Positions 1 to 64,000 of a DNA stretch of 64,000 bases are shown in pieces. Every line of letters starts with the position of its first letter. Within the stretch, counting starts at the first letter, position 1. The position numbers and the translations under genes were made by a program. The notes under the pieces were generated by a model. That model made no database searches and was not told where the DNA came from. It worked only from the letters and a program-made list of their open reading frames with translations. The DNA is from Tetrahymena thermophila SB210 (Eukaryota > Ciliophora > Oligohymenophorea > Hymenostomatida > Tetrahymenidae), in assembly GCF_000189635.1 (NCBI RefSeq), contig NW_002476378.1:62001-126000 (forward strand), read 5' to 3'.

Positions 1-934
1 ATTAAGGATTTCTTAATACTTATTTTAATGTAGTAGAAAATATATGCAAAAGGCAAATCAATAATAGTTTATTAATTAATGATCTAGCTAATTTATCAAA
101 AGTTTATAATCAAATTGTCTTAAAAAATTAAATTAATTATAAAGTCTTAATAAGCTTAATTTTATGGTGTCAATAATTTGCTATAATAAAAGCTTAAAGC
201 TATGCTTTTGATTGTAAAACCGAATGAGTGGAAATCAATTAACTTAATATTATAAGATTTAGTGATTTATTTACTAGCTTTCTTGACTTTCTTTCATAAG
301 GACAAATTAAAACCTTATTCTAATTTAATATATGTATGAAACTTTAATAAAAAAGAAATGGAAATTATAATTGATAGAAGCTCATCAGTTTTAAAATTAA
401 TTTAAATTAAAAGAATTTTTGGTTTAATATTTATTTAAACTATTAAAGATTAATACTTAAATAATATTCTAATAAAATATTGTAAACTAGAAATATTCAA
501 GTCAATCAAAAGAGCAAAATCAAAAAAAATGTATTTTTAATCAAGCTATTTTATAAGTTTTAATATCAAAAAAATAAAAATTTTCAAAATAAAATGATAT
601 TTATGTTGAATGGAGAAATACTTTAAAATTTTTGAATAACGAAAGGAAATTTAAAGATAGAAAAATAAATAAATCAACGAATAAGTGAAAGAATGTATTT
701 AAAAGTGTGTAATTTAGTATTGATTGAATCTCTTAAGATTTCTCATTTAGTTTAACCATATTAAAATCTAAATGATAGTTACTTGTAATTTTAATTCATA
801 TATTTATTTCTTAATTAATTTATTAATTTGTCAATTACGACGTTAAAACCATAGAATAATAATTCAACTTATTTTAGATTATTGCAATACAAAGTTTAAT
901 AAGATTTTATTTATTTTCTTGATATTATACTTTA
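1..934. other. AT-rich upstream region, no gene seen
   Basis: This stretch is almost entirely A and T with frequent TGA triplets. I could not assemble a coding reading frame on either strand. It presumably holds the promoter and 5' UTR of the gene starting at 935, but no specific element is recognisable. Confidence 0.5.
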
Positions 935-3900
935 ATGGGAGATTTTGAATAGTAGCTTTTTAAACTTAGTCTCTTTAAAAGCTTAGATGATCATGATTTA
1001 GGTAAACCACCTGATTATCAAAGCAGCGATTAGTCAGTAAGTTAAAATGACGATTCTTTGATCATACCAAATTTTTATAGAAAATCATAGCAGGATTAAT
1101 AGTAAATCGGAGGCAAAAACACTATTTAAAAGTAGGAAAGCTTGAAAACAAATAACTCACACAGAAGCAAATCAGCTTATCCTACCAAAAATATTAATAG
1201 AAATTCTTCTTTGAATATAGTTAAAGTAGAAAACTAAAATTAGCAATTCTTTACTCCTAAAAAGCAGAATAATCAGATAGTTAATTCTAGTTCTGTTCAC
1301 AATGAATATTAGTAAGATACAACATAAACTAGTTATAATAAAAATATGCTAAAGACAACTAGCTCAAACTACATTTAATCGAACGAAAAAGATCATTATT
1401 TTAGTAATAAAAAGAATTACATTAATAAAAACAGCTCAAAAGGTCATAAAAAAAGTGGTCTTAGTTAAAGCTATGCTGAAAACGATGGTTTAAATAAGGA
1501 TTCTGACTCTGAAGAAAGAGAAGAAATCCAAAGAAGAAGAAATTTTGAATTAAATATGGAAAGCAAAAGGTAAATGCTTGAATTTGAATTTGAACAATCA
1601 GAAGATAGAAGGAGAGCTTAGTTAAAATAGCTCCAAAACTCTTAAACTAAATCTCAGGTATTTATTTATTAATTACTTTATATTTATTAAAAAAGAACTT
1701 GAAACATTTTATGTTATTTATAACTTTAAAAATTATTAAAGTAATTTTAAATCCTTCAATTAATTATTAGAATTAGTTGTTTTAATGTTAACTCTTTTGA
1801 TAAAGAAGATTTCTTTGTTCTAGATAAATAATAATATTTGATATATTTATGAAAATAAATACGAATTAAGATATTTGAATAATATTTTATTCAGAATTGT
1901 TTGTTTTTTATTGCAATAAATTTCATAAAAAATTAAATTAATATTTAAATTAATTAATGATGAATAGTTAGTAGATGTTTTAAATGGATGGGTAGATTTA
2001 AATAAAAAAAAAGAGATGCAACTTCAGTAGCTCTAAAATACACTGGCTATTAAAGATAGTGGAAAGCCACCAAAATTGCTATTTAAGAAGTTAAATAATT
2101 CCTAATAGGAGACAAAGTAATAGAGGTCATTGAGTGCAGCTTAATATTCTGCCTCAAAAAGTTAGTTCAATTAAAGATTAACATTTCATAATAAAAATAC
2201 TCATAGCTTTGGATATATTATTCCTTAATCGTAATATTTAGCTTCAACTTAAGACTTTTTCCCACTCAAATAAGAAAAAGATACATCAGCACTTGAAGAA
2301 AGAATATAAAATATTAAGCAAGAAATTGATAGAGTAGAATCACTGATTTTCAATTAAAATCAAATTCAGCAAAATATGCAATACGAAGTCATCAATTTAG
2401 GCTATACTATTGTAAAATTATTATTAAATTTATTTTTGAAACGTTAATTTAATTGGTAAATTATTTATTATCAAAGAATAAGAAAAGAAAGAGTATAAAT
2501 GGCAAATAGCAGCTAAGAACTGAATTTGAAGATAAAAATTCTTAGTTTGCCAAAATAAAATCTAAAATCTAAGTCAATAATTCTCAAACTAAGAAAAACC
2601 TTAAAAATCTATCAGAATAATACACAGAAGTTTCAGAAAAATAAAAAGAAATATTAGGAGAACAAGTGAAAAGATCAATTGAAAACTAAGTAGCAGTAAA
2701 ACATCAAAAGGATAATATGTGCAATCTTTTAATTTAAATTGAGGTAATTTTATAATTTACTAAAATTGAATAAGATTTCTGATTGATTTAAATTTAAAAG
2801 AAAAATATTCATAAAATTTATTGGTTATGAAATCAAATTTCAAATTAGCAATAAAATGCTTTAAAGGTTTATTGAAATATTTCATTAACAATTAACAGAG
2901 CAGTTTTTTCTTGAATTTTAAAAGAAAATTGTTTAAATTATTTATAAATTTAAATTGTTAAAATTATAAAGAGTTGCTTTCTAGAAATATCTTAATTTTA
3001 TAAAATGAAAAAAAAGATATTTATTTAGATTTTGCTTGAAAATCAAATATTTATTGAATTAAAATTTAAGTTTATTTTATATAATAGAAATAAAAGCAGG
3101 TTTTATAAGAAACAGAGATAGAATTAGAATAACAGGAAATTATTGAATAAAAATTCAAAGAAAGAAACCAAGAATAATTGAGTTTGATATAACAAATAAA
3201 AGTTTTAGATGATTTGGATAGCTTGTTCTTAAAAGATTAAGTAAAATACTATTTAAACAGCTAAAAATTAGAGCATATAGATAAATATATGAGTAAAGAT
3301 TAGAGTGTACTTTTTGATGATTTTAGTTTATAGTCACCTTTAATAAGATATAAGTAATAAAATGTATAATAGAATAAAGATTTGGATAGAAAATAGTTTT
3401 TATAAATGCTCGATGATTTTTATGAGAGACATGGAGAAGGGCCAGTAGAGTTATCTTACTCACTCTTAAATTATTTTTAGCATTTGTCTAATTAATTCGA
3501 AGGACATAAGATGGCCTACAATGAACTTAACTTTTAAAAGTAAGAAAAAAGTTTATTAGAATAATAAGTAGATGAAGATTTATAATAATTAAAGATAGCT
3601 TAATATGATTCGCCAGAATCTCAATCTAAAAGATAAATAATATAATAATAAGTTAATTAAACTTAAAGGCTTGATTTAATTTAGCATCTTTATGTAGAAA
3701 AATAGCTTAATTTAGGAGTTAAAATTTTCCAATAATCTTAAATGCTGTAAGAAGAAATTTAAATAAGTGAAAAAACACTTTTGTATTCTTTCATGGGAAT
3801 AGCAGAGAGTTTTATAAGAAAAGCTAAAATTCTTTTGCTCATGCAAGATTAATGCAAAGTAAATTCAAAAATATTTTTCAATTCTATTAAAAATTTTAAG

Positions 3901-4115
3901 AAAGAAACATGCAATTTTGTTTTAATTTAAATAATTTAAATTTTTTTGGGGATTTTTTAAATTTTTGATTAAAATTTGATTGAGTAAATTCCTTTGTTTC
4001 AATTGAAATTTATCAAGTTTTCTAAGTATTTACATGCCTTCATAAATAAGTAAGTAAATGAAAAATAAATACAATCAAAAAATTTTTTCAATGATTCCAT
4101 CTAGTTTTCAGCAAA

Positions 4116-4146
<31 letters not shown>

Positions 4147-7096
4147 ATAAGATATTCAAAATTTAATCTTTTTTTACACCAAATAGTTGTCAATAATTTA
4201 TTTTAATTAATATTAACTATCATAGTTTATATCAAAATTAAAAGGCATTTTACTCAGTTGCTCCTCTATTTTTTTTCTTTTTTAAATCATTAAATCTTTT
4301 TTTTTTTAAATAAAATAAGAAGAAAATTTATTATAAAAAGGAAAATAATTTATTTATTTCTTTATTTAATAGGTAAATTTAGGATAAGATCTATCAGACT
4401 ATATTCAAGAGTCTATTAATAAAATAAATAAAATGATTAGAAATGATGTAAAAGTATTGAAAAAGTAAACAAGTGAGAAGAAGTTTGAAATACCTTAAGA
4501 ATTTATGAAAGATATGGGAAATTTTAAAAGGAATTTAGGGTTAAAACTTTTAAGCTAGGTAAAATTAAATGAGAGTAGTCCTAAGAAAGAGTTTGATGAT
4601 AATAATGTTTTAATTTTATTCAATGAATATTCTGATATTCTTCAAAAACATCATAAATCTTAGATTTAGCCTGATAATTCAGTTCTTGAAAAATGGATTT
4701 ATGAACTGAAAAATGACAATATTATCAATGGATTTGCTAACCAAAATATGATAATCAATTTCTTAAAAAAATTAGATTGCTCTGAGCAAGATTCTGTTGA
4801 TGTAAGCTTTTCTTATATTTTTAAAAATATGCATCTTCTTAAGAAGGAGGCATGGAATAATTATTAAGAATGTCTTGAGTAAATCTTTTAACTTGAAGAA
4901 AATTTACTCAATAAAATAAGAGTCAAACAAGAGGAGTGTAAATTTCATATTGAACAATCAATTCTTTGTTTTTTAACTTTATTTTATTTTAGTGCTAAAT
5001 GAGATAATTGCAGCAAGCCCTAAATTTTAGAACAAAAGAACAAAAGAAGCCAAAAAAAACATTAATTATTTGTCATAATAAAAATTTCCATTTATTAAAG
5101 ACTTTGAAAATTTAAATCAAGTAATCTTAAGTGAGAATAAAGAAGCTGTTAATCGAATCGAAAGTTAAATTGATAACCCTCAAGTCACTCCTATTGAGCG
5201 TAAGAAACAAGCAAATGAAAAGTAAAATTCTTAAAAATCAATTAAATATAATAATTTTTATTTCACAATAATTAATTAATTATGTATGAAAAAGTAAAAA
5301 TAGAAAAGCAGAGTTTGACATTGAGTTTTTCTTAGAGAAACTTAAAACAGATGGTAAAAAGAATTTGAAAAAGGAAATAATTGAGAATGATGAAAAAATA
5401 AGAAGGGAAGAGGAGAAGGAAAGAAGAAAAAGTTCGTTATTATTTAAAACTGATCAAGAAGAATATTTTTAATATAAAGAGTCTCAGCACTTCGATTAAA
5501 ATGTTGTAGAAGTTAAAAATATAAAAGAAAAAGATTAAGACTAAGATGCTGAAAATACTCAAATTCTTAAATATCCTCTTTACTTTCAAAACTTCAATGA
5601 CAATAATAAAATCCAAAAAAATCAACAGGAACTTGAAAACAAGTAGTATTTTTAAATAAGGAAAAGGGTTATATCTTGTGACTAGCTGAAGTAAAAAAGA
5701 TAAACCACAATCAATTATGAAGATTTTATCAAACCAGATGCTATTGGAAGTGCTAGAAAAGATCTTGCTCTTAATTCAAATCTCATCAACCACATTTCAA
5801 AACGTAAATAATTTTATCGAATATTTCAAACAAGCTAATTAAATGAGCAAAAAACAAATTTGCTTGGCTATTTTTTACAAATAAATATCTATGTTTCTAA
5901 GTAATATTTGTATTAAATAACCCTTTTCTTACAAATATTTTAATAAATAAATAAATATAGAAAAGTATAAAAAGTTTTGTAGTTAATTTTAAAATGAATG
6001 ATCAAGAATATAAAATTCAAAGATATTTTAATAGCTATATTTTACATAAGCTTTATATTTTTTTTGAGCAATATTATTTTTAGCTTGTTTATTTTCAATT
6101 TAAAAAATGTTTGAAAATATAAAATTTAGTTGAAGCATCTACTTAAAGCATTGATAAAGAAGGATTAGAGAGGAGTCTTAGATACCAAAAAACATACCTT
6201 GAAGATATAAACCAGAACATGAATAATAAAAAAATAAGTAATTATATCTTTAAATCTTAAAAAATAAAAAAGAAAGTTGTTCATTTATTTTTAATTTTTT
6301 AATTTTAGAAAAATAAGTTAGACTTAATTCTGAAACAAATGCCAGTAATTTCAATGAATAAAATATGAATAATTAAAATGCTTAAGAAAGAGATGGCTAA
6401 GGATAAATTTAAAAGGAAAGAAAGGTAAGTCCATTTAGTTATTTGATAAAAGCTAGAACAGAGTCCAGTCCTGATTACTATCAGCAAGAGCCTAATTAGT
6501 TATAAAAAATAAATAAATACTTATTCTTAAAGACTTTAAAAGAACCTTAAAATAATTAGTAATTGTCTTAAAATATGCAAGCAAATAATAAAAGAAAATA
6601 AATAAATGGAAACAAATCTGAGGCTATTTTAAAAAAAAGAATATTACCCTACAAAAAGAGCTTTCACTCAATACTGAACAGCATACTTGATGAGTAAATG
6701 AAGTTAAAGTAAAATAACAAGAATACCTAGAGTAAAGAGAATCTTCTGAATTAGAGGAAGCCGTCTAGTGATATAAATGGAGCTTAACAAGAAAACTAAC
6801 AAAATAGTGAAAAATTAAATTAATATAGCTTAACTTTTGGTAAATTAACAAAAGATAATGAAAATACTGAATAGTATCCTTAATCAGATTAGAAAAACTT
6901 AGAAAACAAATAGATTTAATTTATTTAATAACAACCAAGAAACTCTTTAATAAAACCCCAAAAGGTTTAAAATTAAGACGACAAACAAAACTATTAATAG
7001 CAATCATAATAAGCACTAAAGAAGTTTTTAAATTTGAAAGTACATACTTAGATCAAGCAAAATAACTCATATTTACATAAAAATACTCATAACTGA
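935..7096 (+). CDS. Large Gln/Asn/Lys-rich coiled-coil protein, nine exons
   Basis: I do not recognise a family. Reading TAA/TAG as Gln, nine exons join in phase: 935-1657, 1968-2411, 2477-2743, 3100-3858, 4373-4937, 4993-5221, 5295-5900, about 5966-6237 and 6309-7096. They give 1,551 codons including the TGA at 7094. The N-terminal ~240 residues are Ser/Asn-rich and low complexity, ending in a charged Glu/Arg segment. The middle is rich in Glu, Lys, Gln and Leu with heptad-like spacing, which suggests long coiled coils. The C-terminal ~260 residues are again Asn/Gln/Lys-rich. No signal peptide, membrane segment or enzymatic motif is visible, so a cytoplasmic or cytoskeletal (for example basal-body or ciliary) structural role is only a guess. 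The acceptor near 5965 is the least certain junction, because a nearby AG also fits the phase. Confidence 0.75.
4117..4146. repeat. (CTAA)n microsatellite inside an intron
   Basis: About seven tandem ACTA/CTAA tetranucleotide units lie within the long intron 3859-4372 of the coiled-coil gene. This is simple-sequence DNA with no coding role. Confidence 0.85.
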
Positions 7097-7659
7097 ATGA
7101 ATATTTTAATCAGTTAATAAAATTTAACCTTTAATTAAATAAACTACAGTAAAAAATTAAATTTTATATTAAATTCTTGTAAAATATTTTGATTGATTTA
7201 TTAAATTTTAATGAATAAAAAATATGTAAATTTATTAATACCGTAATTAATTATTCTCAAAACTACTCACTTCTCGTCATTCGTCAAAAAATGTAGAATT
7301 TACAATAAATAAAATTTATTAAAATTTAATAGAAAATGTTTTATATCATTAAATTTTTTACATTAGATATCTCAAAATTAATTGATAAAATATATAAAAA
7401 TAATTCGATATCTATATAATTGAAATATCTTATCAATCATAAAATATTTATATATGCCATACCATGTAGCTAGCTAACATTTGATAACTAAGTGGCATGA
7501 ATCTTTTTTTTAAGTTATTGAAGTTATAATAAAAAGAATGAAATCTAAAAAAATTAAATTTATTTGGATATGTATTTTAAATTTTATTTTTATAATAACA
7601 AAAACTAAATTTAAGTTTAGACAGACAGACAGGCAGACTAATTTTGGTTTTTAAATACT

Positions 7660-7932
7660 ATTTTCTATCGCAATAAAGCAATTTTTAAATTATAACTCCC
7701 TATTTACATTAGAAATTTGATCAGGGCTTACTAAATTTTTAATTTTGGTAAAGTTTAAAAAAGATTTTTGATCAAAAATTAATAAATCTATTTTGAAAGA
7801 TATAATAAATATTCTGCCTAAAAGCTAAATATTTATTTAATAAAATTTACTTATATTGAATTTAGAATAAAACAAAAGTAAAGAAAAGTTCTTATTTTTT
7901 GTTCCTTTTCTTTTATTTTGAATATTTTTTAT
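7660..7932 (+). pseudogene. Decayed duplicate of the 5' end of the downstream secreted-protein gene
   Basis: The leader (about 7740-7878) aligns by eye with the leader of the gene at 8551, in the same order: a GATCAA block, a TAATAAAAT block and a CCTAAA block. It then runs into a signal-peptide-like stretch at about 7879-7930 that matches 8551-8615 with small deletions. The ATG has become AAG and the frame is broken. Nothing resembling the mature domain follows. I read this as a truncated, dead tandem copy. The similarity is imperfect and should be tested by alignment. Confidence 0.5.
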
Positions 7933-7992
7933 AAAATTATTTTTATTTTCCTATTCAAAATGAACAGGCAAATAAATACTTAAAATTGATTT

Positions 7993-8026
7993 AAACAAAC
8001 AAACAAACAAACAAACAAACAAACAA
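7993..8026. repeat. (AAAC)n microsatellite
   Basis: Eight or so perfect AAAC units lie between the decayed and intact copies of the secreted-protein gene 5' region. Confidence 0.9.
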
Positions 8027-8550
8027 ATAAACAATAAATTAAATTTGATTAAAATAAAATCACTAATATATTTATTTTTAATTATGCTTCTATAATTTTA
8101 TTCCCATTTTTGAATTCTAATTTACTATTTCTATTTGAATTTAGATCAGTCACTAATCAGATTTATTTTTATTTTTGATTAAGTGTAAAGAGTTTTATCA
8201 AAGATCTATAAATCTTTTATTAAAGATAAAATTATCTTTGATAGAACAAAATCTTTATTCAATAAAGAAAGCTTGGCTGGTTAATATTAAAATTACTATA
8301 TATTAACAAAAGAAATAAAAAATTTCTTATAATTTCTCAATTTTTTAATTTTAATAAGCAATTCATAAAAAAATTATGATTGATCATACTCTCTCTATTT
8401 TGATTAATAATAAGGATATTCTTTTTGATCAAGAATTTATTTGTAGATATTTTACTAATAAAATTATCTTTAAAAATAAATGCTACCTAAAGACAAATGT
8501 TTATTGAATAATAATTAATTAAGATAGAAATTAGTGTAAAAACAAAAGAA

Positions 8551-9006
8551 ATGAAAAAGCTCCTATTTCTTGCTCCTTTACTTTTCCTTTTAGGAACAGG
8601 AATATTTTTGATTCAAGGAAATAAAACTAGCTTACTAGATGATGACAGTGTTACATTCACATAATTTGGTGATTGCAAATCTAAATCGGTTATTGCTGCT
8701 CCTTGCATGGATGAAAACGAAACCCAAATAGTCACATCAAGCTTTTTAATGTACCTTGGTTAATTAGAAGAATGCTAAGAATTCTATGAATATGTTAACT
8801 CCGTATAAGAATCAAAAGATTATGATCATGCCTTGATAAACAAAGATTAACTATTTGAGAAATGTTATGCTAGTGAAAAGATAAGAAACCTTGCTAATAC
8901 TAATGAATGCTTTTTTACAAAGTATTATGCTCCTAGATTCCTTCTTTGTGGTGGTATAGAAAAATACGCTTATCCTCCTTATACTACTTTTGATATTAAA
9001 TAATGA
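8551..9006 (+). CDS. Small secreted cysteine-containing protein
   Basis: A single exon of 151 codons plus TGA at 9004, with six in-frame TAA codons read as Gln, including the last residue. Residues 1 to about 22 (MKKLLFLAPLLFLLGTGIFL) form a clear signal peptide with a basic start and a hydrophobic core. The mature part is acidic and holds six cysteines (in GDC, APC, EEC, EKC, NEC and LLC contexts), enough for three disulphides. There is no membrane segment after the signal, so secretion or delivery to a vesicle or food vacuole is likely. I do not recognise the family. It sits next to the convergent GTPase array, and a broken copy of its 5' end lies about 0.7 kb upstream. Confidence 0.85.
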
Positions 9007-9691
9007 AATTTTATCTAAATTAAATAAATAAATAATAAAATAATTTTTTTATATATTTATATGGAAGTATATTTATTTATTAAAAGCTTCTTATTAAAAG
9101 TTTAATTTTTTATTTAATCATAATTCTATTCTTTTTTTACAAGCTTTTATTATCAATATAGTTATTTTGTGAGGAATTTTAAATAAGTTTTACTCTCAAA
9201 AACGTGTAAAAAGTATTTTAAGTACTTTTTATAGTTTCATTTTAATAAATAACTTTCTTTTGCCTTAAACAGAAAACTTTTCTATTTTTCTTAATAAATA
9301 TTATTAAATAAATAAATTACTTTAATTTTTAAGTAAAAATGTATGAATTTTTATTGAAATTAACTATGAGTTTATTTATTTTTTTAAATATTTATCTTTA
9401 TTTTAATGATTGTTAAAATAATTTTTTTTATTTTAAAAATTTTAAATTTCTACTCTCAAAAAAAACACACATACATACATACATATTATACACACATAAA
9501 CTTATGCAATTTTTATTATTTAATTTTTGCAATATTTAATTAAATGATAATAAATGATAATATGTTAAAGAATTTGTATATTTTTATTTTTAATAATTTT
9601 TTATTTATTATCGATCAAAATAATAAATACTTTTAATTAAATTGATTTTTGAGATGTAATAGAAACTTAGAATAAAAAAGAAGTTCTGAAA
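9007..9691. repeat. Duplicated 3'-flank block, copy 1 of 3
   Basis: No gene is present. A block around 9044-9190 (an ATGGAAGTAT-type start, a GCTTCTTAT motif, then CAAGCTTTTATTATC, then GAGAGG/GAGG AATTTTAA) recurs near 12010-12185 and 17110-17262. In each case it lies downstream (3') of a minus-strand GTPase gene. The copies carry independent small indels. This marks the duplicated unit as larger than the coding region. ACAT repeats lie near 9471-9484. Confidence 0.7.
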
Positions 9692-10888
9692 TCACTATTT
9701 GTGTTGATTTTACTTACTTGAAGGATTTAGTGTTTTAAAGTAATTTTAAACTTCCATCATTTCTTGTATATCATTATTAGCTTATTAAAGACATGATTCG
9801 AACTCTTTAAGCTAAGGTATTTTTTAAACAAATGATTCATACTCTTCTTAAAGTTTTTCTAATTTTTCTTTTATTTATTGTTCAACCATTTATTTTTTTT
9901 GCAATTCTAATTTAGTGTTGCATTTTTCATCTTGAAGACTATTAATTTAATCGACTTAACTTCTTGAGTATGATGGCACATTAGGATAATTTGGACTTTT
10001 AATAATCTTATCTATATTATCAGTAGTATTATTTACTAAGTTTTGAAGAGTTTTTTATTCTTCTATTATCTGTATTGCTTCTTAATCTAACTAATTTATT
10101 TTTGTTTAATAGTTTTCTTCTTCTGGTTTTTTTAATTTGTTCATACAAATACTTTCTTTACTTTAAAGGTCTATTTCTATCTTTTGTTAAAGATCTTAAA
10201 TTTTTGTATAATCAAATTAAGCTAGAGGGAGAATTTCTTCTTTTAATTTTTTTGTTAGAATTTTAAATAATCTTATTGTTTTACTTTTATCAGTATTATA
10301 ATTTATTATTTCTATCGTTGAATTAGTAAATGTATTATTCATAAAATTCATGAAATTCTTATTATTTTCTTGCTCTTCATTTTGACATAAGTCACTCTCA
10401 TCTTCATCTTCAAATGAAAATTCTTAGAATTCCCTATGATGATTTATTAAAATTAAAGAATTTTATTTATTTAAAGGGAGTGTATAGCGCAACCATTTCA
10501 AAATAAATTCTTCATTTGCATTTGCGGCTCTAATAGAAGAATTTATCACAATTACTACAAAATCAACTTATTATTCTTTTATATAATCCACAATATCGAT
10601 TAATGTATACCAATTATTTTATTATTTTTAATCTGTAAATCCTGGTGTATCCGTTACAATTAGTGTATAATCCTTTAATTCAATTTATTCAGTTTAAAAT
10701 ATTTATGTTGCGCCGCTAATGTTTGCTTTAGGTTTAAATTTAAAGCTTGAACACAAAAAATTGCAAAAGGTAGATTTTCCTGATCTAGAAAAGCCAGTTA
10801 CAAGAACTTTCTTAGTTGGCTTTGCTAGAATTTAGCCAACTATAAGAAGCACTAAAAAGATTATGGTAAAAGAATTTACTTTTTTCAT
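9692..10888 (-). CDS. AIG1/GIMAP-like GTPase with signal peptide (array copy 1)
   Basis: A single exon of 399 codons including TGA. Residues 1-23 form a hydrophobic leader with a plausible cleavage after ILA. A G domain follows at once: a P-loop of the GxxxxGKS/T type (GFSRSGKST) near residue 33, a DTPGF switch II motif near residue 80, and a VVIVIN strand. The usual T/NKxD specificity motif is not obvious; INHHREF occupies the expected place. The C-terminal half is charged and Gln-rich with coiled-coil character. This arrangement is characteristic of AIG1/GIMAP/Toc34-type septin-like GTPases, which bind GTP and often oligomerise on membranes. The leader, however, would place it in the secretory system. 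It is the first of four tandem paralogues and the most diverged in its P-loop. Confidence 0.85.
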
Positions 10889-12020
10889 TTGAGTGTATAT
10901 TATTTTTAGAATAATTTAAAAATTATAAAACTGGTAAATCTTTGAAATCTGATTTTGAGGCAACAAACAATAGATCAATTTATAAACAAATTAATCACAA
11001 ATATATAAATGATAATAATTAATTTTTGGAGATAAGGTGAAATAGTTGTTTGTGTGTGTGTCAGTCTCATATAATTATTATAAAATAAATTGATGTATTC
11101 AGCCAAATTATAAGAAATTAAATAATCAAAGTAAAAAAATAAAATAAATCATTTTATTTGTTACTTTTCTTGCAATTAATTAAAGAAATTGAAAAAATAT
11201 TTTTTTTAAAAGAACCTTTTTAACTCAGTTAAATCTGTTTTAGAATATTTAAGTTTTTAGAATGCAAACCTAATCTATTAAATAAAATATCAAAAATCAC
11301 TAATTTTTTGATAAAAATTTGATTTTCCACCCCTTATAAAATAAATGAAATAAAAATTTTAGGTTAATTTTTAATCTTTGATTTTTCCTCAAAAGATTAA
11401 TAGATTAGTTTATATAATTAGTAAATTAATTAATTCCCCACTTCGAGGAGACATACAAGTCAGTCATACATTCATAACCACAATCTTAAAGATGTTTGTT
11501 ACCTCTTCTAGATGGCATAAACATATATTAGAAATATAAATTATTAATCATATATATTAATACGTAATTTTAACTTTACGTAAGTCATATACTTGCTATT
11601 TTTGAATCATGAATATTTAGTATATAATTAAAGGAATGATTTTTAAAAGCTTAATAAATAATAAAATTTATTATATAATTTAAAACTAAAATATATTTTA
11701 AATATGATGAATGCTTAGATATTTATTATCAAGTTGTTGTGAATTAAATTAAGCTATGCATAATTAAAAAGATTTTTTTAAAATTTCGATACTAAATATA
11801 ATTTTTCTCAAAGTGCTTTTTATTATTAATATAGTAATTATTATAGATAGCGATTAAAAGTTTATCTACTAAAATATAATAATGATTTTAATACTTTGCT
11901 TGATTATATAAAATAATTAAATAGAAACGATAAACAGAGAATATTTACTAATTCAATTCAAAATAAAAAAATAAAATTTAAAATAATGAAATCAAATTTT
12001 ATAATTTTTAAGAAGTGTTT

Positions 12021-12067
<47 letters not shown>

Positions 12068-12893
12068 TAGCTTCTTATCAAAAGTTGAATTATTTTTATT
12101 TAATGATAATTCCATTCTTTTAATAACAAGCTTTTATTATCATTAAAGTTATTTTGAGAGGAATTTTAATTGTGTTTTACTCTCTATAATTAAAAATTAT
12201 TTTGATAATTACATATTTATTTGTTGCAATTTATGTTTATTTATTTGTTTAATAAGGATAGAATTTCATTCTTATTTTAATTTAAGCAATATTCTAAAAG
12301 TTAATAATACTAACAAAACTACCTTCATATTTTTTAAATAATTTTATTTGAAAAATTTTTTTTTTAAATTTTCTTTAAGTTTTTCCATAAAAAAATATTT
12401 TTTGACTCTTAATTTATTGGCTCATAATTAATGAGAATTTCAAGTAATTAGTTTATTTATCTATATTCTATTATGAAAGTGCTTATCTTTATTTTAAGGT
12501 TTGTTTAATTAATACATTTTAAAATGATATTTATCTTTATTATACACACAAACTTTAAGATATTAATTTTAATTATTTAATTTTTACTTTTTTTCTCTGA
12601 TTAATGCTAAATTATTTAATAATCTAATATTTATTTATTAATAGAGATTTTATTTATTTTGTATCAGGATAAACAATTATGTTTATCTTAAGAAATGCTC
12701 AATTAATTCATAAATTTTAAAATTATATGTTTATTAAAACAAAAAAATTTTAATTATTTAATTTTTACTTTTACTAAATATTAATATTTATGATTTAAAA
12801 ATTTAATAATTTTATTTATCAACATAAATTATTGCCTTTAAAATGATATTTCTGAGGTTATAGAAACATAGAATTAAAAAAGGAACTATCAAA
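10889..12893. other. Spacer between GTPase copies 1 and 2, duplicated sequence
   Basis: No gene is seen. The part upstream of copy 1 (about 10890-11990) aligns by eye with the part upstream of copy 2 (about 14124-15290), including a run around CAAAAATCAC...TTTTTTGATAAAAATTT and a later AACCACAATCTT segment. A (TTTA)n tract lies at 12018-12068. From about 12010 the sequence is copy 2 of the duplicated 3'-flank block. Confidence 0.65.
12018..12068. repeat. (TTTA)n microsatellite
   Basis: About twelve TTTA units lie at the start of the duplicated 3'-flank block. The corresponding site in the other flank copies has only two to four units, so the tract has expanded here. Confidence 0.9.
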
Positions 12894-14123
12894 TCATTAT
12901 TAATATTGCTTTTATTAGCTTAAGGAATTAAGTTCTTCAAAGTAATTTTTAACTTCCATCATTTCTTGAATATAATCATAACCTGAATGAAGACATTATT
13001 TAAACTCTTTATAAGGTATTTTTTAAAGAAGGGATTCAGAGTCTTCTTCAAGTTTTTCTAATTTTTCCTTAATTTTATATTCAATCATTCGCTATGATAA
13101 CATTTAAAATCTTATGTTGTATTTATCATCATGAAGTCTATTAATTTTATTGATTTAATTAATTTATTAAAATCTTTGATTGTCCTTCAAAAATAAATTT
13201 CCTGTATCAATCATGCTATTTGGATTATTTTGAATGTAACTTATATCAAGATCAATAGAATTTACTAAATTTTGAAGAGCTTTTTATTTGGCTTTTAATT
13301 ATATTAGTTCCTATTCAAGTTTAGTCATTTTTCTTAAATATTTTTCTTCTTCTGGCATTTTAAATTTTTTCATACAAAAACTTTCATTCTTTTAAAGTTC
13401 TGTTTCTATCTTATATTAAAGATCTTAAACTTTTGTATGATCTAATTAAGCTAGAGGGAGATATTCTTATTTTAATTTTTTTATTAGAATTTAAAATTCC
13501 TTTTCTGTTAAATCAAATGAAGTATTATAATTTATTTTCTCTATCGTAGAATTAGTAAAGGTATTTCTGATAAAATTAATAAAATTTTGATTATTTTCTT
13601 CGCTTTAGTTTTATTAGGGATCAATTTGATGATTTTGCGGGCACTCATCTTCATCTCCATGCTAGCAAAAACTTAATATATCCCTATAATAATTTACTAT
13701 AATTAAGGAATTCTATTTATTTAAAGGGAGAGTATAATGCAACCACTTCAAAATATATTCTTCATTTGAGGCTCTGATAGAATAATTTATCACAATTACT
13801 ACAAAATCAACTTATTCTTTTTTTACAAATTCCGCTATATCACTTAATATATTCGAATTATTTTATATATTGATATTTGCAAATCCAGGTGTATTGGTTA
13901 CAAAGAGTGTATAATCTTTTAATTCTAATTATTCAGTTTAAAATCTTTAATTTACGAAATCATCAACTTAAAACATGTAGCTCGAATGTAAAAAATTGCA
14001 AAAGGTAGATTTTCCTGCTCCAGTATGGCCAATTACAAGAACTTTCTTTTTTGGCTTTACCAGAATTTAGCCAATTATAAGAAGCACTAAAAAGGTTACG
14101 ATGAAAGAATTTACTTTTTTCAT
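12894..14123 (-). CDS. AIG1/GIMAP-like GTPase with signal peptide (array copy 2)
   Basis: A single exon of 410 codons including TGA. It has the same architecture as copy 1: a hydrophobic leader (MKKVNSFIVTFLVLLIIGQI), a P-loop GHTGAGKST, a VVIVIN strand, then a long Lys/Glu/Gln-rich coiled-coil region with Cys near the C terminus. The switch II motif reads NTPGF instead of DTPGF: the codon is AAT, where the other three copies have GAT. That Asp normally helps bind Mg2+ and supports hydrolysis, so this copy may bind nucleotide but hydrolyse poorly. The segment after the P-loop also diverges (YMFQVDD in place of FKFKAEA-type sequence). The reading frame is otherwise intact. Confidence 0.85.
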
Positions 14124-15405
14124 TTGAGAGTATATATTTTTCTAGTAATTTAAAAATTATAAAATTGATAAACCTTTGAAACAAATTTTAGAAAACAATA
14201 TTTCAATTTATCATCAAATTAATCACAAATATATAACTTTTATAAAATAATTTCTCAAAACAAGTGCATAAAGACAAATTATTAGAAATTAACATATTCA
14301 AAAGTCATAAAATATAAGATGAAAAAAAGAAAAAAAAAACTATTAGTTTGTTCTATTATTTTATTTTAGTTTCAATTATTTAGAATGAAAGAGTGATACT
14401 TCTTTTATAGATAATTCATATAATTTTATAAATTAAACTATTTAAAGCTTTTAAAATATCTATTAAATTTTCTTATGGTGTTTATTTTTCTTGTAATTAA
14501 AGAAATTGAAACATTTTTTTTTAAAAAGAGCCTTTAAAACTCATACTTAAATAGCTTAAATTTGTTTTAGAATACAAACTTAACCTACTAAATAAAATAT
14601 CAAAAATCACAAATTTTTTGATAAAAATTTTTTTTTCCACCTATATAAAATTAATGAAACAATATTTTAGGCTAATTTTTAATCTTCGATTTATTCTTCA
14701 AAAGATAAAAAAGATAAATAATATCCATACTTGGAGGAGACTAACAAATCATACTTGATTAACCACAATCTTTTAGATGATTACCCCTAATATATAGCAT
14801 AAACATACATTATAAATCTAAATTATTAATTATATATAGTAATATCCAAATTGTAAAAATATGTAAGTCATATACTTGTTTTTTTTGAACCATGAATATT
14901 TAGAAAAAAATTAAATTATAGATATGCCTTAATTAGTAATAAAATTATTTTACAATTAAAACTAAAATATATTTTAAATAAGATAGATGCTTAGAGATTT
15001 ACCTTCAAGTTATAATGAATTACTCAAAAACAATGCACATTGGATATAATAAAACTCTCAATACTTAATATAATTTATTTAAAAGTATTTTTTATTAATT
15101 ATAGCAATAATTGTTAGAGATTGCAATTAAAAGTTTATTTAATAAAATAGATAAAAGATTTTAATATTTTGCTTGACTAAATATAATAATTAAATAGTAG
15201 AGACAAATACAGAAAATTTACTAATTCAATTTAAAATACAGAAAAGAAAATTTTGAAATCTTAATTTTAAAATCTTTTAAAAAAATAAAATTTAAAATAA
15301 TGAAAGAATATTTTATAATTTAAAAATAAATTTTTTCTAAATAATTAATAAAATTCTTCAAAATAAGATTTAATTTAAAGTTAGTATAAACAAGAAATTA
15401 TCAAA
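14124..15405. other. Spacer between GTPase copies 2 and 3
   Basis: No gene is seen. Up to about 15290 it is homologous to the region 5' of GTPase copy 1 (see 10889-12893). The 3' flank of copy 3 (about 15290-15405) is short and lacks the repeated 3'-flank block found after copies 1, 2 and 4, so a deletion or a different duplication endpoint is likely here. Confidence 0.6.
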
Positions 15406-16671
15406 TCATTATTATTATTATTATTGCTTTTATTTGCTTAATGAATTAAGTGCTTCAAAATAATTTTTAACTTCTACCATTTCTTATATTTCTTAATTAG
15501 CTGAATGAAGGCATTATTTGAACTCTTTAAGCTCAGGTATTTTTTAAACAAGTGATTCTGACTCTTCTTCAAGTTTTTCTAATTTTTCTTTAATTTTTTG
15601 TTCAATCATTTACTATGATAGTATTTAAATTCTTGTGTTGCTTTTATCATCTTGAAGTCTATTCATTTAATTGATTTAAATCGTTGAATGAAATGTATAA
15701 GTTGTAGTCCACCATAAAAATCCTGTTGTAATTTTTTCACGAGGGTTATCAATAATATTATTTATGTCATGATTAATAGAATCTACTAAATTTTGAAGTG
15801 TCTTTTATTCTGCTTTTAATTCCATTACTTCCTATTCAAGCTTAACCATTTTTCTTTAATTCTTTTCTTCTTATGGTATTTTATATTTGCTAAAACAAAA
15901 ACCTTCGTTTTTATAGAGTTCTATTTCTATTTTATTTTAAAGATCATAAACTTTTGTATGATCTAATTAAGCTAGAGGGAGATGTTTTTCTTTTAGTCTT
16001 TTTATTAGAATTCTAAATTCTTTGCCTGTTAAATACATTTTAGTATTATAACTTATTTTCTCTATCGTAGAATTAGTAAAGGTATTTTTGATAAAATTCA
16101 TAAAATTCTTATTATTTTCTTCACTTTTGCTTAATTAGGGATCAGTTTGGTTCTATTCCAAACACTGATCTTCATTTTCATTTTCATCTTCATCTTCATA
16201 TGAGCAAAAATTTTAGATTTTCCTATAATGGTTAACTAAAATTAAGGAATTATATTTGTTTAAAGGGAGAGTATAACGCAACCACTTCAAAATATACTCT
16301 TCATTTTAGGCTCTAATAGAATAATTAATCACAATTACTACAAAATCAACTTATTCTTTTTTTACAAATTCTACAATATCACTTAATATCTTCCAATTAT
16401 TTTATTTTTTGGGATCTGTAAATCCAGGTGTATCTGTTACAAGAAGTGAAAAATCTTTTAATTCAATTTATTCAGTTTAAAATATTTAGGTTACAGAGTC
16501 ACTACTTGCTTCAGCTTTAAACTTGGAACTTGAACATAAAAAATTGCAAAAGGTAGACTTTCCTGATCCAGTATGGCCAATTACAATAACTTTCTTTTTT
16601 GACTTTGCCAGTGTTTAGCCAATTACAAGAAGCACTAAAGAGATTATGATGAAAGAATTTACTTTTTTCAT
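15406..16671 (-). CDS. AIG1/GIMAP-like GTPase with signal peptide (array copy 3)
   Basis: A single exon of 422 codons including TGA, the longest of the four. The leader MKKVNSFIIISLVLLVIGQT ends with a signal-peptidase-like TLA. The G domain shows a P-loop GHTGSGKST, switch II DTPGF and VVIVIN. The region after the G domain carries an expanded acidic stretch of Asp/Glu/Asn codons near 16185-16200 that is shorter in the other copies. The C-terminal part is predicted coiled coil with regularly spaced Leu/Ile and charged residues. It is closest to copy 4 over the first 60 residues. A role on or inside endomembranes is inferred from the leader only. Confidence 0.87.
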
Positions 16672-17755
16672 TTAAATATTTATTTTTTTCTAATAATTTA
16701 AAATTATAAAATTAGTGAATCTCTGATATTCAATTTTGAGAGGAATATAAAAATTTTTTAGTAAATTAATAATAAATACATAAATGAGAATTACTTTCTT
16801 TTGGAAATTATTTTGAAGTTGTTATTTATTTTCATCCCTAATAATTATTATATAAACAAATTCTAAAAATTGATGTATCAAATAAAATTATTAGAAATTA
16901 AAATATTCAAAAGTCATTAAAATTTAGATAAAAAATAATTTAAAATATAGTATGTCTTAATTAATTTGTTGCTCTATTATTTATTTTATTTTAGTTTCAA
17001 TTATTTAGAATGAAATATATATAAATAATTAGCTGTATAAGTCAAAAATATAGAATATCCTGATTCTAATTTAAGTATATATAAAAATAAATAAAAATAA
17101 AAATACTTTTTTATATATATATATGGAGGTATATTTATTTATTTATTTATAGCTTCTTATAAAAGTTGAATTTTTTTGTTTAATGATAATTGTATCCTTT
17201 TAAAAACAAGCTTTTGTTATTAATCAAGTTATTTTGAGAGGAATTTTAATTAAATTTTATTCTCAAAAAATGTAAAAAAATATTTTAAGTCTTTTTATAG
17301 TTTCATTTTAATAAATAATTATAAATAGCTTTTTCCTTATAAGGAGAACTTTTGTATTTTTCTTAATAAATAATATTAAATAAATTACTTTAGTTTTTAA
17401 GTAAAATTTATGATTTTTTTTTGAAATTATTAGTTTATTTATTTATTTAAATTATTTTATCTAAATGTTTATCTTTATATTAAGGAAATATAAACTAATT
17501 TTTTTTATTTTTAAAATAAAATATTTATGATATGAACAAAAAAAAAGCACACACAAATTTTAAGAGGTTTTAATAATTTAATTTTTACAATATTTAAATG
17601 AAAAATGTAAATACTTTAAAAAAATTCTCTCTTTATTTATTAATAAATAGTAAGTAATTTTTAATTTATTATCTATGAAAAGAAATAATTAATTACCTTT
17701 AAATTTATATTTATGATGTTAATTGAAGCTTTGAATAAAAAAAGAAACTACAAAA
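16672..17755. other. Spacer between GTPase copies 3 and 4, includes 3'-flank block copy 3
   Basis: No gene is present. The first half resembles the 5' regions of the other GTPase genes. From about 17090 to 17262 it carries the third copy of the 3'-flank block described at 9007-9691. Confidence 0.65.
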
Positions 17756-19006
17756 TCATTATTAATATTGCTTTTATTTACTTAACGAATTACGTGCTTC
17801 AAAGTAATTTTTAACTACAATCATTTCTTGTATATCTTCATTAGCTGAATGAAGGCATTATTTGAACTCTTAAAGCTAAGGTATTTTTTAAACAAGCTAT
17901 TCAAACTCTTCTTTATGTTTTTCTAAATTTTCTTTAATTTATTGTTAAATAATTTATTAATATAGCATTTTATTTTATGAGTCGTTTTTATCATCATTAA
18001 GCCTATTCATTTTATGAATTTAATGAGTTGAGTGATATCTAGTCTTAAATAAATCTCCACTATCAATCCAGCGACTTGGGTTATTATGAATGTAATTTAT
18101 ATCATCATCAATAGAATTTATTAAATTCTGAAGATTTGTTTATTCTGCTTTTAATTATGTTACTTCCTATTCAAGCTTAGCCATTTCTCTTTAATACTTT
18201 TCTTCTTCTAATTTTTTAAACTTGTTCATACAAAAACTTTCGTTCTTTTAAAGTTCTGTTATTATCTTATCTTAAAGATCTTAAACTTTTGTATGATCTA
18301 ATTAAGCTAGAGGGAAATATTCTTATTTTAATTTTTTTTTTAGAATTTTAAATTCCTTTGTTGTTATATTAATATCAATATTATAATTTATTTTCTCTAT
18401 CGTAGAATTGGTAAAGGTATTTTTGATAAAATTGATAAAATTCTGATTATTTTCTTCACTTTTGCTTAATTTGGGATCAGTTTGACAATTTTATGCGAAC
18501 TCATCTTCGTAATCATTTTCAACTTCATCTCCATATGAGCAAAAATTTTAGATATCCCTATAATGGTTAACTAAAATTAAGGAATTATATTTGTTTAAAG
18601 GGAGAGTATAACGCAACCACTTCAAAATATACTCTTCATTTGAGGCTCTGATAGAATAATTAATCACAATTACTACAAAATCAACTTATTCTTTTTTTAC
18701 AAAATCTACAATATCACTTAATATCTTCCAATTATTTTATTTTTTGGGATCTGTAAATCCAGGTGTATCGGTTACAAAGAGTGTATAATCTTTTAATTCT
18801 AATTATTCAGTTTAAAATATTTAGGTTACTGAGTCACTACTTGCTTCAGCTTTAAACTTGAAGCTTGAACATAAAAAATTGCAAAAGGTAGACTTTCCTG
18901 ATCCAGTATGGCCAATTACAATAACTTTTTTCTTTGTCTTTGCCAGAGTTTATCTAATTAAAAGAAGCACTAAAAAGATTATGATGAAAGAATTTACTTT
19001 TTTCAT
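17756..19006 (-). CDS. AIG1/GIMAP-like GTPase with signal peptide (array copy 4)
   Basis: A single exon of 417 codons including TGA. The leader is MKKVNSFIIIFLVLLLIRQT, with an Arg replacing Gly near its end, followed by the P-loop GHTGSGKST, switch II DTPGF and a VVIVIN-type strand. The first 60 residues match copy 3 almost exactly. A stretch of about 45 bases (about 18770-18815) matches copy 2 instead, so the gene looks like a mosaic from gene conversion. The C-terminal region is coiled coil, as in the paralogues. It is presumably the first unit of the array in transcription order, since all four copies are transcribed leftward. Confidence 0.87.
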
Positions 19007-22000
19007 TTGAAATTATATTTTTTTATAATAATTTAAAATTTTAAATAAATACTTTTGGAAATTATGTTGAAATATTTTTTTGATTTTCTAATAATTAATT
19101 ATTAAACAAATTCTAAATTGATGTATCAAATAAAATTATTAGAAATTGACATATTCAAAAGTCGGTCATTAAAAATTAGATAAAAAATAATTTAAAATAT
19201 AGTATGTCTTATATATGTTAATATATGTTATTTAATTTAAACATGACGGCAAAGTCAGTTAATTTAACTTTAACCACCTAAACTTAATTATAGACTAATT
19301 TTTATTAAAAATATCTATTTAATTTTTCCATCTTGTATGCTTTTATTGTATTTAGTATTGCAGTTTTTAAATTCTAATTCACTATTTTCATCAGAAATTT
19401 GATCATGCACTTACCAAATCTTTAATTTTGGTAAAGTGGAAAAAGGATTTTTGTTCAAAAATTTATAAATTTATTTTTAAAGATCTATTTATTTATTCTG
19501 CTTATTATGCAGGTAAGCCTGTTCCTAAAAAAGTAGTGCACTATGAATATGTTTTGATAGAAGTTGGGTATGGGTTCTTACTGTCAGCAGTAGATAATAA
19601 AAATAAGTACAACACCTACAGATTTCACTTAGATTATTCTTGATAAAAATAATGTTGCTCATTTAAACCTAATTGCTAGGGATAGCCTTTGATTTGGTAG
19701 ATGAAGTTGCAGAAACATTTGATTAATTCTCATAAGAGTTCAATAACAAAATTTTTTTTTAGGAGTTTCAATGATTAAAATATATTAAGATAAGACAAAA
19801 TATATACAAATAGAAATAAACTTTTTTATATTTTATCAAATTACAAAAATGTCTAAAAAATGAAAATTTAATACTCTTCAAAACTGCTTATTTAGACATA
19901 TTAAATTGGAATACATAGCAAAACGCCTTAGTGCGCTTTTATGTTATTTATAAAAATAATTATATGTTAAATAACTATGAATGTTATTAATATTCTTTAT
20001 AGTAAAAAATCATTTTCTTTTCATATTTTGTGCAAATTTTTGATTTATTAACTTCAGATTTCCCTTTATTGGATTTTATCATAAAAAGATATATGCTTAA
20101 TACTTTATAATTCTGATTGTGATTTCTTCATTTCATTTTACTATTTAAATTCTTTTATTGAATAAAAAGCATTTACTCTTCAGATAATAATATCTGATAA
20201 GAATTAAAGTGTTATGTATGTATGTATTTATTAATTTTGCTCTAATTTTAGAAAGCATCATATTAATTTTTGAATTAATGATAGATACCTTAATTCTAAC
20301 TAAAAAATACATTCTTAGTATATCCAACTTAAATTATTTAGCATATTTTTTTGCTGTGTCATTAAGGAATTATCTAACTTGATTTGTTGAGTTAATAAAA
20401 TGACAATCAAAAAAATATAAAGGAAATTCACTTTATAAATCAAATGTAACTAACTATAAAAAAAAAAAGTTAAAAAAACTTCACTCAAAGCTTTAAATAG
20501 GGTAAAATAAAAATAAAACTATGTCGAAATTATGTTTTATTAGTGAATTTTACTTCAGAAGAAATTAATAGTTGGATAATAATTAATTGTGGAATTAAAA
20601 TGTAAGGTTTCATTTAATAATTAATTTTAAATTAAGAATAATGGCTGGTGGTATTTACTTTTACTATTGAGTTAGATCAATTTTTTTATAGCCAATTAAT
20701 CAATCAATAAATAAATAAATTAAAAAGAAAATACATAATTTATATTATTACATAAAGATAAATTTCAATCAGCTTCAAACCAAATTTGATGAAGAGCTTA
20801 ACCATTTTGAAATTTTTATTAAAGCAATTTAAAACCTCATTAATTTAATTAAGCTCAGTAATTATATTTGATAATATTCTATATTTCAAAATGTATTTTT
20901 TAATTTTATATTTATTCTCAGATTAGTAACAAAATATATATTTGTTTTAATCTTTCTATTTATTTATTTTAAATATTTTTAACCAACAAATTAATTAAAA
21001 AAAAGCTAACTAATTTTATTCTGTAAACATACAATATAATTTCTTTTAAACGAAAATCTTAAATATATATGTAACCATTTTTACATCTATCTGTCAATTA
21101 ATAGTTGAATAAATTAACTCGCTTGATCATTCAGGTATCCAAAAATATATTTCATAAAATTCATTAAATTACAAAAAACAAATTAGTTTTTTAGAAATTT
21201 TTCAAACTATTTACATATACAAGTAATTTACTCTAAAAATTTTTAAGTTTTAGTAAATTTCAATTAAAAATAATACTTTTTCCTATTTAAAATGATATTT
21301 TAATCTTATAAAGAAGAGGTTTATTAAACTTTATTCAAGATTTAGATAGGTTTTGTAAAAACCTTTGTATAATTTTGTAAATTCTTATATAAAGTAAGCT
21401 AATGATAATTTGCATTTTTTGTTTACGGTTGTAAATTAATTTATATGTTTTATTTCAGCTGTATTAAATATTTAAATTAATCTAGATAAAATATGGAAGA
21501 AAAAAAATCTAAATATCTTATTTTTAATTTATTGAATGAACAATCACTCAAATTATTAAATAGAAAAAGTTAAGATAATTTGTATTTCCCTAATTACAGT
21601 AATTAATCAATTTAAATCTTTTATATTCCAACCCATAAATATTTGATATTTAAGCGAATTTAGAAAAGATATACTAAAATATCTAAATATCTTATTTATA
21701 TTTTCAATGCAAATTCTGACATAAAGGTAGTTAAGATAAATTTTATTTTATTATCATTTATTGCAACTATTATTAGTAAATAATCATCTTTTTCACTTAT
21801 TTTTAATGCATTAGAAATACTAAAACAATTCTAAAAATAATCTTCTACATATATTGTCAGCAAAAAATTTTTTTGATTTGCCTATTCTTTAAAAATTAAT
21901 AAAAATATATCCATCGCTGATCGCTGGAAAGTAACTTTGACTCTCCTAATTCAATATAGATTATTTTTAATTTAGTTTACATTCCAAGTAAAATAGCCTT

Positions 22001-22202
22001 AATTTAATCTGGGGTTGCTTAATCTATAAAGAAATAATTATTTATGTTGCTTATCATTAAAAGTTTACATTGAGATCTCCAAGAAAGAAATTTTCTGGAT
22101 ATAAATTAGAAATGAAAAAAGGCGAAGAGAGAAACAAATATAATTAAATAAATAAAATAAAATAATAATAAATAAGTAAATAAAATGAGATAAAAAAATA
22201 TT
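19007..22202. other. Long intergenic region, one possible gene fragment
   Basis: About 3.2 kb lacks an assignable gene. The segment 19380-19505 shares sequence with 7700-7815 near the other edge of the GTPase array. The segment 19428-19780 has coding-like composition (see the separate entry). From 19800 to 22000 the sequence is AT-rich and I see nothing that could be supported as a gene. Confidence 0.55.
19428..19780 (+). pseudogene. Possible gene fragment or frameshifted relic
   Basis: The stretch 19428-19643 is open and its second half has unusually mixed, protein-like codons (for example KPVPKKVVHYEYVLIEVGYG). A different frame then continues as coding-like at about 19650-19770 (IAFDLVDEVAETFDQF) before stopping at a TGA. 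A frameshift or an unrecognised intron would join them. I do not recognise the product. No convincing start or signal peptide is visible, so this may be a decayed gene. Confidence 0.3.
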
Positions 22203-25200
22203 ATGCTCTTGAATATAATTTACCTGGTGCTTATTAGCCATATAATAGCTTAAAACTATGATTACAATACTGCAAATGTTTGTGATTTTAGCTCGTAGGG
22301 TAAATCTCAAAATTAAGTTGCTTATATGTGTACTCACTAAGCTCTTGGTTCTTGCTAGCTACAATAAGCTGTATAATCTGATGGCTACTCCAGCTTTGCA
22401 GAGTACGGATTCGGTGGTTATGGAAGCTACCCTCCCTCAAATTATTGCTGTAGATGTTTTTAAATTTAAGTCTAAGACAGTGATGCTCCTGCAAAGGATA
22501 TTATTGTTTAAGGTATAAACACTGGTGGTGATGTTATCAGTAACTAATTCGATTTATCTATGATTGCTGGTGGTTTTGGGGCTAATAACGGATGTGCTAA
22601 CAAAGTCTTTGCATGGAATGGTGGTCCTTGGGACGGACGCGCTGGTCCTGCCTAATATCCTTCTAGTGCTGCTGGTAATTGGTGCAGCGATCCTACATAA
22701 GATAATTCTCAATGCTAAAATCCTTACTCTGGTGGTATCACCTAAAAAAGTGATTGTGCTAAGTTACCTAACAATAACTTAACCTAACTATGTGAATACT
22801 CTTTTGATACAAAATGGAGAACTAGCAACGGGTTAAGGGAAACTATTATGAAAGAAGTAAGATGCCCTGCTGGATTGATTAGATTATCAGGCTGTAACAA
22901 AGATGATCCATCTTTACCTTACCCTTCTGGAAAGCTCTCTGCTAGTGATCCTAATATTATAAGAGGAAAATTGACTCATATGTGGGATTGTAAATATTTT
23001 ATTACTTTCATAATTTTATTATTATTGATTTTTACTAAGTTTAAATATGGAAATAAAATTTGATTTAAAAAATATCTATTAAATTAATCTATTTGAACAT
23101 AATTTAATTGATTATCAAACATAAAAGAAATAAATAAATTATTTACTTAATTTTGTTGTTCCAAGCAAAATTTATAAATTAATTTACTGAATGTGATTTC
23201 AGGCAGGCGTGTTGATTTTATCACAAAAAAATTGAATTTTTTGTTAATGTTTCAAAAAAATTGTAAACAGACAGATTTCATAAAAATAAAAATTAGCAAA
23301 CCTGATTTTCATTAAATATCTTTAAAATAAAATACCCTTTCTTTATTCTTTTCAGAAAAAACAATACATTCTTTATTAAATTTAATTCTCTCTAATAAAA
23401 CTCTCAGCAATTAAAATATATTAAAGCTATATTTTGTACTTTATATAGGTTGCAAACCATCTTGCTCATGGACTGGAAATGTATTCCAAGCTAATGGAAC
23501 TGCTGTCATGTCTTGTGATGCTTCAGGCACCAATATACTTGGTACTAATACTTCGTTTTAATGTGAGAATCTTACTTGTGATCCTAGTTGTAAAACCTGC
23601 TCAGAATCCAATGATGCAAACAAATGCACAGCTTGCAATACTGGTTCCTACTTAAGCTCAAACCCTGGAAAATGTACTACTTGTCCTCCTTAGTTAAATT
23701 GCTTAGAATGTTCCAATAGCGTTACATGCATAACTTGTTAAACTGGATATATTTTATAGAATGATGGATCTTGTAAGTAACCTTGTGATTAAAGTTGTAA
23801 AACTTGCAGCACTCCTTAAGATGCTACTTAATGCACTTCTTGCAATGATGGATACTATCTGAGTGGATCTTCCGTTGGTACTTGTTCTAAATGCCCATCA
23901 AATTGTACTAGCTGCCTTTCTGATATTAGCTGTTCAGCTTGCACTGATAATTATGTTTTAATAAGTGGAAGTTGCTAACCTTGCAACAGTCCATGTTTAT
24001 CTTGTATAACAGATACAAATACTTGTACAAGCTGTATTCAAGGTTATACTTTAAATGGAAATACATGCCAAGCAACTTGCGATTCTACTTGTAAAACTTG
24101 CAGTAAAAACTAAGATGCAACTTAATGTACTTCTTGTTATTCTGGATTCTATTTAAATGGATCTACTATAGGATCATGTGTTTAATGTTCTTCAAATTGC
24201 AGCAGTTGCACTTCCCAAAATAGCTGCTAAACTTGCACCAACAACACCATATTAGTGAGTGGTTAATGCTTATCTTGTACGAGCCCATGCTAAACATGCT
24301 AGACTTCAGTCACAAATTGCTTATCTTGTGTTTAAGGGTATACTTTGGATGGAAATACTTGTACTGCTTCAAACACTGGAAATTGTCATCCTAGTTGCTA
24401 AACATGCAGTAAACCAAACGATTAAAATTTTTGCACTTCATGCCCTACAGGATATCTTGTTCTTGGAGGTAACTGTTAGCCTTGTTAAAAGCCATGCTAG
24501 AACTGTAGTGGAAATCCTAATAGTTGCACTTCATGCATTGCAAATTATTCATTAAGTGGAAACACATGTGTTGGTAGTAATTAAGATTAAACATAGTGCC
24601 ATCCCAGCTGCAAAACTTGCAGCGTTTAGCATGACTAAAATTCTTGTACCTCATGTTTTGATGGGTTTTTAATTTTAGGCAATGGAAATTGTTAGCCTTG
24701 CCAACCTCCTTGTTTTAACTGCTCTGGTAATCCTAATAGTTGTACTTCATGCATTGCAAATTATTCATTAAGTGGAAACACATGTGTTGGTAGTAATTAA
24801 GATTAAACATAGTGTCACTCCAGCTGCAAAACTTGCAGCGTTTAGCATGACTAAAATGCTTGTACCTCATGTTTTGATGGGTTTTTAATTTTAGGAAATG
24901 GAAATTGTTAACCTTGCTAGCCTCCTTGTTTTAACTGCTCTGAAAATCCTAATAGTTGCACTTCATGCATTGCAAATTATTCATTAAGTGGAAACACTTG
25001 TGTTGGTAGTAATTAAGATTAAACATAGTGTCACCCCAGCTGTAAAACTTGCAGCGTTTAGCATGACTAAAATGCTTGTACCTCCTGTTTTGATGGGTTT
25101 TTAATTTTGGGTAATGGAAATTGTTAGCCTTGCCAACCTCCTTGTTTTAACTGCTCTGGTAATCCTAATAATTGTACTGCATGTGCAAGCGGCTATGCTT

Positions 25201-25355
25201 TCTAAAACGGTGTATGTTCAAGAATACTAAGTGATAGTTCATAATGTAATTTAACCTGCTAAACTTGCACATAAGCTAATAACGCAAATGCATGTGCATC
25301 ATGTGTGAGTGGATTTGTTCTTACCTCAAATAATGCTTGTATCAAATAAATTTGA
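22203..25355 (+). CDS. Secreted GH45 endoglucanase-like domain (circularly permuted order) fused to furin-like Cys repeats
   Basis: Two exons, 22203-22989 and 23449-25355, give 898 codons including TGA. Residues 1-16 are a signal peptide ending HIIA. Next comes the part of a GH45 cellulase that normally lies after the N-terminal signature: VAYMC, SNYCCRCF (about residue 80), NTGGD with D110, SNQFD with D117, GGFGANNGC and RCPAGLIRLSGCNKDD (about 220-235). Only then does the GH45 N-terminal signature appear, WDCCKPSCSW with D262, followed by a SCDASG...ILG...C segment. The three positions match the catalytic and assisting aspartates known in GH45 (D10, D121 and D114 of Humicola Cel45A). The rest, from about residue 305, is dense CxxC furin/growth-factor-receptor-like repeats, including three tandem 72-residue units, with no transmembrane anchor. 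The likely role is hydrolysis or loosening of beta-1,4-glucan outside the cell or in food vacuoles. Confidence 0.85.
22990..23448 (+). other. Intron splitting the GH45 signature
   Basis: A 459-base AT-rich GT..AG intron divides the first Cys codon of WDCC (T|GT). It lies immediately after the catalytic Asp codon and in phase with both exons. Removing it restores the contiguous GH45 signature, which independently supports the gene model. Confidence 0.8.
24510..25157 (+). repeat. Three tandem 216-bp coding repeats
   Basis: The motif encoding GNPNSC-type sequence starts at 24510, 24726, 24942 and again at 25158, which gives three units of exactly 216 bp (72 residues). They are nearly identical at nucleotide level, including silent positions. 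Each unit carries about ten cysteines. The high identity points to recent unequal exchange, or to an assembly artefact worth excluding. Confidence 0.85.
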
Positions 25356-28092
25356 TTACATTATTTACATATAAATTATTAAAAAACTCTATAAACATTT
25401 ATATTAGTAGAAACTTGAATAATATTATGTTAAATTTAAAACAAAATCTAAATTTCTAAAGTTTAATTATTATAATTCCTCGCTACTTTAGTCTTCTATA
25501 GAGTACTAAAAATTTAGCTGAGGGTTTCTTTTTATTAAAAATTAAAAAATATTAGAATTTTATAAATTTGATATAGCAATGATAAAAACATACATATATA
25601 TATTTTTTAATTTCCTTAATTTATCTCTTACGCTAAATATCTAATCTAAAATTAAATATTTTATGAAAATCTATAAAGAAGTTTCTCCAATAAAAAATAA
25701 AAATGAGTAGAATTGCTGTAAAAATTTTAAACAGTAATTAATAGCCTTTGTTGATGTTAATTGATTTTTTATGATATGATTAATTTTTTTAATAAGAATT
25801 CTATCATATAATAAATAATTAGGGATACATTATTATCATTTATAAAGATATACTTATTTAAATATCTAATTTTCTTTTAAATGAAGTTAATTTTTATAAT
25901 CTATAAAAAGACCCATCAATAATTAAACTAATATTTTTTAAATAATTGATTTACTGAAAATCTTATTAAATGAATTAAATTAAATAAAAATAAGTATTTA
26001 AATACTTGTCAATTATTAATATAAATTTAAATATGTAATTAATTTTATTAAGTTTTTGATTGATTTGTTTTTTTAAATACAAATTTTTGTTTGAAATTTT
26101 TTAAGGATAAGAAATTCAATTTTCAAACAAGTACATACACTGAAAATCAATTATGATAAACTAAAATAATAAAATAATTATACGTTTGGAATGATCAATA
26201 CAATAAAAAATGTAATATTTATTCACTCGTGTTTAGAATAAAAATTTGATAATTACTTACAATAAGATTAAATGAAATCACTAAATATTTAAGATAATAA
26301 ACAAATAAATTGATGAAAATTTATTAAAAAATGAGCAATCCAATAAATTATAGTTAATAATAATCAGGTAAGCAATAATTTTATTTCATTATAAACAATA
26401 AAAAGTCATTTCTACTGATAAATAATTTGATTTTTATAAGATAAAGATTTTCTTTTTCTCTTTTTGGAAACTAGCTGTTAAATTATTAAATAAGTTAATT
26501 TATGATAATTACATTTGATTTTTTTATTTGTAATTCTACTACTCTAAGATTGTTTTTTAAAAAAGTATTTTGACTTTTTGTATTTTGCTAAATCTTAATT
26601 AGAGGAGTGTAGTATTTAATTTTTATCATATCTATTTTGAACAGATATTTATTCAAATACTAATAACAGGTAAATATTACATCAAAAACTCTATCAGTTA
26701 ATTAAGAAATTAATTAAGATTTAAAAGTTTTAACGTTCAAATTGCTATGTAATTTAATTTGATTTCAATTTTTATAAATTAAATCTATGATTTGTAGGGA
26801 AATTCATAAAGTAATGGTAATCATAGACTATCTTTCTCTCTCTCTCTGTTAAAAGATAAAATTTAATAATAAAATTATCTTTCGACATGCTTATCAGAAT
26901 TATTAAGATTCAAAAATTACTTTGCTATTATGTAATATTTACATATAATTTTACTCAAAATGTTTTATTTAATTTATAAAAATTAATATCTTTCGATACT
27001 GCTTAACTAATAAAGAAGAAAATGTTTAAAAAAAGCAAAATCAAATATGGCTAATAATCATTTAGACAAAATTTTGCCTAAATTAGATTATTTGATTTTG
27101 ATTAATATGTTTAAAAGGATATTAATTTTTTTATCTTTTTATCTGTAAGATTTTTCAACGGTCTTTTTAATTAATCCCCTAAAAAGATATATATATCTAT
27201 TATCAATCAATCAAAAAATATAAACATGTAGGAACAAATGAGCTTATAGCTTTTCAAAAGAAAATTAGGTTAGTTTATCTGCAAAAAATTAAGATTATTC
27301 CAATTTACAAAAAAAATAGTTAATTACCAAAAAAGAAGATTGGCGAACTAAGGAAAATTAATTGGCTCAGAAAAAGCCTTGTTATTTAAAAATAGATGAA
27401 ATTAATTAATTAATTAATATTAAGTTCTACTAGAAAGATGTTAGAAAAAATTTAATTAAAAAAGATTCAAATATAAATATTTTATTAGAAATTTAAATTG
27501 AATGAAGGTTAGCGAATCAAACATGTTTTTAATATCAAAGATACTCACTCGCTCATATATTTAATATATAAAAAATGAATGCATAATATCTATCTTTTTA
27601 TTTTCCTATCTATCTATTCATGCTTTATTACATTCATTTTTCCTACTTTAATAATAATAATTAAAGTTAGCGCATTTTGTTTTTTATTAAATACATACAT
27701 ACATACATACATACATACATACAAATAAATAAATAATAAATACCCATTTTATAACGATCATATTTTCAACTAAAAGAGATCTATTAAAAACAAACAAATA
27801 CTATCTATCTATCTTCTGAAATCATAAAAAAAAATAAACAAATAAAAAACAAAGTTTTTTAATAAAGTAAAGATTAACAAGAAAAAGTAGAAACAAAAAC
27901 AGTCAAACAAAAAATCAATCAGACTAGAGAGCTGTATTTTTCACCAAAAAACTGAAATAATCTTCAAAAATACCTAAAGAGAAACAACTGCCTTAACAAA
28001 ATAGACAGCTAGCTTCAAGAAATACTTCAATCCTTTCTTAACCATTTCTTTCCTATAGTACGATTTACTCCTGAAAAAACTTTGAAAAATAA
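25356..28092. other. Intergenic region with microsatellites and Myb 5' leader
   Basis: No supported gene is present. A 57-codon basic ORF (27226-27399, reading TAG as Gln) is present but is within the range expected by chance when only TGA stops. Simple repeats include TC repeats near 26827-26846 and (ACAT)n at 27691-27722. The A-rich, C-containing stretch from about 27800 looks like the 5' UTR of the Myb gene. Confidence 0.5.
27691..27722. repeat. (ACAT)n microsatellite
   Basis: About eight perfect ACAT units lie roughly 370 bases upstream of the Myb gene start codon. Confidence 0.9.
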
Positions 28093-31000
28093 ATGTTCTA
28101 AGACAATTTGATCAACTCTAGCCAATACTTGTAAATTGCATAGACTGGCTCGCAATAGCAACAATAATAACAGCAATAGCAACTACAATCACAGCCTAAT
28201 CGTCAAATCACTAACTCTGATGCTATGATTAAAGAATATTGCAAGAAAGAGATGCTAGAAATTCAGCGCTCGTTTGAATCGCATCCAAAGAGTCTCTAAA
28301 CTTGCCCATCTCCTTAATCTAACTAGCAGACTGTTACTCCTACCAACAATAGCTTTTCTACCTAGCAAATTATTTCTTAAATAGATAATACTCAGTAGTC
28401 AAACCTATAGACTGGAGTAATCAGCGACTTCAATTTTGCTGTAAATATTGATCAGCTTATGAAATTTAATGATGAAGAAGACAACAATCCAAAACAAAAT
28501 GCTTCTGGGAATGCCTCCACATAAAACTCAAACAATGGAAACCAAGGAAGATGGACGAAGGAAGAGCACTTGCGCTTTGTAGAAGGACTTTCTCTATATG
28601 GAAAAAATTGGAAGAAAGTAGAAGAGCATGTAGGATCAAGAACTGGAGCTTAGATTCGTTCACATGCTTAAAAATTCTTCAATAAATTAGAAAGAGACTA
28701 TAGCAAAAAGCACGGATTATTAATAAGCTTAAATACAAGCAGCTCAACTAAATAAAGCAACCAAATAAATAATGAAAATGTAAATACTTTATCTTAAATA
28801 TAAATGCAAGGAACTTCCAAAAAATCTTAATCTTACTTATTGGGACAATCACAACACAGCAATAACTCTAATTAAACCAAGATACTTGGAGAAAAGAATC
28901 AAAATAATGCCAAGAACATCCTCAATAACATCTAATAATAGCAGCAGCAATAATAATAATAAATTGACTAAAACTTCCTTATAGGGTAAGTGATAGAAGC
29001 CTCTTTGCAAGCAGCCTAGTAATCCTTGGGTATTCCTACTTAGAATTCTGTTATTAATTCTGCACCAAGTATAAATTAAAGCCACCCTTGCTTAAACCAA
29101 ACTATATAATAAAACCCTGTTCATATTCTTACTAAACCTACCTAAAGTGATCCTTTTTTGTCTGCTCAATTTAATCTTAATCTTCAATAATAATAATCTG
29201 ATATAAACCAAACAAACTTTGACATTCCATCCTTCGTTCCCTCTATTTCCTTAAGAAACAGATCTGACTCAGTTGCGAGCAACTTTACTATGAGTAAACA
29301 TTTTATTTATTAAAGTATTTTCCCCCCTTAAGAATAATTTTGGCAAAAATGTCTTGCATTTTAAATCCATCACAATTTAATTAGTATCTATCTATATATA
29401 TATCTCTCTCTTAGAATCAAATAAAAGAAATAAGAAATCAAATAAATAAATAGATAGATAGATAGATACATTCAATTAGTTAAAATCTTATGATTAATCA
29501 GTTTAAATTTTAATAGCTACTGATTGGATATTAATTACTTTTACATTTTAAATTCAATTAATAATATCTAATTTGCTCCAAAATTAACTCCATCTAAATT
29601 TTGAATTGATACTTTGCAACCCTCAAATATTTAAAAGACAAAAATTAACAACATTCATTTTTAATCTTTCATTTTGCGGAATCTGTAAATTAATGCGCAA
29701 GCTTACAAATCTCAAATTTTTAAATAGAATGAAATTATTTGAAGTTAGTTTATTTTTTTAAGAATTTTGTTTTCAAAATAAAAATAAAATAATATTTTAG
29801 AGTTGATTGTAAAAAATAAGAAAATATTTTTCTAAAAAATAAATATTTTTCCATTTAAAAAGAAAAATATTCTCTTTCTTTTGTATTACAAATGTATTAT
29901 TAGTTCATTTGAATTTTATAACATATGAATTTTTAATTTGTTTTTCCTTTGAATTTTATATTTACTTTTTGCTTTTCGATTTTTACTTTTAATTTAAATA
30001 AAATACTTTATAAAAAGTGTCAGACGACGATCAAAAAATTACAGATGAAGACCTTAAAAAAATTAAGGAGTCTCTACCTCAAATTGTCAACTCACAAAGT
30101 AAGATTGAGATTTAAAGATTGATTGCATTTTTAAATTTGTATCTAATAAATAGGTTTAAACGAATGCATAAATCAGTATAGTTAATTGACTCTAAACCTT
30201 CAAAAGCAATTGCTCTAATCAAATAGTAATATAATTAATTATTAAATAGTCTATTAAAAAAATTGATTGAAAAAACAATATCTTCTTTATCAAAAAATCT
30301 TTGTCAAAAAAAAAAATACTTTGTAGATCTTTCAAACTAAATAAATTAAATTTTTAAAATAAAGGGATATTTTAAATACAAAGAAATTGTTTTTGAATCA
30401 TTAATTTTTACATTTGAAAAATATTTTATATTTCAATAAATTTTATTAAAATTAGATGTCTAAAACAATATTCAGCTGCAATAATAGATAAATACTTTGT
30501 AGAGTGCAGTTCAATTTTTAAATGCATATTCAAGTATTAACAAATAGGCTGAAATATAATAATCACAAACAAATGAAACTATTAACAATGAAAATATACC
30601 TATACTGATAGTTTAAAATTCTTAATCAGAATTTAGTAACTCAAATAGAATACTCTAAAGCAAGTAAAAAGGAGAAGAAAATCAAAGCAACAAAGAAAAC
30701 AATTCGAGCTTGGAGATTGTCAATAACAGCAAAAAAAACATTATATGTGACAATAATAAAAAAATTCCTACTAAATAAATATTTAATTAAAATAACAATC
30801 TCTAAAACTGTATTGTTTAAGACTCTGACCGTCCAACCGATTATGAAAGTTTCTTCAACTTTGTTCTGTAAATATTAATTGTTAACATATTTATAATTGT
30901 TTATTAATATTTTAAACAAACTTATTAATTAGGAAAAAGTATGGTAAAATATTTGATCAACCATAAAAGTCTTTAAACTCTAACAACAACATTTGGTCTC

Positions 31001-31305
31001 CCCGCTTAAATTAATTTGTAAAACTCGATGACGATCAAAACCTATCCTTTTAAAACCAAACTAATATTTTCTCATAAATTTAATCTTCTCCTTGCAATAA
31101 TAACCTCTTTGGGTAAAATATACTAGGTTCAACAATCAACTCCAATTAATAAAATTAGTGCGGCTAAAATTAAACACTTCCTAATATTTTGTTAAGATAA
31201 CGCAAAAGCTCATTTACACTCTGTGATAATGAAGATGAATAAAAAGAAGAGAAGCTTAATATTTTAAGAAAAAAAATATGCAAAAAAGCAAAGCTTAATA
31301 ATTGA
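28093..31305 (+). CDS. SHAQKYF-type Myb DNA-binding protein
   Basis: Five exons join in phase: 28093-29293, 30018-30098, 30154-30225, 30456-30867 and 30933-31305. They give 713 codons including TGA. Near residues 150-205 there is a single SANT/Myb repeat: GRWTKEEH, then YGKNWKKVEEHVGSRTGAQI, then RSHAQKFF. This is the signature of the one-repeat SHAQKYF class of transcription factors, known mainly from plants and protists. The rest is low-complexity Gln/Asn/Ser sequence. It includes a run of about ten Gln near residue 285 encoded by mixed CAG, CAA, TAA and TAG codons, and a Leu-containing coiled segment across exons 3-4. The C terminus is basic (about RKKICKKAK), a possible nuclear localisation signal. 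It is probably a nuclear regulator; targets are unknown. The first intron (724 bases) is unusually long. Confidence 0.85.
29450..29468. repeat. (GATA)n microsatellite in the first Myb-gene intron
   Basis: Four to five GATA units lie inside the 724-base intron 29294-30017, preceded by a TATC/TCTC-rich stretch near 29385-29410. Confidence 0.85.
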
Positions 31306-31943
31306 CTTGAAATTTAAATATAATTTTATTAAGTTATTATATATATTTATATATAATAATTCATTCATTTTAATATTATAAATATTTTATCTCTCTCTTT
31401 TTATTTTATTTATTTAAAATTTTCGTAAATTCCTATTCAATTTACATATAAATAAATTCTCATTTTTAAAGTACTTTTTGAAAATTCAAATTCCATATTT
31501 AATTAAAGCAAACCAGTTTAAGAAATAATTCTTTCAAAATTTTTTTTTACTTTTGTCAAAAATAAATAAATAAAATCCTACCTTTAAATAAAATTTAATT
31601 CAAAAAGTTAGAAATAAAAATGATTCCAAATAAGACAAATTTTAAAACCAATCAAAAGGTATTTTTATTTTTTATTTAGCGACTCATCAATAGAAAGGAA
31701 TTTCCTAGAAATTAAATTACATTTATTAATTTTTGAATGGGAAGCAAAAATTTTATCTATCGAGTAATAAATTTCGTTATTTTACTATATATACATAAAT
31801 ATATATATTATTTCATTAAACTTTTTACAAAATAGCAGACTTATTTTTATTTGATATTAGTATTAAAAACTAATTAATTATTTAAAAAAAATAATCATAA
31901 AGAAAGTAGAAGTTGAGTTCAGATAAGAGTTTTGTTTTTAATA
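31306..31943. other. Intergenic region, Myb gene to membrane-protein triplet
   Basis: AT-rich with no gene. The last ~120 bases, including an AAATAGCAGACTT motif and a GTAGAAGTT motif, recur before the second copy (about 34670-34795), so the duplicated unit includes the 5' UTR. Confidence 0.6.
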
Positions 31944-34137
31944 ATGAACATATTTAAGCTAGATTTGTTTTCTTCTGAGTTTTATTTTAGCTTAGGAGGT
32001 TAATAATATAGGAAAGGCACTGTTTAAGGCATTTTTCTATCTATTATCTCTGCTGCTACTATCATTTCTTATTTTTCTTATTTACTTAATTAGCTAATTA
32101 ACAACTAAATAGATCCTAAGTTCAGATCTTAAAGTTTCTTAGTCAATCATAGGATAGAAGTATCTATGAATCAGGACCTTATGGGCTTTCTATTTAACTA
32201 CAATCAGACTTTTACGATGGACTAGTTAGAATAAAAGCAAAATAAAACTTATTTAGTTTATTATGCTTAGTTTTTTACTGGAGATGGCGGTAGTTAGCGA
32301 TTATACAATCTAGATGTTGTTCAATGCACTAACCCTAATCTAAAGAAATATAGGTGCATAGACTTTTCTAAAATTAGTAACGAAACGCTTGTTCTTGATA
32401 ATAGTAAGAATATTTTTTCTTAAATTTAAATTAATATATATGGATGTCATGATTTAGATAGCATAAAGACTACAATTCCTAATAATTGTGCTTCTTAATA
32501 AGAAATTGATGATGCGATTAATGGCGCATACGGTTTTGTTTAGCTTAAATTATAAGTATAATAGTACAATACAACATCAAAGTAAATGCAGACAGATTAC
32601 AGAAGAATCAGCACCTTTTTGCTTTCTAATTAGTTTATTATGACTAATATACATGCTTAAAAACAAGAAACAGAAGTAAGTTCAGGATTATTATTTTAGA
32701 CAAAAGAGACTCAATCATCACCAATTTAGTATGACTCATAAAATTAAAGTTATGACAGGTAATAATCTTTGGATTCAGGATTAGGTCCTTATAACTAGAT
32801 TTCTATTCAAATGGATGAGATTGTTCAATAATTCCAAATTTAGTTCCCTACAATCACTGAAATATTGGCTCTTGTTAATAGTGTCGCAGCAATAGTAATG
32901 ATTGCAAGATTTTTAGGTAAATTTTGCTCCCAAAAATTAATAACCCAAGACTTATTCATGCTCATTTTGAGTAATTTGTTTTAAGAAAAAAATGAATAAA
33001 TACTAAAACATAATAAGTTTATTGATTAAACTAATGATGTGTGTTTTTATCAGCAAAATAACAATTTAGAAAATCAAGATGAAATTCTTGAAACTTAGGA
33101 AAAACAAAATGCAAATAATATATTTGTTCCTAGTTTCTAAACTAAATTTAGAGATTTCGTGGAAACAAGTTAAATGATTAATTCGAATAGCGATGTTTAA
33201 TATACTGTTCGAAAATCAGAAACTGAAGAAGATTAGAAAGAGTCAAAGGAAAATTAAATTACAAACGCTTTATATGCAAAGCCTAGTAATAGAAGAATAA
33301 ATCAATAGAATAATCTTTAAAATAAACATTAGTTTAGATTATATAAAAAAAGTGAAATTCTAGAAAAAGACAACGAATCTCCAAGATAAATTTTTGATTA
33401 AGAGAAATCTACTATTTATAAAAACGAGACTTTGAAATAGAGCTAATTTTATAAAAGTGATTTTATTATTGATTCCTAATCTAATGATATTGTTTAAAAG
33501 AGTGTTGCGAATAAAGGGTTTAATTCTAATGTTATAGCATAAAAGCTGAAAGCTATTAATAGTAGTACTTTGAATAAAACTATTCAAAATTTTATCTTCA
33601 AATTTAAGTTAAATATATTTTTCATTTTAAATTAACTTATTATTTTATTCACCTTAAAATAGAATCTTTAGACGAAAATAATTTGAAATTTCAAAAGGTA
33701 TTGATTCAAGGTCAATTAAAGGGATAGGACAAGAAACTATGAAGCATTTAGATATCTTTAATCTCTACAAAGATATTATATTTTTGAAAAAAGCAATTCT
33801 AATGCTTTTAAGAAGAGATTAATTAGCTGCAATCTAATTGGTTGGTCTAACTGATGATTATTTAAATATTGATTTGAGGGATAAAAGTTCTAAAAATGAT
33901 TTCGATAGTAGCTATTTATTTTTTTAAATTCAGCTTATTATTTATTAATTTTTAATAAAATTATTAATTAAATTAGAAAATAAAAAATTGAGTCATTTCG
34001 AAAGTTAATTCTTAATTTTGTAGTCTGAAGAGCTGTAGGCAGAATACATAGAGATATTCCTTAATAAATTTAAGAATGATTAGGACCTTAATGATGTGGA
34101 TGCAAGAATTATTTCTTCAATATTTAAGAAAAAGTGA
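31944..34137 (+). CDS. Two-TM membrane protein, tandem family copy 1
   Basis: Three exons (31944-31... to 33607, 33663-33907 and 33977-34137) give 690 codons including TGA. The protein begins MNIFKLDLFSSEFYFSLGG with no cleavable signal. A hydrophobic segment follows at about residues 25-47. An extracellular or luminal-looking domain of about 250 residues comes next, with paired cysteines (QCT, RCIDFS, GCHDLD, NNCAS). A second hydrophobic segment lies at about 306-326 (ILALVNSVAAIVMIARFLG). The long Gln/Asn/Lys-rich tail probably faces the cytoplasm. Its last 130 residues are better conserved among the paralogues (KHLDIF, LMLLRRDQLAAIQLVGL). I recognise the layout as a ciliate-type multi-copy membrane family without an assigned function. 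No enzyme motif is visible. Confidence 0.8.
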
Positions 34138-34795
34138 ATGAATGAATGTTAAAATGATTTTTTTGAATTTTTCAAAAAATAGAAATTAACAAAAAACAAG
34201 AATTAAATTATGGTCTTAAATATCTTTTAATTTAAATTCTGTAAAATAAAATTATTCTTTAATCTTTATTTTTTAATTTTAAAATATAAAAATTCGTTTA
34301 ATATTAATTATTCTTCTTATAGTTTATAATTTTAAAAAATTTTATTATTTTGCTTAAAATCTTTAATTTAAATCTTAAAATAAATTTATTTGAACTATTA
34401 AATATGCCAATTAAAAGTCTAGTGGAATAGATTCTTCTAGAAATTTAAAAAATAACAAAGAAATAAAAATATAAATTTTATACTAGATTAAAAATTAATA
34501 CATATATACCGTAGTTTCTCATCAAAATTTTTTCTAAAAATTTAATCCTTTTTGAAATACCAATCAAATTGTTATAAAAGGGGCATAAAATCCCCTTTTG
34601 CGCTCCTATAAATGCCATGGAGAAATAACATTATTTTATTATTTAAATTTTATTTCATTTAACAAAAAACAAAATAGCAGACTTGTATTGGTTTGTTTTT
34701 GGTTTAAAAGCTAATTATTTAGATAAATAAATAAATAATAAAATAAAAATAAGAAGTAGAAGTTTTAAGTTCATTTAAAATTTTTGTATTAAATA
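34138..34795. other. Intergenic spacer with GC hairpin
   Basis: AT-rich, no gene. It contains the 8-bp inverted repeat described separately and, at its 3' end, the duplicated 5' leader of the membrane-protein family. Confidence 0.6.
34576..34599. other. Perfect 8-bp hairpin with G4/C4 core
   Basis: AAAAGGGG, eight loop bases, then CCCCTTTT, followed by GCGCTCC. A run of four G and four C pairs stands out in such AT-rich DNA. It lies 0.4 kb after copy 1 and 0.2 kb before copy 2. It is not a recognised RNA. A structural, processing or chromatin role is conjecture. Confidence 0.6.
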
Positions 34796-36995
34796 ATGAA
34801 CATATTAAAGCTAGATTTATTTTCTTCTGAGTTTTATTTTAGCTTAGGAGGTTAATAATATAGGAAAGGCACTGTTTAAGGCATTTTTCTATCTATTACC
34901 TCTGCTGTTACTATCGTTTCATACTTTGTTTATTTATTTAATTAGCTAATTAACAACTAAATCGATCCTAAATTCAGATCTTAAAGTTTTTTAGTCAATG
35001 ATAGGATAAAAATATCTATGAATCAGGATCTTATAGGGTTTCTATTTAATTACAATCAGACTTATACGATGGATTAGTTAGAATAATAGCTAAATAAAAC
35101 TTTTTTAGTTTATTACGCTTAGTTTTTTACTGGAGATGGCGGTAGTTAACGATTATACAATCTAGATGTTGTTCAATGCACTAATTCTAATCTTAAGAGC
35201 TACAAGTGCATAGACTTTTCTAAAATTAGTAATGAAACGCTTGTCATTGATAATAGTAATAGTATTTTTTCTTAAATTTAAATTAACATATATGGATGTC
35301 ATGATTTAGATAGCATAAAGACTACAATTCCTAATAATTGTGCTTCTTAATAAGAAATTGATGATGCGATCAATGGCGCATACGGCTTTGTTTAGCTTAA
35401 ATTATAAGTATAATAGTACAATACAACATCAAAGTAAATGCAGACAAATTACAGAAGGATCAGCACCTTTTTGCTTTCTAATTAGTTTATTATGACTAAT
35501 GTACTTACTTAAAAACAATAAACAGAAGTAAGCTCAGGGCTAGTATTTTAGACAAAAGAGACTCACTCTTCACCAATTTAATATGATTCATAAAATTAAA
35601 GTTATGACAGGTAATAATCTTTAGATTCAGGATTAGGTCCCTATAACTAGATTTCTATTCAAATGGATGAGATTGTTCAATAATTCCAAATTTAGTTCCC
35701 TACAATCACTGAAATATTGGCTCTTGTTAATAGTGTCGCAGCAATAGTAATGATTGCAAGATTTTTAGGTAAATTTTGCTCCCAAAAATTAATAACCCAA
35801 GACTTATTCATGCTCGTTTTGAGTAATTTGTTTTAAGAAAAAAATGAATAAATACTAAAACATAACAAGTTTATTGATTAAACTAATGATATATGTTTTT
35901 ATCAGCAAAATAACTGCTAAGACAATCAATATGAAGATGAAATTTAGGAAAAATAAAATGCAAATAATATATTTGTTCCAATGTTCTAAACTAAATTTAG
36001 AGATTTGGTGGTAAAAAGTTAAATAAATAATTTGAATAACGATGACTAATTTATTTTAGGAAAATCACTAGTAGCTGAAGAAGATTAGAAAGAATCAAAG
36101 GAAAACTAAATTACAAATACTTTAAATGTAAAACCTAATCATAGAAGGAGCTTAAATCAATAAAGTAAGCTTGAAAATAAATATTAATTTAGATTATGTA
36201 GAAAAAGTGAAATTCTAGAAATAGATAACGAATCTCAAATATCAATTTTTGATTAAGAGAGATCTACTATTTATAAGAATGAGAAGAGCTAATTTTATAA
36301 AAATCATTTTATGAATGATTCATAAACCAATAATAGTGTTTAAAAAGGTGTTGCGAATAAAGAGTTTAATTCGAGTGTTATAGCATAAAAATTGAAAGCA
36401 ATTAATAGTAGATCTTTGAATAAAACTATTCAAAATTATATCTTCAAATTCAAGTTAAATATTTTTTTTATTTTAAATTAATTAATTTATTTATTTATTA
36501 TTTTTTTGACCTAAAAATAGAATCTTTAGAAGAAAATAATTTGAAATTTCAAAAGGTATTGATTCAAAATCAATTAAAGGGATAGGATAAGAAACTTTGA
36601 AGCATTTAGATATCTTTAATATCTACAAAGATATTATATTTTTGAAAAAAGCAATTATGATGCTTTTAAGAAGAGATTAATTAGCTGCAATCTAATTGGT
36701 TGGTCTAACTGATGATTATTTAAATATTAACCTGAGGGATGAAAGTTCTAAAAATGACTTTGATAGTAGCTATTTATTTTTTTAAATTCAGCTAACTATT
36801 TATTAATTTTTAATAAAATTATTAATTAAATTAGAAAATAAAAAATTGAGTCATTTTGAAAGTTAATTCTTAATTTTGTAGTCTGAATAACTGTAGGCAG
36901 AATACATAGAGAAATTCTTTAATAAATGTATGAATGATTAGGACATTAATGATGTGGATGCAAGAATTATTTCTTCAATAATTAAGAAAAAGTGA
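34796..36995 (+). CDS. Two-TM membrane protein, tandem family copy 2
   Basis: Three exons (34796-36453, 36521-36765, 36835-36995) give 688 codons including TGA. It is nearly identical to copy 1 through the N terminus, both membrane segments and the extracellular cysteine domain. Divergence is concentrated in the cytoplasmic Asn/Gln-rich stretch (about 35930-36330), where short in-frame indels occur. The intron positions and phases match copy 1 exactly. The high similarity extends through introns and part of the flanks, which indicates a recent tandem duplication. All three copies are transcribed rightward. Confidence 0.8.
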
Positions 36996-38057
36996 ATTTT
37001 GATAAAAATTCAAGACATAGAAATTAACAAAAAGCAAGAATTAATAATTATGATTTTATATCTCTTTTTGTTTAGCTTTGTTAAATAAATTATTTTGAAA
37101 TTCTTATTTTTTAATTTTAAAGTATTAATATTCATATAATACTAATTATTCTTCCTTCTAGTTTAAAATTTGAAAAAATTTTATTATTGATTTTGCTAAA
37201 AAGATTTAATCTAAATCTTAAAATTTATTTATTTATGTGTACTATTGAAATATGTAATTATTTTAAAATTTATTAAAACTTTCTATAAGCTCTAAATTTA
37301 TTATCTGCAAAGCCCTTCCTTACAAGAGAATTTTATATTATTTAAAAAGTATACAAGCAGTAAAGAAAAATTAAATAGAATTTATTATAGTAACATATTC
37401 TCAAATTAAATGGAGTTTAATTTGTAAGAAATATAATCATGAAAATTGAGAAGATGAAAGTTTTAGAGAAATTAATTTCTTCTCTAAATTAATATAAGAT
37501 TAATGGTATCTTAAAAGTGTGTTGAAAGAAAATAAATTAAACTAAATTTTATTGTAATTCGGTCATATGAGCTAGTTTTTTTAATTTTAACTTATTTTTT
37601 AATTATAAATAAGGTAAATTTATAATAAAATTAACTCTTAATTTGCATGAAAATATCTTTTCTAATTTATCCATTTTTTAATGTTTTAAAATATCAATAA
37701 ATATATTTTAAAATTTTTATTTCTTAATATTCCCTCAATTAAATGGTTATTTTTTCCATACTATAATATAATAGCTAAAAGTGTCAAATAATTTTAAATA
37801 ACTCAAATAATACTCCTAGGACTACTTCAAAATTAACAATAGACTTAATGAAATTGGCATAAAATTAATTATAAAATATTGTATTTCATTCATTATTTAA
37901 TAAATAGTAATGAAAATTATTTATTTATTATATTTATTTTTTTAATAAAACAGAGAGCGAATATATAAATAAAAAAATTTTGTTTATTCTGTTTATTAAT
38001 AAAAACGAAGAATAAAAGTAGAAGTTAGATTAATTAAATACAAATTTAAAACAATAA
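36996..38057. other. Intergenic spacer before family copy 3
   Basis: About 1 kb of AT-rich sequence without a gene. The end carries a leader similar in composition (AGTAGAAGTTAG) to those of copies 1 and 2. Confidence 0.55.
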
Positions 38058-40264
38058 ATGAATTTCTATAAATTAGATTTATTCTCTTCTGAATTCTATT
38101 TTAGTTTAGGAGGTTAACAATACAAAAAGGGAACTATTTAAGGTATACTGCTCTCTATATTTGCATTAGCTGCTATACTTTCTTACTTTCTTTACTTACT
38201 AGAGATGTTAGTAAACAATTAAATAGATCCAAAGTTCAGATCTTAAAGTTTCTTAATGAATGATAGTATAGAGATATCATTAAATTAAGATCTTATAGCA
38301 TTTTTATTTAATTACAATCAAACTTTAACTATGGATTAGCTATAAGAAAAGTAGAATAAAACTTATTTAGTGTATTATGCTTAATTTTTTAACGGCGATC
38401 CTAATAATTAGCAACTAATTAATCTTGATATCATTCAGTGTAGTCACCCTAAGTTAAATGGATTTAAGTGCATCGATTTTTCTAAAATCAGTAACTACTC
38501 TCTTATTATAGATAATAGTAAGAGTATTAGTTCTTAAATATAAATTTATATTTATGGTTGTTATGATTTAGATGATATTAAGACATCTATTCCAAATAAT
38601 TGTGCTCCTCAAACTGACATTGATAATGCAATTAATGGTGCATATTCTTTTCTATAGTTAAAAATGCAAATATAACAGTACAACACAACATCAAAAGAAT
38701 TGTAGACAGATTACAGAAGAATGAGTACTTTTTTATTTTCTAATTAATTTATTCTTACAAATGTGAAAATCCAAAAGCAGGAAACCCAAGTAAGTAAAGG
38801 ATTAATATTTTAGACAAAGCAGAGTTATTCTTCTCCAATTTAGTTTGATTCTTCTAATTAGATTTATGATAGATAATTATCCTTAAAATCAGGAATTGGG
38901 CCTTACAACTAAGTTTCTATCTCATTAGATGAAATTTTGCAACAATTCTAAATATAATATCCTACTCTCATAGAAATATTAGCTCTGGTTAATAGCGTGG
39001 CTGCTCTTGTTATGATTGGAAAATTTTTAGGTAAAATAAGTTCATAAAGCTTGATAAGAAAAGACTTTTTTATGCTCATCTTAAGAAATTTATTTTAAGA
39101 TAAAAATGAAAAAATCCTTAAGCACAACAATCTAATTAGCCAAAACAGTGAAATCATTATTCAATAACAAAGTACCAATCAAGATGATAATATTTTATAA
39201 TAAGAAAAGAAAAGTAAAAATAAAAATAAAATTTTTGTACCTAGCTTTTAAACAAAATTTCGAGATTTTGTTGAAGCAAATTAATTAGCTAATTCAAATT
39301 GTGAATATTAGTTTAATTTATAACAATAATAAAGTAGTCCAGAAAATAAAAAAGTGCATAAAGATTCTAGCATTGTAAATTAACTTAGTCTCAGTGAAAT
39401 TTCAACTATACCATACTAAAATTAGTAAAGCAGATTCAATAAAAATGTAAAAAAATAGTAGTTAAACACGAATAACATGACTTTGTAGATGTTTTCGCCT
39501 CTTTCACTAAACGAAAGTGAAAGGCAAATTTTTTAGAAGAAAGATAATTAGAACTTAAGGAAATTGAATAGCTAAAAGCAAGAAACTATTTTAAAATAGG
39601 ATTTTATAGACTCGCAATCAAACGATACTATTTAAAAAAACTAAAATTACTACTTCTTCAGTGATACAATTACTGAGAAATTGAAAGCAAAAAACAGTAC
39701 CTCAATGAAAAAAGCAGTTCAAAACTTCATCTTCAAATTTAAGTAAAAATATTTAAATTAATCATTGTTAATTATTTATTTTATTTTATTTTAAATGCAG
39801 GCTTTTCAAACAGAAAGAATTTAGAATCTCAAAAGGCATTGATGAAAATTTAATGAAAATAATAGGAAAAGAAGTTGACAAGCATTTAAATATTTTTGAT
39901 CTTTATGAGGATATTATGTTTTTAAAAAAAGCTATACTTATGCTTTTAAGAGGAGATCAATTAGCTGCTATCTAATTAATAGGTTTGACAGATGATTATA
40001 TAAATCTAAATTTAAGTAGTGATAGTTCTTCTAAAATAAATTTTGATTGTAAATTAATTTAAATAAAACAATTTAATTTATTTATTTGATTTTTATCAAA
40101 AAGAAAATAAAAATAAATTAAGTCACTTTGAAAAATAATATATTATTTTACAATCAGATGAGCTTTAAAAGGAGTATATAAAAAAATTTTTCTTAAGATG
40201 CTAGAAAGATAAAAACGTAAGCAAAATTGATGCAAGATTATTTTCTTCATTAAATAAAAAGTGA
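38058..40264 (+). CDS. Two-TM membrane protein, tandem family copy 3 (diverged)
   Basis: Three exons (38058-39742, 39801-40048, 40104-40264) give 698 codons including TGA. It has the same start (MNFYKLDLFSSEFYFSLGG), membrane segments, cysteine positions and intron positions as copies 1 and 2, with many substitutions. It is the older branch of the triplet. The cytoplasmic Asn/Gln tail is the least conserved and longest. The region after the second membrane segment and the last two exons remain well conserved (FLKKAILMLLRGDQLAAIQLIGLTDDY is split across copies at single residues), which points to a functional C-terminal module. Confidence 0.8.
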
Positions 40265-42047
40265 TAAATTTAGTTGGAATTCATATAAAAAAGTAATTAT
40301 TAACAAAAATAAATAAAAACAAATTTATTATATATTTAATTTATAAAAAAAGTTTAATTATTTTAAAATTTTATAATGTTTTTACAAGTTACTTTAAATT
40401 AAAACATTTTTATTCATATTTATTAAGAATGTATAACTATTAAATAAAAACAAATTTTAAAATAAAAATTAAGTTTTATTTAGAAAAAATTCAAAGAAGT
40501 ATTTTTAAATATTTCCAAAAATATATATTGTTTCAAAAATACTTACCCTTATATCAATGTTATTAAAATGTAGTTTCTTTCTTTATGTTTTTCCATTTTT
40601 CCAATTTTTCGAATTTTTTGAGGTTGAATTTTTTGTATATCCTTGAAATTTACCTTCTGCAAGAAAAAATAAATTCAAAATAAAATATTTATATTTACTC
40701 ATCATTTTAAAAATTAATTATTACTTGTTCTGTTTTTTGTTAAAAAATTTTAAAACATAATACAATGGCAATATCAACATTTCTGAAAAAATTCAATGAT
40801 ATTCAATTTATTATCTAAGAAAATTAAGAAAATGTAAAAACTCATATTATCATAACACTGATAAAACTAGTGAAATTTATGGGCTTTATTTATGATTTAT
40901 TTTTTTCCCCATTTCTTTATGAGTATTTAAAAAGAAAAATATAAGATTTAATTGCTTAAATTATAATTTGTAAAAATATTTTCCAAAACACTAAAGATTA
41001 AAAAAATATTTCAAATAAAATTAAATAAAAAATATTTTATATTTATAATATCTTATTTATTTAAGATTACAAATTTTTGATCGAAATATTCTAATTGTCG
41101 ATTTTTGCAATAAATAGAGGAGAGATTTGTTTTGTTTTGTTTTGTTTTTTTGAAGAAATAGAAAAAATAAAAGCAAGATGATTTAGTTTTTCAAAATGAT
41201 TAAATACAAATGAATGTATAAAAATTAATGATATTTGCAAATATTTGAAAGATAAAAGTTGAATAAATTTAAGAAATTATTTATATCCATACAAATGTTA
41301 TTTTCTGAAGTTAAGCTTAATGTAAATTAAATAAATTCTTTACAAAAATATTATATACAATTTTATGATTTTTTATCAATTTTCAAAACAATAATTTTAA
41401 TAGTCTTTATCCAGCGTAAATCAGTCTAATATAGCAAATTTTAAAAGCTTAAAATAGTTAACCATTTATGCATAATACAATTAGAAAAGCACTTTTACTA
41501 ATTGAGTATATTATGGTTTCTAATTAAAAAGACTAATATTTTAATTCAAATTCTTCAGATTAGCAATTAAATTTACTGTAAGTAAATTATAAAAAAATAA
41601 TGCTAAGCAGAAAAATTTGTGTTTAAATAAAAATATTTATTATATTATATTTTTTTAATATAAATTATTTTATAAGCTAAAGTATCAAATATTTCATTGT
41701 TAATAAATTTTCTAATTAAAATTATATGATATATATAATATAAATCTTGATTTCAGATACAGTTTGGAGAAAGAATCTATTCTAATTAAGATTTTTGAGT
41801 TAAAAATCACCAAAAATTATATTCATTAAAAGTGTTATTCCTCGAATATGCTTCCTACTTATTATATATATAAATAATCAAAAATGATTGTTTATACCTT
41901 ATAAAAGAATTAAGAATAACAAAAATATTAAACCTATTTAATTAATTATTAGTTGATTTTTTGTTCTAATGATAATTACTTAATTAAAAAAGTAATATTC
42001 GAAGTAAGAAAAAAGGATATTAAATAATTATCATTAATATTAATAAA
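40265..42047. repeat. Intergenic region; 40560-42047 is duplicated at 57280-58672
   Basis: No gene is present. From about 40560 the sequence aligns by eye with the region 5' of the second giant gene: a TTTCTTTATGAGTATTTA motif, an ATTTTCCAAAACACT motif and an ATACAGTTTGGAGAAAG motif occur in the same order. A TTTTG microsatellite at about 41127-41145 is shortened in the other copy. Confidence 0.7.
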
Positions 42048-45000
42048 ATGAAGATTTTTACTGTAATATAAATCATATTTTTTCATTGCATAATTTAAAC
42101 AAAAGCTGATTTATGTGGTGAAAATTAGTGCTATTCAGTATTTATAAATATGTGCATAAAGCTGACTCCTGATATTGTGGGAATAGATTCTGATAGCTAA
42201 AAATGCTTATTTGATAGAGATATAGCCAAAAAAGTGAATAAATGTTTTGATATAGAAAAAAATGGAAAAAGTAGTGTTTGCAAAAATAAACAAAATACAA
42301 TGTGCATAACTATAACTGAAGATATTTAAGATTAATATATAGGGATATATAAAGATGCTTAAATGAATTTGATTTGCATAGAAAAATAAGATATTATTGA
42401 TTAATTGAAAATAAAATCTCCTCTAAGTAAATATAAAATTAAATTATTATTCATAAAATAAAATCCTTTGGATAAAAAATAAATTTATTAGTTCTAGTAA
42501 ATCTAAAATTTGAATATTGCCTTAAAGATGACTTTTCTTTAGATGAATTTTACTAAAGGCCAAACAGCATGATATGTAGTTGCAAATATTAGTATTATTC
42601 ATTATTCGTTTATTAATTTATTTATTCTCGAATTAAATCTTAGATATTGTCTATCTAATGGTATATGCATACCCATGGATTCTAATTAGAATGCAGCAAG
42701 AGATATTAATTAAAATTGTGCATAACTTAATTAAGAAGGGAAAATTTAGTCTTGCTTTAGCGATAAAAGTATTTGCTTACTAAAAAATTCAATCACGTAA
42801 ATAAATAAATGCACTACTTATTAGTCTATAGATTTAGTAATTGGTGTAGCGTTTATTAATCAAACTAATGAGTGCATCCTCAAAGACTAGTACGCAAACT
42901 TAGTTATCAATAAAAGTATTTAATTACTATCTTAATTATGTCAATTTATTAAATTATTCAAATATATTTAGATTTAGTTTTTTTGAAAAGTCCTTATTGT
43001 CTTTTTGAATCTTCTCATATCCTACAAGTTGGAGATTTAAATAATAAAATAGTCGGAAGGACTTAATAATATTTGTGTGCTTAAGAAATTGAAGTATTTT
43101 CTGATGGTGATAATTTAATTGAAATGTGTATTTTTGGGTAAATTTTTCAATTTTTTTCTTAAAATTTAATTACTATTTAATTACAATTAATTAGATTTTG
43201 TATTTCAAAATACTCTTGTGTTGAAATGGATGACTTTGAATATATTTCTAAAAAACATGATAATTCATGCTCAACTAACTCAGAAACTGATTTTATAGAG
43301 TGTTTTTACTCTCCAGAATTAAAATCTACATGCATTTTAGAGGATAATGGTCTGAGATCTTGTGAATTAATGACAATAGAAAATCCAAAAACTTTTGTAA
43401 TTTTTTCTTTTAGCAATTAATCTATTTAATTCAATATTTTTATAAAAATTTAGGGTGCTATTTATCAAGAAAACAATCAAATAGGAATCTGTATTTCTTA
43501 AGATGTACCTATTCCTTTATAATCTTTAGGTTTTTTTTTTAATTAAAAAAAATAGTTTAATTTTGTTAAATATGTTTAAATTTAGTTAGTTAAAATAAAA
43601 AATTAACATGCTCTGATGGTTCATGTATTTTATAATCTGTAAATATGTTAAAAGATTATGTCTAATGTACAAAAATGACATAAACTGGGATAACAACTAC
43701 TTAAGATGACAATGGCTTTTGCAAGGAAACCTTTCCTTCGTAAATTTAGATTTCATAATGATATAATATTATAATTTATAATCATAAAATGTAGAAAAAA
43801 ATGTCGCATGGATTAATAATGCTTAATGAATGGTATTTGTGTTGATATGTCTTAAGATACATCTCTACCTAATTTCGCCAAAGAACTAATAACTACCTCT
43901 TGTCTCCCTTATTAAGATATTTAGCAAAATGGGTAAAAAATAAAGAGTTGCCCAACTGGTTTCTGCATTATTTAAGTATAGAGTAATTAAAGATATTGCT
44001 TTCAGCTAGGTGCTTACCTGGGAGATATATAATATTTAGGATTAGAAAGTTTAACTTAAAAATGCTTAGCTTAGTTCGAAATTAGTTAAATAGGTAAATA
44101 TTAACAAATAAATAAACATTCACTTTAGTTTCTTCACTTTCAAGTTATTTATGATGTGACACCAAAAATATAATAATTAAATTAAGATAAAGATTTATGA
44201 AAATTGTGAATAATTATTATTAACTAAATCAAAAGGTATTGATGAATGTGGAGATCCAAATTATTGCATATTCTAAATACCAATTAAGTAATTTTAGCAA
44301 TAATTACATACTAAAAAACATAAAAAAAACACTTTTTTCAATTTTTATCTTATTAAAAAAAATAAGATCTATATAGAAAAGCTATCTATGCCATTCTTTA
44401 CAATTAGAAAGCGCTTAATATCCAGGAAATAGGGTTCCTGCAAAAAATAATTTAGGGAAATGTTAAGATCTATTTTTACGTAATTATTGACTTATTTAAA
44501 TTAAATGAAAGAAATGAAAGAGAATAAATAATATTTTGGTAAAAAAAATGATAGCTTCCACAATCAGCTGCGTTGATGGTTTTTAATGCATCAATGATAA
44601 AGGTGAATGTCAACCTTTAAGTGTAAATCAACCCATTGCTAGAGATGTTAATTAATAATGCTAACCAGCATATACAGATTAATCTTTATATTGTGCTGAA
44701 GGCTATTGTCTACTAAATTAAGTTTGTCTACCTTTGTCAATTTAGAATCCTGGGAGAGAAAATAAAACAAGTAAATGTCTGTAGGAAGGAGAAAAAGGAG
44801 CCTTTGGTGCTATATAATGTTTTCAAAGGTTTTAATTTTTATTTTATAAATTTAAAATTTAATTTAATTTAAATAACTTAGTTTTTGTTTGACAGGTATT
44901 TCAGATGAGCCTCAAGATTAATTTTGTGCTTTAATAGATTATAAAATTAGCTCTTAAGTTGGTAAAAAATTTTCAAATTTTTATTTATTTAAATAAATTA

Positions 45001-48000
45001 AATAATCATCATAGGTAGATACATATAATCTCAAAAATGTGTTAAGGAAGATGACAATAATAATGTTGTTAACAAATTTAAAATTGTAAAATATTCATCA
45101 AAATATAATTGATTCATTTATATATTTATATTTGCAAAAAGGAATACTGTTACAAAGGATAATACTGTATGAGAAAAGATAGTTAAGGAATTTAATTTTG
45201 TTCCAAAGTATTGAGTAATGATATTATTTGTTCTGATGTAAATGGGGCTTGTATATTTTCTAAAGACCCTATACAGAAATGTTCAAGCTGTTCTTACACA
45301 CAATGTTTAGACAAGTACACTTAAAAGTGCATTAATTTAGGAGTAGTATATTGCTAAGATAATAATGGTATTATTTTAAATTTTTATTTTTCTAAATATA
45401 AAATTTATTTTATTATTTAGGATTTTGCTCTAATTTTTAGTCATCAAATAATCCATATTGCGTTGTTTGTCCTAAATATTATTGCTTAAATAAAAAGACT
45501 TAGATATGCACTTATTATTAGGAAATGTATAGCTTATTATAATATTCTTAAACCAATTGTCTCTACTAGTTTAAATAAGATGAAGAATGTATCATATAAG
45601 ACATTAATTCAGCTAACAAATATTAAGAAAACTTATGCATTGATAAAAATTATTTTTGCTTGCCAATAGTTGAAGCACAAAAAACAAAAAATTGTCTATT
45701 CTGTCCAAAATATTATTATAATCCAGGTGTTGGAATTTGCTATTAAAAATCAAACAATAAAAACTACCCTTACTTTAATTTAGATATTTAATATGTATCC
45801 GAAGATTGTTATCCAAAAAATGATTGCTCAATTTCAAACTAAAAATGTCCTGAAGGGTAATTAATTTTTTTTATTAATTAATTATTTGTGAGTTAAATTA
45901 ATTTTATTTACTGTAGTGTTTTTTTCACACTTAAAAAAAATTTTAATACAAGTTATTAAAAATTTATGGTTTTTCAGATTATGAATCTAGATTAAAAAAT
46001 AAATCTTTTTTTAAAGTTTATTTAAAAATATTTACAATATATAAATAATTAATATTTTTTATGTTATTTAAAAAAGATGCTAGAAATGTGATAATCTAAA
46101 TATGTGCACTTAATGTATGGAGGATTATTTCTTGTATTAAGATAATTAGACCTAAAATTAATTTTGTATTAAGTGCGATACGAATATATACAGCAACATA
46201 AGTTAAGATCCAATTTTAAGTTAATAGGGCACTTAATTTTATAAATGTATATAATGTAACATCCAGGATGAAGACTGGTATTTATTTATTTAACTTTAAA
46301 TTTGAAGATAAAGGAATTAAAATAATAAACATATCAATATAGGAATTTAAATACTTGGTAAAATAAGAATTGTGCTAAGATGGTAGTATAAATTGCAGGA
46401 ATAAAAAGATTTACGAATACTTATTCTAAAATTTTGTATTACAGTATTCAAAGAGGAAATTCTCAAAACTTAGATTCAAATTAAGCTAATAGAAAGCTTG
46501 TTAATCTCATAATACACAAAGAGCAAACTTCTTTGGCATGTAAATAATATATATTTAAGATTGAATTAATTTGTGCAAGATTAATAATCATTACATTTTT
46601 ACGTTAGGTTCCAATCTGTGTATAAGGTGTGAATCAAATCCAAGTAAAAAACCATATTGCTACAGATGCATTGATTATTATTACTCTGACTTGAATGGTA
46701 TATGTTAAAAGTGCCCCTTAAACTGCTAAAAATGTGGAAGAACCATACTCGAATAGAACTTGTAACCTATTCTAAAAGATGATATACCAAAAGAAGATTT
46801 AGATAAAGGAATTTATAATTTTTCTAAATCTATATTTGCATGCATATAATGTAATACCTAGTACACAGTTAGTCCGAATTTTAATTAGTGCGATTAATGT
46901 GGTTTATATTGCCTTGAGTGTGCTTATGGTATATTTACAATTTTTTCAACAAAAAATTTTATAAACTATAAAAATAATATAAGAATTTTCAGGAGACTTA
47001 ATAAATTATAGAAAATAAAACTTTAGAAACTAAGTATACTAATTTTTAAAATGTCTAAAATGCAAACCGGGTTATACATTGTCTTCAAATAGTAATTTTT
47101 TAATCTCATCTTAAATAATTTATTTATTTATTAATTAATTCATTTAAACGTTTAGGAAAAGATTGTAAATAGATCTACTAATTGAACTATTGCTTAAATT
47201 AAGATCTAACTGATTATTATACTGGTTTATCTTTAATAACCTTCCTTGATCTATCTTCAAAGTCTTTTAGATACAATTGCTTAACATGCAATTACAATTC
47301 ATGCTTATATTATAAAAGATGCTATAATTAGGGCTATTCTCCTAGAAGTAATTTAAATAATTATTTTATAAAATTTTACTTATCATTATAAAAATAAATA
47401 ACACAATATTGGTAGATAATATAAACTTTTGTTTAACTAAAATAAATGTTTTTAAATTAAAAATTTTGAAATAGTATAATAACTTTTATAACTAACTTCT
47501 TTTCTCATAAAAATAAATATTAAGTTTAATTTTTTTTCTTCTTATTATTATTAACCTTGATTATTGGTCAGTAATTAATTTTAATTATTTAATTTTTAAT
47601 CACTTAAAATGAGCAGGGTATTGATTTTAAATTGTTAATTCAATACTAAAAATTTTATTTCTCATTAGGGTAAAATAGAATATTTTAAACAAATTCAGAA
47701 AATTAAAAGAAGGCTCCAAATATAATAAAATAATAATTATTAATTTAATTCACATAATTTTTTTTCAAATCTTGATTAAGAATTTAACTTTTGCTATATA
47801 ACATCTGCAAGTATTTGATACTTGGAGTTCTTTAAATTTTATATAAATTATTATCATAAGTTACTCTAAAAAGTATACATTCTATTTAAAAGCGTTTATT
47901 ATTAACTTTGCACAAAAAACCCAATTAATTAATAAATCTCAATCTAAAACAATTTTTAAACTTTTTGAAATCAAATATATCATATTATTATCATACCACC

Positions 48001-51000
48001 CAAATACCCATAATATTAATTGATTAAAATTTTGAGTTCTCTCTATAAAAAAACTAAAACATTTTAAAATATAAGTTTATATTATCATTATTAATCATTG
48101 TTTTTTGAAAATAAAAAAAATGTTAGATTATGTTTATAATTGTGGTTATAGTTTAGATTAGGGATTTTTTTATTTAACTACATTAAATTCTTGTCTAAAT
48201 GGATATCCTACGGTTTATTAAGGAAGTCTGTCATGTGATTTCAATACTTAATGCAAAAAATAGGTATTTTTAATTATTTTTTATTAATCTTATTAATGTT
48301 AAAAATAAAGATATATTAATGTATTGAGTGTTTTGTTTCTAATAATACATATTAATGCAAAATTTGTTCTTAAGGATATATCCCAAGTATTTTTGGATGT
48401 ATACCTTGTCCTGAAACTTGTTAAACTTGCTATGAAGAAGGATATGTTAACTATAAAAGAGTTAATTTTACTAACTACATAATCAATACACCCTAAACCA
48501 CAATTAAGTTTTCATTATAATAAAGGATGAATTATAAAAATGATTTTATGATAAAAATGAAGTGCTCAGATTGTAAATTTGGTTATTACCTTAATTATAC
48601 GCAATAATATTGTTAAAAACCTTAATGTGGTCAATACTGCCAAAATTGTATTAATTTTTACGAAAGTCCTTTATGTACATCATGTAATTACACAAAACTT
48701 TTTAATCTCATAGCTCCTATTTAAGGTTATATATCTAAAATTCATTATGGAACTAATTTTCTAAGCAATTTCTAATAAATGATCACATTTAACTCCTTGT
48801 AAACAAATTGCTAAATTTGTCCACTTCTGTAAATTTTTTGAATTTATTTAATTTCCTTTTAAAAAATTTTTCAGATTTTAATTATTTGTAGATAAATTTA
48901 GATAATCAACTCAAATTTATTCTCAATAAATAAAAGATAGGAACTTTGTATGTTATAAAAATATTTAAAGAAATTATTTTTATAAAAAAATAAAGAATTT
49001 TTAATTTAAATTCATTTTCAAATAGAATTTTAATGGCAAAAAAATTTTTTTAATAATTTTTTGGAGAGAGATTAATAAATTTTTATTTTTTTAATTTAGA
49101 TTAATAATATAATTTAATATTTATTAATAGATGTGAAACTTGTGAAGATAATAATTTAGATTTGGTTTTGGATCCTTTAAGTTTGTATAAAGTAAAATGT
49201 TATTCATGTAAACAATAATTACCAAATAATTATGGAGATATGTAAAAATATGAAATCAGATATGATAAAGCTAGAATGAGGTGCATTTATTGCTTAAAAA
49301 ATGATAATGGGTGCTTTTTTAAGAAAAAAACTGAGATCTTTGCTGAATGTGGGACAGCTAGCCAACCATTAGGTAAAGGTACGTTTGATGAACCACTTAA
49401 TTTATATAAAATAAATGAAACAAATCTTGATCAACTTATAATAAATGAACCAGAATTCGATATTGGTATTATTTATTATAATGAACTCCAATTAAGAGAA
49501 ATTGATTTTATCATAAATTTCATTGATAAATCAAGACTTTGCAATTTGGACTTTGCTTTAAGTATCAGCACTAATATTAAAAATAAGATTCCTTCAATTT
49601 AGACTCTTTCTATCACTTTGAATGCAAACTAAACAAACAGTTTAACAGATTATGAAATGTTATAAAATGACATAGCTACTTTTAAAGGCTTTAGCTCTTT
49701 TAAGATTTAAAATATGAATGTCAAACCAAAAAATTTGAACTCAAATTTCGGTTTCAAAATTTATGAAGAAAATATAAATAATATAGAATTTTAGAACACA
49801 ACATTCTTGTGTTAACGCTAATATACAAACTAACTTTAAACTTATTTTGATAATTTTAATGGGACATTTATAATGAATAACACTTTGTTTAATAACTGCA
49901 GCTTTTATTAATAGACTCTCATAAACGTTCATTCAGACTTTTACCCTACATTTATAACTTACTAATTGACAAATTTGTCTATTTTATATTCAGATTTTTC
50001 TCAAAAATCTAGTTTTATTTCAGTCAATAGTCCTAGCGATTTAGAAATTTAAGATTTTAAATTTATGCATGGATCACTCAGTTATCAATCAAATGTATTT
50101 GCAAGCTATTATTAAGGCTAAGAAGTTACAAGTATTTCAAATGTTACAAACATACTATTTTAAAATTCTACGTTTTTGAGCTATTCTTAAATATTATAGG
50201 GAGAAAGATTTATGTATTTTTCTCTTTTAAACTTTACTTTTGCAAATTCAAATTGTTAACAAAATTAATAATTAAAAATGAAGATGTATTTGTTCTAAGT
50301 AAATACAATAAAAGCATAAAATATAATACTTTAATCAAATTATTTTGAAAAAGCACAATTCATTTAATTTTCTCCCATCCTTGATTCCGAAGATCAAATA
50401 ATGATTAGCATAGACTAAATTTTAGTGTTTAATAATACATTTAACTCTTTTGAATAATTATTATTTAGTTATAGCGGTAAATTTAAAACAGAAGTGATAA
50501 TTAGTAATTTTAACATATCTCAAAACAAATATAGCTAAAATTATGGCATATACTATTTTTAAATTAGACAGGCTAATTCAATATTTTTAAGTAATGGGAA
50601 TGTTAATGAGCCATAACTTATAACAATCATATAAGCTTTTGGAGTAAATTAGGTTTCCATACAAATAATATAATTTGGAGATAAAATTAGTCAAAGCACA
50701 TCACTAAGCTTGATAAATATTTAAGATTTGATATAATAAATAGAAATGAAAACCGTAACATTTAATCTAATTATTGCCGATGAGATATTACTTATTGTCA
50801 ATTAATAAATTAATAATTAATTTGATCCAAATTAATTTCAAGCAATTTTCAATTCAGTTACTTTTAATTAAGTCATTCTTAGAAAATAAGCAAGAATTAA
50901 ATAGAATATACAAATTTTTAGTGCTGCTTAAATCACAATCATGCAAGGATATACTAATATGAACTTTATATAAGCTTATAATACAATTCAACCACCTATA

Positions 51001-54000
51001 AATCTTTAAGTAAAATTTTAGTTTAAAAATCAATAAAAATTATTTATTTACACTTATTTAAATAAAAAAAGACAGATACTTTCTTTTCCTCAATAATTAA
51101 TGTGAAAAATGTAATTGGGAAATTAGAAATAATAAATACAAAAATAATGAATATCTAGAATCATCCTAACCATAATCTTCTTTATATATAAGGAAGCTAA
51201 GTTTAAATAGAGTATTCAAGTTTTACAATACTTGCAGATAATCAGCAAAAATTACAGTTTTTAAGTGGTGGTACTAGTACTAGTAGTAGTATTCTAGGAG
51301 GTATAGCAATGATATAATGTTCAGATTTAAAAATATTAAGCAGTAGTTTTAGTGGTGGATTGTCACTTTAAGGAGGAGGTTTATACATTTAAGCTATTTC
51401 ACTTGCTAATATATATATTTATTAAACAAATTTCACGGAGAATTGGAGTTTTTCTTTAAGCGATCTTAAAAACTCTAATGGAGGAGCTGTTTACATTAAT
51501 TAATAACAATAAAATTTAGGTGTAACCCTTAGATTTATTTAATGTCTCTTTTCTAATAATTTTGCTTATAGTTAGGGTGGAGCTATGTATGTGTCTTCAA
51601 ATAAAAATAAATTTTATTTGAATTTACTGCTATCCAACTTTTTAAACAACTTTTCAAAAGATGGAAGTAGTTTATATTCCTCTTAACAAAACCTTACAAA
51701 TATAGTGTAGATATAGTAAACTTAAAATATATATTCCTATAAGTATATCTCAGATTTTATCTAGATTATCCAATAATTTATAGAACCAATAAGCAGTTCT
51801 CCGAGTCTCTATCACTTGTAAGGTTTTGATCAGGTTTACTTATTGTAAAATACATTTACTGTTGAAGCAAAAAGTATAGAGCTAAATACCAAAGAAAATG
51901 AAAATTTGTATATCTTTTAAAGTTTAATTATTTTCAATCAGGTGAATTATCTTTAACTTGCTTAAAATAAAATAAGTAACTTTAAAGTATAAAATTACTT
52001 ACTTAAAATGACTAATATAGAAGAAATAAGTTTGTCATAAGATTAATTTTTTGATAATTAATAATTTATTTATAATCCAAATTAATTTTTAGCAAATTCA
52101 TTGATAGTAATTTAAGCAAATTCGATTAAACTGGAGTAAATTATTTACATAAATAATACTTGTAGTAAATGTGCATAAGGAAATTTGCAGGTAATTTCTA
52201 ATCATATTTTAATAGCTGATAGCATTTTTCAATAGAATATTGCACTAAATGGAGGAGCTCTTTCAATTTCGTAATATGTTAAAGACGAAATAATGACAAA
52301 TAAACTAAGATTTTTACATTTTTATTCATATTATGAAGAATATTTAATTAGAAGATCAAATTAAAATTAAACAATTTATAATTCAACATTTTTAAAAAAT
52401 ACTGCTTTGAATAATGGAGGATCTATTATAGCATCAAATACTTTTTTATACATAATAAAAAGCAATTTTTAAGAAAATAATGCAAATTAATTTGGAGGAG
52501 CAATAGTTTCTGATCTAAATGACAAATTTGATCAATTCTAAAAAATCCACTTAATAAAAAATACCATTTAAAGTAATAAAGCGAGAATCGGAAGTAGCTT
52601 TTATCAAATATAGAATCTCCCACTACAGTACCAATTAGATAATAAACTATCTAATAACGAAGCATAACTTTACAATGATAATCTAATCTAATTTGCAGTT
52701 CAATTTTTAGGAATTAAAGGTTAATAAACTTACAGAAACTCTTTATCAATAGACAAGCACATGAATGGTAAATTTAAGGTAAAAAATTCACATAAAATTG
52801 TTTACATAATACTTACATAATATCATCATTATAAAATAGTGAAAACAACATTTTGATGCGATAAAAAGCTATTTTTTAAACAAATTAATAAATTACTAAT
52901 TAATTGTTTAATATTTTCTAAAAAAATTTTCAAAAAATATTTATTTTTTACTTAAATCAAATTTAATTCTTTTAATTGATAAATAGGATGACATTGTTCT
53001 GTAATTAGTTAATAATGAAGATTAGCCTATAACAACTCTGAGTGAAGAAATTAAATTAAATGTTTAAGTCTTGAAAGGAGAAGATTATTATATTGATTAA
53101 TATTATATATCATAAAAAAGTGGTGTATTTGAACTAAAAGATAAAATAAATGTTTTTGGAAGACTTGGGAAACAAATAATATTATAAATATCTTCTGAGT
53201 ATGCAAAGTCTCCTATTTATAAATATGATGGTGAATTAACTAAAATGGAAACTAATATCTCATTTGAGATAGAAATTAACATGATTAAAAAATGTCCTGT
53301 AGGTACAACTTATTTTAATGATACTTTAAAAAAGGATCTATGTAATCCCTGCCCTTAATTTATGTATAATTTAAACGATGGTGATAAATGTCAAAAATGT
53401 CCAAATGATTTTTTATGTGAAAAAACAAGCATTTATTTACCTATGGGATTTTGGAGATCAAAAAATAATAGCTATAATTACATCGAATGTTTTGGATATT
53501 TTTAATGTGTAGGAGACATTCATAGAATAAGAATAACAGAATAGTATTCAGATGAAAATCGTTATTGTCAAGAAGGTATTAATTCATTTTAACAAAAAAT
53601 TCAATTCAAAAATTTAACATTCAAAATAAAGGAAATATTGGAGCCCTATGCATGGATTGTGATTTATATGGAAATTATTGGAATGAGAGGTATTATCATG
53701 TAGCTCCTTTTACTTGTTTAAAGTAAAATAATTAAAATTTCTAAAAGTTAATTTGTTAATAAAAATATATAAATAACTAGATGTGGATAATTCAATACTA
53801 ACTTAATAATTGACATCATGGTACTTCTGCTTAGCTTAGCTTTGTTTGCAAAAATTGCAAATTCTATTTTTAAGCTGATGGATTATTTAAAGATATAAAA
53901 AGTATTTCAAGTTTTGAAAATATATTTTAAATATGATTAAAGATTTTTTGTAATTTCTAACATTTTACTTAATTACTTTACTCAACTATCATTGTGTGCG

Positions 54001-55204
54001 AAAAATATGATTTACTTACCTACATATTTAAAGCAGATTTTTCTAGGTTTTGGAAATCCATCAGAAATCATTCTAAAACTATTTGATTGTGTTTTGTCTT
54101 ATAATATTTAGTTTTAAGATAATTAATATATTTACTTATATATTAGAATAATCATTCTGTTGATATTTAACTTATTAATTAGCTTGTGTATACTTCTTTG
54201 CTTTATAATTTAAAAAAACAAAGACTTGTTAGCTCATATCTCTGTACTAATATATTTCACCATAAATTTATTAACTCATACAATAGATTCAACTTTAAGA
54301 ATGGTAATTCATTAATTTTTAAAAAATATTTTTTAATTCAAATTAATTCTAAAAATAGATATTTTGCATTTAAGTAGATGGTTAATTATATGCAAGCTAA
54401 TATCCTAATATTAAATGTGATGAAAACCATTTATCTTTTGTTAAAAAATTGCTAATACCTTGTCTTTGCATTTAACTGCTCTTTATTTTTTTAGTTTTTC
54501 TCTACATTTTTAGAGAAAATCAATCATTTGCTAATTCCAGAAAAATTTCAAATATATTTAACTAATTCTATAAATACTATTGGTGGTATTTTTACTAAAT
54601 ACTGATAAGGTTGCTAATTATAGCTATGGATAATTACTTCATTTTTGATGTATAATTAAAAGGCTCGATATTATGCTCTTTGTATTTATCATACACTCTA
54701 ACCCAGCTTTACTGTAAAATAATTTTTTTTAAATATAAAACAATATTTTTTAATTAAATAATAGTTTACCCTTACAATAGACTCTAGTTTAATTACTTTG
54801 AGATTTTTATTTCTATTTTAATAACTGTTAATTTTGGAATTATTGAAAATCTGAATTAATTTTCCTATCAAGAAAGAATTTTTATTGTATTTTTAGCTTT
54901 GAATATTACATGTGTTAGCGGATTCATCTATTGGGCAATTAGAGATGAAGTTAAATTAATAATTTAAAAAATTGTAAGTATAACTAAACAGAATAGTATA
55001 AATTCTTAAAAAAAGAAGTCTCCAATTCTTTTGTGGAAGTTAATAAGGTTAAGAATATCCAATAAGTAGATATTTATTAATAATAATATTAATAATAATG
55101 AAATATTATTTTATAGGAACATTTCTTCATACATTCCCAAATAAAATACTCTTATTACACATTATTAAAAAAATCAATTAACTATTAGTAAAAGTAAATA
55201 TTGA
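42048..55204 (+). CDS. Giant cysteine-rich multi-pass surface protein (copy A)
   Basis: About 27 exons, 3,300 residues by estimate, TGA at 55202. The signal peptide is at the start (MKIFTVIQIIFFHCIIQTKA). From 42100 to 48830 the exons encode CxxC-type furin/VSP-like cysteine-rich sequence. From 49130 to 52790 comes a long, Cys-poor Asn/Phe/Ile-rich region with repeated NGGA/GGAI-type turns (for example near 51480, 51570, 52250, 52420, 52490), as in parallel beta-helix (Pmp/pectin-lyase-like) repeats. From 53290 to 53710 lies an EGF-like block (KKCPVGT, NPCPQF, CQKCPND). From 53770 to 55110 there are roughly seven or eight hydrophobic segments, then a basic tail. This is the layout of large ciliate and other protist surface proteins of unassigned function. 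A 774-base intron (47352-48125) joins two halves in phase. If it were not an intron, the first half would stop near 47470 and this would be two genes. Confidence 0.7.
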
Positions 55205-58200
55205 AATGAGAGTCATTCTTGACTTTAATATTAACTAGACCTCCTATTATTTATTGTTTTATTTTAAATATCCAAAAAAAGAGTATTGAAATACTATATA
55301 GTTTGTATATTCTAACTAAAAATAAGTGAATTAATTTTTCAAAATTTTTAAAAAAATAATTTTACCTTAAGTTAAATTTAAAAAATATTTGTTTTTTCTT
55401 CATTTACTTTCTTTTGTAAAATAAAGTATTTTTAAAGTGTTTTTACCATAAAATTTATTTTATACCTAATAAAACTTTCTAAGTTAAGATTTATAAAAAA
55501 TGCATTTGGAATTTTGGTATATCTTATTAAATTTGTTTTTAATAATTCATATCCTATAACTTTTAATATCATTTAATTACAAAAACCTATAAAAATATAT
55601 TTGTCTTATTTTTATGTGATTTTTATTGCTGAATTTTACTCTCCTTTTAGCTTTATATTTATGATAATTTCTTGATAAGACCATCTATCTATCTTCTAAA
55701 TTTCCTATAAATTCTCAAAAATATTAGATTAAGATATAATTTTCCAATTTGCAGAAAATTTAAATGAAAGTTTATTCTTCTGAAGTATTTATTTTATTTA
55801 TATTTAAAATAACACTAAAGATGAATATTTAAGAATTATTTATTCCATTTGCAAAAGTATATCTAGAAATTTATAGATATAATGATTAATAAACCAAAAA
55901 AATAAAAATATTCATTAAAATAAACCTCATACTCAAAAAATGAAATTAAAGTAAATATCTTTGCATTCAATTTAGATATTTTAATATAATTGAGTAATCA
56001 ACTGTAAGTTTAAATTCTTATTTATTTATTTATATTTAAGAAATATAATTCATAAACAACAGTAATAAATTACTTACAAGTTAATAAATTTTAGAGGTAT
56101 AAAAATATAAGAGTAGGGTTTATAAAATATTTCTAATTTTTAAATTTAATCTTCAAAAAATTGTTAATTAATTAAATTAAATATTCCATAAAGGCTGGAA
56201 AAATAAAATATTTTTTTAATTTTTTTCTGGGGACAGAAGGCACTTTTTTCTATATATATCAGTATCTGTATTTATGATAGCTCTTCATATACAATATTTA
56301 AAAAATTAATTTTAATTCAAAGATAGAATTGATTTGAAAATTTCTATTATTTAATATAATTACTCAATAAAGTCAGAGTAAATATCCAAGAGCACCTCAT
56401 TTATTTATTAAATTTTCTAAAAATATCTAAGTCCTAGCCACTAAATTTATCAAAAATCTGATTATGAGAGAGCTAGTAAAATATTTATCAAAATCAATTT
56501 TTATTTTTTCTTTCTTGGATATTTAAAAGTAAATTATTCTTTGAGCTATCATAAGGACTGGATTTTTTATTTATGAGGTAAAATTCATCACATGCATAAA
56601 TTCACACGAACCATAAGATGAACAATTTAATCATCAAATTTGGATGTGCGGATAATAAAGCAGAATTTGTAACATCATCATAATAAAAATTTCTTAAAAC
56701 ATTAATTTTATTTTTAGTGATTGTGTAATTACTATCTAATACTATTTATAATTTTGGGAAGGTACTATTAATATGTAATTATTCAACTGGTTTCAGAGAT
56801 TCATGATTTTTTGTTGAAGAATTGGTTACTAACTCTACTATAATATGTAAGCAGTTAATTGATTATACATTTGTTGCATATACTGTTAGGATTTTTTGGA
56901 AACAAAAATGTATACTATTCTGAGAATTGCTAAATTGTGAGCAGCTAATTTAACCATTTAGCAGCTATGATATTTTATTTTGCTCGAAAAATGACAACTA
57001 ACCTTTATTTAGCTTATTTTACTATTTTTATAAAATTTTATTTTTTATAATTTTCATCATTTTACTATTGATTTAATTTTAAATTTGATTATTATTGTTA
57101 ATATTTTAAAGAGGTTGTTCTAAACTAGAAATAACTTTATATATCTATTTCTCAGTAAATTTAAGTTTAATATTTTAAATAATTATTTAGCTATTTTTAG
57201 CTTTTTTAGCATTTAAAGATATTTATTCTACTAATTAGATCCTAAGATTTTTTTAAATAATTATCATCCCCATTTATATTCCCTTTAAATTCCTTTTTTC
57301 AATTGTTAAGGACTGAATTTTTGATTATGTGTGAAAATCTATCTTACTCCCTCTGCAAGTAAAAAATAAATTTAGAATAAAATCTTTTTAATCATATTAA
57401 AAATCAATTAGTACTGGGCTCTTTTTTTTGTCAATAAATTTTAAAGCATAATGCAAACTAATGAAATTTGAACTATTTTATTATTTATTTTTTTTACCAT
57501 TTCTTTATGAGTATTTATTAAGAAAATTATAAGACCTAATTGATCAAATAATGATTTTTAAAATATTTTCCAAAACACTCCAAAGATTCAAAAAATATTA
57601 CAAATAAAATTTAAATAAGTAAACATATTTTATATTTATTACTTGTTACAAATACCTAATTTATTTAAGATAAAAGATATTTGATCGAAAATATATTCTA
57701 ATTATGGATTTTTGCAATAATCAGAGGAGAAAATTGTTTTGATTGCTTGATAAAGATAAAATATCTATTAGCAAAAGAAAAAGTAAAAGCAAGATGATTT
57801 AGCTTTTGAGAGTCATAAAATACTAATGAATGTATAAAAATTAATGAAATTAAATTTTTTTTTGAAAGGTAAAAACTGAATTGATTTAAAGAATAAATTA
57901 CATCCATAGAAATGTTATTTTCTGAAATTAGCTTAATGTAAACTAAAAAAGTCCTTAATAAAAATAATATATACAATTCTATGATTTTTACAAATACTTA
58001 TAAATCAAAAACTAAAAAAATAATTTTAAATATCTTCATCCAGCGGAAGTCAGTCTAAAATAGCAAATTTTAAAAGTAGAAATATTAACCATGTATGTAT
58101 GTATTCATAATAATTAGAAAAACATTTTTGCTAATGGAATATATTATGGTTCTTAAAATAAAAAGACTAATATTTTCATGCAAACCCCTCACAGGTAATT

Positions 58201-58672
58201 TAATTCACTGTAACTTAATTAAAAAGAAATTATCTAAGCAGTATAAACTTGCGTTGTAATAAAAATATTCATTAGTCTATTTAATACATATTATTTTATA
58301 AGTAACATATCAAAATATTGAAAGCTAATATATATTCTAATTTAAATTTTTAACATATATTATAAGTTTTAACTTCAGATACAGTTTGGAGAAAGTATCT
58401 TTTTTTAAACTAAAAATTTTGATTTAATACCATCTAATATTGTGATTTGCATATAGTCTTGAAAATGTAGTATATTAGGGTATTATATATATATAATCAA
58501 AAATGATTGTGCACTTCCTAATAACAAAATATTATCAACAGCAAAAATATTAAACCTATTTGATTTATTATTGGTAGATTCTACATTCTAATTCGAATAA
58601 ACATAATTAAAATATAATCAATATTTGAAGAAAGAAAAAAAAATATTAAAGAATTATCATTAAAAAAATAAG
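55205..58672. other. Intergenic region; possible relic and duplicated 5' flank
   Basis: No intact gene is present. The region 56618-57330 reads in a single frame as coding-like, hydrophobic sequence interrupted by in-frame TGA codons (see the pseudogene entry). From about 57280 onward the sequence is the duplicate of 40560-42047 and serves as the 5' flank of the second giant gene. The rest is AT-rich. Confidence 0.55.
56618..57330 (+). pseudogene. Possible relic of a membrane-protein C terminus
   Basis: One frame gives consecutive coding-like segments (GCADNKAEFVTSS, then LILFLVIVQLLSNTIYNFGK, then FFVEELVTNSTIICKQLIDY, then further Phe/Ile/Leu-rich blocks). They are separated by in-frame TGA codons at about 56804 and at two later points. 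No intron explains the stops. The hydrophobicity resembles the membrane tail of the giant gene, but no clear alignment is visible. Chance open stretches of this length are possible with a single stop codon. Confidence 0.3.
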
Positions 58673-61600
58673 ATGAGAATTTTTAATGCAATATAAATCA
58701 TTTTTTTTCATTACATAATTTAAACAAAAGCCGAATTATGTGGTGAAAATTAATGCTATTCAGTATTTATCAATATGTGCATAAAGCTGACTTCTGATAT
58801 CGTGGGAATAGATTCTGATAGCTAGAAATGCTTATTTGATAGAGATATAGTCAAATAGGTGAATAAATGTTTTGATATAGAAAAAAATGGAAAAAGTAGT
58901 GTCTGCAAAAATAAATAAAATACTATGTGTGTAACTATAACTGAAGACATTTAAGATCAGTATATAGGGATATATAAAGATGCTTAAATGAATTTGATTT
59001 GCATAGAAAAACAAGATATTATTGATTAATTGAAAATAGACTCTCCTCTAAGTAAATATAAATTAAAGTGCTTTTAATAAATTTAATTAATTAATATATT
59101 TTGTATAATTAAATTTATTAGTTCTAGTCAATCTAATATTTGATTATTGCCTCAAAGATGACTTTTCGTTAGAGGAATTTTATTAAAGACCTAACAGTAT
59201 GAAATGTAGTTGCAAACATTAGTATTATTTTTTATTTTTATTTATTTTTGAATTTAATACATAATAATTCTTAGGTATTGTCTATTTAATGACATCTGCA
59301 TACCCATGGATTTTAATTAAAATGCAGCAAGGGATATTAATTAAAATTGTGCATAAATTAATAAAGAAGGGTAAATTTAGTCTTGCTTTAGCGACAAAAG
59401 TATTTGTTTACTAAAAAATTCAATCACATAAATAAATAAATGCACGACTTATTAGTCTATAGATGAAGTAATTGGTGTAGCGTTTATTAATTAAACTAAT
59501 GAATGCATCTTTAAAGACAAGTACTAAGACTTAATTATCAATAAAAGTATTTAATTACTATCTTAATTATGTCAAATTATTAAATTATTCAAATATATTT
59601 AGATTTAGTTTTTTTGAAAAGTCCTTATTGTCTTTTTGAATCTTCTCATATCCTAAAAGTTGGAGATTTAAATAATAAAATCGTCGGAAGGACTTAATAA
59701 TATTTGTGTGCTTAAGAAAATGAAGTATTTTCTGATGATAATAATTTAATTGAAATGTGTATTTTTGGGTAAGTTTTTAAAAATTTTTTCTTAAAGATTT
59801 AATTACTTACTATTTAATTACAATTAATTAGATTTTGTATTTCAAAATATTCTTGTGTTGGAATGGATGATTTTCAAAATATTTCTAAAAAGCATGATAA
59901 TTCATGTTCAACTAACTCAGAAACTGATTTTATAGAATGTTTTTATTCTCCAGAAGCAAAATCGACATGTATTTTAGAGGATAATGGCCAGAGATCTTGT
60001 GAATTGATGACAATAGAAAATCCAAAAACTTTTGTAATTTTATTTTTTTGCAATTAACCTATTTAATCAGATATTTTTATAAATTTAGGGTGCTATTTAT
60101 CAAGAAAACAATCAAATAGGAAAATGCATTTCTTAAGATGTACGTATTCCTAAATAGGATTTAGGTATTTTTTATTTTAATTAAAAAAAATAGTTTCATT
60201 TTAATAAATATGCTAAACTTAGATAGTAAAAATTTAAATTTAACATGCTCTGATGGTTCGTGTATTTTGTAAACTGTAGAATAATAGGGCCTTTTTAAAA
60301 CTTTGAGAATTTTAAAAGATGGTGGTAGTGGTAGTGGTAGTGGTTAATAAGAGTATTATGTCTAATGTACTAAAATAACAAATACAGGGATAACTTCTAC
60401 TAAAGATGACAATGGCTAATGCCAGGAAAGCTATCCTTCGTAAATATAAATTTCATGATGATATAATATTAACTTTATAATTATAAAATTTAGAAAAAAA
60501 TGCCACAAAGCTAGATAATGTTTAATGAAAGATGTTTGTGTTGATATGTCTTAAGATACATCTCTACCTAATTTCGCCAAAGAAATAATAACTACTTCTT
60601 GTCTCCCTTATTAAAGTATTCTGGAAAAGGGATAAAAAATAAAGAGTTGTCCAACTGGTTTCTGCATTATTTAAGTATAAAGTAATTAAAGATATTGCTT
60701 TTAGCTAGGTGCTTACCTGGGAGATACTTAATATGTAGGATTAGAAAGTTTAACTCAAAGATGTTTAGCTTAGTTCGAAATTAGTTAAATAGGTAAATAT
60801 TAACAAATAAATAAATAAATATTCACTTTAGTTTCTTCACTTTAAAGTTAGTTATGATGTGACACCAAATATAGAATAATTAAATTAAGATAAAGATTTA
60901 TAAAAATTATGAAAACTTAATATAATTATTAATTAAATCAAAAGGTATTGATGAATGTGGAGATCTAAATTATTGCATATTCTAAATACCAATATAGTAA
61001 TTTTAGAAATACTTACATACTAAAAAATATAAAAAAATATACTTTTATCAATTTTTTATCTAATTTAATAAAATAAGATCTAAATAGAAAAGATATTTAT
61101 GCCATTCATTGTAATTAGAAAGCACTTAATATCCAGGAAATAAGGTTCCTGCAAAAAATAATTCAGGAAAATGCTAAGATCTATATTTACGTAAGTATTC
61201 ACTTATTTGATTTAAATAAAATGAAAGTATGAAAGAATGATAAAAAGTAAATAATATTTTGGTATAAAAAATAATAGCCTCCACAATCAGTTGCGTTGAT
61301 GGTTTTTAATGCATCAATGATAAAGGAGAATGTCAACCTTTAAGTATTAATCTACCGATTGCTAGAGATGTTAACTAAAAATGCTAGCCAGCATATACAG
61401 ATTAATCTTTATATTGTACTGAAGGCTATTGTTTGCTAAATTAAGTTTGTCTACCTTTGTCAGTTTAGAATCCTGGGAGAGAAGATAAAACAAGTAAATG
61501 CCTCTAGGAAGGAGAAAAAGGAGTCTTTGGTGCTATATAATGTTTTCAAAGGTTTTTTATTTTGATTTTATAAATTTGAAATTTAATTTAATTTAAATAA

Positions 61601-64000
61601 CTTAGCTTTTGTTTGACAGGTATTTCAGATGAGCCTCAAGATTAATTTTGTGCTCTAATAGATTATAAAATTAGTTCTTAAGTTGGTAAAAAGACTTTCA
61701 AATTTTTAGTTATAAATAATGAATTAAATAATTATTGTAGGCAGATACAAATAATCCCAAAAATGTGTAAAGGAAGATGACAATAATAATATAGTTAACA
61801 ATTTTGAGATTGTAAAATATTCATCTATTTATAATTTATTTATTTTTATATTTAAATTTGCAAAAAGGAATATTGTTACAAAGGATAGTACTGTATGAGA
61901 AAAGATAGTAAAGGAATTTAATTTTGTTCCAAAGTATTGATTAATGATATTGTTTGTTCTGATGTAAACGGGGCATGTGTATTCTCTAAAGACCCTATAC
62001 AAAAATGTTCAAACTGTTCATACACATAATGTTTAAATTAGTAAACTTAAAAATGTATTAATTTAGGAGCAGCTTACTGCTAAGATATTAATGGTATTAT
62101 TTTAAATTTTTGTTTTTCTAAACACGAAATTTGTTTTATTATTTAGGATTTTGCTCTAGTTTTTAGTCTTTAATTAATCCACATTGCGTAGTTTGTCCTA
62201 AATATTATTGCTTAAATAAAAGAACTTAGAGATGTACTTATTATAAGTATACATATAACTTATAATATTCTTAAACTAATTGCCTTTATTAGTTTAGATA
62301 AGATGAACAATGCATTATGTAAGATATTAACTCAACTAACAAATATTAAGAGAATCTATGCATTGATAAAAATTATTTTTGTTTGCCAATAGCTGAAGCA
62401 CATAAAACAAACAATTGTCTATTCTGTCCTAAATATTATTATAACCCAGGTGATGGAATTTGCTATTAAAAATCAAACAATAAAAATTACCCTTACTTTA
62501 ATTTAGATATTTAATATGTATCTGAAGATTGTTACCCAAAAAATGATTGCTCAATTTCAAACTAAAAATGTCCGGAAGGGTAATTAATTTCTTTTATTAA
62601 TTAATTATTTGCGAATTAAATTAATTTTATTTACTGTATTTTTTTATTCACACTTAAAAAAAGTTTAATTCAAGTTATTTCAACAAAAAAAATATAATTA
62701 GCATGCAAACCACTAAATTTTTGTATGGCATCTTGCTATATTTAAATATTTTTACAATATATAATTAATTCATTCTTTTATGTTATTTAAAAAAAGATGC
62801 TAGAAATGTGATAATCTAAATATGTGCACTTAATGTATGGAGGATTATTTCTTGTATTAAGATAATTAGACTTAAAATTAATTTTGTATTAAATGTGATA
62901 CAAATATATACAGCAACATAAGCTATGATCCAATTTTAAGTTAATATGGTACTTAATTTTATAAATGTGTAGAATGTAACATCTAGAATGAAGACTGGTA
63001 TTTATTTATTTAACTTTAAATTTTAAGATAATTGAATTAAAATAATAAAAATATTTATATAGGACTTTAAATACTTGGAAAAATAAGAATTGTGCTAAGA
63101 TGGTAGTATAAATGGCAGGAATAAAAAGATTTACGAATAATTATTCTAAATTTTTGTACTACAGTATTGAAAAAGGAAATTCTCAAAATTTAGATCCAAA
63201 TTAAGCTAATAGACAACTTGCTAACCTAATGATACAAAAAAAAGAATTTTCTCCTTTTGCATGTAAATAATATATATTTAAGATTAAATTAATATGCGCA
63301 AAATTACAAATAATAATATTTTTATATTAGGTTCTAATCTGTGTAAATTTTGTGATTCCAATCCAAATAAGAAACCATATTGCTACAGATGCATTGATTA
63401 TTATTACTCTGACTAAAATGGTATATGTTAAAAGTGCCCTTTAAACTGCTAAAAATGTGGAAGAGCCCTATTCGATTAAAACTTATAACCTATCCTAATA
63501 GATGATATACCAAAAGAATATTTAGATTAAGGAATTTATGATTTTTCTAAATCTATATTTGCATGCATTTAATGCAATACCTAGTACACTGTTAGTTTGA
63601 ATTTTACTTAGTGCGATTAATGCGGTTTATATTGTCTCGAGTGTGCTTATGGTATATTTACAATTTTTTCAACAAAAAAATTTTAAGAAACTATAAAAAA
63701 TATAAGAATTTGCAGGAGATTTACTAAATTATAGAAAATAAAATTTTAGAAACTAAGTATACTAATTTTTAAAATGTGTAAAATGCTAATAAGGATATAC
63801 ATTGTCTTCAAATAGTAATTTTTATCATATCTGAAATAATATATTTTTAATTTTTTTTTTTATTTTTAGGAAAAGATTGCTATAAAATCTAATAATTGAA
63901 CAATTGCTTAGATTAAGATTTAAATGATTCAATAAATAGTTTATCTTTAAGAACCTTCCTTGATAAATCTTCAACTGAATCAAAATTAAATTGCTTAAAA
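58673..64000 (+). CDS. Giant cysteine-rich surface protein (copy B, truncated by window end)
   Basis: A paralogue of the gene at 42048, with matching exon order and splice phases, from the signal peptide (MRIFNAIQIIFFHYIIQTKA) through the cysteine-rich part. The window ends inside the exon corresponding to about 47160-47350 of copy A. The middle beta-helix-like part and membrane tail must lie beyond 64000. Differences from copy A are mostly single substitutions, plus small indels in introns and one in-frame insertion encoding a Gly/Ser run (60321-60344). Exons are clearly more similar than introns, which suggests the copy is maintained as functional. Signal peptide and cysteines are retained. 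Confidence 0.75.
60321..60344 (+). repeat. In-frame Gly-Ser repeat insertion in copy B
   Basis: GGT/AGT trinucleotides encode DGGSGSGSG within an exon, followed by QQEYYVQC. Copy A at the corresponding place (about 43645-43660) has only a few residues between the flanking matches. This is a simple-repeat expansion that creates a flexible linker between cysteine motifs. Confidence 0.7.

Follow-up and report, generated by a model that had tools for sequence, protein, structure and literature searches.

A predicted natural circular permutant of the GH45 endoglucanase domain in Tetrahymena thermophila

In the classical GH45 architecture, the WDCC segment carrying the catalytic base lies N-terminal to the rest of the domain. 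At one locus of Tetrahymena thermophila the corresponding segment is encoded behind the body of the domain, which raises the question whether both parts belong to one circularly permuted protein and, if so, whether such a protein would still be an enzyme. The locus is contained in a window of 64,000 nucleotides, which is the whole stretch of DNA analysed here and corresponds to C159:62001-126000 of the assembly. With a probability of about 90%, the encoded domain would be a GH45 endoglucanase domain of the subfamily-A type that has undergone circular permutation in nature, the segment with the catalytic base having been moved from the front to the back.

Translated with code 6, in which TAA and TAG stand for Gln, the gene is predicted from its sequence to consist of two exons (22185-22989 and 23449-25355) separated by one phase-1 intron, and to encode a protein of 903 amino acids. 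The GH45 domain extends to about residue 307-312 and is followed by a Cys-rich tail. In the original prediction, the gene had ended at 23570; instead of forming a bare domain, the chain runs on through the tail to 25355. The start ATG at 22185 is favoured over that at 22203 because the copies L010 and L011, introduced below, offer only the corresponding upstream ATG. The three aspartates first numbered D110, D117, and D262 by counting from 22203 are the right residues, and they become D116, D123, and D268 when counted from 22185. The features of the gene are as follows.

22185 to 22989, plus strand: exon 1, encoding the signal-peptide-like start, the GH45 body, the linker, and GKLTHMWD, and ending with base 1 of the codon that follows; start ATG 22185 from comparison of the paralogs
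22185 to 22253, plus strand: signal-peptide-like N terminus of 23 amino acids ending ..IIAQ/N, as judged from hydropathy; ..IAQ/NYDY is found in 5/5 copies
22281 to 22355, plus strand: N-terminal segment with Cys33, Cys49, and Cys57 at spacings of 16 and 8, to be compared with the classical C31-C47-C56; from cysteine spacing and the bacterial profile, not significant by shuffling
22329 to 22907, plus strand: GH45 body from about classical C47 to the SGCxxDD end, including YCCRCF, NTGGD, NQFD, GGFGANNGC, and RCPAGLIRLSGCNKDD; from phmmer, Pfam, and the bacterial profile
22530 to 22532, plus strand: Asp116, counterpart of Cel45A Asp114 by its position in the phmmer alignment, which we take to be the assisting residue
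22551 to 22553, plus strand: Asp123, counterpart of the Cel45A catalytic acid Asp121 by phmmer alignment; role as given in an excerpt of PMC5829257
22908 to 22964, plus strand: linker of 19 residues between the classical C-terminal and the classical N-terminal ends, from the sequence
22986 to 22988, plus strand: Asp268, the final full codon of exon 1 and counterpart of the Cel45A catalytic base Asp10 by phmmer alignment; role likewise as given in the excerpt of PMC5829257
22990 to 23448, plus strand: predicted phase-1 intron, GTAAAT..TATATAG, 17% GC
23449 to 25355, plus strand: exon 2, encoding the remainder of the moved N-terminal GH45 segment and then the Cys-rich tail, with a TGA stop at 25353-25355; from the sequence and the paralogs
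23449 to 23564, plus strand: exon-2 part of the moved classical N-terminal segment, CCKPSCSW..VMSCDASG..SFQC, up to Cys307; from phmmer and the bacterial profile
23580 to 25352, plus strand: Cys-rich, VSP-like tail with 101 Cys and three similar units at 216-bp spacing; from Pfam PF03302 (VSP) and the cysteine count

The hydropathy of the N terminus, with an 11-residue maximum of 2.73, suggests that the protein is probably secreted. The intron splits the first Cys codon of WDCC after base 1, and WD C/C would be restored once the exons are joined. The VSP family PF03302 matches the whole 903-amino acid protein with an E value of 1.1e-23. Within the tail, the three units at 24517-25146 are very similar to each other and lie 216 bp apart, with parallel minus-strand ORFs at 24517, 24733, and 24949, which suggests a recent internal duplication.

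The rotated order is evident from the motifs themselves. In a single frame, VAYMC (22317), YCCRC (22443), TGGD (22521), NQFD (22542), GGFG (22569), and SGCNKDD (22887) are followed by WDC/CKPSC across the intron; all motifs named in the original prediction were thus recovered in the order given there, and phmmer and a bacterial profile agree with that order. A phmmer search of the mature domain against PDB sequences yielded 10 distinct matches at E <= 0.1, named GH45 protein, endoglucanase (V), cellulase, or endo-1,4-glucanase, the best being 5gly with a whole-sequence E value of 2e-20. In the 5gly alignment, three stretches of the domain are found out of order, residues 238-284 corresponding to chain residues 5-49, residues 10-123 to 33-145, and residues 159-222 to 148-209. 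The exchange is present in all three phmmer alignments shown (of 10 matched PDB sequences), and the PDB chains are of classical order wherever matches were displayed as alignments (3 and 5 of 10 matches in two phmmer runs). The Pfam model PF02015, proposed at the outset as a check, matches the domain alone with 78.7 bits against a cut-off of 27, again in three stretches, and identifies it as a GH45 family member. A profile from 48 bacterial sequences, 47 of which are of demonstrated classical order while that of L071 could not be scored, aligns model positions 23-221 to domain residues 4-210 (41.1 bits) and positions 1-47 to residues 238-285 (35.1 bits). Two segments homologous to one reference stand, accordingly, in exchanged order in one gene, and the conserved intron described below points to a single transcript; this protein does not have the classical architecture, in which the domain begins with the WDCC segment.

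Rearranging the domain to the classical order merged two Pfam stretches into one (domain residues 1-170 corresponding to profile positions 2-148) and did not increase the total score, which was 76.4 vs 78.7 bits with Pfam and 75.8 vs 76.8 bits with phmmer. We take this to mean that local matches had already been found piecewise and that an insertion still splits off a third piece. This insertion is located between NGC and SGGIT, at about 22596-22724 of the window (residues ~138-180), and contains an extra pair of cysteines, Cys167 and Cys177; it is unmatched in the printed PDB alignments and partly aligned in bacterial sequences.

As a control for the order in other genomes, an order-independent DNA pattern for WDCCKP(S/T)C, admitting a few other residues at one place, was used. 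It retrieved 57 stretches, all of them from genome_contigs, and viral_contigs gave no match. The number of frames examined was also 57, since L064 and L066 had two WDCCKP(S/T)C frames each and L032 and L038 had none. The ciliate profile was matched by 56 of the 57 bacterial frames, L060 being the exception, and both pieces of it by 48. Eight frames matched one piece only: those of L020, L035, and L065 extend past the end of the contig, those of L024, L029, L042, and L043 comprise 12-52 amino acids, and that of L071 shows no body. The WDCC piece precedes the other in all 48 frames with both matches and follows it in none. The set of 48 sequences used for the bacterial profile and for the tyrosine count given below consists of frames in which WDCC is followed by 180 residues or more, namely 47 of the order-tested frames plus L071, the cut-off L054 being left out. 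Profile scans for relatives in genome_contigs and viral_contigs, based on two narrow peptide patterns each, found none, and tblastn of 160 body residues against phages and plasmids gave nothing at E 0.01. Among the sequences examined, the classical order is the rule, and the rotated order is seen in the T. thermophila genome only.

Within that genome (a 101-Mb assembly of 445 contigs), the permuted gene is not alone. Five GH45 bodies and five WDCC segments were found, one pair per locus, on three contigs; the window locus is on C159, one copy is on C304, and three are on C146 (the copies other than that of the window being L009-L012). The WDCC segment lies downstream of the body on the same strand in all five loci, and the intron cuts the same codon in each of them. 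An upstream WDCC exon in the classical position, a finding that would have spoken against the original prediction, was sought throughout the genome and none was seen. Searches with PF02015, with the WDCC segment, and with the body likewise revealed only the five permuted genes and no classical GH45 copy, with the reservation that such searches score best candidates only and a very diverged classical copy could be missed; the DPBB_1 profile PF03330 had no match in the genome. The domain of 290 residues aligns without gaps across the five copies. The introns are 459, 454, 425, 181, and 169 nucleotides long, with differing remainders modulo 3, and an in-frame TGA inside the intron ends the exon-1 frame in three of the five copies; when the exon-2 frame is followed upstream into the intron, such a TGA stops it in all five. 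The domain as a whole is under purifying selection, with dN/dS values of 0.07-0.24 over ten pairs, and the moved segment alone gives 0.00-0.30 (ten pairs). The linker shows no clear constraint, the values ranging from 0 to 0.95 in a 15-codon stretch with very few changes and seven computable pairs. The three aspartates and all cysteines of the domain are invariant in the five copies. A circular permutation with three retained aspartates is supported because two homology searches, five paralogs with the same order and intron, and the lack of any other WDCC segment among the matches found agree.

The copies lie in duplicated segments. In the examined region of 18-30 kb of the window, piecewise similarity extends from about 19.5 kb to 25.5 kb, and comparison of 19506-25544 with L009-L012 shows about 1.0-2.7 kb of upstream sequence to be 69-84% alike in the pieces reported; this similarity may represent shared regulatory DNA or simply recent duplication. 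Elsewhere in the window, the minus-strand ORFs at 9692-11098, 12894-14210, 15406-17223, and 17756-19165 encode MMR_HSR1-type GTPase domains, three of which also match AIG1, and apparently form a small cluster of related GTPases (9692-19165), while the ORF at 28075-29493 is Myb-like and DNA-binding (PF00249, 55.1 bits). By its sequence features, the assembly is that of a ciliate macronucleus-like genome: the GC content is 16-31% in 2-kb bins, (CCCCAA)n arrays are found, among the matches listed, where contig C4 begins and, inverted, at 465.6-465.9 kb of the same contig (the backward control being uninformative for this repeat), and ciliate telomerase RNA (RF00025) is matched once over its full length, with 161.9 bits.

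Where the ring was opened can be approached through the cysteines. In Cel45A, C31, C47, and C56 are spaced by 16 and 9 residues according to the alignments, and in 11 bacterial sequences with full lists the spacings are 16-17 and 8-10. In the ciliate domain, this spacing occurs at the N-terminal end with Cys33, Cys49, and Cys57 (16 and 8) and at the C-terminal end with Cys291 and Cys307 (16), and the bacterial profile covers its model positions 23-47 twice. The original prediction had placed the cut between the SGCE-like and the VAYSC-like segments. The multiple alignment calculated with MAFFT agrees with this place, as it pairs Cys33 with C47 and Cys49 with C56. The cysteine spacing hints otherwise, namely that VAYMC would be the C47 site and that the C31-C47 loop would occur twice, once at each end, as would be expected of a tandem duplication that was later trimmed. 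Shuffling does not confirm the hint, since the two ends do not align with each other better than shuffled sequences do. The numbers of shuffles out of 5000 that attain the observed score are 2055, 3183, 1259, 1253, and 1252 for the window copy, L009, L010, L011, and L012, respectively; with a sub-profile the N-terminal copy was not singled out, and the C-terminal one was weak. That the protein is an active permuted cellulase containing the C31-C47 loop twice (Cys33-Cys49 and Cys291-Cys307), as a frozen intermediate of permutation by duplication, can only be put forward tentatively and is not the expected case. If the loop were duplicated, its two copies could be rivals for a single site in the fold or could occupy it jointly.

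Cel45A has 14 cysteines. Across residues 33-307 of the ciliate protein there are 18, comprising a candidate for each classical position and four extra ones. In the alignment with Cel45A (1hd5), domain residues D245, D100, and D93, i.e., D268, D123, and D116 of the full-length protein, stand opposite D10, D121, and D114, bearing out the claim that base, acid, and assisting residue are kept. Asp123, typical of GH45 in general, is invariant in all 33 sequences of the multiple alignment; Asp268 in WDCC, typical of subfamilies A and B, and Asp116, typical of subfamily A, are found in all five copies. In Cel45A, D10 acts as base and D121 as acid according to the excerpt of PMC5829257, which also gives their separation as 11.3 A. 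Three features point to a domain that works, namely the aspartates, the cysteine framework, and purifying selection. Real beta-glucanase activity appears rather probable. It is less certain than was implied originally, because the Tyr conserved in GH45 two residues before the base (Cel45A Tyr8) is replaced by Met266 in all five copies. At the position before WDCC, 47 of the 48 bacterial sequences have Tyr and one has Phe. The passages available of PMC10909974 describe this Tyr as conserved across GH45 and expansins, and in the excerpt of PMC5829257 the exchange Y18A at the equivalent site of PcCel45A is reported to leave about 20% of the activity on lichenan.

With this replacement in five out of five copies, the protein might be a true permutant and a poor enzyme, serving as a glucan-binding, expansin-like, or surface coat domain on a Cys-rich stalk. 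The long VSP-like tail would suit such a function, as would the C termini of two of the five copies. L009 and L011 end in a hydrophobic, anchor-like sequence (..NSSILKLS.., from hydropathy), which the window copy, L010, and L012 do not have, and the copies may differ as anchored versus soluble forms. A Cys-rich tail combined with an anchor is an arrangement reminiscent of ciliate surface proteins. The retention of all three aspartates in every copy argues to the contrary, as it includes the base that expansins and GH45 subfamily C are described as lacking in the available passages of PMC10909974, and so does the purifying selection on the domain; a binding or coat function of this kind is a minority prospect.

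Rotated order and linker would also permit closure between chains as well as within one, in which case the moved segment would complete the barrel of a neighbouring molecule and the working unit would be a dimer or a chain of molecules. A linker of 19 residues is probably long enough for closure within the chain, and a domain swap is considered improbable. Finally, the splice is predicted, and the GH45 parts could reside on different transcripts or a classical first exon could be missing from the gene model or the assembly. Such an artefact would have to be reconciled with five copies, spread over three contigs, that agree in order, splice position, and intron phase, with the finding of only five WDCC segments in 101 Mb, all of them downstream of a body, and with purifying selection on both parts; it is considered very improbable.

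Under the preferred reading of a circularly permuted and active domain, the moved strand and loop with the base (GKxTxxWDCCKPSCSW) would follow the rest of the domain, the 19-residue linker bridging the former ends. The exported chain would fold into the usual six-stranded double-psi barrel, in which the C-terminal segment would fill in for the absent N-terminal strand and be held there by disulfides. Asp123 would donate the proton, Asp268 would be the general base, and Asp116 would assist, so that beta-1,4-glucan or mixed-linkage glucan would be hydrolysed by single displacement with inversion. The Cys-rich tail would act as a stalk, to which two sister copies would add a hydrophobic end resembling a membrane or GPI anchor. 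The permuted form would probably have originated by tandem duplication and trimming, and segmental duplication would then have multiplied it to five copies.

Compared with GH45 subfamily A (Humicola insolens Cel45A/EGV, 2ENG, 5GLY/5GLX), the ciliate protein has in common the motifs GKxTxxWDCCKPSCxW, CCxC, TGGD, N(Q/H)FD, GGxG..GC, and CPAxL/I..GCxxxD, the three catalytic-site aspartates, and a candidate for each classical cysteine; it differs in the rotated order, in the exchange of Tyr8 for Met, in the extra insertion of about 40 residues with two Cys, and in the Cys-rich tail. With bacterial GH45 proteins (Fibrobacter, Myxococcales/Polyangiaceae, and others) it shares WDCCKPSC, motifs of the (Q/E/H)FD type, a similar C31-C47-C56 spacing, and the two-piece profile match, whereas these have the classical order, Tyr or Phe before WDCC, and CGxC or CNxC where the ciliate protein has CCxC, and often lack Asp at the TGGD site. 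Natural circular permutants are found elsewhere, as in GH70 versus GH13, in concanavalin A, and in the swaposins. Others are the subject of work on cpRAS (PMC2430557) and of a review (PMC3320104). In these families, too, the fold is rotated and the motifs are kept, and none of them is GH45.

No natural GH45 permutant had been known to the original prediction, and none was present among the literature matches listed for circular permutation combined with GH45, cellulase, endoglucanase, Cel45, or expansin, or among those listed for Tetrahymena or ciliates combined with GH45 or cellulase. In the only paper containing both "circular permutation" and "GH45", the former term stands, in the accessible part of its text, in a reference about CBMs, and a word search of the text of a GH45 paper on soil invertebrates found neither ciliates nor permutation mentioned. 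A conserved, naturally permuted form of a well-known enzyme family is new, albeit not a new kind of system.

On the full-length scan of the 903-amino acid protein, PF02015 was not reported at E <= 0.01 and VSP was the only Pfam call, so that such genes could be overlooked by routine annotation. For the GH45 family, the finding would mean that the general base of a small disulfide-rich enzyme has been moved from one end to the other with the catalytic aspartates retained. If the protein is active, it would be a natural example of a GH45 barrel that tolerates new termini. This would be of use in enzyme engineering, where stalks or binding modules could be attached at a new position, and the overlapping ends of the protein might reveal how permutation came about by duplication.
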